Positions 1-40,520 of a stretch of DNA of 40,520 bases are shown here, piece after piece. Under the pieces are notes generated by a model. The model saw only the letters and a program-made list of their open reading frames with translations, was not told where the DNA came from and did no database searches. The stretch's first letter is position 1. Every line of letters starts with the position of its first letter. The translations under genes and the position numbers were made by a program. This stretch comes from a virus, in IMG/VR virus record IMGVR_UViG_3300047548_002254, positions 1-40,520 of that record, one strand, 5' to 3'.

Positions 1-417
1 CTACAAACTGATAGCGTCAGCGGCGCTGAGGGCTCGGAAAATAACTCCCTCCTGCTCAGCCCAAGGCAGATCGATTGCATACCATAGATCCTTAAGCCGC
101 ACGGCTGGCGCGTTCCGTTCGATCAGCAGTTTGTGCAGCACGTTGGGGGCGAGGTAAGCAAGCCGCACAACCCGCCCGACATAGGCCGCGGTAAATCCCT
201 CAGCAGTGGCGATGTCCTGATTGCAAGAGGCTTCACCGGCCTCAAGCTTGCGCTTCCAGCTCCATGCCAGCGCAAGTGCTCGCATGATGTGCGGATCCAC
301 ACCGCCATTGTCGTCGTTCGCGACATAGTCGTCGGGCGGCGCAATGCGCGGCCGCCCGTTCCGCTTTCGGATCACGAGCGGGATGAAGACCGTGGTAACG
401 GCGGCGGTCTGGGTCAT
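1..417 (-). CDS. Recombinase-cassette accessory protein with ParB-like helix-turn-helix
   Basis: This 138-residue protein is the last gene of the leftward integration cassette. Its start codon overlaps the recombinase stop codon as ATGA, so it is probably translated by coupling. Residues about 67-95 (DIATAEGFTAAYVGRVVR and the following helix) look like the helix-turn-helix of ParB/KorB-type DNA-binding proteins. The N-terminus is basic (IRKRNGRPR, residues 16-24). I do not know an assigned function. The fixed position beside a serine recombinase suggests an accessory factor, for example for directionality or regulation, but that is inference. The stop codon lies at bases 1-3, so the gene is complete. 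Confidence 0.75.
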   Translation of the reverse strand: MTQTAAVTTVFIPLVIRKRNGRPRIAPPDDYVANDDNGGVDPHIMRALALAWSWKRKLEAGEASCNQDIATAEGFTAAYVGRVVRLAYLAPNVLHKLLIERNAPAVRLKDLWYAIDLPWAEQEGVIFRALSAADAISL

Positions 418-1730
418 GCAGCTTTGTCCAGCTTGGGCGATTGCAACATGTCACTGACCAGGGAGCTAAGCCCGCTGGTGCGTAGATCAAGTGACATACC
501 TTCTTTGCTGACGACAACGCGTTCGATGAGCAGCCGTGCTGTGCGGTCCTGTTCTGCCGGGAACAGGTTTTCCCAGAAGCTGTCAAAGGTCGCCAGCGCT
601 TCGGCTACATCGTTCTCGGTAAGGCCCGATCTCGCAGCACTGAGTGCAGCGCAAGCCTTGGCTGCAATTTCGGGCGTGCGCAGAAGCTGGCGGATTTTCT
701 GAACCACCGCGCTTTCGATTACGCCGGCGTTGAGGCGAACAATTGAGGCCTGGCCTTCGTCGCCGCGGTTCTTCAGAGCATCCATCGAAATGTAATAGCG
801 ATAGAGCCTCTCACCCTTGCGTGTATGCGTCGGCGTCATCGCAACGCCGGTGTCGGTGAAGATAAGTCCCTTGAGCAATGCGGGGGTTTGCGCACGGGTG
901 TTGTTGGCGCGGGTGCGTGGGCTGATCTTCAGGATGGCATGGACCTTGTCCCAGAGTTCCTGACTGATGATGGCCTGATGCTCGCCGGGATAGCTGGTGC
1001 CCTTGTGGACCGCTTCACCAAGATAAACCCGGTTGCGGAAGAGTTTGTAGAGGAACCCCTTGTCGATCGGGCGGCCTCGCTTGTTGGTGATGCCCTTGCG
1101 GACAAGCTCGCGGGTCAGCCTGGTGGCCGAGCCCAACTCGACAAAGCGCTCGAAGATGTAGCGGATCTGTGCCGCTTCCGGCTCGTTGATCACAAGCTTG
1201 CGGTCGACAGCATCATATCCCCACGGCACGAACCCGCCCATCCACATACCCTTGGCGCGGCTGGCTGCAATCTTGTCGCGAATGCGCTCACCGGTCACTT
1301 CCCGCTCGAACTGCGCGAATGATAGGAGGACGTTCAGGGTGAGGCGCCCCATCGAGGTCGTCGTGTTGAATGACTGGGTGACCGACACGAACGTCACCTT
1401 GTGCTCATCAAACACCTCAACGAGCCGGGCAAAATCCATCAGCGAGCGGGACAGGCGGTCGATCTTGTAGACTACGATGACGTCGACCAAGCCTGCACGG
1501 ATGTCTTCGAGCAGGTTCTGCAGGCCGGGGCGATCAAGGTTGCCGCCGGAATACCCGCCGTCGTCATAGCCTTCGCGCATGGCGAGCCAGCCTTCGTGAC
1601 GTTGGCTCGCGATGTAGGCTTCACAGGCTTCGCGCTGCGCATCGAGGCTGTTGAACTCTTGCTCAAGCCCTTCCTCCGAGGACTTCCGGGTGTAGATGGC
1701 GCAGCGGATGCGGCGGCGTGCCTCAGTCAT
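414..1730 (-). CDS. Large serine recombinase (phage integrase)
   Basis: This 438-residue protein is the probable integrase/excisionase. The N-terminal resolvase domain (residues about 8-155) starts with YTRKSSEEG, giving nucleophile Ser17, and contains the conserved VVYKIDRLSRSL stretch that supplies active-site arginines. A recombinase domain follows (about 170-290, with GYDAVDRKL and FLYKLFRNRVYLGEAVHKG). The region that holds a CxxC zinc ribbon in many large serine integrases reads GLIFTDTGVAMTPTHTRKGE here and has no cysteines. At 438 residues it is at the short end of the family, and the C-terminal coiled coil is brief. The start overlaps the upstream DUF2924 stop (ATGA). Large serine integrases recombine attP and attB without a tyrosine-type core. 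Confidence 0.96.
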   Translation of the reverse strand: MTEARRRIRCAIYTRKSSEEGLEQEFNSLDAQREACEAYIASQRHEGWLAMREGYDDGGYSGGNLDRPGLQNLLEDIRAGLVDVIVVYKIDRLSRSLMDFARLVEVFDEHKVTFVSVTQSFNTTTSMGRLTLNVLLSFAQFEREVTGERIRDKIAASRAKGMWMGGFVPWGYDAVDRKLVINEPEAAQIRYIFERFVELGSATRLTRELVRKGITNKRGRPIDKGFLYKLFRNRVYLGEAVHKGTSYPGEHQAIISQELWDKVHAILKISPRTRANNTRAQTPALLKGLIFTDTGVAMTPTHTRKGERLYRYYISMDALKNRGDEGQASIVRLNAGVIESAVVQKIRQLLRTPEIAAKACAALSAARSGLTENDVAEALATFDSFWENLFPAEQDRTARLLIERVVVSKEGMSLDLRTSGLSSLVSDMLQSPKLDKAA

Positions 1731-2188
1731 CGTGCACCTCCCTCGGCTGCCCGAAGCCCGAAGAAGCGATATCCGTTCCAGTTGGTGCCGGTGATAGATT
1801 TTGCAATCGCCGAGAGCGATTTGTAGCGCTGTCCATTCCAGTCAAACCCGTCCTTGGCAACCACGACCGTGTACTCGGTCCCTTTCCAATCCCGGATCAG
1901 GCGCGTGCCAATGATTGGGTTGCGGGGATCTGAGATCACCGACTTCCTGACCTTCTTTCCCTCGACCTCGTCGGCCAATAAGTCGAGGGTGCGGATGATG
2001 GGTTTGCTAAGGCCACCGAAGGCCAGCTCCTGAATCCGGTGGGCGAGGCGCTGCTCGAGAAATGGGCGGCTGTTGTTGGGAGCAGCGGCATCAAATAGCT
2101 TCTCCCACTCCTGCCGTAGCTGCGGCATTGTCATGGTCTTTAGCGCGGCCAGGCGCGCAAGCACCTGCGGGTCGTTATAGTTCTGCAT
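1727..2188 (-). CDS. DUF2924 domain protein of the recombinase cassette
   Basis: This 153-residue protein matches the DUF2924 family, which commonly sits directly upstream of serine recombinases in alphaproteobacterial prophages. Recognisable parts are the LARLAALKTMTMPQLRQEW segment at the N-terminus and GTRLIRDWKGTEYTVVVAKD, then FDWNGQRYKSLSAIAKSITG in the C-terminal half; the last part resembles a small DNA-contacting fold. I chose the ATG at 2188, not an upstream in-frame ATG at 2227, because GGAG lies 7 bases before it and it shares an A with the preceding stop (TAATG). Its 3' end overlaps the recombinase start by 4 bases. The function is unknown; cooperation with the recombinase is inferred from linkage. 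Confidence 0.85.
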   Translation of the reverse strand: MQNYNDPQVLARLAALKTMTMPQLRQEWEKLFDAAAPNNSRPFLEQRLAHRIQELAFGGLSKPIIRTLDLLADEVEGKKVRKSVISDPRNPIIGTRLIRDWKGTEYTVVVAKDGFDWNGQRYKSLSAIAKSITGTNWNGYRFFGLRAAEGGAR

Positions 2189-2406
2189 TAGCGTTCTCCA
2201 ACTCGGGGGCGTCCCCGGGTTCGACACACGCTCTTGGCGGGCGAGATAGCGAGTGAACTATCTGCGCCTGGAGCAGATATAGAACTGGACTTTGCGTGCA
2301 TCCGCATGATGCCGGCGGCGATAATTTTCCCCAAATCGGTGAAGCGCTCGTCGTCGGTCATATTGTTGATGAGTTGCGAGCTATTGCCCGCGGAGTTGTC
2401 GTGCAT
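2188..2406 (-). CDS. Small first protein of the recombinase cassette
   Basis: This 72-residue protein has no recognised domain. The core TDDERFTDLGKIIAAGIMRM looks like a single amphipathic helix followed by a polar, basic tail (RTRGRPRVGER). Its stop overlaps the DUF2924 start as TAATG, and it is the promoter-proximal gene behind the promoter at 2470-2499. The ATG at 2406 has a weak AGGT before it; an alternative ATG at 2361 gives 57 residues and would remove the less conserved-looking N-terminus. Similar short proteins with a LGKIIAAGIMRM-like helix are familiar ahead of DUF2924 genes, which is my main reason for calling it real. Confidence 0.65.
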   Translation of the reverse strand: MHDNSAGNSSQLINNMTDDERFTDLGKIIAAGIMRMHAKSSSISAPGADSSLAISPAKSVCRTRGRPRVGER

Positions 2407-2416
2407 GTTTGTAGAA

Positions 2417-2468
2417 CCTGATGGCTGGCAAGGCGATCAGGCGATGTCTCTCCCCTGATCATATCAGG
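2417..2468. promoter_or_regulatory. Operator cluster: four CCTGAT/ATCAGG half-sites
   Basis: CCTGAT occurs at 2417-2422 and 2454-2459, and its complement ATCAGG at 2436-2441 and 2463-2468. The last pair forms a perfect inverted repeat with a 3-base spacer (2454-2468), and the first pair an inverted repeat with a 13-base spacer. The cluster overlaps the predicted start point and leader of the recombinase cassette. The neighbouring S24 repressor is the obvious candidate ligand, but these half-sites are not repeated in the repressor's own upstream region, so another regulator is possible. Confidence 0.5.
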
Positions 2469-2469
2469 A

Positions 2470-2499
2470 AGAATATGTGCGGGATATAAACGTCGTCAA
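2470..2499 (-). promoter_or_regulatory. Sigma70-type promoter for the recombinase cassette
   Basis: On the minus strand, TTGACG (2499-2494) is separated by 18 bases from TATTCT (2475-2470). The expected start point, around 2463, falls inside the perfect inverted repeat at 2454-2468, so a bound repressor would block initiation. This is read by eye from consensus similarity; no start site is known. Confidence 0.5.
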
Positions 2500-2541
2500 C
2501 GAGAACGAGTAGGGCAAAATCCCACAATCGACGCGGGGCAC

Positions 2542-3264
2542 TCAGCGGCGGCTGTAAAGCCGCTGATGCGCGCGCAGGACGATCCCAATGATTTGAACGC
2601 CGTCGTCGCTGAAGTTGTCGGCATCGGGCCTGCCGATGACAATTGGCTCCTGAAACTCTGGCCGCGTGGACTCGGCGCGCAGGATGTAATTCTTCCCGTC
2701 GTGATCGAGGCGCTTGCAGGTGAGCTCGTGCATGTCGTGACGGTCACGCTGGACGATAACGATGTCGCCCGGAACCGGCTCTATTTCGCCAAAGATCGTG
2801 CGCAGACACTCAAGGTCAGACCCGGGCGGAATGAGCTTGTCCATGGAATTGCCTTCCATACGCAGGGCAAAGCGCTCGCCGCCAACAACCGGGCTTGGGC
2901 CGACCTCAATGAAGTAGCGATCTTCCTCTGGCCATTCAGTCTGCTCGCGCCAGACGCCTGCCGCAACTGCGCCCAGAACCTCCAGACGTTCGTAAGGTGC
3001 AACGCTGCCGACGCGGGGCATCACACCTTCGCCGCCAGAAACCAGCCGGGAAATGTCGATGCCAAGGGCGCGCGAAAGCCCGACAAGAGTTTCGAGGGTT
3101 GGGTTGTTGCTGCGGCCCCGCAGGATCTCGCGCACGATATGCGGCGATTTCCCGCCAGTCGCGGCCAGCGAAAGCGAGCGGGCATTCCACTCGGTTCCAG
3201 GAGCGGTGGCAGTCTCGAGAACCTTTCTGAGGTGCTCGATGTTGACGAGTGAGCGTTGGGTCAT
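2542..3264 (-). CDS. LexA/CI-like phage repressor with S24 autopeptidase domain
   Basis: This 240-residue protein has an N-terminal helix-turn-helix (about 28-75, including HIVREILRGRSNNPTLETLV) and a C-terminal S24 peptidase domain. The presumed self-cleavage site is Ala102-Gly103 in VAAGVW. The nucleophile is Ser140 in the EGNSMD motif and the base Lys184 in TCKRL. This is the arrangement of repressors inactivated by RecA-stimulated self-cleavage, so induction by DNA damage is likely. It is divergent from the early gene at 3359, with repeated TGTRGGAT-like sites between, matching a lysogeny switch. The gene is transcribed toward the recombinase cassette, but the promoter at 2470-2499 would let the cassette be controlled separately. 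Confidence 0.93.
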   Translation of the reverse strand: MTQRSLVNIEHLRKVLETATAPGTEWNARSLSLAATGGKSPHIVREILRGRSNNPTLETLVGLSRALGIDISRLVSGGEGVMPRVGSVAPYERLEVLGAVAAGVWREQTEWPEEDRYFIEVGPSPVVGGERFALRMEGNSMDKLIPPGSDLECLRTIFGEIEPVPGDIVIVQRDRHDMHELTCKRLDHDGKNYILRAESTRPEFQEPIVIGRPDADNFSDDGVQIIGIVLRAHQRLYSRR

Positions 3265-3280
3265 GAGCTGTGCCTAGCTC

Positions 3281-3340
3281 TGTGGATATTGCTGGTCAAT
3301 ACAAATGTGGGATTGATCCCTACTTGCGGTGTAGGATTTG
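3281..3340. promoter_or_regulatory. Repressor/early-gene switch region with three spaced repeats
   Basis: Related elements occur at 3281-3291 (TGTGGATATTG), 3306-3315 (TGTGGGATTG) and 3330-3340 (TGTAGGATTTG), with starts 25 and 24 bases apart. The middle one is part of an inverted repeat (GGGAT-TG-ATCCC, 3309-3320), and ATCCCTAC (3316-3323) is nearly the inverse of GTAGGAT (3331-3337). The region separates a leftward repressor from a rightward Cro-sized gene, so these are likely operator sites. No promoter hexamers stood out clearly enough to call. Confidence 0.55.
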
Positions 3341-3358
3341 AACGTCAATAACGGAGCT

Positions 3359-3586
3359 ATGACGCATCCTATCCTTCATGACATCGACGCCTTCCTCCGC
3401 CGCACCAACCTTTCAGAGACCTATTTTGGTCGCCAGGCGGCCAACGACTGGAAGCTGATCAGCCAGCTCAGGAAAGGCAGGCGCCTTTGGCCCCAGACCG
3501 AGCAGCGCATTCGCGACTTCATGGCCAGCTACCGCCCGCGCGGGGAGCGCAGTGCCGGCGTGGCGGGAGCTGCAAACCATGGTTGA
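3359..3586 (+). CDS. Cro-sized early regulatory protein
   Basis: This 75-residue protein is divergent from the repressor and the first gene of the rightward operon, the position of Cro. It contains a compact helical segment (about 5-55: FLRRTNLSETYFGRQAANDW, then ISQLRKGRRLWPQTEQRIRDF) resembling short helix-turn-helix proteins common in alphaproteobacteria that begin with a similar HPI motif. The ATG at 3359 has GGAG only 2 bases before it, which is very close; a TTG at 3338 preceded by AGGA would add seven residues, and leaderless initiation is also possible. A role as antirepressor or early repressor is inferred from position and size. Confidence 0.75.
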   Translation: MTHPILHDIDAFLRRTNLSETYFGRQAANDWKLISQLRKGRRLWPQTEQRIRDFMASYRPRGERSAGVAGAANHG

Positions 3587-3923
3587 GGACATCACTGCCG
3601 CAAGGCAGCAGGCAAGCCTGCCCAATGAAGATTTGCTCTGTGCCTGGCTTGATGCGGCCGAACCGGGCGAGCGCCTTGAATACCACCGCGGGTTTCTGGC
3701 GCGTGATGTCGATACGGCAAAGCCCCAGCGCCTGCCGGAATGGCGCCGCCAATCGCTGATGCGTCTTGCCGCTCGTGCCCGCTGGGCTGCCGAGAACGGG
3801 GTGGTGCACCTCGTTCAGATCCGCCGGGGCGCGGGCGATTTCAGTTACGTCGCGATCGCAAGGCCGAAGAGCCGAAAGGTCCAATCGATGATTGCCGCAC
3901 TCATGCTGCCCCAGGCGGCCTGA
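3579..3923 (+). CDS. Early phage protein, unknown function
   Basis: This 114-residue protein starts at an ATG overlapping the end of the Cro-sized gene by 8 bases, with GGGAG 9 bases before it. It is rich in Ala, Arg and Leu and appears mostly helical, with a polar N-terminal half (LCAWLDAAEPGERLEYHRGF) and a strand-like centre (NGVVHLVQIRRGAGDFSYVAIA). No family motif is recognised. Its place in the early operon, between a regulator and the recombination genes, suggests a DNA-metabolism or takeover accessory, but nothing in the sequence assigns a reaction. Confidence 0.7.
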   Translation: MVEDITAARQQASLPNEDLLCAWLDAAEPGERLEYHRGFLARDVDTAKPQRLPEWRRQSLMRLAARARWAAENGVVHLVQIRRGAGDFSYVAIARPKSRKVQSMIAALMLPQAA

Positions 3924-3930
3924 CGGAACA

Positions 3931-4009
3931 GGGGCAGTGGGGGCTAACCGCGAGGCGCCCACGGATATTCGATCGCCGCGTCAACCACTGCCCCGCCTTT
4001 GCTGGCGGG
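3931..4009 (+). promoter_or_regulatory. Structured leader with two competing hairpins
   Basis: GGGGCAGTGG (3931-3940) pairs perfectly over 10 bases with CCACTGCCCC (3985-3994). A second hairpin, CCCGCC (3992-3997) with GGCGGG (4004-4009) and a 6-base loop, shares bases 3992-3994 with the first, so the two are mutually exclusive at their tips. The sequence between the first arms can form an imperfect inner stem (CGCG-GGCG with CGCCGCG). No U-run follows, so this is not an intrinsic terminator. It fills the gap before the next gene. Confidence 0.45.
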
Positions 4010-4058
4010 ATTGCTGACGATTGATCACGCGCAACCACACAGACGAAAGGATCACACG

Positions 4059-4505
4059 ATGACACTTGAGGATCTGCCAACCCAGCCTCCTGCCACCCTT
4101 GATGCATTGCCAGTCGAAGTGCTGGCCCGCTTGCAGGGGCAGGCTCAGACCCGCCTTGCCGGCGCATCACAAATGGTCGCAATCCTCCATGGCGCGCTCA
4201 CCCGCCGCTATGCACAAGGTCTCAACGAGACCGGCACGCACCGGCGCACTGATGGCAACTACGAAATCCGCATCGATGTGCCCAAGAACGTCTCGTGGGA
4301 TCAGGACAAGCTGGCGAGCGCGATCGAGACCATCCGCAGCTGGGGCGAGAACCCCGCCGACTATGTCGAGACCAGGCTCTCGGTATCGGAGACCAGCTAC
4401 AAGGCCTGGCCGCCTGCGATCCGCGACCTGTTTATGCCTGCGCGCACAGTAAAACCGGGCAAGGCAAAGTTCGAGATCGCGCCCGGGATGAAGGAGGCAG
4501 CGTAA
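4059..4505 (+). CDS. Early phage protein upstream of the Sak4-like ATPase
   Basis: This 148-residue protein starts at the ATG at 4059, with AGGA upstream (AAAGGATCACACG). The N-terminal half is helical (LEVLARLQGQ-like segments), and the C-terminal half contains YEIRIDVPKNVSWDQDKLAS and SVSETSYKAWPPAIRDLF. I recognise it only as a phage protein of the type often found immediately before the Sak4-family ATPase in alphaproteobacterial prophages. Its stop overlaps the ATPase start (TAATG), so the two are translationally coupled and may act together. The 135-base gap before it holds the hairpins at 3931-4009. Confidence 0.75.
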   Translation: MTLEDLPTQPPATLDALPVEVLARLQGQAQTRLAGASQMVAILHGALTRRYAQGLNETGTHRRTDGNYEIRIDVPKNVSWDQDKLASAIETIRSWGENPADYVETRLSVSETSYKAWPPAIRDLFMPARTVKPGKAKFEIAPGMKEAA

Positions 4506-5299
4506 TGGCTATTTCGCTTTCTTTGCTCAATCGTCTCTCGGTTCCGAAACCCCCGCGCATCGTAATCTACGGGCCGCATGGGATCGGCAAGAACACCTTT
4601 GCCGGCGCCGCGCCGCGCCCGGTGCTGATCAACCTGGAAGACGGCCATCCTGCTGGCCAGCCGATCGACGCATTCCCGCGCGCCGAGAGTTTCGCCGAGG
4701 TCATGGAGGCGATGCAGGCCCTCTACAACGAGGCCCATGACTTCCAGACGCTGGTGATCGACAGCCTCGACTGGCTGGAACCGCTGGTCTGGGCGGAAAC
4801 GATCCGCCGCAACAATGAGGCAAACCCGTCGAGGCAGTGGTCCTCGATCGAAGATGCCGGCTACGGAAAGGGCTATATCGCCACCCTCGATGTCTGGCGC
4901 GAATACCTCGACGGCATCAATGCGCTGCGCAGCGACAAGGCTATGGCGGTCATCCAAACCGCGCACGCCGAGGTGAAGCGGTTCGACAGCCCCGAGACGG
5001 AGCCGTTCGATCGCTACCAGATCAAGCTCCACAAGATGGCCTCGGCGCTCATTCAGGAGCACGCCGACATGGTGCTGTTCGCCAATTTCAAGACCAGCGT
5101 CACCAAGTCTGATGTTGGTATGAAGAAGGTCGCTCGCGGCGTCGGGGCCGGCACGCGCGTTCTCTACACCGAAGAGCGCCCGGCCTTCCTCGCCAAGAAC
5201 CGGCACAACCTGCCCCCCGAACTCCCGCTGTCATGGGGGGCGCTTGCTTCCTCCATGGCCGCTGCGAGCGAGGCTGCCCGCATGAGTGAAGCAGCCTGA
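4505..5299 (+). CDS. Sak4-like RecA-fold ATPase (single-strand annealing/recombination)
   Basis: This 264-residue protein belongs to the AAA_24/Sak4 type of phage nucleotide-binding proteins, RecA-fold ATPases that promote annealing together with a single-strand binding partner. The Walker A region is GPHGIGKNT (residues 23-31) and Walker B is TLVIDSLDWL (82-91, Asp86). Conserved family stretches include IEDAGYGKGYIATLDVWREYLDG and QIKLHKMASALIQEHADMVLF. An oddity is Asn30 right after the catalytic Lys29, where Ser or Thr is normal; Thr31 follows. The next gene encodes a DUF669 protein, a frequent neighbour. The start is the ATG at 4505, overlapping the previous stop. Confidence 0.88.
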   Translation: MAISLSLLNRLSVPKPPRIVIYGPHGIGKNTFAGAAPRPVLINLEDGHPAGQPIDAFPRAESFAEVMEAMQALYNEAHDFQTLVIDSLDWLEPLVWAETIRRNNEANPSRQWSSIEDAGYGKGYIATLDVWREYLDGINALRSDKAMAVIQTAHAEVKRFDSPETEPFDRYQIKLHKMASALIQEHADMVLFANFKTSVTKSDVGMKKVARGVGAGTRVLYTEERPAFLAKNRHNLPPELPLSWGALASSMAAASEAARMSEAA

Positions 5300-5329
5300 T
5301 CATCACAGTCAGACAGAAAGGATTGAAGT

Positions 5330-5854
5330 ATGGCTTTCCTCGGAGGCTCGTTCGACGCCTCGCAAGTTGAACCCAAGGGCGATTACCGGCCGGTGCCGCC
5401 CGGCGAATACAAAGTGCAGATTACCTCGTCCGAGTTTTGCCAGACCTCGACTGGCAACGGGCACCAGCTCAAGCTCGAGATGGAAATCCTCGAAGGCGAT
5501 CAGGCCGGCCGCCGGCTCTATGATCGTCTCAACCTCGACAACCCCAATGCTCAGGCAGTCGAGATCGCGCAGCGCACGCTGTCGGCGATCTGCCATGCGG
5601 TCGGCAAGCTGTCGGTTCAGGACAGCGAAGAGCTGCACATGCTGCCGATGACCGCGGTCGTGATCGTCAAACCCGAGCGCACCGGTAAAGATGGACTGAC
5701 CTATGCCGCCTCCAACGAGGTCCAGACGTACAAGGCGCTTGGCTCTGGGCAGGCAACCAGCTTTGGTAGCGGCGGCATGAAGCCCGCGAATACCGCGCCT
5801 GCTGCCGGTAGCGGCCAGTCTGCTTCGGCGCCCTGGAAGCGCAGCGCAGCGTGA
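5330..5854 (+). CDS. DUF669 protein, probable single-stranded DNA-binding partner
   Basis: This 174-residue protein fits DUF669. The motif order is PPGEYKVQITSSEF near residues 23-36, GHQLKLEMEILEGDQAGRRL near 44-63, then a helical segment and a strand VVIVKPERTGKDGLTYAAS. The C-terminal quarter is low-complexity (Gly, Ser, Ala) and ends in SAPWKRSAA, giving a flexible tail like that of single-strand binding proteins, although without their acidic tip. DUF669 genes usually neighbour phage recombination ATPases, as here, and a role in coating single-stranded DNA for annealing is a reasonable inference. AGAAAGGATTGAAGT before the ATG provides a ribosome binding site. Confidence 0.85.
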   Translation: MAFLGGSFDASQVEPKGDYRPVPPGEYKVQITSSEFCQTSTGNGHQLKLEMEILEGDQAGRRLYDRLNLDNPNAQAVEIAQRTLSAICHAVGKLSVQDSEELHMLPMTAVVIVKPERTGKDGLTYAASNEVQTYKALGSGQATSFGSGGMKPANTAPAAGSGQSASAPWKRSAA

Positions 5855-5862
5855 GCCTGGAG

Positions 5863-5893
5863 GGCAGGGGGTCGATTGAGCCCGCCCCCTGCC
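5863..5893 (+). repeat. Intergenic hairpin, 9-bp perfect stem
   Basis: GGCAGGGGG (5863-5871) and CCCCCTGCC (5885-5893) form a perfect 9-bp GC-rich stem with a 13-base loop between the DUF669 gene and the nuclease gene. No U-tract follows (ACCCATTCCCC), so it is not a classic terminator. It may set mRNA decay boundaries within the early operon. Confidence 0.5.
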
Positions 5894-5930
5894 ACCCATT
5901 CCCCTGACTGAAAGATCGAAGGAGCAGGCA

Positions 5931-7034
5931 ATGGCCGCTCTACCTGAATTTGTGTGTCCCACGCTAGCCTCTGCCGACAGGGCGCTGGTCGATGGGCAGG
6001 ATATGCGCCGGCGTGCCTATCTTGGCATGTCCGCGATTGGCGGCGCGTGTTCGCGTGCGCTCTGGTACCAGTTTCGCTGGGCCTGGAGTGTGCGTTTCGA
6101 TGCGACAACGCTGAAGCGCTTTGAAGATGGGCACCGCAGCGAAGATCTCGCGGTCGCGCGCCTCAAGCAGCTTCCCGGCCTTACCGTCCATGAAACCGAT
6201 GAAGCTGGCGGCCAGTGGGGCTTCAAGGATTTTGGCGGACACTTTTCCGGCCACATGGACGGAGTGTGCTTGGGCCTCGTGCAGGCACCGCAAACCTGGC
6301 ACGTGCTCGAGATCAAGGCCTCGGAGAAGTGGCAGGACCTCGACAAGGCGCGGCGCAAGGTGGGCGAGAAGTCCGCACTCGCCGAGTGGAACCCGGTCTA
6401 TTACGCGCAGGCCGTCCTCTACATGGACTATGCCGGGATCGACCGGCACTGGCTGGTTTGCGTCTCGCCAGGCGGCCGGCGCTGGACGGCGGTGCGCACC
6501 AATGCTGACCCGGTCTTTGCGAGGGCCCTCAAGGCCAAAGCCGAGAACATCATCTTTTCCGATAACGCACCCAACCGGATCGGCGGGCCGGACAGCTTTG
6601 CCTGCCGGTTCTGCGATCTTGCGCCGCTGTGTCATGAAGGCGCGCGCGCTGAGCGCAATTGCCGCACCTGTATGGATGCAGGAGTGGCCCACGATGGCTA
6701 TTGGTTCTGCGTCCGCTACGGCCATGAGCTTTCGCGCACCGATCAGGAAGCAGGTTGTGCTGACCATCGATATCTCCCTGATCTGGTCGCGGGCGAACAG
6801 GTCGATGTCGAGCATGGGCGGATCATCTACCGTATGACTGACGGCTCGCAGTGGGTCGATGATGGTCCCTATAAGTATGCTCCGGGCGATGTCATTGACC
6901 GGCATGTCTGCCGCTCGTGCGGCTCGTTCTCCTGGACTGTGACCGAAGGCAAAGGGCCACACGCAGCGGGCCTGCGTTGCACGGGCTGCAATGCGAGCGG
7001 TGGCTGGCTTCCGAAAGCCGAGGTGGCAGCATGA
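5931..7034 (+). CDS. PD-(D/E)XK (Cas4/RecB-like) nuclease with multiple cysteine clusters
   Basis: This 367-residue protein has RecB/Cas4 nuclease motifs: GHMDG with Asp110, LEIKAS with Glu127 and Lys129, and YYAQAVLYM with Gln160. Cys40 in an N-terminal ACSRALWY motif together with Cys225, Cys228 and Cys234 (CRFCDLAPLC) reproduces the split four-cysteine signature that holds an iron-sulfur cluster in Cas4 and AddB-type nucleases. The C-terminal third adds Cys244, 247, 260 and 276, then Cys327, 330, 350 and 353 as a zinc-ribbon pattern. It probably trims DNA ends for the Sak4 recombination system or during replication. GAAGGAG precedes the ATG, and the end overlaps the helicase start (ATGA). 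Confidence 0.87.
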   Translation: MAALPEFVCPTLASADRALVDGQDMRRRAYLGMSAIGGACSRALWYQFRWAWSVRFDATTLKRFEDGHRSEDLAVARLKQLPGLTVHETDEAGGQWGFKDFGGHFSGHMDGVCLGLVQAPQTWHVLEIKASEKWQDLDKARRKVGEKSALAEWNPVYYAQAVLYMDYAGIDRHWLVCVSPGGRRWTAVRTNADPVFARALKAKAENIIFSDNAPNRIGGPDSFACRFCDLAPLCHEGARAERNCRTCMDAGVAHDGYWFCVRYGHELSRTDQEAGCADHRYLPDLVAGEQVDVEHGRIIYRMTDGSQWVDDGPYKYAPGDVIDRHVCRSCGSFSWTVTEGKGPHAAGLRCTGCNASGGWLPKAEVAA

Positions 7035-8635
7035 GCCCGCCGCTGACCTTGCGGCCTTATCAGGAGGCTGCGCTCACCGACCTGTGGGGATGGTTTACGA
7101 ACCGAGAAGGTAACCCATTGGTAATTTTGCCCACCGGCGCCGGCAAAAGTCTGGTCATCGCCGAATGGTCTAAGCTGGTCTTTGAGACCGATCCCACGGC
7201 CTGCATCCTCGTGCTGACCCATGTGCGCGAGCTAGTGGCGCAGAACGCGGCCGAGCTGTTCGGACTGTGGCCCGAGGCGCCGTGGGGGATCTATTCAGCA
7301 GGACTTGGCCGGCGCGACATTGGCGCGCAGCTGCTCTTCGCCTCGATCCAGTCGATCCACAAGAAAGCCTACAACCTGCCGCGCCGGGTCGACATGGTGC
7401 TGATCGACGAAGCGCATATGATTCCGCGCAATGCTGACACCATGTACGGCAAGTTCCTGGCCGATCTCAAAACCATCAATCCCGCGCTCAAGATCATCGG
7501 GCTGACCGCAACCCCATTTCGGCTCGATAGCGGCCGGCTCGACAAGGGCGAGGACGCGATGTTTGATGGCGTTGCCCATGAGACCAAGGTGCGCGGGCTC
7601 ATTGATGATGGCTTTCTCTGCCCGCCGATCAGTTACCGCCAGGCTGCCCAGATCGACACCAGCGGGGTTGGTATGCGTGGCGGGGAGTTCATCTCATCGC
7701 AGCTTGAAGCCGCGGCACTCGACCAAAGCGTGATCAACCGGATTGCTGACCGGATTGCCGAGCAGGGGGCCGGCCGGCGTGGCTGGCTGGTATTCGGCTG
7801 CACGATTAAGCACTGCGAGGCGCTGTGCGCTGCGCTCACCGAGCGCGGCTTTTCCGGTGCAGGGGTCTATGGCCACACCGAAAAGCGCGAGCGCGACCGC
7901 ATCATTGCCGACTTCAAGGCGGAGCGCTTGCGGTTTCTGGTGAGCCAGGGCGTGCTGACGACCGGTTTCAACGCGCGTCATGTCGATCTCATCGCGCTGG
8001 CGCGCCCCACGAAGTCGACAGGGCTTTATATCCAGATGATCGGGCGCGGCACGCGGCTCTCGCCCGAAACCGGCAAGGCCAACTGCCTGATCCTCGACTT
8101 TGGCGGCAACATTGCCCGGCACGGGCCGTTCGATGACCCGGCGATCCCGGACAAGAAGAACAAGGGCGAGGGGCCTGCTCCCTACAAGACGTGCCCGGAA
8201 TGCGAGTGCGATTGCGGCACCATGACGGCCTTTTGCCCGGCTTGCGGGTTTGAGTTTCCGCCGCCCGATCGGCGCGTTACGACCCGGCCTGAGCAAATCT
8301 CGGTTCTGGCAGTCGAGACTGACTGGATTGAGGTCGACGGGGTTTCCTTCCGGCACCACGAGAAGGAGGGATCCCCGCCGTCGCTGCGGGTGACCTACAA
8401 AGCGGGTCTCACCGTCCACCGCGAATGGATCTGCTTCGAGCACCAAGGCTATGCCCGCACCAAGGCGGAAAGCTGGTGGATGCGGCGGGGGCCAACCCCG
8501 GTGCCCAAGTCCGTCGGCGAGGCGCTCGCCCGTCAGCATCAGCTTGCCGTTCCCAGCCACATCCGGGTCAAGCCCTCTGGCCGCTACCACGAGATCACGG
8601 CCTTCCGGTTTGATCCTGGCCGGCTCGCGGCGTGA
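7031..8635 (+). CDS. SF2 DEAH-box helicase with zinc-ribbon tail
   Basis: This 534-residue helicase has a Q-motif-like RPYQEAAL near residue 8, Walker A LPTGAGKS (33-40), DEAH at 126-129, motif III LTATPF (158-163) and motif VI QMIGRGTRLS (335-344). A cysteine cluster follows (CPECECDCG, then CPACGFEFPPPDRR, residues about 388-413), and the C-terminal 120 residues carry no recognised motif. The architecture resembles phage DEAD/DEAH helicases used in replication or in branch migration during recombination. The start at 7031 overlaps the nuclease stop (ATGA), and the end overlaps the next gene's GTG (GTGA), so it belongs to a tightly coupled run. Confidence 0.93.
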   Translation: MSPPLTLRPYQEAALTDLWGWFTNREGNPLVILPTGAGKSLVIAEWSKLVFETDPTACILVLTHVRELVAQNAAELFGLWPEAPWGIYSAGLGRRDIGAQLLFASIQSIHKKAYNLPRRVDMVLIDEAHMIPRNADTMYGKFLADLKTINPALKIIGLTATPFRLDSGRLDKGEDAMFDGVAHETKVRGLIDDGFLCPPISYRQAAQIDTSGVGMRGGEFISSQLEAAALDQSVINRIADRIAEQGAGRRGWLVFGCTIKHCEALCAALTERGFSGAGVYGHTEKRERDRIIADFKAERLRFLVSQGVLTTGFNARHVDLIALARPTKSTGLYIQMIGRGTRLSPETGKANCLILDFGGNIARHGPFDDPAIPDKKNKGEGPAPYKTCPECECDCGTMTAFCPACGFEFPPPDRRVTTRPEQISVLAVETDWIEVDGVSFRHHEKEGSPPSLRVTYKAGLTVHREWICFEHQGYARTKAESWWMRRGPTPVPKSVGEALARQHQLAVPSHIRVKPSGRYHEITAFRFDPGRLAA

Positions 8636-8961
8636 GGGCCTGCTTTTGTGGCCGCGCTGCCCGCGGGTTTGCCTGGCGAGACTTCAAGAGCGCCACTTTT
8701 GAGCGTCTCCCAACCGTCCACGCCTGTTCGATGGCGTGCCTTGATATCCCGACCAAAAGGCCCGGAAAGATGCAGTTGAACGTTGATGAAAAGCGCGCCG
8801 TAAACACCGCCAGCCCTGTGATCGGGGAGTGGCTCGACGCGCTCGGCAAGACGGATCTGGCGCAGATGACGGAAGGCGAATGGCTCAGCTTCCTCGCCCA
8901 TGTCTATGCCTCGGTCTGCGCCGAAGTGTGCAAGGTCTGGGAAAACGAGGTGCCGTTCTGA
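8632..8961 (+). CDS. Small cysteine-containing phage protein (DUF6511-like)
   Basis: This 109-residue protein starts at a GTG overlapping the helicase stop (GTGA). The N-terminus, RACFCGRAARGFAW, followed by a second pair in HACSMACLDI, forms a Cys-x-Cys plus Cys-x3-Cys zinc-finger-like pattern within the first 37 residues. The remainder (GEWLDALGKTDLAQMTEGEW, then a helix) resembles the phage family I know as DUF6511. An internal ATG at 8770 would drop the cysteine part, but the overlap supports the GTG. The stop overlaps the next ATG (TGATG). It probably binds nucleic acid or the replication proteins beside it; that is inference. Confidence 0.72.
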   Translation: MRACFCGRAARGFAWRDFKSATFERLPTVHACSMACLDIPTKRPGKMQLNVDEKRAVNTASPVIGEWLDALGKTDLAQMTEGEWLSFLAHVYASVCAEVCKVWENEVPF

Positions 8962-11381
8962 TGGCATCGCTCGCCTTTGACCCTGATATTGCCCGCCCCC
9001 TGTTCGAGAGCCTCGACCAGATCCATCTCGTCTATATCCATCCCAATGGGGTGGGCGTGCATGGGCGCGACTTTGGCGAGCGCGTCGAGGAGGCTTTGGC
9101 AGATGCCGCCAAGGCCAACACCAACGGGTTCAACATCTACTGGACGGTGAACCGGGTTGCGACCGGGCTGAACAAAAAGCCTGCCAAGTATGACATACGT
9201 GCCGCCCGCTTTGTGCATGTCGATATCGATCCGCCCAAGTCTGGTGGCGCGTTTGACAAGGCTGAGATTACTGCCGCTTTGCAGGACATTTCTTGCCCGC
9301 CGAGTTTCATCATCGATTCCGGTGGCGGGCTTCAGGCCTTCTGGCGGCTTGAGGCCCCGTGCGCCAACCTTGCCAGCATCGAGGCGATCAACCTGCAGGT
9401 GCGCGACTGGTTCGAGGCGGATGCCTGCCAGAATATCGACCGGCTAATGCGGGTGCCGGGCTCGGTCAACTATCCTGACAAGCGCAAGATGGCACGAGGT
9501 CGCACCCCGCGGCTTGCGGGCTGGGCCATGGCGGATGACGGGATCTCCTATCCGCCAGAAGATTTGGCCGCGAGCTTTCCGCCAGCGCGCACACCGGAAC
9601 CAAGCACTGCGCGCGCGTCCCCCACGCTTCCGGCCGATGTCGCGCTGCTGACACCGGATGAACTTGCGCTCAGCGTGCTCGATCCGCTGCGCCTCGCTAT
9701 CCAAGCCCCTCCCGGGCAGGACCGTTCGGGTGACGGGCTGGCGGTGGCCCGGCTGATGGCCAACGAGGGCCATGCTGATGCCCGGATCATGGGCGTGCTG
9801 CTCAATCCGGCCAACGCGGTCTCGGGCCATTTCCTCGACCAGCGCGATCCGCGCCGCGCTGCCGCACGCGCGATCCAGCTCGTGCGCCAGGACAGTCCGG
9901 CTGAAGGAGAGACGCTTAACGCGCCGATCATGTCCAACGCCGACTTCGCCATGTTCGTCGCCAACGAGAAGGCAAAGGTTCGCCATATCATGGTGCCGGC
10001 GACCTTGCGTGACGAGCATGACGATCATGATGGCCATGGCCATGAACAATATGACGACCATGGCCATGGCGGCGATGGTGGTGATCATCAACGGCCGTCG
10101 CCGGCGATCGGTATGCCGGGCTGGCAACGCGATCTTGGCGATGGCGCACTGGCACAGTTCGTGGCGCACACCTGTGCCTCTGCGCCATCTCCGCAGCCAT
10201 GGCTGACGCTGGGTGCAGGGCTTGCCATGTTTGGGGCGGCTGCCGGTCGGCGCTATGCCGGGCCAACGAACCTGCGCACCAATCTCTATGCGATCGGCAT
10301 CGCGGATTCCGGCGGTGGGAAGGACCATCCCTTGCGCGCCTCGACCCGGCTGATGATCGCCGCAGGGCTCGCTAACCATGTGGGATCCTCGAAGATCGCC
10401 TCGGGCGCCGGGCTGCTGACCGCGATCACCCGCAACCCATCGATCTACTTCCCGCTTGATGAGGTGGGGTTCCTGATCTCCTCGGCCGCCGACCGCAAGC
10501 GCGCGCCCAAGCACCTCACCGAAATCATCGACAACCTCACCGAGTTCTACAGCCTGGCCGACAGCACGTTCCTCGGTATTGCTTATGCCAACGACAAGGA
10601 GAAGCCGCGCGAGGTCATCGAGCAGCCGTGTCTGTGCCTGTTCGGGGTCACGACGCCGGGTGTGTTCTGGGGCTCGCTCTCCAGCGACAACGTGATCGAC
10701 GGCAGTCTGGCGCGCATGCTGATCTTCGAGAGCGAGAATCATTACCCGGATCCCCAGCACGACCTGATCTCGAACGAACCGCCTGCCGATCTGGTGGCGC
10801 TGATGGAGGCGGTGGCGAAGGGGGCTGATGGATCAACGCCGTTCCCGCTGGGCAATACGGCAACAGCGATCCCGAAGCCCTGGACGGTGCCTTATGCAAC
10901 GCCGCAGGCGGAAGCCCGGGCCCGGGCGATGCGCGAGGAGCAGATTGACATGCTGCGCCGGCATCAGGGCACGCATCTGACGGGCATCATCGCGCGTCTT
11001 GCCGAGAATGCCGCGAAGGTCGCGCTCATCAAAGCGATCACGGACAATCCGGGCAGTCCGCAGATTACGGTGACCGATCTCGACTGGGGCATGGGGATCG
11101 CAAGTCGCAGCGTGCAGACCCTGATACATGCGGTGAAAGAGCGGGTGGCCGACAACGAATACGAGGCCACATTGAAGCGGGTTCACAAAGCCATTGCGGA
11201 TGCTGGAAGCGCTGGGATCGATGGCAACAAATTATCTCGGCGGACGCAGGGCGTGGATCGCAGGAAACGCGTTGATATCCTGGCTCACCTTGAGGAGGCT
11301 GGGATGATCAGGGTGATGGAGATGGCTAAAGGTGAGGGGGCGAGGGGGCCCGCGCGGCGGGTGTATTTTGATGTGGCGTGA
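8961..11381 (+). CDS. RepB-like primase fused to a replicative ATPase/helicase domain
   Basis: This 806-residue protein is the likely replication initiator-primase. Residues about 20-180 resemble RepB-type archaeo-eukaryotic primases: VHVDIDPP with Asp88 and Asp90, SGGGLQAFWRL (120-130) and NIDRLMRVPGSVNYPDKRK (158-176). The C-terminal half is a DUF3987-like ATPase with IADSGGGKDHP (447-457), in which Asp follows the Walker A lysine, and a Walker B-like IYFPLDEVGF. A His/Asp-rich linker (351-377, seven His) separates the two. The last 70 residues look like a winged helix. The start at 8961 overlaps the previous stop (TGATG). It closes the early operon; a short hairpin (11378-11397) spans its stop codon. 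Confidence 0.87.
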   Translation: MASLAFDPDIARPLFESLDQIHLVYIHPNGVGVHGRDFGERVEEALADAAKANTNGFNIYWTVNRVATGLNKKPAKYDIRAARFVHVDIDPPKSGGAFDKAEITAALQDISCPPSFIIDSGGGLQAFWRLEAPCANLASIEAINLQVRDWFEADACQNIDRLMRVPGSVNYPDKRKMARGRTPRLAGWAMADDGISYPPEDLAASFPPARTPEPSTARASPTLPADVALLTPDELALSVLDPLRLAIQAPPGQDRSGDGLAVARLMANEGHADARIMGVLLNPANAVSGHFLDQRDPRRAAARAIQLVRQDSPAEGETLNAPIMSNADFAMFVANEKAKVRHIMVPATLRDEHDDHDGHGHEQYDDHGHGGDGGDHQRPSPAIGMPGWQRDLGDGALAQFVAHTCASAPSPQPWLTLGAGLAMFGAAAGRRYAGPTNLRTNLYAIGIADSGGGKDHPLRASTRLMIAAGLANHVGSSKIASGAGLLTAITRNPSIYFPLDEVGFLISSAADRKRAPKHLTEIIDNLTEFYSLADSTFLGIAYANDKEKPREVIEQPCLCLFGVTTPGVFWGSLSSDNVIDGSLARMLIFESENHYPDPQHDLISNEPPADLVALMEAVAKGADGSTPFPLGNTATAIPKPWTVPYATPQAEARARAMREEQIDMLRRHQGTHLTGIIARLAENAAKVALIKAITDNPGSPQITVTDLDWGMGIASRSVQTLIHAVKERVADNEYEATLKRVHKAIADAGSAGIDGNKLSRRTQGVDRRKRVDILAHLEEAGMIRVMEMAKGEGARGPARRVYFDVA

Positions 11382-11397
11382 GTTGCATAGAACTCAC
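11378..11397 (+). repeat. Hairpin at the end of the early operon
   Basis: GTGAGTT (11378-11384) and AACTCAC (11391-11397) form a perfect 7-bp stem with a 6-base loop across the primase stop codon. No U-run follows, so termination is uncertain. The convergent DUF2971 gene ends 33 bases further on. Confidence 0.35.
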
Positions 11398-11429
11398 AGA
11401 ATCAGCCGAAATTCAGCCTCGATCTCAGC

Positions 11430-12263
11430 CTATCGCTCATTTTTAGTCTGTATTCCGAGCTGTTCTAGGGCCTCGGACAAGCCCGTCCTGTCAGTAGAGC
11501 CTGTGGCTAGAAACTGGACAATCGTCCCGTCCGCGATAGCTTGCCGATAGTCGAATGAAAGTTGCACACTGGACGGAAATTCGATCTCATTGCCATCCGA
11601 AAGCAAAAACCGGCCCATGCCGGGAGCGGATAGGGTCACGCGAAGCTCACGTTCGTTGCTGTAAATCTGATCTTTGAGATAGGCGTATTCTATTGGGTTT
11701 GCCGAACGGTTTTCGTTTCGACTGTACGTAGCGCTCTCGACATAGGTAACTTTGCCGTAGTTGATTGCAAAAAGTTGGTGACAGCTAACGCCATTGTATA
11801 GCAGCGCTGCTGGTCCAGAGAGGGTGCCGTTTAGGTGGTGGCGTAGTTTATCAAGGTCGAATTCTATGCCGATCTGGCCCATCCCGCTGCCGAGCGCATA
11901 GTTCTTCCAAATATACTCGGAATTTTCGAGGGAGAAGCAGCAAGCGTAAGTTCGAGCTCGAGATTGAGCATAGTAATCTGACAGGGTGTAGTCGGGTGCT
12001 TTTTCGAAACTTGCAGCTTGATTGGCAGGCTTATCCACTGGCAGTTCCGCGCCGTCATTGGCATCTGCCAATGGAAATCCTGTGTATGCATCCACCCGGT
12101 TGAAGTGGAGGTAACTGCCCTCAATCGACCGGATAAGGTGCTCGACCTGCATAATCTTGAAAAGTCGTTGGCCCGGATCTGGCTGGGTCAGCAGTTCAGC
12201 GTGTGGTTCAATCCCTCCAAGGAGTGTCAGTGGGAGATTGGCAACTGTCACCGAGGTGGACAT
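11430..12263 (-). CDS. DUF2971 domain protein
   Basis: This 277-residue protein fits the DUF2971 type: an N-terminal segment with LFKIMQVEHLIRSIEGSYLH and FNRVDAYTG, then CFSLENSEYIWKNYA followed by GQIGIEFDLDKLRHHL. The biochemical role of this family is not established. Here it is the third gene of a leftward unit behind a toxin-antitoxin pair, starting 13 bases after the PIN gene; I chose the ATG at 12263 for that reason (an upstream ATG at 12329 would overlap the toxin by 53 bases). Its codons look less GC-rich than the phage genes on both sides, which suggests an acquired insert. It opposes the direction of early and late transcription. Confidence 0.8.
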   Translation of the reverse strand: MSTSVTVANLPLTLLGGIEPHAELLTQPDPGQRLFKIMQVEHLIRSIEGSYLHFNRVDAYTGFPLADANDGAELPVDKPANQAASFEKAPDYTLSDYYAQSRARTYACCFSLENSEYIWKNYALGSGMGQIGIEFDLDKLRHHLNGTLSGPAALLYNGVSCHQLFAINYGKVTYVESATYSRNENRSANPIEYAYLKDQIYSNERELRVTLSAPGMGRFLLSDGNEIEFPSSVQLSFDYRQAIADGTIVQFLATGSTDRTGLSEALEQLGIQTKNER

Positions 12264-12276
12264 GGAACTCAAATTC

Positions 12277-12867
12277 TCAAAGCGATTCAATATGGGGTGC
12301 CAGGACCGAAGCGGTTTCCAGCAGTCCATGCGCCTCGAGCGACCGTAGCATGTCTTCCGGGGTGAGCTCCGGTCGCTTTAAGCGCAACCGCATGCGATTG
12401 ATCGCAGCGACAGCACGCCCCTCTTCAAGGGCGATAGTGTCAGCGATAAAGTCGTCCGCACTGCGTGCTTCGATCGCCAATGGCGAAAGAACAGATGCGG
12501 GGAAGTCCGACAGGTTCTCGGTTACGAGAGCTTGAGCTTGCGTTTTGATCGCTGCAGCCAGAACGTGCTCGTCGTTTCTATCCGGCAAGCCATAGGTCGT
12601 AGCCTCAAATAGACCGAAGTCCTCCACCAAAGCTTCCGGAAATGCGGCACGCATACTGGCGACAGACTGAGCGGCCCGCGTCTTGCTATCGGCAATGTCA
12701 CGCTCGTCCATCAAGCGTGTGATCGCCCGTTCTGTCTCTTCAAGAACATTCTCTGACCACCGCACACGGAAGAACTCGGCCTCAGCCAAAGTCAGGAGCA
12801 GATTCCTGCGCCACACGCTGACCAATGTGCATGCATCGATAAATGCGGTGTAGCGGTTGGCGAACAT
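12277..12867 (-). CDS. PIN-domain toxin (VapC-like ribonuclease)
   Basis: This 196-residue protein is a PIN-domain ribonuclease of toxin-antitoxin type. The acidic residues fit: Asp11 in AFIDACTLVS, Glu43/Glu44 in NVLEETERA, Asp96 and Asp99 in LPDRNDEHVLAAAI, and Asp121 in the typical VTENLSDFP motif. It is longer than classical VapC (about 130 residues), with a C-terminal extension of about 65 residues containing ARSADDFIADTIALEEGRA. It starts 9 bases after the antitoxin gene. PIN toxins cleave RNA (tRNA, rRNA or mRNA); the target here cannot be read from sequence. Inside a prophage it may act in plasmid-like maintenance or exclusion of other phages. Confidence 0.88.
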   Translation of the reverse strand: MFANRYTAFIDACTLVSVWRRNLLLTLAEAEFFRVRWSENVLEETERAITRLMDERDIADSKTRAAQSVASMRAAFPEALVEDFGLFEATTYGLPDRNDEHVLAAAIKTQAQALVTENLSDFPASVLSPLAIEARSADDFIADTIALEEGRAVAAINRMRLRLKRPELTPEDMLRSLEAHGLLETASVLAPHIESL

Positions 12868-12876
12868 GGCGTGTGA

Positions 12877-13335
12877 TCAGATCAGGTCCGCGTCGTTGCC
12901 AATCAGGGCATCCAACGCGCGAGCCCGTTCCTCATCTCGCTTTGCCTTGTAGTCAAAAATGTTCTCAGCCTTAATTCTGCGGTGCCGGCCGACAAAGGTA
13001 TGGGGGATCGAATCCTGTTCCAGTAATTTGATCAGGTGAGGCCGAGAGACGTTCAGTAGATCGGCGGCCTGCTGTGTGGTCAGCATCTCCTGGATTGGTA
13101 CCAACGTGACGGCATGGCCGCTGCCAATGTGTCGAAGGAGTTCGAGGAAGATATCTGACATCGCCGGGGTAAGGGTGACTTCGACTGGTTTTTGCGTCTC
13201 GGGCTCACGCACGCGTAGAGTGGCTTCGCCGGATTTTTGAGCAGCGAGCATCCGGCGCAGTTGGTTAGCAATCTGGCGATCGCTGGCAGACGGCAATTGG
13301 CCGCCGAAGGGCTCAGAATGCGCTGGCAAGGTCAT
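12877..13335 (-). CDS. Excisionase-type HTH antitoxin
   Basis: This 152-residue protein carries an excisionase/MerR-like helix-turn-helix at about 88-130 (TTQQAADLLNVSRPHLIKLL, then RHRRIKAENIFDY), preceded by a helical N-terminal region and a predicted strand pair (EATLRVREPETQKPVEVTL). This domain order is known for antitoxins paired with PIN toxins of the longer type, and the toxin gene follows within 9 bases. GGAG lies 7 bases before the ATG. Autoregulation is expected for this class; a near-palindrome TATTCGAAATA at 13371-13381 upstream is a possible binding site. A stand-alone regulator is the alternative, but the pairing makes antitoxin more likely. Confidence 0.85.
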   Translation of the reverse strand: MTLPAHSEPFGGQLPSASDRQIANQLRRMLAAQKSGEATLRVREPETQKPVEVTLTPAMSDIFLELLRHIGSGHAVTLVPIQEMLTTQQAADLLNVSRPHLIKLLEQDSIPHTFVGRHRRIKAENIFDYKAKRDEERARALDALIGNDADLI

Positions 13336-13487
13336 TGGTACTCTCCGAGGTTGAATTCCTCACTATGCGATATTCGAAATAAACGCAACAAAATTTGCTG
13401 CAAGGGGCAACCTGAAGATGCCGATCGCTGTCCTAACTCCTCAACGCCCTGAAACCCCTCAACGAAACTTCTCATGATCCGAAACCC

Positions 13488-13682
13488 GCAAAAAACTGCG
13501 AGTTTTTGCATCTTCTCAAAAACTCAACTTCTCTCGCGCGCGCGAAAAAGGGGGAGGGGGAAGGAGGGAGGAGATATGATTGTATATATATTGAGTAATT
13601 GAGAAGTTTATAAACCTGCTGAATTCAGGCTATTTTCACTCTTGATCTGATCTTGAGCAGTTTTTGAACTGTTTGAGCAGTT
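13488..13682. other. Candidate replication origin or control region in the 13336-13771 gap
   Basis: The 436-base gap without a gene holds ordered DNA signals: a stem GCAAAAAACT-GCG-AGTTTTTGC (13488-13509), an inverted repeat AACTTCTC (13526-13533) and GAGAAGTT (13601-13608), an alternating CG run (about 13534-13544), a 31-base all-purine tract (13544-13574), the AT-rich TATATATATTGAG, a palindrome CTGAATTCAG (13619-13628), and four TTGANCWG repeats at 13642, 13653, 13664 and 13673. Repeats, an unwinding-prone AT stretch and divergent transcription suggest an origin or a complex regulatory site. No coding signal was seen. Confidence 0.45.
13642..13680 (+). repeat. Helically phased TTGANCWG repeat array (four copies)
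   Basis: TTGATCTG (13642), TTGAGCAG (13653), TTGAACTG (13664) and TTGAGCAG (13673) all match TTGANCWG. Their starts are 11, 11 and 9 bases apart, close to one helical turn, so a protein could bind all four on one DNA face. They lie about 90-130 bases upstream of the RuvC-like gene. Confidence 0.6.
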
Positions 13683-13771
13683 AGTTTTGTGGGAGCCGTC
13701 CTATTTCCTGGCACCCATGGCGCGCGGTACAAGGCCCCTGACGCGGCGATCCTCGAAAACGGAGGATTGCT

Positions 13772-14317
13772 TTGAATCAGACAGCCCCTGCCGCATCCGC
13801 TGGATCGGATGCGCGCGTGCCCCTCGGATCTGCAGCTGCAGGCCGGATACGCGGCGCGACCCTTGCACTCGACATCGCCACGACGACCGGCTGGGCCCTA
13901 GAGGGCACGGACGGCTACATCGCCAGCGGAACGATATCGTTCAAGAACAGCCGCTATGATGGCGGCGGGATGCGCTATCTGCGCTTCCAGCGCTGGCTTG
14001 AACAGATCGACGAGGACGCCGGGCCAATCGGGGCGGTTTACTTCGAGGAAGTCCGCCGGCACGTCAGCAACGATTCCGCTCAGGTCCATGGAGGTCTGCT
14101 CGCTGTTCTGAGCGCGTGGTGTGAGGATCGGCTGGTCGCCTACCAGGGTGTACCAGTCGGGACCATCAAGCGCTTTGCCACCGGCAAGGGCAATGCCGAC
14201 AAGGCTGCGGTGATCGATGCGGTCCGCCAGCGCGGCTATGCCCCGCTGGACGACAACGAGGCCGACGCGCTCGCCATCCTGCTCTGGGCCATCGAGACCC
14301 GGGGAGGTGTGCGATGA
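13772..14317 (+). CDS. RuvC-like Holliday-junction resolvase
   Basis: This 181-residue protein has the RNase H-fold pattern of RuvC-type resolvases: LALDIATTTGWAL with Asp34, AVYFEEVRRH with Glu92, and DDNEADALAILLWA with Asp161 and Asp165. A GKGNADKAAV stretch precedes the last motif, as in phage RuvC relatives. The start is a TTG at 13772: a perfect GGAGG (13761-13765) sits 6 bases before it and no ATG is as well placed. It opens a second rightward operon after the non-coding region. It probably resolves branched DNA before packaging or during recombination. The N-terminal 25 residues are low complexity. Confidence 0.87.
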   Translation: MNQTAPAASAGSDARVPLGSAAAGRIRGATLALDIATTTGWALEGTDGYIASGTISFKNSRYDGGGMRYLRFQRWLEQIDEDAGPIGAVYFEEVRRHVSNDSAQVHGGLLAVLSAWCEDRLVAYQGVPVGTIKRFATGKGNADKAAVIDAVRQRGYAPLDDNEADALAILLWAIETRGGVR

Positions 14318-14568
14318 CCACCTGGTCCATTCTCGGGCACACCGCCAAGGTGCTCGAAGAACGCCGCGACGATTACGGTGACGCTGCCGAACAGTTCAAA
14401 GCCATCGCTGAGCGCTGGTCGATTACGCTCGGAACACCAGTGACCGCTGACCAGGTCGTCCTGTGCATGATCGATCTCAAGCTGACACGGCTCGCCTACG
14501 ATCCCTGCCACACCGACAGCATCGTCGATGTCATTGGCTATGCCGCGCTGCTCAAGGAAGTGCGCTGA
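14314..14568 (+). CDS. DUF6378-like phage protein
   Basis: This 84-residue protein resembles the phage family I know as DUF6378: an ERRDDYGDAAEQFKAIAERW motif, then VTADQVVLCMIDLKLTRLA and a C-terminal HTDSIVDVIGYAALL. The pattern of acidic and helical segments is like that of MazG-type all-alpha nucleotide pyrophosphohydrolases, so a nucleotide-handling role is possible but unproven. It starts inside the resolvase stop codon (ATGA) and its own stop overlaps the following ATG (TGATG), so it lies in a coupled run of small genes. Confidence 0.75.
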   Translation: MTTWSILGHTAKVLEERRDDYGDAAEQFKAIAERWSITLGTPVTADQVVLCMIDLKLTRLAYDPCHTDSIVDVIGYAALLKEVR

Positions 14569-14756
14569 TGAGCATGACCTCCCGGATTTACAGCCACGGC
14601 ACCCAGCGGGACGGCGAGCAGCTTCGCCGCGATGGCTGGAGGAATGGCATCCTGGCCATTTCGGTAAGCGATCAGCGGCTCACCAGCATGGAGCGCGAAG
14701 CAATCCTGGCGATTGGCGAGCGGCTATATGGAGGCGGCCGTGGCAAGGGGGCGTAA
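14568..14756 (+). CDS. Small phage protein, 62 residues
   Basis: This small gene starts at the ATG overlapping the previous stop (TGATG); a second ATG two codons later is equally possible. The sequence is polar at the N-terminus (YSHGTQRDGEQLRRDGW) and ends in a helix with a Gly-rich tail (ERLYGGGRGKGA). No family is recognised. It overlaps the following gene by 17 bases in another frame, and it lies in an otherwise gap-free operon, which supports translation. Confidence 0.6.
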   Translation: MSMTSRIYSHGTQRDGEQLRRDGWRNGILAISVSDQRLTSMEREAILAIGERLYGGGRGKGA

Positions 14757-15321
14757 GCGTAAAGCAGGCAAGCGCCACCCGTCTGGCAAGCTGGTGCAGC
14801 CGCGACGGGCTGAAAGCCAGAGCGATATCATGGGCACGGCACTCGACGCCCGGCAGCGCCACTACGGGATCGGTGCCAAGCAGGCCCGGGACGAACGACT
14901 TGGCACAGCGCTCGGTCGCCTCTCCTTCGCGGGCAAGATCACGCCCGATCAGTATGCAGCTGGTGAGCTCTACGGGGAGCTGATGGCACGCCACAATGCG
15001 GTCATGGGATTGCCCATCGATCAACCGCGCTCGGTCACGGGTCTGCTCATCAACGAGGGGATCTTTGGCGGCGGTGCGCCCGATCCTGATCCCGAGCTGG
15101 TCGACAAGATCCGGCGTCAGGCAGCAGGCGCGGCGCTCATGCTACGGGGCTGCGATCAGGACATCGCGGGCAGGGCAGGGCGGCGTTCCAGCGTACTGGT
15201 CCACATCCTGGCCTGCCATGATGTGGAGGCTTTGCGTTGGTCTCCTGCGGACCTTCATAACCTGCGTCTTGGGCTTGATTCCCTGTGCCGGTTCTTCCGG
15301 ATCAGGCGAGACAGTTTTTAA
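14740..15321 (+). CDS. Basic protein in the late-regulator position
   Basis: This 193-residue protein starts most plausibly at the GTG at 14740, since GGAGG (14730-14734) lies 5 bases before it; an ATG at 14728 gives four more residues but a poorer site. The N-terminus is strongly basic (ARGRKRKAGKRHPSGKLV). The middle contains DERLGTALGRLSFAGKITPD and the end is rich in Arg (SLCRFFRIRRDSF). No family motif is recognised. The gene ends 6 bases before a promoter-terminator pair (15328-15474), exactly where lambdoid phages encode the Q antiterminator, so a late regulator is a testable guess, no more. Confidence 0.7.
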   Translation: MARGRKRKAGKRHPSGKLVQPRRAESQSDIMGTALDARQRHYGIGAKQARDERLGTALGRLSFAGKITPDQYAAGELYGELMARHNAVMGLPIDQPRSVTGLLINEGIFGGGAPDPDPELVDKIRRQAAGAALMLRGCDQDIAGRAGRRSSVLVHILACHDVEALRWSPADLHNLRLGLDSLCRFFRIRRDSF

Positions 15322-15327
15322 GATTCT

Positions 15328-15356
15328 TGCTAAGCAAGATAAAATAAAAATATGAT
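15328..15356 (+). promoter_or_regulatory. Candidate late promoter
   Basis: TTGCTA (15328-15333) and TATGAT (15351-15356) are separated by 17 bases; four and five of six bases match the sigma70 consensus. The spacer is AT-rich (GATAAAATAAAA). A perfect inverted repeat TCTTGC-TAA-GCAAGA (15325-15339) overlaps the -35 box and could be a regulator site. The expected start is about 15363. Confidence 0.55.
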
Positions 15357-15437
15357 TCTGAACGGTAAAGTGCAATAAGGTGATTGACGGGACTGTTGCT
15401 GAAGCGTAGGGCTTCCGAAATAGAGAGTTCAGAACTG

Positions 15438-15474
15438 CGCCCGGGGCAAACGCTTCCGGGCGTTGTTCGTTTTT
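15438..15474 (+). terminator. Intrinsic terminator downstream of the candidate late promoter
   Basis: CGCCCGG (15438-15444) and CCGGGCG (15456-15462) form a perfect 7-bp stem with an 11-base loop, followed by TTGTTCGTTTTT. Transcription from the promoter at 15328-15356 would stop after about 110 bases. Two small hairpins precede it: GAAGC-GTAGG-GCTTC and AGTTC-A-GAACT. Confidence 0.7.
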
Positions 15475-15533
15475 CGGGGGCAGAGAATGCCTCGTGCTTG
15501 TCTCAACTGGGTTCTTGGAGCATTGCGCAACCC

Positions 15534-15701
15534 ATGAGCAGCATCGATTCCAGAGCAATCATCGAGGAAGTCGTGAGCAAGCTTCCAGACCTCCTGCGGG
15601 CTGATCTGGCCTCCCGCGATCCTGCCATTCGCCAAAGCGCGGAAGAGGTTGTCGCTGCCAAGATTGCTCTGGCGCTCGAAGAGCTGCGCGCGGCTAGCTA
15701 A
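15534..15701 (+). CDS. Small DUF6771-like protein
   Basis: This 55-residue protein begins at the ATG at 15534. An in-frame TTG at 15384 would add 50 residues but would run through the intrinsic terminator, so I reject it. The sequence is one long helical run (SRAIIEEVVSKLPDLLRADL, then IRQSAEEVVAAKIALALEEL), similar in style to short phage proteins called DUF6771. The nearest GGAG is 13 bases upstream, which is far. The function is unknown; it is the first gene after the promoter-terminator pair. Confidence 0.55.
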   Translation: MSSIDSRAIIEEVVSKLPDLLRADLASRDPAIRQSAEEVVAAKIALALEELRAAS

Positions 15702-15718
15702 CACCGAGGACAACGGTG

Positions 15719-15985
15719 ATGGCTGAACGATTGCGCGGACGCCGTGCAGTCGCCCAGCGGCTTCGTCGTTTACGTGCCGACCCCCTCTGCCGCGATTGCG
15801 CTTCTGCCGGGATAGTCCGCGAGGCGATCGTGCCTGACCACATCGTGCCGCTCGCCCATGGTGGATCGGACGAGGACTGCAACATCCGCTGCCTCTGCGC
15901 TGAGTGCCACGCCAAGCGGACAGCGCAGCAATTCGGCCAGCGCAGGACGGTCCCCGTAGGGTCCGACGGTTGGCCGATCGGGTGA
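15719..15985 (+). CDS. HNH endonuclease
   Basis: This 88-residue HNH nuclease has a CRDC pair near residue 24, the DHIVPLAHGG motif, NIRCLCAECHAKRT with the second Cys pair, and the usual AQQFG end. It starts at the ATG at 15719, with GAGGA 8 bases before it. In HK97-type phages a small HNH protein near the terminase genes is needed for specific cleavage during packaging. Here it is separated from TerS by about 4 kb of accessory genes, so the link to packaging is likely but less direct than usual. It has no fused domain. Confidence 0.9.
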   Translation: MAERLRGRRAVAQRLRRLRADPLCRDCASAGIVREAIVPDHIVPLAHGGSDEDCNIRCLCAECHAKRTAQQFGQRRTVPVGSDGWPIG

Positions 15986-16013
15986 CCAGGTAGGGGGGCG
16001 GTCCGAAAGTCTG

Positions 16014-16035
16014 GCGGTTTGACGGGGGAAACCGC
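16014..16035 (+). repeat. Hairpin in the gap after the HNH gene
   Basis: GCGGTTT (16014-16020) and AAACCGC (16029-16035) form a perfect 7-bp stem with loop GACGGGGG, in a G-rich 186-base gap. No T-run follows, and nothing else was recognised there. Confidence 0.4.
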
Positions 16036-16171
16036 GCTTGGTCCAAACTTTACGCAACCGCGAGTTAGCAACCGGGGGTCAGAAAGCAGAAAGTCTCAGA
16101 TTTCCGTCGATTTGACTGGATAGTCGCCCCAATAAGAGCGGTAGTCGCTTCACGAACACGGAGCGACGCAG

Positions 16172-16534
16172 ATGACCAATCCGACATTGCCAACTGCCAA
16201 CGAAGCCTGGGGTTTTTACGGCACCAGCGGCGCCTTCGCAGATGCTGACGCAGCCTGGGAGATTGCCTTCCTGGCGGTGCTGGCAGCAACTGAAGGCACG
16301 GCCGAAGGGGTGCGGGACTTTCTCGACAGCCGCCACGGCCGCCACTTTGCTGATGACGTCCACAACGGCGTCCATGTAGGACTTGACCTGACCGCAGCCA
16401 CCCATGCGGCGGTCACCCGCTGGATGGGTTGGACTATCGACCGCAAAACGGCGCGCGAGATGGCGATGCCCAAGGGGCTGCCCTACCTGACGGGCTTCGT
16501 CCTCTATTTCAGCCTTAAGGCGCAGGCCGCATGA
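16172..16534 (+). CDS. Phage protein, unknown function
   Basis: This 120-residue protein starts 8 bases after GGAG. It is acidic and helical, with EAWGFYGTSGAF at the N-terminus, a central VRDFLDSRHGRHFADDVHNG stretch containing several His and Asp residues, and a C-terminal MAMPKGLPYLTGFVLYF. I know proteins like it only as hypothetical sphingomonad mobile-element proteins. The next gene overlaps its stop (ATGA), so the two are probably co-expressed. No signal peptide or membrane segment is clear. Confidence 0.7.
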   Translation: MTNPTLPTANEAWGFYGTSGAFADADAAWEIAFLAVLAATEGTAEGVRDFLDSRHGRHFADDVHNGVHVGLDLTAATHAAVTRWMGWTIDRKTAREMAMPKGLPYLTGFVLYFSLKAQAA

Positions 16535-16755
16535 GCCCGGACATCACCAGTACGATCCGTCTTGCGATCCGCACGCTGCCGGAGAATTTCGACCGCGGCC
16601 GGATCGCCTCGGTGATCGAGACGATCGAACAGGAACTTTACGAGGGCGGCATCTATGCCAGCGCGACTGCTGACAGCTACACCATCGAGATCACAGTGCG
16701 GAGTGACCAGTTGCTCGATACGGCGCAGGTGCTGACCGAGCTCGAACTCATCTGA
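16531..16755 (+). CDS. Small phage protein, unknown function
   Basis: This 74-residue protein overlaps the previous stop (ATGA). It alternates helix and strand (FDRGRIASVIETIEQELYEG, then SYTIEITVRSDQLLD), which suggests a small alpha/beta fold. No family is recognised. Its partner is the upstream 120-residue gene; together they form a two-gene unit between the HNH gene and the virion-like cluster. Confidence 0.65.
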   Translation: MSPDITSTIRLAIRTLPENFDRGRIASVIETIEQELYEGGIYASATADSYTIEITVRSDQLLDTAQVLTELELI

Positions 16756-16788
16756 CGTCGAAGTAATCAAAAGGCGGGAGCAGTACGC

Positions 16789-17316
16789 ATGACGCTACCG
16801 TCTTCCGGTGCGATTTCCTTGTCCGCAGTGAATGTCGAGCTTGGAAGAGCGAGCACCGCGGCAATTTCGCTCGGCGAAACGGCCGTTCGCAATCTGGCGG
16901 GGATTGCCAGCGGCGCGATTTCGCTCAGCAACCTATACGGCAAGAGCCTGGTGACGGGGACAACCGTAACTGTCACCGAAGGCCAGTATGACACAGGCGG
17001 AAAAGTGCCTTTCATATACGCTGGTTATTCAGCGTCCGGTAGCAGCTGCGCATACGTGTTGGGCAGCGCGTCGCCAACGATTTACAAATCGGTCGCCATC
17101 AAGGGAATCTGGTCGGTGAGCTCTGGATCAACCAGCCTAGACTTTGCAGGAAATCAGACTGGAAATTCGTCGTTCCTGACGAGTGTGACGATTAACGGCA
17201 CCAGCTTGGGAGCCGTTCCTGCCGGTTCCTACAATTCGAACCTGAACATTACGACTTACACCTTCCAGGTCACAGGTTTTGACGGGGTTGGTTCCTCAAC
17301 AGTGGTACTGCGATGA
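16789..17316 (+). CDS. Virion-like protein with ISLS-type N-terminal motif
   Basis: This 175-residue protein begins with the phage-structural motif LPSSGAISLSAVNVELGR, repeated in shorter form as AISLGETAVRNLAG and GAISLSNLYGKS. Such repeats occur at the N-terminus of many phage fibre- or decoration-like proteins. The rest is rich in Ser, Thr and Gly with strand-like stretches (FLTSVTINGTSLGAV, ITTYTFQVTGFDGVG), consistent with a beta-structured surface protein. It lies far from the tail genes, before the terminase, so a decoration or receptor-binding role is a guess. The following 40-aa gene overlaps its stop. Confidence 0.7.
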   Translation: MTLPSSGAISLSAVNVELGRASTAAISLGETAVRNLAGIASGAISLSNLYGKSLVTGTTVTVTEGQYDTGGKVPFIYAGYSASGSSCAYVLGSASPTIYKSVAIKGIWSVSSGSTSLDFAGNQTGNSSFLTSVTINGTSLGAVPAGSYNSNLNITTYTFQVTGFDGVGSSTVVLR

Positions 17317-17435
17317 CGACACGAGCTGAGCAGGGCGACCAATTGCCTCCAACCCCACCGCCAGTGGTGCGCGAAGGGGATTATGATGGCGCGGCATACC
17401 GAACCGAAACCTGGCACGAACCGGAAGAGCTGTGA
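17313..17435 (+). CDS. 40-residue gene bridging two virion-like genes
   Basis: This very short gene (40 residues) starts at an ATG overlapping the previous stop (ATGA) and ends in a TGA overlapping the next ATG (TGATG). It is proline-rich and acidic (QLPPTPPPVVREGDYDG, then WHEPEEL). Coupling at both ends is the evidence for translation. It could be a small virion linker or only a translational relay; no family is recognised. Confidence 0.55.
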   Translation: MTTRAEQGDQLPPTPPPVVREGDYDGAAYRTETWHEPEEL

Positions 17436-17971
17436 TGCTGAACAAGTCCTTCCGCTATAGCGCCCTGTCTGTCGACCTGGTCGAGTTGGAACCGGGTGAA
17501 AGCTTCACCTTTCAGCTCAATCCGGCCAGCGCCAGTTATGGGGTCTTTGCCCTTGGTGGTTCGCGCAGCAGCGATGACGCAACCGAGGTAACCGACCCGG
17601 CGGTGCATGAGGTAACGACACTTACGTCTGGCGCGGTGCCTGGCCGGGCCTTCAATTTTGTCGGTCACTGGCTTCCCAATGGGGCGGATCATGGCTGGTC
17701 GAACGATGCGGTCGGACACGAACCGATGACCATCACCGCCGGGGAGCAGGGCGCCAGATGGGTTTGCCTCTCGCGTAACGAGAGCGGCGAACGTGAAGTC
17801 CAGCATCTCCGCGTTGATGGGGAGAGCACCCTGCCGGCCGGCTGGGGCTTTGTCGTCGCGCGCGGGTCATTTGCATGCGATGGCAAGACAGCCGAGCAAC
17901 TCGCCTATTTTCGTCCCCGTGAGCGGGACCTGTCGATTACCGGAATCGGCGACATCCTGCTGGTCCGATAA
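17435..17971 (+). CDS. Protein paired with the virion-like gene, unknown function
   Basis: This 178-residue protein starts at the ATG at 17435, overlapping the 40-aa gene. It is strand-rich with few charged helices (LVELEPGESFTFQLNPA, WVCLSRNESGE, WGFVVARGSFACDG) and ends in DLSITGIGDILLVR. The fold could be a cupin-like or jelly-roll beta-barrel, but no metal-binding motif is visible. Coupling to the upstream virion-like gene suggests a joint structural role. The antisense tRNA gene begins 27 bases after its stop. Confidence 0.65.
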   Translation: MLNKSFRYSALSVDLVELEPGESFTFQLNPASASYGVFALGGSRSSDDATEVTDPAVHEVTTLTSGAVPGRAFNFVGHWLPNGADHGWSNDAVGHEPMTITAGEQGARWVCLSRNESGEREVQHLRVDGESTLPAGWGFVVARGSFACDGKTAEQLAYFRPRERDLSITGIGDILLVR

Positions 17972-17998
17972 GGGCCATTAACGCCTCAATCAGGGTAT

Positions 17999-18075
17999 TG
18001 GTGGGCCCGGCAGGACTCGAACCCGCGACCTAGCCGTTATGAGCGGCCAGCTCTAACCAACTGAGCTACAGGCCC
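17999..18075 (-). tRNA. tRNA with CAT anticodon, probably tRNA-Ile2 (AUA-reading)
   Basis: The minus strand folds into a full 77-nt cloverleaf with encoded CCA. Acceptor GGGCCTG pairs with CGGGCCC, the D-arm is GCTC...GAGC, the anticodon stem is GGCCG/CGGCT with loop CTCATAA, and the T-arm holds GGTTCGAGTCC. The anticodon is CAT, so it is either elongator Met or Ile2. The C4-G69 and C5-G68 pairs match what I recall as the recognition pairs of the lysidine synthetase TilS, and the acceptor resembles tRNA-Ile, so Ile2 is favoured. It is antisense to the phage genes on both sides. Confidence 0.88.
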
Positions 18076-18166
18076 CACCTCCAGCGCCCATAGCGGTTTA
18101 CCAACATCGCAAACAAGAGCCGCGAGCCATTAGGCTTTTGCGACCAAGCCCGTTTCAAGGACATTT

Positions 18167-19423
18167 ATGGATCAGGACTGGCCGGCCCAGAGCAACGAGC
18201 TCTGGCCGATAGAGAAGATCACGCCTTATGCGCGCAATTCCCGCTCGCACTCGGACGAGCAGGTCGCGCAGATTGCGGCCTCAATCCGCGAATGGGGCTG
18301 GACCAACCCGATCCTCGTCGATGAAGACGGCGGCCTGATCGCCGGCCACGGCCGACTGCTTGCCGCGCGCAAGCTCGGTCTCACCCAGATCCCGACCATG
18401 GTCGCCAAGGGCTGGAGCGAAGCGCAGAAAAAGGCCTACGTCATTGCTGACAACAAGCTGGCGCTGAACGCCGGCTGGGACCTCGAACTGCTGGCCGTCG
18501 AACTCGGCGACCTGCAGGGTTTCAACTTTGATCTGCGGCTAACCGGCTTTTCCGACGACGAACTGGGCAAGCTGCTGGCCGAAAAGACCGAGGGCGAGAC
18601 TGACCCTGACGACATTCCTGAGGCTCCTGCAGATCCTGTCGCCAAACCCGGCGATGTCTGGCTACTCGGCAAGCACCGGCTGGTCTGCGGTGACAGCACC
18701 GATGCCGGCACTGTGGCCAAAGCCCTGAACGGTGTCACGCCCCACCTGATGATCACCGATCCGCCCTATGGCGTCGAATATGACCCCGCCTGGCGTGAGC
18801 GGGCCGGGGTTACTTCAAGCGGTACAGCCAAAGGCAAGGTGCTCAATGACGACAAGGCCGACTGGCGTGAAGCCTGGGCCCTGTTCCCGGGAGAAGTCGC
18901 CTATGTCTGGCACGCTGGCTTATTCGCCGGCGTCGTCGGGGACAGCCTGATTGCCTGCGATTTTCAACTCCGCTCCCAGATCATCTGGGCCAAAAGCCAT
19001 GCACCCATGTCGCGCGGTAATTACCACTGGCGCCACGAGCCCTGCTGGTACGCGGTCAAAAAGGGCGCGAACGGGCATTGGGAAGGTGATCGTAAGCAGA
19101 ACACTGTTTGGGAAATCGCCAAGCCGCAGAAGAATGAGACAGGTCACGGCACACAGAAGCCGGTCGAATGCATGAAACGTCCGATCGAGAACAATTCTAG
19201 CCCCGGTCAGGCGGTCTATGAGCCGTTCTCTGGTTCGGGCACTACTATCATCGCCGGTGAAATGACGGGCCGATCGGTTCACGCGATTGAGCTAAACCCG
19301 GCTTACGTCGATGTGGCGATCAAGCGCTGGCAGGATTTTACGGGCCTTGAAGCTGTGCTTGAAGAGAATGGCCGAACGTTCAATTCAATCTCGGGGGCGA
19401 TTGAGACGGTCTGCGCCAGTTAA
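18167..19423 (+). CDS. ParB-domain DNA methyltransferase (N4-cytosine or N6-adenine)
   Basis: This 418-residue protein joins a ParB/Srx-like N-terminal domain (about 10-110, with NPILVDEDGGLIAGHGRLLA and VIADNKLALNAGWD) to a DNA methyltransferase. The catalytic motif DPPYG is near residue 204 and the SAM-binding FSGSGTT near 355, so the order is DPPY then FxGxG (beta class). HGTQKPVECM before motif I is typical. Such orphan enzymes near phage terminase genes usually protect or mark phage DNA. No restriction partner is visible. Its stop overlaps the convergent nuclease gene by 4 bases. Confidence 0.92.
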   Translation: MDQDWPAQSNELWPIEKITPYARNSRSHSDEQVAQIAASIREWGWTNPILVDEDGGLIAGHGRLLAARKLGLTQIPTMVAKGWSEAQKKAYVIADNKLALNAGWDLELLAVELGDLQGFNFDLRLTGFSDDELGKLLAEKTEGETDPDDIPEAPADPVAKPGDVWLLGKHRLVCGDSTDAGTVAKALNGVTPHLMITDPPYGVEYDPAWRERAGVTSSGTAKGKVLNDDKADWREAWALFPGEVAYVWHAGLFAGVVGDSLIACDFQLRSQIIWAKSHAPMSRGNYHWRHEPCWYAVKKGANGHWEGDRKQNTVWEIAKPQKNETGHGTQKPVECMKRPIENNSSPGQAVYEPFSGSGTTIIAGEMTGRSVHAIELNPAYVDVAIKRWQDFTGLEAVLEENGRTFNSISGAIETVCAS

Positions 19424-19932
19424 CAGGAGATCCACCCATAACGCTTTACAGCATGCCCATCGCGAATTTGAGCGCAGGAGAGGTCTTCACCCTTTGCTGT
19501 GCAGCGGGCTACAATCCGGCCGTACCGATCGGTGTCGGTTTGCTCACAGAGGACCTTTGATCCGCCAATCAGCTGTTCAAGATTCGCCTGGCTGGCGTAG
19601 GGATCACCGGGGGTACATTGACGACCCGGTCGGCAGTGGCCTGGCATTTCGGGTGCATCAATTCCTTCGAGTCTGATGCGGTTCTGGCCGCAGCGGATGG
19701 TATCGCCATCCGTCACTTCGGCGGAGGAGCAAACGATATCCGCCGCCTCAGCAGATGAAGCAGACGGCAATCCGCTGACCAGGCCAAAGCCTGCGAAGCC
19801 CCCAATGATCAGGCCGCCAACTATCCATGGCAAGTGACGCAGGCGCCGCTTCCGGCGCGGCTTTGCCTTGGCGGGTTTCCAACCGCGTAGCTGTGTGACG
19901 TTGTTCGGCGCCCGGCGCCCCCTGTTCCTCAT
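19420..19932 (-). CDS. Membrane-anchored thermonuclease-like (SNase) protein
   Basis: This 170-residue protein has a basic N-terminus (KPRRKRRLRHLP), one hydrophobic segment (about 35-55) and then a staphylococcal-nuclease domain: VTDGDTIRC (Asp75, Asp78), IRLEGIDAPE (Arg87, Asp92, Glu95) and DRYGRIVARC (Arg139). Eight cysteines in the last 105 residues point to an oxidising compartment, so the domain is probably periplasmic. The gene is antisense to the methyltransferase and terminase genes and probably has its own promoter. It may degrade incoming or environmental DNA. A host-derived nuclease picked up as a moron is the alternative to a phage gene proper. Confidence 0.88.
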   Translation of the reverse strand: MRNRGRRAPNNVTQLRGWKPAKAKPRRKRRLRHLPWIVGGLIIGGFAGFGLVSGLPSASSAEAADIVCSSAEVTDGDTIRCGQNRIRLEGIDAPEMPGHCRPGRQCTPGDPYASQANLEQLIGGSKVLCEQTDTDRYGRIVARCTAKGEDLSCAQIRDGHAVKRYGWISC

Positions 19933-19987
19933 GGCCGCAATATCACTGCAGCAGTCACTAAGGACAAGTTACTAGATCGCAGATTTC

Positions 19988-20470
19988 ATGAAACCAGGAA
20001 CCAAACCCAAGCCGACCCATCTGAAGCTGGTCACGGGCAATCCCGGCAAGCGGAGCCTGAACCGCAAGGAAGCGAAGACCAAAGCTGCTATCCCGGCACC
20101 TCCCCACCACCTGACCGCCGACGCTGTCGAAGAATGGAACCGGGTGGCAACCGAGCTCTATAATCTCGGGATCCTCTCCGAGATCGACCGGGCGGCCCTT
20201 GCGGCTTACGCCATGGCTTATGGCCGCTGGGTCCAAGCCGAACGCGCGATCGCGAAGATGGCCGAGAAGGACCAGCTGACCGGCGGCCTCATGATCAAGA
20301 CATCGAACGGCAACGCGGTCCAGAACCCGCTGGTGGGCACCGCCAACAAGGCGGCGGCGGACATGATGCGTTACGCCGCAGAATTCGGGATGACGCCGAG
20401 TGCCAGGAGCAGGATCGCGGCCCAGCCGCCAGACGAAGGCGCGGACCCCGCCGACCGCTTCTTCGCCTGA
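19988..20470 (+). CDS. terS: Terminase small subunit, P27 family
   Basis: This 160-residue protein fits P27-type small terminase subunits: the opening KPGTKPKPTHLKLVTGNPGK, then a helix LTADAVEEWNRVATELYNLG and an ILSEIDRAALAAYAMAY helix, followed by a flexible tail with the NGNAVQNPLVGTANKAA motif. It recognises phage DNA and recruits the large subunit. Its end overlaps the large-subunit reading frame by about 70 bases, which is common for this pair. No good ribosome binding site is visible; an AAGGA lies about 20 bases upstream. Confidence 0.92.
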   Translation: MKPGTKPKPTHLKLVTGNPGKRSLNRKEAKTKAAIPAPPHHLTADAVEEWNRVATELYNLGILSEIDRAALAAYAMAYGRWVQAERAIAKMAEKDQLTGGLMIKTSNGNAVQNPLVGTANKAAADMMRYAAEFGMTPSARSRIAAQPPDEGADPADRFFA

Positions 20471-22220
20471 CCGGACACTGGCCTATGCCAAGGCCGTGGT
20501 TGCAGGCGAAATCGTTGCCGGACCGCATGTACGCAATGCCTGCAAACGGCACATCGCTGATCTCAGGCGCAAGGACGGCATCTGGTTCGACCACGAGGCC
20601 GCCAACCATGCCTTCGCCTTTTTCGAGGAGGTGCTGAAGCTTTCCGAGGGCCAGTTCGAAGGAGAACCCTTCCGGCTTGAGCCGAGCCAGGCGTTCATCG
20701 TCGGCTCGCTGTTCGGCTGGAAGCGCAAGGACGGCCGCCGCCGCTTCCGCCGCGCCTACATCGAACAGGGCAAGGGCAACGGGAAGTCGCCGGTTGCTGG
20801 CGGCATCGGCATTTACGGGATGACCGCCTGCAAGGAAGCTGGCGCCCAGATCTATGCGGCTGCGGCCAAGAAGGAGCAGGCCAACATCCTGTTTCGCGAC
20901 GCTGTGCGCATGGTCCGGCAATCGCCGGCCTTGGCAAGGCGGCTGGAGTTCTCCGGAGGGCCGGGGCGCGAGTTCAACATCGCGCACCTGTCCTCGGGCA
21001 GCTTCTTTCGTCCGGTGTCGCGCGACACGGGAAAGACCGGCTCAGGCCCGCGGCCCTATTTTGTGCTGGCGGATGAGGTGCACGAGCTTCCGGACCGCTC
21101 GATCATCGAGATGCTGGAGCGCGGCTTCAAGTTCCGCCGTGATCCGCTGCTGTTCATGATCACGAACTCAGGCTCGGACCGCAATTCGGTCGCATGGGAG
21201 GAACACGAGCACGCGATCCGGGTGGCGGCTGGAAACCCTGACGCAGTGACTGACCTGACCTTTCTGGGCCAGGTCCTCGACGACACGACGTTCAGCTATG
21301 TCTGCGGGCTTGATGAGGGTGACGACCCGCTGACCGACCCCAGCTGCTGGATCAAAGCCAATCCGCTGCTCGGCGTCACGATCACGGAGCAATACCTCTC
21401 GGAGGTGGTCGCCCAGGCCAAGGCTATCCCGGGGCAATTGAACGGGATTCTGCGGCTGCACTTCTGTGTGTGGACCGATGCCGAGACCGCCTGGATGGCG
21501 CGCTCGACGCTCGAGCCGCTCCTGGCAGAATTCGAGCCCAAGGCTGGTGGGGCCGTTTGGCTGGGGCTCGACCTGAGCCAGAACCGGGATTTGACCGCAC
21601 TGGCCGCAGTTCAGCGCAATGGCGAGAAGGACGGTAAGCCCTGCTTTGACGCCTGGGTCGAGGTCTGGACGCCGGGAGATACGTTGGCCGCGCGGGTTCT
21701 GCGGGACAAGCAGCCCTACGACCTCTGGGTCGCCGACTGGTTTTTGAATGCGCCGGCCGGCGAGAACATCAGTTTCCGCCATGTGGCACAGGCCCTCGCC
21801 GAGATGGCGTCGGACTACCGGGTCGAGGCCGTGGCCTACGACCGATACGCTTTCAGGCGGTTCGAAGAGGAGGTCGCCGAACTTGGTCTCGACCTCGCCT
21901 TTGTCGAGCACCCGCAGGGCGGCACCAAGCGGGCCAAGCCTGCGGGCGAGATGACCGAGGGCCTATGGATGCCGGGTTCGCTCCGGCACCTCGAAGAACT
22001 GATCCTTGAGGGCCGCATCCGGCTCAAACGCAATCCGGTCCTCATCTCGGCAATGATGTCAGCGGTCACCGAGACCGACCGCTGGGACAACAAGTGGCTC
22101 TCCAAGCAGCGGGCCATCAACAAGATCGATGCAGCCGTCGCGCTGTGCATGGCAGTGGGGGCAGCGATGGCAGGCGATACCTCCAGCACCATAGATGACT
22201 GGCTGAAGAGCCTCGCATGA
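20400..22220 (+). CDS. terL: Terminase large subunit (HK97-type)
   Basis: This 606-residue protein is the packaging motor and nuclease. The ATPase has IEQGKGNGKSPVA as Walker A (about residues 122-134), YFVLADEVHEL as Walker B and the coupling motif FMITNSGSD. The nuclease domain starts with WLGLDLSQNRDLTAL (first acidic residue) and continues to INKIDAAVALCMAVG near the C-terminus. The start is uncertain: the GTG at 20400 overlaps TerS by 71 bases, and no ATG is available before the conserved DRTLAYAKAVVAGE stretch. The stop overlaps the portal start (ATGA). Confidence 0.95.
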   Translation: MPGAGSRPSRQTKARTPPTASSPDRTLAYAKAVVAGEIVAGPHVRNACKRHIADLRRKDGIWFDHEAANHAFAFFEEVLKLSEGQFEGEPFRLEPSQAFIVGSLFGWKRKDGRRRFRRAYIEQGKGNGKSPVAGGIGIYGMTACKEAGAQIYAAAAKKEQANILFRDAVRMVRQSPALARRLEFSGGPGREFNIAHLSSGSFFRPVSRDTGKTGSGPRPYFVLADEVHELPDRSIIEMLERGFKFRRDPLLFMITNSGSDRNSVAWEEHEHAIRVAAGNPDAVTDLTFLGQVLDDTTFSYVCGLDEGDDPLTDPSCWIKANPLLGVTITEQYLSEVVAQAKAIPGQLNGILRLHFCVWTDAETAWMARSTLEPLLAEFEPKAGGAVWLGLDLSQNRDLTALAAVQRNGEKDGKPCFDAWVEVWTPGDTLAARVLRDKQPYDLWVADWFLNAPAGENISFRHVAQALAEMASDYRVEAVAYDRYAFRRFEEEVAELGLDLAFVEHPQGGTKRAKPAGEMTEGLWMPGSLRHLEELILEGRIRLKRNPVLISAMMSAVTETDRWDNKWLSKQRAINKIDAAVALCMAVGAAMAGDTSSTIDDWLKSLA

Positions 22221-23470
22221 ACCTATTTCAAAAAGCGATCGGCTACCTCGCGCGCTCGATAGGCCTCACTGACCCACGGCTGGTGCAGGCCGCTGTTGGC
22301 CGCACGACCACGACCGGTGAACTGGTTTCGACCAGCTCTGTGCTGGGGCTCGCCTCGGCCTGGGCCTGCGTCAACTTGCTAGCCGGCACGATCGCCTCGC
22401 TGCCGCTCATGGTCTACCGGACCCGGGGCGGAGCACGGACGGTGGCGAGCGATCATCCGCTCTACCGGATCCTGCATGACAGCCCGAACGCCGACCAGAC
22501 CGCGGTCGACTTCTGGGAGTTCATCTGCGCTTCGATTGAACTCAATGGCAATGCCTATGCCGAGATTATCCGGGGCAGCAACGGCCGGGTGGTAGCGCTG
22601 AGCGTACCGATCGCGCCTGAGCTCATGACGGTGCGACGTCTGCGTGACGGCAGCCTTGAATACGAGTGGTCGGATGGCGGCATTCACAGTGTCGTATCGC
22701 AAGATAATATGCTGCATTTTCGAGGGTTTGGCGGAAATCCCTTAGGAGGCTTGTCAACTCTGAGTTTTGGGCGCCAGACTTTCGGATTGGCGCAGGCGAT
22801 CGAGCGAGTCTCGGGCGACACCTTCCGCAATGGGGTGCGGCCCTCGGGGCTTCTCAAGACCGCCGACAGCCTGACGCTTGACCAGCGCAAGCAGGCCGAA
22901 GAACTGCTGCAGGAGAAGTTTGCCGGCGCGATCAATGCCGGACGCCCCATGCTACTCGACCGGGGGATGGACTGGGTCCAGCTCTCGATCAGCCCGGAAG
23001 ACGCGCAGATGCTGCAAAGCCGGGCCTTCTCGGTCGAGGAGGTCTGCCGCTTTTTCGGTGTGCCGCCGTTCATGGTTGGTCACACCGAGAAGACGACCAG
23101 CTGGGGCACCGGACTCGAACAACAGACGCTGGGGTTCCAGAAGTTCACCCTCCGTCGGCGTTTGAAGCGCATCGAACAAGCGCTCGCCAAGCAACTGCTC
23201 TCACCCGCCGACCGGCAGGCGGGCCTCGTCATTGAATTTAACCTCGAAGGCCTGCTGCGCGGTGACAGCGCGGCGCGTGCGTCCTTCTACCAGTCGATGC
23301 TGGGGAGCGGCGTGATGACCATCAATGAGGTCCGCGCGCTCGAAAACCTGCCGCCGGTCGAAGGCGGCGATGTCCCCCGCATGCAGATGCAGAACGTCCC
23401 CATCACCCAGACTGGATCAGGCGCAGCGCCAGCAGCGCTCCTGCCTGCAGATCCCGGAGCCACCCCATGA
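22217..23470 (+). CDS. Portal protein, HK97 family
   Basis: This 417-residue protein matches HK97-type portals: an opening amphipathic stretch, then SVLGLASAWACVNLLAGTIA, LPLMVYRTRGG, HPLYRILHDSPNADQTAVDF, LHFRGFGGNPLGGLSTLSFGR and EEVCRFFGVPPFMVGHTEKT, which is a strong signature. The dodecameric portal forms the DNA entry channel of the head. The C-terminal tail (from about 370) is low complexity and Ala/Pro-rich. It overlaps the terminase stop and the protease start by 4 bases each. Confidence 0.95.
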   Translation: MNLFQKAIGYLARSIGLTDPRLVQAAVGRTTTTGELVSTSSVLGLASAWACVNLLAGTIASLPLMVYRTRGGARTVASDHPLYRILHDSPNADQTAVDFWEFICASIELNGNAYAEIIRGSNGRVVALSVPIAPELMTVRRLRDGSLEYEWSDGGIHSVVSQDNMLHFRGFGGNPLGGLSTLSFGRQTFGLAQAIERVSGDTFRNGVRPSGLLKTADSLTLDQRKQAEELLQEKFAGAINAGRPMLLDRGMDWVQLSISPEDAQMLQSRAFSVEEVCRFFGVPPFMVGHTEKTTSWGTGLEQQTLGFQKFTLRRRLKRIEQALAKQLLSPADRQAGLVIEFNLEGLLRGDSAARASFYQSMLGSGVMTINEVRALENLPPVEGGDVPRMQMQNVPITQTGSGAAPAALLPADPGATP

Positions 23471-24093
23471 ACCATCTCGATTTCATCCTCGACACCAAGG
23501 CCGTCACCGAAGATGGCCAGATCGAGGGGCTGGCTGCTGGTTACGGCAACGTCGATGCCGGCGGCGATGTGATTGTGCCCGGCGCGCTCGCCCGCTCATT
23601 GAAGGGCCGCACCTCGGTGCCGATGCTGATGTATCACGACCAGACCCGCCCGGCTGGTATCTGGACAGACTTTGCCGAAAGCCGCGACGGCCTTGTCGTC
23701 AAAGGCCAGATCTCACTTTCGTCGCGCGCCGGTCAGGAGGCCCATGCCCTGGTGCGCGACGGCGCAATTGGCGGGCTCTCGATCGGCTACAAGACCATTC
23801 GGGAGCAGATTGTCGGCAAGACCCGCCAGCTGCTCGAGCTTGCCCTTTACGAGGTCAGCCTCGTCACCATCCCGATGAACGAGCGCGCGGTGATTACGTC
23901 CGTGAAGTCGTTCATCGAGGACGGACGACTTCCGACCTTGCCAGAGTTTGAGAATTTCCTGCGCGAGGCAGGGTTCTCGAAAAGCCAGGCCACCGCAATC
24001 GCGGGCAAAGGCCTGGCGCCGCTGATCCGGAGTGAGTCTGGCAGCACCCCTTCCGACTTCCTGTCGGCCCTGATGGCGCAAATCGGCGCCTGA
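23467..24093 (+). CDS. Prohead protease, HK97 family
   Basis: This 208-residue serine protease (U35/HK97 gp4 type) has His57 in PMLMYHDQTRPAG and Ser105 in GGLSIGYKT, with ALYEVSLVTIPMNERA completing the family pattern. It matures the capsid by removing the delta domain of the major capsid protein. The C-terminal 60 residues include REAGFSKSQATAIAGKGL, a helical segment common to these proteases. It overlaps the portal stop by 4 bases. Confidence 0.94.
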   Translation: MNHLDFILDTKAVTEDGQIEGLAAGYGNVDAGGDVIVPGALARSLKGRTSVPMLMYHDQTRPAGIWTDFAESRDGLVVKGQISLSSRAGQEAHALVRDGAIGGLSIGYKTIREQIVGKTRQLLELALYEVSLVTIPMNERAVITSVKSFIEDGRLPTLPEFENFLREAGFSKSQATAIAGKGLAPLIRSESGSTPSDFLSALMAQIGA

Positions 24094-24118
24094 CCCCACT
24101 CCAGTTCAGGAATATCCC

Positions 24119-25450
24119 ATGACCGATACCAAGAGCGCCGAGCAGCTTGCCGGCGAAGTGAAAGGCGTGCTCGACGCACGCTTCAATGAAGTGAAGTCCA
24201 GCCTCGAGGCACGCCAGAGCGAACTGCGTAGCAGCCTTGATGCCCGGCACGACGAGATCAAGTCGGACCTTGATGCCAAGCACGACAAGGTGAAGGCTCT
24301 GGCCGAAGAGGCGCTGGGTAAAGCGCAGCGCGGCGAAGACCTCTCCAATGCCACCAAGGAACTGGCTGATGAGGCGCTGACCGCGCTCAATGAAGCCAAG
24401 GCCCGCCTCGATGAGGTCGAGCAGAAGATGGCCCGCCGCGTGGCCGACGAGGGTGCGCCCTCGTTCAAGACCATTGGCGAGCAGGTTGTGGCTGACGAAG
24501 CCATTCGTGCATTCCTCGGCAACAACACCGTGCGCGGGCGTGCCAGCGTCGAGGTGAAGTCGATCATCTCCTCGCTCACCACCGATGCCAATGGCTCGGC
24601 CGGTGACATGATAGTGCCGGACCGCTTTCCGGGCGTCATTATGCCGGGGCAGCGCCGCATGACGGTGCGCGATCTGCTCACCCCGGGCAGGACGGCGAGC
24701 AACTCGGTGCAGTACGTCAAGGAAACGGGCTTCACCAATGCGGCCGCGACCGTCTCGGAAACCACTGGTCCCACCAAGCCGCAGTCAGACATCAAGTTCG
24801 ATGTGGTGACCAGCAATGTGACCACGATCGCCCACTGGGTGCTGGCCACCCGCCAGATCCTCGACGATGTGCCGATGCTCCAGTCCTATGTGGACGGGCG
24901 TCTGCGCTATGGTCTGGCGCTGGTCGAAGAAAACCAGCTCCTGAATGGCAGCGGCACGGGCACGGATCTTGCCGGCATTTACACGCAGGCGACCGCGTTC
25001 ACCCCGCCGATCACCATCCCGGCGACGGTGACCCGGATCGATGTTCTGCGCCTGGCCATGCTGCAGACGGCGCTGTCTGAGATGATGTCGACCGGCGTGG
25101 TGCTCCACCCCGCTGACTGGGCGGCGATCGAGCTCCTCAAGGACGGGCAGGGCCAGCTCATCGTTGGCAATCCGCAAGGGACGATCACCCCAACCCTGTG
25201 GGGTCAGCCGGTGGTCTCCACCCAGTCGATGGCCACGGGCAAGTTCCTGACCGGTGCCTTCCAGCTCGGCGCGCAGATCTTCGACCGGATGGACGCGGTG
25301 GTCGAGATCTCGACCGAGGACGACCAGAACTTCCGCAAGAACCTGGTGACGGTGCTCGCCGAAGAGCGTCTCGCGCTCGCGGTCTACCGCCCTGAAGCAT
25401 TTGTGAAGGGCGACTTCGCGGCGGCTGCGACGGCGGCCACCAAGGTCTGA
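24119..25450 (+). CDS. Major capsid protein, HK97 fold, with repeat-built delta domain
   Basis: This 443-residue protein has an N-terminal scaffold-like delta domain (about 1-115) and an HK97-fold capsid domain. Residues 18-61 are four tandem 11-residue repeats (LDARFNEVKSS, LEARQSELRSS, LDARHDEIKSD, LDAKHDKVKAL), predicting an extended coiled coil. Capsid-fold landmarks are MIVPDRFPGVIMPGQRRMTV, LLTPGRTASNSVQYVKE and TSTGVVLHP-like WAAIELLKDG, then ALAVYRPEAFVKGDF near the end. The upstream protease should cut between the delta domain and the fold, near residues 110-150. AGGA sits 7 bases before the ATG. An intrinsic terminator follows. Confidence 0.96.
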   Translation: MTDTKSAEQLAGEVKGVLDARFNEVKSSLEARQSELRSSLDARHDEIKSDLDAKHDKVKALAEEALGKAQRGEDLSNATKELADEALTALNEAKARLDEVEQKMARRVADEGAPSFKTIGEQVVADEAIRAFLGNNTVRGRASVEVKSIISSLTTDANGSAGDMIVPDRFPGVIMPGQRRMTVRDLLTPGRTASNSVQYVKETGFTNAAATVSETTGPTKPQSDIKFDVVTSNVTTIAHWVLATRQILDDVPMLQSYVDGRLRYGLALVEENQLLNGSGTGTDLAGIYTQATAFTPPITIPATVTRIDVLRLAMLQTALSEMMSTGVVLHPADWAAIELLKDGQGQLIVGNPQGTITPTLWGQPVVSTQSMATGKFLTGAFQLGAQIFDRMDAVVEISTEDDQNFRKNLVTVLAEERLALAVYRPEAFVKGDFAAAATAATKV

Positions 25451-25457
25451 TGAGCTT

Positions 25458-25496
25458 AGGAGGGCTGGTCTGATGGCCAGTCCTCCTTTTCCATTT
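25458..25496 (+). terminator. Intrinsic terminator after the major capsid gene
   Basis: AGGAGGGCTGG (25458-25468) pairs with CCAGTCCTCCT (25477-25487) over 11 positions with one G-U pair and an 8-base loop, then TTTTCCATTTTCC follows. It probably attenuates late transcription so that capsid mRNA exceeds connector mRNA. Confidence 0.75.
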
Positions 25497-25510
25497 TCCA
25501 GGAGACAGCC

Positions 25511-25783
25511 ATGATCCTTCAGGCACTCGATACCATTCATGTGAGCTCGGTGAGCTCGGAGAACATCACTACCGGCCAGACCTTCGAGGTCGATGATCAG
25601 GCGGGGCGCAGCCTGATCGAGCGCGGCCTTGCGATCGAGGTCGATGCGGCCGCTGCTGCCAAGGCAGAACCCGCCTTGAAGGCGGAAGCGCAGCCGGTGG
25701 AACACTCACAGGCAGAAGAAGGCGCAGATCAGCCGCCGATTGCCAACAAGGCCGGCGCTAGCGTTCGCACGAAGGCAGCCTGA
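25511..25783 (+). CDS. Small head-region protein, unknown function
   Basis: This 90-residue protein starts 6 bases after AGGAG. Residues 1-45 form a compact domain (SSENITTGQTFEVDDQAGRS, then LIERGLAIEV) like the small accessory proteins found between capsid and connector genes in HK97-type phages. The second half is low complexity, rich in Ala, Glu and Lys. A head-tail joining or decoration role is inferred from place only. Its stop overlaps the following ATG (TGATG). Confidence 0.75.
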   Translation: MILQALDTIHVSSVSSENITTGQTFEVDDQAGRSLIERGLAIEVDAAAAAKAEPALKAEAQPVEHSQAEEGADQPPIANKAGASVRTKAA

Positions 25784-26286
25784 TGTCCGAGATCGTCACG
25801 GTAGAACCGCCTCAGGATCGCGCCGTGACGCTCGAGGAAGCACGCCAGCAGCTGCGCCTTGATGGGCATGACGAGGATCTGCTGCTCGGGGCCAAGCTCG
25901 ATGCGGCGCAGGCTGAACTCGAGCAGCGGACGGGCCTTAAGCTTTGCGAGCAGACCCTCGAACTGCAACTGGAGGGGTGGAGTGACGAGATTACGGTGCC
26001 GGTCAGGCCCTGCGTGGTCAGCCAAATCCGCTACACGGCGGCCAATGGCGCCGCCGTCACGCTACCGGAGGGCCATTACGTTGCCCGCAAACGGCATGGG
26101 GTCACCCGCATCCGACCCGCATCGGGCAGGTCGTGGCCCGAGCTTGGGCCTGATGGCCTGACCCGGGTGACGCTGTCAAGGGCGGCGATCCTCGTCAAAA
26201 CCGCCTCAATGTTCGAAAACCGCGAAGGCGCGGCCTGTCTCGCCTTTGATACGCTGGTCGCCCAGCTCCAGTCCCGATGGATTTAG
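25783..26286 (+). CDS. Head-tail connector, gp6-like
   Basis: This 167-residue protein fits the HK97 gp6-type connector family: AVTLEEARQQLRLDGHDEDL near residue 14, then a long helix (LLLGAKLDAAQAELEQRTG) and a strand-rich centre beginning LCEQTLELQLEGW. It is expected to form the first ring under the portal. Overlaps of 1 base with the upstream gene and 10 bases with the next fit the compact connector operon. Confidence 0.88.
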   Translation: MSEIVTVEPPQDRAVTLEEARQQLRLDGHDEDLLLGAKLDAAQAELEQRTGLKLCEQTLELQLEGWSDEITVPVRPCVVSQIRYTAANGAAVTLPEGHYVARKRHGVTRIRPASGRSWPELGPDGLTRVTLSRAAILVKTASMFENREGAACLAFDTLVAQLQSRWI

Positions 26287-26624
26287 CCTCCAAGCTCTCG
26301 GTCCGGATCCGGATCGAGCGCAAGTCTGTCACCCATGACCCCCAATACGGGACTGAAACCGTGACATGGACTCCGTTTGCCTGCGTCTGGGCCGAGGTGA
26401 AGGACATTCTGCCATCGCGCGCCGAGCGCATGGCCGAACAGATCCAGATTGCGCGGCGTCCGGCCCGGATCCGTATCCGATACCTCGCCGACATCACGCC
26501 TGACATGCGTGTGATCATCGCGGGGCGCATCCACCAGATCATTGCCGGACCTTCCATGCTGGGGCGGCGCGAAGCCATCGAGCTGATGGTAGAAGAACTC
26601 TCGAGTGAAGTAGCAGCGCCATGA
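26277..26624 (+). CDS. Head closure protein (head-tail adaptor)
   Basis: This 115-residue protein fits the phage head-tail adaptor family: a strand-rich start (LSVRIRIERKSVTHDPQYGT, then VTWTPFACVWAEVKDI), an RRPARIRIRYLADITPDMRV middle and a RIHQIIAGPSMLGRREAIEL end. It stacks below the gp6-like ring and closes the head. The end overlaps the next start (ATGA). Confidence 0.88.
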   Translation: MDLASKLSVRIRIERKSVTHDPQYGTETVTWTPFACVWAEVKDILPSRAERMAEQIQIARRPARIRIRYLADITPDMRVIIAGRIHQIIAGPSMLGRREAIELMVEELSSEVAAP

Positions 26625-27184
26625 CCTTCCGGCTCAAAGGCGGCCCCGAACTGCTACAACTGCTCGATCAGCTCCCCAAAAACCTCGAGCGCAACGTCAT
26701 CCGTGGCGGTCTGCGCGCAGGCGCCAAGGTGATCCAGCAGCAGGCCAAGGCCAATGTGCCCGTAAAGACCGGCCAGCTGAAGCGTGCGATCGGGACCGGC
26801 ACACGGACCGATGGCGCGAAGCTTAGTTCCTACGTCAAACTGCGGGGCAAAGGCTCCTATCTCGGGCTCTTCATCGAATATGGCGTCGCGCCCCACCTGA
26901 TCTCGGTGACGGAGGCTGATGTCCCGGTGCGTGAGACCCGCCACGGCCCCCGCAAGGTCAGCATCGGCACGATGAACAAGATGCTAAAGCGCGGCAGCCT
27001 CAAGATCGGCGAGAACTTCGTCGGCCCCGTGATCATGCACCCGGGGCACGCCGCCAAACCCTTCCTGCGGCCCGCGCTGGATCAGAAAGCCGAAGAAGCG
27101 GTCACCGCCATGGGCGCCTACATCGCCCACCGGGTGCAGATCGGTGACCTCAAGGCCCCAGCTCTCGAGGTCGACGACGAATGA
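26621..27184 (+). CDS. HK97 gp10-like head-tail/tail completion protein
   Basis: This 187-residue protein matches the HK97 gp10 family: LLQLLDQLPKNLERNVIRGG, AGAKVIQQQAKANVPVKTGQ, LKRAIGTGTRTDG and a later FLRPALDQKAEEAVTAMG. Members act at the head-tail junction or as tail completion proteins. It is somewhat longer than many, with a basic insert (KVSIGTMNKMLKRGSLKIGE). Four-base overlaps on both sides place it in the connector operon. Confidence 0.9.
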   Translation: MTFRLKGGPELLQLLDQLPKNLERNVIRGGLRAGAKVIQQQAKANVPVKTGQLKRAIGTGTRTDGAKLSSYVKLRGKGSYLGLFIEYGVAPHLISVTEADVPVRETRHGPRKVSIGTMNKMLKRGSLKIGENFVGPVIMHPGHAAKPFLRPALDQKAEEAVTAMGAYIAHRVQIGDLKAPALEVDDE

Positions 27185-27585
27185 ACGGCGTGATTGCGGT
27201 TCGTAGCCTCCTGGTGGGTGACACCGGGCTTACGGCGCTTGTGCTGCCGGAGAGAATTGCGGCGGGCACACTGCCGCAGGGCACTGCCCTCCCGGCCGTC
27301 GCCCTGATGAGCATCGGCAGCGTGGACCGGAACATCCTTGTCCCGGGGCCGAAGCGCCGGGTGTCCGAACGGGTGCAGGTGACCGTGCTGGCGCGTGCCT
27401 ATCCAGAAGCCAAAGCCATAATTGCCGCTGTCCGCGCGGCTGCTGCGGATCGCATGCCCGCAATCGAGGGGCTCAGCGATGTCACCGTTCAAACAGATTC
27501 CGCCGGCCCTGATTTCCTCGACGAGGAGACCGGCATCCACATGCAGACGCAGGACTTCCGCGTCTCATTCAACGAGGCGCGTTGA
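27181..27585 (+). CDS. DUF3168 tail completion/terminator protein
   Basis: This 134-residue protein fits DUF3168, the family of tail-terminator-like proteins next to gp10 genes. It has VIAVRSLLVGDTGLTALVLP at the N-terminus, LPAVALMSIGSVDRN, VQVTVLARAYPEAKAIIAAV, and MQTQDFRVSF at the end. It is predicted to cap the tail tube and join it to the head. The ATG overlaps the previous stop (ATGA). Confidence 0.88.
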   Translation: MNGVIAVRSLLVGDTGLTALVLPERIAAGTLPQGTALPAVALMSIGSVDRNILVPGPKRRVSERVQVTVLARAYPEAKAIIAAVRAAAADRMPAIEGLSDVTVQTDSAGPDFLDEETGIHMQTQDFRVSFNEAR

Positions 27586-27613
27586 AGCTTCACCTTCATA
27601 AGGACCTAATGCC

Positions 27614-28075
27614 ATGACCGTTCGGACTTCCGCCGGCACCACCTTGAAGGTGTCGGCCTCTACCCCTGCGACTTTTGACGCCACCGGCTACAATGCGCTG
27701 ACCATGACTGTGGTCGGCGAAGTATCCGACCTTGGCGAGTTCGGCCGCGAGTTCAATCTCGTTACCTTCAATCCCGTCGGTAGCCGCGGCGTGGTCAAGA
27801 AGAAGGGCAGCTTCAACCAGGGTACGATGACGATCCAGCTCGGCCTCGATACCGACGATGCCGGTCAGATCCTGCTGAAGTCCGCCTCCCTCTCGGACAG
27901 CGACCACAGCTTCCTCGTCACCACCCAGAACGGCGACAAGTACTACTTCCAGGCGCAGGTGATGAGCTTCAAGGTCAATGTCGGTTCGGTCGACCAGATC
28001 ACCACTGCCTCCGTGACCCTCGAACTCACTACCAACTCCGCCGGTGTGGGCATTGTCGAGGTGCTAGCGCCGTGA
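27614..28075 (+). CDS. Major tail (tube) protein
   Basis: This 153-residue protein is the tail tube subunit by sequence pattern and place: GTTLKVSASTPATFDATGYN, VVGEVSDLGEFGREFNLVTF, GVVKKKGSFNQGTMTIQLGL, then a C-terminal strand region ending SVTLELTTNSAGVGIVEVLA. It polymerises on the tape measure. AAGGA is about 10 bases before the ATG. It is followed by a 105-base gap and an inserted cargo block, not directly by the chaperone gene. Confidence 0.9.
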   Translation: MTVRTSAGTTLKVSASTPATFDATGYNALTMTVVGEVSDLGEFGREFNLVTFNPVGSRGVVKKKGSFNQGTMTIQLGLDTDDAGQILLKSASLSDSDHSFLVTTQNGDKYYFQAQVMSFKVNVGSVDQITTASVTLELTTNSAGVGIVEVLAP

Positions 28076-28180
28076 TCTGGTAGTGCATCGGTCGCTGCGC
28101 GAAAGATTACTTGGGAATTGCAGAGGTTGCGTGATGGAATTTACCAGTTAAACCTGCTGTTTGAATAGGGGAGTGGGGAA

Positions 28181-28864
28181 ATGCTGGCAAAACTTGAGCA
28201 GGTTTACCTTGCAGTGCTTCGAGTTGTCATTCTCGTGGCTGCAACCATTGCGTTGGTTGTCGCCGCGTTCGGTACGATCGGAGCCATTCCTCCCCTTATC
28301 AAATGGGCTGGGCTTACCGATGTCACGGCACCAACGGGCGGGACCCTTGGTGAGTTCATAAGAGAAATGAAGGCTTCTGGGACCAGTGAAGATCTTCCCA
28401 ATACTACCACGACCACAACAGTCATCACAATACAGCCGGATATCAATGCGGCGGCTACCAATCTGAAGAAGTATCTTGGCGATCGTACCCGCCTTACTAC
28501 AGATCAGATCGCAGAAGGCCTGCAGGGCTTCGCCGATGAATATCCACTGCACTCGGATGCCTATGCCAAGAGCGTAAGGGCTCTCACTGAAGAACTGCTG
28601 GTCAGTAAGGGCAAGCCCATGAGCGAAGCACGGATCTCAGAGCTGCTAGCCTGGCACAATAAGCGATTTGAAGCTGATATTCAGCTTCGCGCTGCGGAGC
28701 AGGCTGAAGGAAACTCGAAGTTCCTGATGACCATCGGAGTGGCAGCGATCTCCTTCTTGGCTTTCGTACTGATCATCTTCATCTTCCTTTTCGTGAAGAT
28801 CGAGCGGAATCTCCGACCAGTGCGGGCCAATTCACCGGTGGAAGAACCCAGCGAAAATGCCTGA
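28181..28864 (+). CDS. Two-TM membrane protein of the tail-operon insert
   Basis: This 227-residue protein has two clear membrane segments, near residues 13-38 (VVILVAATIALVVAAFG...) and 182-204 (IGVAAISFLAFVLIIFIFLF). The loop of about 140 residues between them contains a Thr run (NTTTTTTVITI) and helices (NLKKYLGDRTRLTTDQIAEG). GGGAG precedes the ATG. The last 8 bases overlap the lipoprotein gene, so both are expressed together. No phage family is recognised. Its base composition is less GC-rich than the tail genes around it. An envelope function such as exclusion of other phages is possible but unproven. Confidence 0.8.
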   Translation: MLAKLEQVYLAVLRVVILVAATIALVVAAFGTIGAIPPLIKWAGLTDVTAPTGGTLGEFIREMKASGTSEDLPNTTTTTTVITIQPDINAAATNLKKYLGDRTRLTTDQIAEGLQGFADEYPLHSDAYAKSVRALTEELLVSKGKPMSEARISELLAWHNKRFEADIQLRAAEQAEGNSKFLMTIGVAAISFLAFVLIIFIFLFVKIERNLRPVRANSPVEEPSENA

Positions 28865-29450
28865 GCGGCTTTCTGCGGCTGGCGTTGCTGCGATTGCTGC
28901 CTCGCTGTTGCTCCTCGCTGGATGCGGCAACTCTAAAGGCGGCCCGGTTGACACCACGCTTCCGGATGAGACTTCAAGTGTAGCTGCGCCTGAGGTTGCG
29001 AGCGAGGAAGGACCGGTGACCCAACAGGAGGGTTCTTCGGCCCTGGCGACCGAGGAACAGCCGAAAAAACCGCGAATGAGGTCGCCGGTTGATCCTTATA
29101 GTGAAGGTCAGGTCGCTTCCAGTGAAGGACCTGGCCAGCGCTCGACATACACGGCCCGTCAGGCAACACCGATTGGCAATCCGGGGTATTGGATTGGAAC
29201 GAGCGATTACCCCACCAGGGCGCTTCGGGAAGAACAGGAAGGTACAAGTCGGTTTCGATTGACTGTGGACCAAGACGGAAGGGTCTCTGACTGCACTATC
29301 ACCCAATCCAGCGGCTTCATGGATCTCGACGAAGCCACCTGCGCCAACGTGAGGCGGCGGGCACGGTTCAGGCCGGCAACTGATGATACTGGCACACCCG
29401 TAGAGGGATATTATTCCAGTGCAGTTCGTTGGAGTATCCCCAGAGAATAA
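28857..29450 (+). CDS. TonB-C-domain lipoprotein
   Basis: This 197-residue protein has a signal peptide with lipobox LLAGC (Cys23), a long disordered region rich in Ser, Glu and Pro, and a TonB C-terminal-like domain (about 115-197): YPTRALREEQEGTSRFRLTV, DGRVSDCTITQSSGFMDLDE, then RRRARFRPATDDTG. Ordinary TonB is held in the inner membrane by a TM helix and contacts ExbB/ExbD; this one would be held by a lipid anchor instead. It is coupled to the two-TM gene. It could interfere with TonB-dependent outer-membrane receptors, which many phages use, but that is inference. Confidence 0.82.
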   Translation: MPERLSAAGVAAIAASLLLLAGCGNSKGGPVDTTLPDETSSVAAPEVASEEGPVTQQEGSSALATEEQPKKPRMRSPVDPYSEGQVASSEGPGQRSTYTARQATPIGNPGYWIGTSDYPTRALREEQEGTSRFRLTVDQDGRVSDCTITQSSGFMDLDEATCANVRRRARFRPATDDTGTPVEGYYSSAVRWSIPRE

Positions 29451-29538
29451 AGACTTCAGAAAGCCTCAGAGCAGGAATGATGCGCCGCGTGGCTCAGTCG
29501 CCCTTCGATTTCGACCCAGCGCATTTTGTCAAAAGTTA

Positions 29539-29624
29539 TGGTGCGGATGGCGGGACTCGAACCCGCACGAGGATACCCTCACAAGATTTTAAGTCTCGGG
29601 CGTCTACCATTCCGCCACATCCGC
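29539..29624 (-). tRNA. tRNA-Leu (anticodon TAA)
   Basis: The minus strand gives an 86-nt type II tRNA with encoded CCA. Acceptor GCGGATG pairs perfectly with CATCCGC, the D-arm region is TGGCGGAATGGTAGACGC (leucine-type), the anticodon stem-loop is AGA-CTTAAAA-TCT with anticodon TAA, then a long variable arm and T-arm GGTTCGAGTCC. It reads UUA and UUG. It is antisense to the tail operon. Confidence 0.94.
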
Positions 29625-29639
29625 TTGGCCATACCGGCA

Positions 29640-29724
29640 TGGTGCGGGCGAAGGGACTCGAACCCCCACGCTATTAGGCGCCAGAACCTAAATCTGGTGC
29701 GTCTACCAATTTCGCCACGCCCGC
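29640..29724 (-). tRNA. tRNA-Leu (anticodon TAG)
   Basis: The minus strand gives an 85-nt type II tRNA with encoded CCA. Acceptor GCGGGCG pairs perfectly with CGCCCGC, the D-region is leucine-type (GAAATTGGTAGACGC), and the anticodon arm CCAGA-TTTAGGT-TCTGG gives anticodon TAG. A long variable arm and GGTTCGAGTCC follow. It reads CUA and other CUN codons. It lies 15 bases from the neighbouring tRNA-Leu, in the same direction. Confidence 0.94.
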
Positions 29725-29774
29725 ACGGCCAGCGCCTTTCCCAGATCCCTACCAGATTGCCAAGGAGAACATGC

Positions 29775-30191
29775 ATGTTCGATATCACTACGCTTGCCGC
29801 CACCGAGACTTCGATCGTCGAGCTCGTCGGCGGCGATGACGCCCCGCTCTATGACGACAAGGGCAAGCGGCTAACAATCACGGTCTACGGCCCGGGCACC
29901 AAGGTCTATCAGCGCGCCCAGCAGCGTCAGCAGAACCAGCTGATGGACAAGATCAAGAAGCGCGGGAAGATGGACCAGTCGGCCGAGGAAAAGCTAGCCG
30001 AGCAGGCTGATTTCCTCGCTGCCTGCACCGTCAGCTTCAACGGCTTTTCCTATCCGCCCGCCGACGGCCTCGAAGGCCAGGACCTGTTCCGCAAGGCCTA
30101 TGCCGATCCCTCGATCGGCTTCATCGCCGCCCAGGTTGCTGCCCACATCAATGACTGGGCAAATTTTACGAAGAGCTCGGCAGAGAGCTGA
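29775..30191 (+). CDS. Tail assembly chaperone (G analogue)
   Basis: This 138-residue protein starts at the in-frame ATG at 29775, with AAGGAG 7 bases before it. It sits directly before the tape measure, as lambda G does. The sequence is soluble and helical (YQRAQQRQQNQLMDKIKKRG, LAEQADFLAACTVSFNGFSY). Near its end, A_AAT_TTT (30161-30167) lies in the right phase for -1 slippage, which would join residues 1-131 to the T region. Unshifted product ends TKSSAES. G and GT together prevent tape measure aggregation. Confidence 0.88.
   Translation: MFDITTLAATETSIVELVGGDDAPLYDDKGKRLTITVYGPGTKVYQRAQQRQQNQLMDKIKKRGKMDQSAEEKLAEQADFLAACTVSFNGFSYPPADGLEGQDLFRKAYADPSIGFIAAQVAAHINDWANFTKSSAES
30161..30167 (+). 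other. Programmed -1 frameshift slippery site
   Basis: The heptamer AAATTTT is read as GCA AAT TTT in the chaperone frame, matching X XXY YYZ. Slipping back one base after TTT continues TAC GAA GAG CTC into the open T frame without a stop. No strong downstream hairpin was found; only a weak AGCT stem is visible. Confidence 0.85.
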
Positions 30192-30646
30192 TCCTCTACG
30201 TCCGGCAATTGGCGTGGCTCGGCACCGCGCCCAAGCCCCGCAGCAGCAGTAAAGGCCGCACAGACCCCGATCCCGAACCACTGACCCGCATGCAACGCAT
30301 GGCAGTGGACGATCTCACACCCGACATGCCGCCGATCCGCACGCCCTGGATCATCGATCACCTGATGGATCTTGGGCCGAGCGAAGCCGGCGCCATGGGG
30401 CCGGTGCCCATCTCATGGGCATCGATCGATCACTGGCAGCACTGCTCCGGAATAGATCTCCAGCCCTGGACAACGCGGCTCCTGCGCCGCCTCTCGGTCG
30501 ACTTTGTCGCCGAGATGGTAAGGGCCCGCGAGCCAGATTGCCCGCCGCCATGGACCGCCACCTCCAGCCTCAACCGCGACGAAGTCTCCCGGAAGGTCAC
30601 CAATGCTTTCCGCTCGCTCATGACCTCGAAGGAGCCAAACCCATGA
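30167..30646 (+). CDS. Tail assembly chaperone T region, made as G-T fusion
   Basis: This segment codes for 159 residues in the -1 frame relative to G. It is open from the slippery site and has no convincing start of its own before TTG 30209, so it should be made only as a G-T fusion of about 290 residues. The sequence is YEELGRELILYVRQLAWLG, a disordered Pro/Ser/Lys stretch, then IIDHLMDLGPSEAGAMGPVP and a C-terminal helical part. Its stop overlaps the tape measure ATG (ATGA). This is the conserved G/GT layout of long-tailed phages. Confidence 0.82.
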   Translation, partial: YEELGRELILYVRQLAWLGTAPKPRSSSKGRTDPDPEPLTRMQRMAVDDLTPDMPPIRTPWIIDHLMDLGPSEAGAMGPVPISWASIDHWQHCSGIDLQPWTTRLLRRLSVDFVAEMVRAREPDCPPPWTATSSLNRDEVSRKVTNAFRSLMTSKEPNP

Positions 30647-33600
30647 AGGCCGGCACCCTCGAGATTGAGCTCATCACCAATGTCGCCCGTCTCCAGAAGG
30701 AGATGGCTGACATGAAGCGGTCAGTGGCAGGCGCGATGGGCGATATTGCTGACTCCGCCTCGCGCGCGGACAAGGCGCTGGGATCGGCAGCCGGCGGCGG
30801 GATCACCCGCATGGGCGGATCCGCCAAGCTTGCCAGCCACCATATGCAGAACCTTGTATTCCAGTTGAACGACATGGTCGTCGGCCTGTTCTCGGGGCAA
30901 AAGCCGCTGACCGTGTTCATGCAGCAAGGCACGCAGATCGGTCAGATCGGCATGCAGGCGGGCATGGGGATCGGCGGCATGGCCCGGTCGCTCCTTGGCT
31001 TGGCCGCAAGTTCAGCGGCAGCCGCGCTTACCAATCCCTATCTGCTGGCGGCAGCGGCGGCGGCAGCCCTCGCGTTCGGCGCGTTCAAGATGTTCCAGTC
31101 CAGCGTCAAGCAGACCGGCGAGCTCGACAAATACGCTCAGAGCCTCGGCCTCACCAAGAAGGAGATGGAGAAGCTCGGCCCAGTCGGGATTACCGTTGGC
31201 GACACCATGAAGGGCCTTTGGAAGACGGTCTCTGATGGTCTCAGCCTTGGCTCGGTTTTTTCAACCTTCAAGGATTGGGCAGTGACGGCCTTCGACGCTG
31301 TGCTGATGGCCGGCAAATACGTCATTGCGTTCATTTACGCTGGCTGGGTCGGGTGGTTCAATTCTGTCCGGATCATCTGGGCCGCGCTTCCAGGCGTCAT
31401 TGGCGAGGCGACCGTCGGGGCTGCCAATCTTACGATCAGCGGCATTGAGTTCATGGCGAACAAGGCGATTGCCGCGATCAACTGGCTCGCAGGCCAAGTG
31501 AACCCGCTGCTTGAGCGGGTGGGGCTTCCGACGTTTTCCAAAATCGATAATGTTGCTCTGCCGCGCATGGAGAACAGCTTTGCTGGCTCGACCGCGCGCA
31601 TGGCGGGCCAAATGAAAGAGCAGTTCAGCGCGGCCTTTGGCGATGCAATGTCGATGATGGATACGTTTTCGGCCAAGTGGCGCGAGAACACCATCTCTGC
31701 TGCCAAGGCCAGGCTTGCCGCCAAGGCTGACAAGCTCCGTGGTGATCCCAAGGAGAAGACAGCCAAGGCGCACAAGGACACCGAGGCGGAAAAGGCGCTC
31801 AAGGCCGCGCAGGACTTTGCGCGCAGTCTCGAGATCGAGACCGCCAAGATTGGCAAGACGCCGATCGAGATCAAGCGCATGGAAGTGGCCATGGCCGCCC
31901 TCAAGGCGACGACCGACGAAGCGCGTATCGCGATCCTGCAGGCAGGCGAAGCCTGGGAAAAGGCCACGAAGGCGCAGGCCGAGAAGGAGTTCATCCGCAA
32001 TACCCTCGCCCCGCTCGAGCTGCAGGTCGCAATGCTGGGAAAATCGACCAAGGCGCAGGAACTGGCAAACCTTGAGGCCGAGAAAGAGCAGATCGTGCTC
32101 GAACGCGGCGCGGCTGCCTGGGAGCGTTACAGGGCCGCCAAGACCGCGCTCATCGAGCACGATTTTCAGGTGAAGGAGCAGGAACAGTTTCTGCAGAGCC
32201 TCGAGGACATGGTCTCGGCAACGCAGGCAGCCGCAAGCAACATGGCCGATGCCTTCGGCTCGGTCGGCGGCGCGATCGGCGGCATCACTGTGGAGGTCAC
32301 GCGCTTTGCCTCGGCCCAGGCAGCAGCTGCCAAGCGAGCCGCAGACGCGGAGCGCGAATACGGCAAGACCTCGTTCCAGTATGCCGATGCGCGTGCAGCG
32401 CAGGCTTCGGCCGAGATCAATCACTATGGCAACCTCGCATCGGCAGCGAAGGGGTTCTTCGAGGAAGGCTCGGACGGATACAAGGCGATGCTGGCGGCCG
32501 AGAAGGTCTTCCGTGCCTTTGAGCTCGCGATCGCGATCAAGAATGCCGCAGTGAAGATCGGCCTTATCGGTGCGCAGACTGCTGCCAAGGTCACCAGCGA
32601 CACTGTCATGGCAGCGTCGGACACCGCACGCGCCGGGGTCGAACAGGGCAATTCGATCATCACGACCGGCATCAAGGCGGTGGAAGCGGTGGTGAACGCG
32701 ATCCGCTCGCTGCCGTTCCCGCTCAACATTGCCGCAGGTGCGGTCACCGCTGGCGTGATCGCCTCGCTTGGTGTCGCGATCTCTGGGGCCTTCGGCGGCT
32801 CTGCGAAGCCGCCCGTCACCAACGACGGCACCGGCACGGTGTTCGGCGACAGCACAGCGAAGTCCGAGAGTCTTGCCAAGTCCATCGACCACCTGCGCGA
32901 GGTGGACACGCTGACCATGCGGTATTCCGCCGCGATGCTGGCTTCACTGAAGAACATCGAGGCCAATATCGGCGGACTCACCAATCTTATCATCCGAACG
33001 GGTGGCTTTGATGCCTCCGCAGCAGGGATCCAGACCGGGACGAAGGCGACAGGTATTCTTGGCGGCCTGACTTCGGCTCTCAACGGCGTATCGAACTTTG
33101 TCGGCGGCAAAACTGGGTCCATGATCGGTGCTGGTATCGGCTTTGCCATTGCCGGACCGATCGGTGCGGCCATCGGCTTCCTCGGGGCAAAGCTTCTGGG
33201 CGGGCTTAGCAAGGTGCTGGGCAGTATCGTCAATGCGCTCTTCGGCACCAAGACCAGCATCATCGGCCAGGGCATCTACGGCGGCGCGCAGTCGCTTGGC
33301 TCGATCCTCTCGAGCGGCTTTGATGCGAGCTATTACACCGACATCAAGAAGACGAAGAAGTTCTTCGGGATCAGCGTGGGTTCAAGCTATTTCACGCAGT
33401 ATGCGGCTGCGAGCGCGGAACTGGAGCAGCAGTTCAGCCTGATCTTTTCGGGCTTCTATGACGCCATCTCCGCCGCAGCCGGGCCCTTGGGCATGTCACT
33501 GGATGCGGTGCAGTCGCGGCTCGCTGGCTTTGTCGTCAACATCGGCAAGATTGATCTGAAAGGCCTTACCGGCGAGCAGATCCAGGAGAAGTTGACCGCC

Positions 33601-34830
33601 GTCTTCGGGGCTGCTGCCGACAGCATCGCGCGGGCAGCGATCCCGGGCCTCGAACAGTTCCAGAAGGTTGGCGAAGGCTATTTCGAGACGCTGGTTCGGG
33701 TCGCCTCCAGCGTCGAGGCGGTGACCTCCTCGCTTTCCTTGCTCGGCACTTCGGTCGAGGGTCTGAGCCTCTCGGCCAAGATGAACCTCTTCGACCTTTT
33801 CGGTTTGGCGAGCGACATGGCGTCTGCCTCCAACGACTACTTCTCGCTCTTCTACACCAAGGCCGAACAGACCGCCGCGCTCACCGCCCAGATGAACCAG
33901 GTATTCGGCAGCCTCGGCCTGACGCTCCCCGACAGCATCGCAGGCTTCCGGGCACTGGTCGACGCACAGGACCTCACCACGGAGGCCGGGCGTGCGGCCT
34001 ATGTCGCGCTGATCCAGCTGGCTCCTGCCTTTGCCGATCTGATCGGCGCGGCGCAGAATGCTGCCAGTGCAGCGGCCATTGTCGACGAGCGCCTTGGCCT
34101 CGAGCGCCAGCTGCTCGAACTGCAAGGCGACACAGCGTCCCTGCGCGCCCTCGAACTGGCCCAGCTCGATGAAAGCAACCGCGCCTTGCAGGAGCAGATC
34201 TGGGCGCTGCAGGACCAGCAAAAGGCGGCTGATGAGGCCGCTGCTGCTGCTGAGAAGCTACGCTCCGCCTGGACGCAGATCACCGACGGCCTGCTCGCGG
34301 AAGTTGCCCGGATCCGTGGCAGCATGGATGGCGGCACCAAGACCTACGCTCAGGCGCTCTCCGAGTTCAACGCGGCAACCCTTGCGGCCCGCAGTGGTGA
34401 CCAGGAAGCGGCCAAGTCGCTCCCCGGGCTCAGCCAGACCCTATTGAACGCAGCCGCCGATGCGGCCACCTCTGCGCAGGATCTCGCCCGCATTCAGGGG
34501 CAGACGGCAGCCAGCCTCGAGCAGACTGTTGCAATCATCAACGCCATGGCAGGACTGCCCGCCGAGACTGCGGCGGCGGCAGCGTCGACCAACCCCAGCT
34601 GGTGGGAGCAGTTTGCTTCTACCCAGACAGCAACAGCGACCACCTCGGCCAATGACAGCGCAATCGTACTGATCGATGGGCTGGCATCGCTGAAACAGGA
34701 GCTTTCTGATCTGCGCGACGAGCAGCGGATTGCCTCTGCCACCATTGCCTCCGGAACGAGCAAGACCGCCCGCATCCTCGAGCGCGTGACACCGGACGGC
34801 GATGCGCTCGCGGTGAGGACAGCGGCATGA
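30643..34830 (+). CDS. Tape measure protein
   Basis: This 1395-residue protein sets tail length. It starts at the ATG at 30643 with GGAG 8 bases before it. Features by eye are an opening helix (LITNVARLQKEMADMKRSVA), a FQLNDMVVGLFSGQKPLTVF motif known from tape measures, hydrophobic Ala-rich segments (about 115-150 and 720-760), long charged coiled coils (about 350-620), a Gly/Ala-rich hydrophobic region near 820-860, and a C-terminal coiled coil. No peptidase or lysozyme motif was found. At roughly 1.5 angstrom per residue, a long flexible tail of about 200 nm would be expected. Confidence 0.95.
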   Translation: MKAGTLEIELITNVARLQKEMADMKRSVAGAMGDIADSASRADKALGSAAGGGITRMGGSAKLASHHMQNLVFQLNDMVVGLFSGQKPLTVFMQQGTQIGQIGMQAGMGIGGMARSLLGLAASSAAAALTNPYLLAAAAAAALAFGAFKMFQSSVKQTGELDKYAQSLGLTKKEMEKLGPVGITVGDTMKGLWKTVSDGLSLGSVFSTFKDWAVTAFDAVLMAGKYVIAFIYAGWVGWFNSVRIIWAALPGVIGEATVGAANLTISGIEFMANKAIAAINWLAGQVNPLLERVGLPTFSKIDNVALPRMENSFAGSTARMAGQMKEQFSAAFGDAMSMMDTFSAKWRENTISAAKARLAAKADKLRGDPKEKTAKAHKDTEAEKALKAAQDFARSLEIETAKIGKTPIEIKRMEVAMAALKATTDEARIAILQAGEAWEKATKAQAEKEFIRNTLAPLELQVAMLGKSTKAQELANLEAEKEQIVLERGAAAWERYRAAKTALIEHDFQVKEQEQFLQSLEDMVSATQAAASNMADAFGSVGGAIGGITVEVTRFASAQAAAAKRAADAEREYGKTSFQYADARAAQASAEINHYGNLASAAKGFFEEGSDGYKAMLAAEKVFRAFELAIAIKNAAVKIGLIGAQTAAKVTSDTVMAASDTARAGVEQGNSIITTGIKAVEAVVNAIRSLPFPLNIAAGAVTAGVIASLGVAISGAFGGSAKPPVTNDGTGTVFGDSTAKSESLAKSIDHLREVDTLTMRYSAAMLASLKNIEANIGGLTNLIIRTGGFDASAAGIQTGTKATGILGGLTSALNGVSNFVGGKTGSMIGAGIGFAIAGPIGAAIGFLGAKLLGGLSKVLGSIVNALFGTKTSIIGQGIYGGAQSLGSILSSGFDASYYTDIKKTKKFFGISVGSSYFTQYAAASAELEQQFSLIFSGFYDAISAAAGPLGMSLDAVQSRLAGFVVNIGKIDLKGLTGEQIQEKLTAVFGAAADSIARAAIPGLEQFQKVGEGYFETLVRVASSVEAVTSSLSLLGTSVEGLSLSAKMNLFDLFGLASDMASASNDYFSLFYTKAEQTAALTAQMNQVFGSLGLTLPDSIAGFRALVDAQDLTTEAGRAAYVALIQLAPAFADLIGAAQNAASAAAIVDERLGLERQLLELQGDTASLRALELAQLDESNRALQEQIWALQDQQKAADEAAAAAEKLRSAWTQITDGLLAEVARIRGSMDGGTKTYAQALSEFNAATLAARSGDQEAAKSLPGLSQTLLNAAADAATSAQDLARIQGQTAASLEQTVAIINAMAGLPAETAAAAASTNPSWWEQFASTQTATATTSANDSAIVLIDGLASLKQELSDLRDEQRIASATIASGTSKTARILERVTPDGDALAVRTAA

Positions 34831-35720
34831 AGCTGATCCGCCCCACCGCGCTGACCGATGCCATGCTCACCAGCAGCACGGCCCCGGAAAATGACTATGC
34901 GGTCTGGGCAGCCGGTACGTTTTATGCGGTCGGCGCCCGGGTCATCCTGACCTCGACGCACCGCAAGTACGAAGCCCTGGCGGCATCGACGGGCGTGAAC
35001 CCGGCTTCCGATCCGACCAAATGGCTCGACTTGGGGCCGACCAACCGCTGGGCCATGTTCGACGCCCGCGTGGGCACGGCAACCACACGTGCCGGTTCGC
35101 TGCAGGTGGTGCTTGCTCCGGGCGCTGCTGATGGTCTCGCGCTGATCGACATCGAGGCAGAAAGTGCCAGCGTTACGCTCACGGTCTCTGGTAATCAGAT
35201 CTACAGCCGGACGCAGAGCCTCAACATCGGCGGGAATGCGATCGACACCTGGTTTGCCTGGTTCTTCGAGCCGCTTGGCAAAAAGACCGGGCTGCTGTTC
35301 CTCGATGTGCCCGTTTACGAGACGGGGGTCCTGACTGTGACCCTGACGCGGGACAATCCGGCCGACGCCGTCAAATGCGGGACCCTTCTGGTTGGCCGTC
35401 AGTTTGACATTGGCGATACCGAGCACGGGGTGGATCTCGGGATCATCGACTATTCGCGCAAAGAGACCGACCAGTTCGGGGTGACTTCGGTCGTCGAGCG
35501 CGCCTTCGCCAAGCGCATGTCAGCCCGGGTCGTCATGCAAACCGATGCGCTCGATGATGTGTATCGTACGCTTGCTTCGATCCGCGCGACGCCGGTGCTG
35601 TGGATTGGCTCGGAGAGCTTCGAGAGCCTCACCGTCTTTGGCTTCTACAAAGAATTCTCGATCGACCTTGCCTATCCCACGGTCAGCTACTGCAGCCTGA
35701 CCATCGAAGGCCTCACTTAA
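34827..35720 (+). CDS. Tail protein with CBM5/12-like N-terminal segment
   Basis: This 297-residue protein follows the tape measure with an ATGA overlap, where a distal-tail or baseplate protein is expected. Residues about 22-70 (YAVWAAGTFYAVGARVILTS, then YEALAASTGVNPASDPTKWL) resemble small chitin/carbohydrate-binding modules of the CBM5/12 type, with the spaced aromatic residues of that fold. The C-terminal part (FGFYKEFSIDLAYPTVSYCS) is strand-rich. It may bind a surface sugar or join the fibres to the tail tip. No hub or tail lysozyme motif is visible. Confidence 0.78.
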   Translation: MKLIRPTALTDAMLTSSTAPENDYAVWAAGTFYAVGARVILTSTHRKYEALAASTGVNPASDPTKWLDLGPTNRWAMFDARVGTATTRAGSLQVVLAPGAADGLALIDIEAESASVTLTVSGNQIYSRTQSLNIGGNAIDTWFAWFFEPLGKKTGLLFLDVPVYETGVLTVTLTRDNPADAVKCGTLLVGRQFDIGDTEHGVDLGIIDYSRKETDQFGVTSVVERAFAKRMSARVVMQTDALDDVYRTLASIRATPVLWIGSESFESLTVFGFYKEFSIDLAYPTVSYCSLTIEGLT

Positions 35721-35748
35721 CCTTTCATCCCTCAGCGCAGGATCTGCC

Positions 35749-36894
35749 ATGCCTATCACGGCCTTGCCCGCGCCGCCCACCCGGTCGGACGCGACGAACT
35801 TCAATGCGCGCGCCGATGCCTTCCTTTCGGCGCTGCCAACCTTTGCTACGGAAGCCAATTCGCTGGCCAGCGAATTAAACGGCTACGCCAGCAATGCGGC
35901 CGCAAGCGCGGCAACGGCGACCAATGCGCCCGGTACCAGCGCTACTAGCACGACCTCGCTCGCTATCGGCACCGGCACAAAGGCGCTCACTGTCCAGACC
36001 GGCAAGGCGTTTGTGGTCGGGCAGTGGGTCACGGTGACAAGCACGGCTACGCCGGCCAACTGGATGCATGGCCAGATCACGGCTTACACCAGTGGCACCG
36101 GCGCGCTCACGGTCAATGTGACCGCTGTTGGCGGGAGCGGAACATATGCCGCCTGGACGATCGGGCTTAGCGCCCCCTCTCAGTCGAGCGCAGCACTGCT
36201 TTCGACCTCGAGCTACGCTGACCCTGCATGGCTCACCTCACTTTCGGCTTCCAAGCTTACCGGTACAATCACGATTGCTGCGGGCGGGACCGGCGCTGCC
36301 ACTGGCGCAGATGCCCGCACCAATCTCGATGTTCCCTCTCGCAGCGGCATCGGTGCAGCCGGCACCTGGGGGATCTCTATCAGCGGCAATGCTGCGAGCG
36401 CCAACACAGCGACCACCGCGACAGTGGCGGGCACGGCCAATGCGCTCAATACTTCAGGTAATTATCAGCTGGGCTCGCTCGGGGTCGGCACTGCAGCTTC
36501 GGGCGTGGCCGGTGAAATCCGCAGCATCGGTGATGTCACTGCCTTCTTCGCCTCTGATGCCAGGCTCAAAGAAAATATCCGCCCGATCGAGGGAGCACTC
36601 GGCATCGTGCTCGCGATTGGCGGTAAGGCGTTCGACTGGAACGAAACGTATCTGCAGGCCCGCGGCGGAGAAGATGGCTTGTTCGTGCGCAAGGCCGACT
36701 TCGGCGTGATCGCCCAAGACGTAGAGCAGGTCTTCCCGCTTGCCGTGCGCAAACGGCCTGACGGATTCCTTGCGGTGGACTACGCCAAGCTGGCGGCCCT
36801 CGCGTTTCAGGCCATCGCGGAACTCAAGCAAGAAGTGGATGGCCTTCGCGCAGCTGGGCAGGCGCTGGTCAGCGGTGGAGGCGCCAATGTCTGA
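35749..36894 (+). CDS. Tail fibre with self-cleaving S74 chaperone domain
   Basis: This 381-residue protein has a small N-terminal attachment part, a Gly/Thr/Ala-rich fibre repeat region (SGNAASANTATTATVAG) and a C-terminal peptidase S74 intramolecular chaperone: SDARLKENI with Ser269 and Lys274 as the expected dyad, then GKAFDWNETYLQARG, FGVIAQDVEQVFPLAV and VDYAKLAALAFQAIAELKQE. S74 domains help fibre trimers fold and then cut themselves off. AGGA is 6 bases before the ATG. The last 8 bases overlap the holin-like gene. Confidence 0.93.
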   Translation: MPITALPAPPTRSDATNFNARADAFLSALPTFATEANSLASELNGYASNAAASAATATNAPGTSATSTTSLAIGTGTKALTVQTGKAFVVGQWVTVTSTATPANWMHGQITAYTSGTGALTVNVTAVGGSGTYAAWTIGLSAPSQSSAALLSTSSYADPAWLTSLSASKLTGTITIAAGGTGAATGADARTNLDVPSRSGIGAAGTWGISISGNAASANTATTATVAGTANALNTSGNYQLGSLGVGTAASGVAGEIRSIGDVTAFFASDARLKENIRPIEGALGIVLAIGGKAFDWNETYLQARGGEDGLFVRKADFGVIAQDVEQVFPLAVRKRPDGFLAVDYAKLAALAFQAIAELKQEVDGLRAAGQALVSGGGANV

Positions 36895-37102
36895 GCAGGA
36901 TCCGGCCGTCGAAATGGCCCTTATTCGGGCTGATCTCGAAGCCGTCCAGGAAGAGCTCAAGGCTGTGCGCAAGGAGCTCAAGGACCTGCTCGATGCCTGG
37001 AATACGGCGACCGGCGTTGTTCGCTTCGTCAAATGGCTCTCGACCCTTGTGACCGCGCTCGCGGTTATATTCGCGGCCATCAAGGGCTTTTCGGGCCGCT
37101 AA
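36887..37102 (+). CDS. Coiled-coil, one-TM protein (XhlA-like lysis accessory)
   Basis: This 71-residue protein starts at the ATG at 36887, overlapping the fibre stop. Residues about 8-42 form a heptad-like coiled coil (ALIRADLEAVQEELKAVRKE, then LKDLLDAW), and one membrane segment follows (about 48-66, FVKWLSTLVTALAVIFAAIK). This is the plan of XhlA-type proteins that assist holins. It directly precedes the endolysin gene, and a two-TM protein lies just after it, so the three form a lysis cassette. Confidence 0.75.
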   Translation: MSEQDPAVEMALIRADLEAVQEELKAVRKELKDLLDAWNTATGVVRFVKWLSTLVTALAVIFAAIKGFSGR

Positions 37103-37119
37103 CCTTCAGGAGAATTCCC

Positions 37120-37659
37120 ATGAACCCTTTGCCTCCGACCTATTGCTGGATCGATGACCTGCAGCCGCTGCCCAGAATGGTGGCAGAAGCCCGCAAGCTT
37201 TACGGCACCGCAGAGGTCCAAGGGTCTGGCGATAATCCCGTGATCCTGGGCTGGGCCAAGGAACTGGGGCTCGCCAAGATCTACAATCATGACGAGATCC
37301 CTTGGTGCGGCCTGTTCGTGGCCATTGTCGCCAAGCGTGCTGGCAAGGCGCTGCCCGCGCAGCCGCTCTGGGCGCGCAGCTGGGTCAATTTCGGTAAGGA
37401 CGGCAGCGCCCGGCCGCAGCTCGGCGATGTGCTGGTGTTTCGTCGCGGGGAGACTTCGGGCCATGTCGGGATCTACATCGGCGAGGACTATGGCGCCTTC
37501 CATGTACTCGGCGGCAATCAGTCTGACGGCGTGACCATCACCCGCATTGCCAAAGACCGCTGCATTGCCGTTCGCCGGCCGGTCTACAAGGCGGCGCCCG
37601 CAACCGCGAAGCCAGTCGAACTCGCCGCGACCGGCACTCTGTCCAACAACGAGGCCTGA
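37120..37659 (+). CDS. Endolysin-like CHAP/NlpC-type peptidase (TIGR02594-like)
   Basis: This 179-residue protein carries the cysteine-peptidase pattern of TIGR02594-type phage proteins: DEIPWCGLFVAIVAKRAG with Cys63, then LGDVLVFRRGETSGHVGIYI with His115 and HVLGGNQSDGV with Asn133 as a candidate third residue. It probably cuts peptide cross-links in peptidoglycan. It has no signal peptide, so a holin is needed for release, and holin-like genes flank it. AGGAG is 7 bases before the ATG. A perfect 14-bp palindrome GGCCTGATCAGGCC (37653-37666) spans its stop codon. Confidence 0.88.
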   Translation: MNPLPPTYCWIDDLQPLPRMVAEARKLYGTAEVQGSGDNPVILGWAKELGLAKIYNHDEIPWCGLFVAIVAKRAGKALPAQPLWARSWVNFGKDGSARPQLGDVLVFRRGETSGHVGIYIGEDYGAFHVLGGNQSDGVTITRIAKDRCIAVRRPVYKAAPATAKPVELAATGTLSNNEA

Positions 37660-37705
37660 TCAGGCCCTGACCAATCCGCTGCCCCTTTGCGCAGCCGGAC
37701 AACCG

Positions 37706-37730
37706 CCCGCCTTCTGGCGGGTTTTCTTTT
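37706..37730 (+). terminator. Intrinsic terminator between endolysin and two-TM gene
   Basis: CCCGCC (37706-37711), loop TTCT, GGCGGG (37716-37721), then TTTTCTTTT form a compact intrinsic terminator. GGAG of the next gene starts at 37731, immediately after the T-run, so downstream genes depend on read-through. Confidence 0.8.
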
Positions 37731-37741
37731 GGAGAACCGAA

Positions 37742-37936
37742 ATGGAAGACTTGAAGCCCTGGTGGACCTCGAAGGCTATCTGGACCGGGATCATCGGCAG
37801 CATCTGGGGTGTTGCTGGCGCAATCGGCATCTTGCCGGAAGGTCTCAGCCAGACGGACGTCCTGACCGTCGTCCTGGCGCTGACCGGCATTGGCGGGGTC
37901 CTGTTCCGTAAGACGGCGACCACCCGGATCGGCTGA
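37742..37936 (+). CDS. Small two-TM holin candidate
   Basis: This 64-residue protein starts at the ATG at 37742, with GGAG 7 bases before it. It has two hydrophobic segments (about 13-31, AIWTGIIGSIWGVAGAIGIL, and 40-56, VLTVVLALTGIGGVLF) separated by a short polar loop, and a basic C-terminus (FRKTATTRIG). Size, topology and place after the endolysin fit a class II-type holin. It could also be a small structural or antiholin protein; no family is certain. Confidence 0.72.
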   Translation: MEDLKPWWTSKAIWTGIIGSIWGVAGAIGILPEGLSQTDVLTVVLALTGIGGVLFRKTATTRIG

Positions 37937-37943
37937 GATCAAA

Positions 37944-37967
37944 TGGCGGGGGCTGCGGCACCCGCCA
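37944..37967 (+). repeat. Hairpin before the 103-residue gene
   Basis: TGGCGGG (37944-37950) and CCCGCCA (37961-37967) form a perfect 7-bp stem with a 10-base loop in the 55-base gap after the holin candidate. No U-run follows. Confidence 0.4.
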
Positions 37968-37991
37968 CCCTCCTTTCCCACAGGTGAAGGC

Positions 37992-38303
37992 ATGACCAGG
38001 CTGACCATCCGTCGGGGCGGCACCAAGCGCGTGCGCGCCACCTTTTTTGCCGACCAGGGCGCCGGAATTGCCCGGGACCTCTCCGGTCTCACGCTCCTGG
38101 TTATCGACCAGAGCCCGAACATTGTGCCACCCGCGCTTGCTATCCTGCCGCCGGCAACGGGCGGCCAGATCGAGGTGCTGTGGACCGATGAGCAGACTGC
38201 GCAGCTGAAGTCGGGCGCTGGGCGGGTCTGGCTGACGCTCGGTTTCGAGAATGACAGCGGGGAGCGTGAGGTCCTGCCGACCCTTACGTTTGATGTCGAA
38301 TGA
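37992..38303 (+). CDS. Tail-associated protein, unknown function
   Basis: This 103-residue protein starts at the ATG at 37992; GGTGAAGG lies just before it. It is strand-rich with an Ig-like feel (LTIRRGGTKRVRATFFADQG, LSGLTLLVIDQSPNIV, GRVWLTLGFENDSGERE). Small domains like this occur next to fibre genes and may link fibres to the tail tip. The stop overlaps the collagen-like gene (ATGA). No family name is certain. Confidence 0.7.
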   Translation: MTRLTIRRGGTKRVRATFFADQGAGIARDLSGLTLLVIDQSPNIVPPALAILPPATGGQIEVLWTDEQTAQLKSGAGRVWLTLGFENDSGEREVLPTLTFDVE

Positions 38304-38584
38304 CGGCCGCGCTGCAGATCATCGAGGCGGTTCAGACCATCCTCTTCGAGAGCGACGGCACCAGCATAACCCTCGATGTCTCAAACGCCGGGATATCAGG
38401 TCCACGCGGGTTTACCGGACCTCAGGGCCCACCAGGTCCGCCCGGGCCGCTCAGCGCGCTTACGGACTTGTCCGACGTGGCCTTGGCCACCCCCGAGGGC
38501 GGCGACGTCCTCACCTACTCATCCCCCACCAACACATGGATCAACGAGAAAGCGGCCAGACTGGTCGACGGAGGTAATTTCTGA
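38300..38584 (+). CDS. Collagen-like short tail-fibre protein
   Basis: This 94-residue protein has a short N-terminal strand domain, then Gly-X-Y triplets ([17 protein letters not shown], about residues 34-50), then [20 protein letters not shown], a motif common in phage fibre proteins. Six or so triplets could form a short triple helix that starts trimerisation. It overlaps the genes on both sides (ATGA, TGATG), so it belongs to the fibre operon. Confidence 0.82.
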
Positions 38585-40125
38585 TGGCCAATACCCTGCG
38601 TATCAAGCGCCGGGCCGCAGGCGGTGCGGCCGGGGCTCCGGCATCGCTCGCCAATGCCGAGCTCGCATTCAACGAGCAGGACAACACACTCTACTACGGC
38701 ACCGGCACCGGGGGTGCTGGCGGAACAGCGACCTCGGTCATCGCCATCGGCGGCCCGGGCGCCTTCGTCGGGCTCTCGGGCGACCAGACCGTCGCCGGGA
38801 TCAAGACCTTCTCGAGCACGATTGCGGGTTCGATTTCGGGCAATGCCGGGACTGCAACCGCGCTGGCAACGGCGCGTTCGCTTGGCCTGTCCGGCGATGT
38901 GACTGGTTCCGCATCGTTCAACGGCACAGCCAATGCGACGATTACGGCGACGCTCGCGAATAGTGGGGTCACTGCTGGCTCCTATGGTTCTGCGACACAG
39001 GTCGGCCAGGTAACGGTAGACGCCAAGGGTCGGGTCACGGCCGCCAGCAATGTGGCCATCACGTTCCCGGTGACTTCGGTGGCAGGGCGCACCGGTGCCA
39101 TCACGCTCTCGACCAGCGACGTCTCTGAAGGCACCAACCTCTACTTCACCGATGCCCGGGTGCGCGCCAACCGGCTCGACCAGTTGGCTGCACCTACCAC
39201 TGCGGTGGACTTCAATAGCCAGCGCATCACAGGCCTTGCTGACCCGACAGCTGCCCAAGACGCCGCCACCAAGAACTACGTCGATCTCACCGTTCAGGGG
39301 CTCGATCCCAAGGCTTCAGTGAAAGCCGCATCGACTGCCAATATTGCCTCGCTGTCCGGCACCATGACGATCGACGGCGTGGCGCTTGCCGCGGGCGACC
39401 GCGTGCTAGTGAAGGACCAGACCACGCCGTCCCAGAACGGCGTCTATGTGGTTGCCTCTGGCGCCTGGGCTCGGGCGATCGATCTCTCGACCTGGGACGA
39501 GCATATCTCGGCTTACCTGTTTGTCGAACAGGGCACAGTGAACGCCGACGTCGGCTACCTCTGCACGGTTGATGCGGGCGGCACGCTGGGCACCACTGCT
39601 GTCACCTTCGTTCAGTTCAACGGCGCCGGACAGATCGTTGCCGGCAATGGCCTCACCAAGACCGGCAACACGATCGACGTGGGGGCCGGCACAGGCATTG
39701 CTGTGGCCCCTGACGCTGTCGCACTGACCGGTCAGGCGCTGGCGCTCCACAACCTTGGCACCAATGGGATTATCGCCCGCACGGCCGCTGGGACTGTGGC
39801 AGCGCGCACGCTGACTGCCGGTTCGACCAAGATCGCAGTCACCAATGGCGATGGTGTGGCGGGCAACCCTACCGTCGATGTCAACGAAGCCAACCTGACG
39901 CTGGGCAATATCGGCGGCACGCTCGGCGTGGCCAAGGGCGGCTCGGGCGCGACCACGCTCACCGGCTACCTCAAGGGCAACGGCACGGCGGCGTTCACGG
40001 CGTCCGCGACCATTCCCAATACTGACATTTCTGGCCTTGGCACCATGTCGACGCAGGCAGCCAGCAACGTTGCCATCACCGGTGGCTCGATTGATGGCGT
40101 GACGCTGGATGGTGGAACTTTCTGA
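38584..40125 (+). CDS. Tail fibre protein with phage-fibre repeats
   Basis: This 513-residue fibre begins with an attachment module ([20 protein letters not shown], then [14 protein letters not shown]). Repeats known from fibres follow: [20 protein letters not shown] and VTG, GITGLADP-like [40 protein letters not shown] with [10 protein letters not shown], and a later [19 protein letters not shown]. No C-terminal chaperone domain is visible. The N-terminal module recurs in the next gene. It probably forms part of the adsorption apparatus. Confidence 0.9.
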
Positions 40126-40520
40126 TGCCGAGCACCATCCTGCTCAAACGATCTTCGACCGCCTCCAGCGTGCCTGCGGCGGCTTCGCTCCAGGCGGGCG
40201 AACTCGCCGTCAATCTGGCTGACCAGAAGCTCTATTCGAAGACTGCAGGCGGCACCGTCGTTCAGGTGGGCTTTGGCAATCTGACCTCTGCGATGGTGAC
40301 GACCGCGCTTGGCTTCACGCCCTACAATTCGACTAACCCGAGCGGGTACATCACGGCCACTGGGTCGATCACCGGTTCGTCAGGATCCTGCACCGGCAAT
40401 GCCGCGACAGCGACCAGGTGGGCGACTGGGCGCACCATTGCGCTGACCGGCGATGTGACCGGCACCAGCGCGGCATTTGACGGCTCCGCGGCCCTGTCAT
40501 TTGCCGCCACGCTGGCCAAT
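40125..40520 (+). CDS. Second tail fibre protein (partial, runs off the window)
   Basis: The first 132 codons are visible, starting at an ATG overlapping the previous stop (TGATG). The N-terminus (STILLKRSSTASSVPAAASL, then QAGELAVNLADQKLYSK) is a diverged copy of the start of the preceding fibre, and GNAATATRWATGRTIALTGD with VTG matches its repeat block. The frame is open to the last base. It is a tandem paralogue, likely from duplication followed by divergence for receptor range. Confidence 0.85.
   Translation, partial: MPSTILLKRSSTASSVPAAASLQAGELAVNLADQKLYSKTAGGTVVQVGFGNLTSAMVTTALGFTPYNSTNPSGYITATGSITGSSGSCTGNAATATRWATGRTIALTGDVTGTSAAFDGSAALSFAATLAN

Follow-up and report, generated by a model that had tools for sequence, protein, structure and literature searches.

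A two-gene cassette is inserted between the tail tube and tail chaperone genes of a temperate phage whose host affiliation is sphingomonad. It codes for a predicted inner-membrane protein with two transmembrane (TM) segments and for a predicted lipoprotein that ends in a TonB domain. The pair is accessory (moron) cargo, being absent from close relatives and having a distinct composition and a separate history. On sequence comparison, it belongs to an undescribed modular family in which a constant two-TM protein is accompanied by lipoproteins with exchangeable C-terminal domains (C-domains).

An accessory-gene slot in the tail operon

The analysed stretch of DNA (hereafter the window, 40,520 bases) is an entire virus record, and its serine recombinase, S24-type repressor, portal and terminase genes indicate a temperate phage. 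The tail tube gene lies at 27614-28075 (PHROG 158, E=8e-17) and the tail chaperone gene, a weaker match, at 29775-30191 (PHROG 313, E=0.0014). The original prediction had placed a two-TM protein and a TonB-domain lipoprotein between them, in overlapping genes and in less GC-rich sequence, and this was borne out throughout. Both ORFs are on the plus strand, at 28181..28864 (227 aa) and 28857..29450 (197 aa), the second starting 8 bp inside the first; the TM segments and the TonB_C match were recovered, and the GC content of the pair is 53-57% vs approximately 63% around it. Two minus-strand tRNA-Leu genes beside the pair (29539-29724) had been overlooked, namely tRNA-Leu(TAA) at 29539..29624 and tRNA-Leu(TAG) at 29640..29724. 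Both also occur without the pair in relatives, the same slot holding the tRNA pair alone in six other phages.

The slot extends from 28076 to 29774 and measures 30 bp in empty relatives. Relatives were collected with the tail tube and with the chaperone as queries, the gap was measured in the 89 viral contigs that span it, and Pfam and PADLOC served to check what the cargo is. The claim that tube and chaperone are normally adjacent fits the 35 of 89 contigs with a gap of just 30-33 bp; four more have 78-82 bp and no gene. The most frequent cargo is a DUF4172-Fic protein (16/89), of two kinds found in 6 and 10 contigs, one Fic cargo protein matching the PADLOC SoFic model (1e-38). Xre-RES toxin-antitoxin genes occupy 10/89 slots, with Xre lacking RES in 2/89, and 11/89 hold tRNA-Leu genes alone, either as the pair or as a variant of it. 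The two-TM/lipoprotein pair together with the tRNAs is found in 2/89, the window and L059 (the same contig as L003, below). The remaining slots hold a small periplasmic-type protein (3/89), MucR (one), DUF5677 (one), short unassigned inserts (three) or, in a single composite slot, both Xre-RES and Fic. Cargo sits on either strand, and the slot is also present in genome-derived relatives. Most of these are assigned to Sphingomonadales and other alphaproteobacteria, and one has a YnfA-like gene in the slot. The site is empty in phages whose tube protein is 100% identical, which indicates that the cargo turns over fast.

Some slots have features of their own. The composite one (L070, 3406-6145) has the order Xre-RES, a second but partial tail tube gene, Fic gene, which suggests that cargo was gained there through recombination between tube copies. 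In two others, tRNA-Leu(TAA) (L010, 2719-2985; L030, 4000-4267) carries an identical 20-base insertion in the would-be D-loop, and for this reason ARAGORN finds one tRNA only in these slots; the insertion recurs in different phages. Elsewhere in the window, a lower-GC block (51-56%) at 11430-13335 on the minus strand codes for a PIN_3 protein, an HTH_17 protein and a 299-aa unknown protein. The first two are likely a toxin-antitoxin pair, and the block is probably a second cargo region. In addition, the minus strand at 19423-19932, immediately ahead of the terminase genes, codes for a homologue of staphylococcal nuclease that has a hydrophobic segment at its N terminus.

Recurrence of the pair in other phages, which the original prediction had proposed to check, was found: the whole cassette is present at the same site in L003, with the same gene order, the same tRNAs and approximately 80-81% DNA identity. 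The proteins are 91% (two-TM) and 59% (lipoprotein) identical, and within the lipoprotein the TonB domain is better conserved (73%) than the N-terminal part (48%). A third contig is near-identical (98.8% over 3.4 kb). Between the window and L003, pS is 0.72 in the two-TM gene and 0.42-0.48 in the flanking phage genes, which means that the history of the cassette has been separate for longer than that of the genes around it, and that it was exchanged.

The two-TM protein and the lipoprotein

The hydropathy of the two-TM protein (Kyte-Doolittle, 19-residue windows) rises above 1.6 near residues 1-41 and 178-212 and nowhere else. Together with the family alignment, this gives a layout with TM1 at approximately residues 10-34, a periplasmic helical loop of approximately 145 aa and TM2 at approximately residues 180-205; the C-terminal residues are KIERNLR. 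Searches of Pfam, NCBIfam, PADLOC and PDB sequences returned no match, and those of phage and plasmid records nothing convincing. The AlphaFold models, one for each protein of the pair and built on two sequences, are weak (mean pLDDT 51 and 48). The protein is strongly constrained, since pN between the window and L003 is 0.056 against the pS given above (omega approximately 0.025), a pattern pointing to strong purifying selection, and by sequence it appears to be the founder of an undescribed family. A consensus scan gave no promoter and no convincing terminator. It missed a weak candidate promoter of the form TTGCGT-16-TARACC, which reads TTGCGT-16-TAAACC at 28127..28154 on the plus strand of the window and TTGCGT-16-TAGACC in the L003 alignment.

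The second protein has a lipobox (LAGC, 28914..28925) in which Cys23 is followed by Gly. The lipobox is conserved in L003, and the Cys in all the partner lipoproteins described below. A VDTT motif (28947..28958), also common to them, lies shortly past the lipid anchor. The lipobox stands in place of an N-terminal TM helix, there is no further TM segment, and the linker has a mixed E/S/T/P composition. Residues 117-193 (29205..29435) match PF03544 TonB_C with E=5.1e-18 (65.7 bits, cut-off 24.6). In ten genomes searched, the C-domain is most closely related to TonBs that have a TM helix at the N terminus and a proline-rich spacer, the nearest being 63% identical to the C-domain and encoded by a gene that is followed by an ExbB-like gene. 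Among seven sphingomonad TonB domains, 18 columns never vary; both phage proteins retain every one of them, the YP motif and the two cysteines included, and the top matches of a profile built from the phage lipoproteins are solved TonB structures (4e-5). A two-sequence AlphaFold model, of low overall confidence, has the beta-beta-alpha-beta order in the TonB domain (pLDDT approximately 60-75); Foldseek gave no significant match, and TonB chains appear solely among the insignificant ones. Judged from its sequence, the C-domain is an intact TonB receptor-binding domain of host type.

With a lipid anchor in place of the motor-coupled helix, the known way of energising TonB is closed to this domain. 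As a candidate TonB energy transducer, the lipoprotein was rejected: TonB_C is present, but the N-terminal TM helix, the spacer and exbB/exbD are not, and neither ExbB nor ExbD was matched in Pfam and NCBIfam searches at the pair.

Homologs of the two-TM protein and their partner lipoproteins

A first scan of genome contigs with exact peptide patterns found nothing, probably because the patterns were strict, and distant homologs of the two-TM protein surfaced only by whole-genome search. They are present in four sphingomonad genomes (approximately 55, 43, 34 and 39% identity) and in one P22-like phage (30%), whose pair is encoded on the opposite strand and flanked by structural genes. With the window and L003, the family comprises seven distinct loci, G958 being excluded. 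This genome codes (L187, 1414-2502) for a chromosomal 362-aa protein with similar two-TM ends, a larger loop and no lipoprotein partner, possibly an ancestor of the two-TM protein of the cassette. Homologs of the two-TM protein were found in 3/301, 4/401 (including the partial G958 match) and 4/301 (an overlapping sample) genomes sampled within families, in 2/401 sampled within the order, and in 1/11, 1/10 (plus the partial G958 match) and 1/5 inside the genera concerned. The class sample (385 genomes) gave no full-length homolog and one weak partial match. Homologs thus appear to be rare and sporadic.

At each of the seven loci, the two-TM gene is followed by genes for one or two lipoproteins, nine in total. 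All that these have in common is the lipid Cys and, approximately 6-12 residues after it, a VDT[TS] motif; residue +2 past the Cys varies (G, S, E, D, A). As a control, 80 distinct lipobox-like ORFs were taken from 2.0 Mb of fetched DNA, in which two-TM loci are over-represented. VDT[TS] occurs within 20 residues of the Cys in 7/80, every one in two-TM loci. The C-domains differ: TonB in the window and L003, a weak carboxypeptidase-regulatory-like match in L184, a Cys-rich domain common to L177 and L178 (E=1e-13 for the protein pair), and several unassigned. Moreover, the L181 two-TM protein is accompanied by a minimal lipoprotein with no C-domain. In the family alignment, neither TM segment has a conserved charged residue mid-helix.

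Two of the loci lie near defence genes. In the genomic island L177, which also codes for an integrase, PsyrT (3e-270) and PsyrA (8e-128) come after the pair. In L178, a type I restriction enzyme and a DUF262-like protein are encoded upstream of the pair and an integrase downstream. No defence gene was recognised in the neighbourhoods of L176, where the pair adjoins a tRNA-Thr gene, and L184, where it lies between zapE-like and mdh-like genes. By guilt by association at these few loci, the family may belong to a defence context. Downstream of the L176 pair (3337-4266, minus strand, genome G262) are genes for a secreted-type PDZ/SHOCT protein and a GIY-YIG-like protein.

Possible functions and relation to known systems

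The reading that we favour, tentatively and at slightly less than an even chance, is that the phage carries one version of this modular family as a moron for superinfection exclusion. Expressed in the lysogen, the lipoprotein would be lipidated and then held or positioned by its two-TM partner via the VDT[TS] motif, a putative docking site, while its C-domain would bind an envelope target in the periplasm. In the window, the unenergised TonB domain would pair with TonB-box strands as TonB does, competing with it and transmitting no energy. Receptors occupied in this way could keep TonB-requiring phages out and alter uptake, the exclusion being the presumed benefit. A lipid-anchored, unenergised TonB domain is a reasonable competitor for TonB boxes given its relationship to host TonB and the intact invariant positions. 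Howard and colleagues reportedly found in 2001 that periplasmic TonB fragments are inhibitory in E. coli. TonB boxes bind TonB beta3 through strand pairing, and phage T1 adsorbs only reversibly to tonB mutants (PMC11658791). The lipoprotein Llp of phage T5 jams the TonB-dependent receptor FhuA from the periplasm, and Cor of T1 and phi80 is thought to act like Llp (PMC9586334). Since T1 needs tonB and receptor-jamming phage lipoproteins are known, superinfection exclusion is the most economical function. Against it, the slot cargo is partly non-defence (a MucR regulator, a YnfA-like protein, tRNAs), and the other C-domains of the family show no hint of TonB. The original prediction of a lipid-anchored TonB mimic holds for the C-domain, which by sequence is TonB at 18/18 invariant positions, but is too narrow for the pair as a whole, TonB being just one of several C-domains in the paired lipoproteins. 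If the favoured reading is correct, the phage would have captured a TonB domain from a host and, by means of a lipid anchor, made it a decoy for receptors; the family would be a mobile system that changes its target when a single domain of the lipoprotein is swapped, its membrane partner remaining constant.

A wider scheme, categorically new and in our estimate possible but on the doubtful side, is a modular envelope defence in which VDT[TS]-tagged lipoproteins swap C-domains and so retarget a constant two-TM partner towards different components of the envelope.

The main rival to a decoy, which we regard as unlikely, divides the pair into a variable sensor and a two-TM effector: the C-domain would sense that a component of the envelope is disturbed (in the window, that a TonB receptor is loaded) and trigger a membrane-damaging two-TM protein that aborts the infection. 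The strong conservation of the two-TM protein (omega approximately 0.025), beside a lipoprotein whose N-terminal part is 48% identical and C-domains that vary by locus, is in line with such a division, as are the minimal lipoprotein kept in L181 and the two lipoproteins encoded at some loci; no known effector fold was recognised in the two-TM protein, however, and its model is poor. Rather less probable still is a lysogenic conversion unrelated to defence, in which the pair would tune nutrient import, e.g. by damping TonB-dependent receptors, to the benefit of the host. The intact, host-type TonB domain and the non-defence genes among the cargo agree with this, whereas the presence of toxin-antitoxin, Fic, PsyrTA and restriction genes alongside it and the mostly non-TonB-like C-domains elsewhere in the family do not.

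That the pair is a two-component spanin or another lysis pair is very improbable. Its gene order and overlap recall Rz/Rz1, but it has two TM segments instead of one, a large lipoprotein with a TonB domain and a position in the tail operon, 8 kb from the endolysin (CHAP/NlpC) and a small candidate holin; homologs lie in genomic islands and chromosomal loci, and close relatives lack the pair. We give equally little credence to the idea that the two-TM protein is the motor of an alternative, energised TonB system. A TonB domain does adjoin an inner-membrane protein, but the lipoprotein has no TM segment for motor coupling, neither ExbB nor ExbD was matched, the TM segments of the family lack a conserved mid-helix charge, and the same two-TM partner is found with unrelated lipoproteins. 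Finally, host DNA or an assembly chimera with no phage function, which lower GC, tRNA genes and a host-type TonB domain could suggest, is refuted by recurrence: an independent, approximately 80% identical contig and the near-identical third one have the cassette at this very site. It is further opposed by the tRNA pair standing alone in the slot of six other phages and by the strong purifying selection.

The statement that no system of this kind has been described was too strong, given Llp and Cor (PMC9586334). Like these proteins of T5, T1 and phi80, the window lipoprotein is phage-encoded and would act in the periplasm on TonB-dependent receptors, and by analogy the pair may work as they do. 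Llp is small, binds the FhuA plug and leaves the TonB box untouched (PMC9586334), whereas the window lipoprotein has what by sequence is a true TonB domain, and a two-TM partner; none of the lipoproteins listed in that paper is a TonB-domain mimic with such a partner, and a PHROG search gave no Llp or Cor match. Neither protein of the pair matches the PADLOC models of known anti-phage defence. With the TonB of sphingomonad hosts, the lipoprotein shares the C-domain (63% identity, 18/18 invariant positions); host TonB has a TM helix, a proline-rich spacer and an ExbB-like neighbour, in contrast to the lipid anchor, absent spacer and phage-gene neighbours seen here. Ltp of the S. thermophilus phage TP-J34 is likewise a prophage moron lipoprotein and excludes other phages, but it is Gram-positive, encoded by a single gene, reported to target the incoming tape measure protein and shares no domain with the window lipoprotein (PMC3952083). 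Rz/Rz1 spanins also consist of an inner-membrane protein followed by an overlapping lipoprotein gene, and the pair differs from them in topology, size, location and its presence outside phages.

The slot itself was not found in a literature search. Its presence in many alphaproteobacterial phages allows direct mining for accessory genes, including toxin-antitoxin and Fic genes. It resembles the prophage accessory slots and morons known to carry defence genes in being a defined slot among core genes with interchangeable cargo, toxin-antitoxin and Fic genes included, and differs from them in its position between the tail tube and the tail chaperone.
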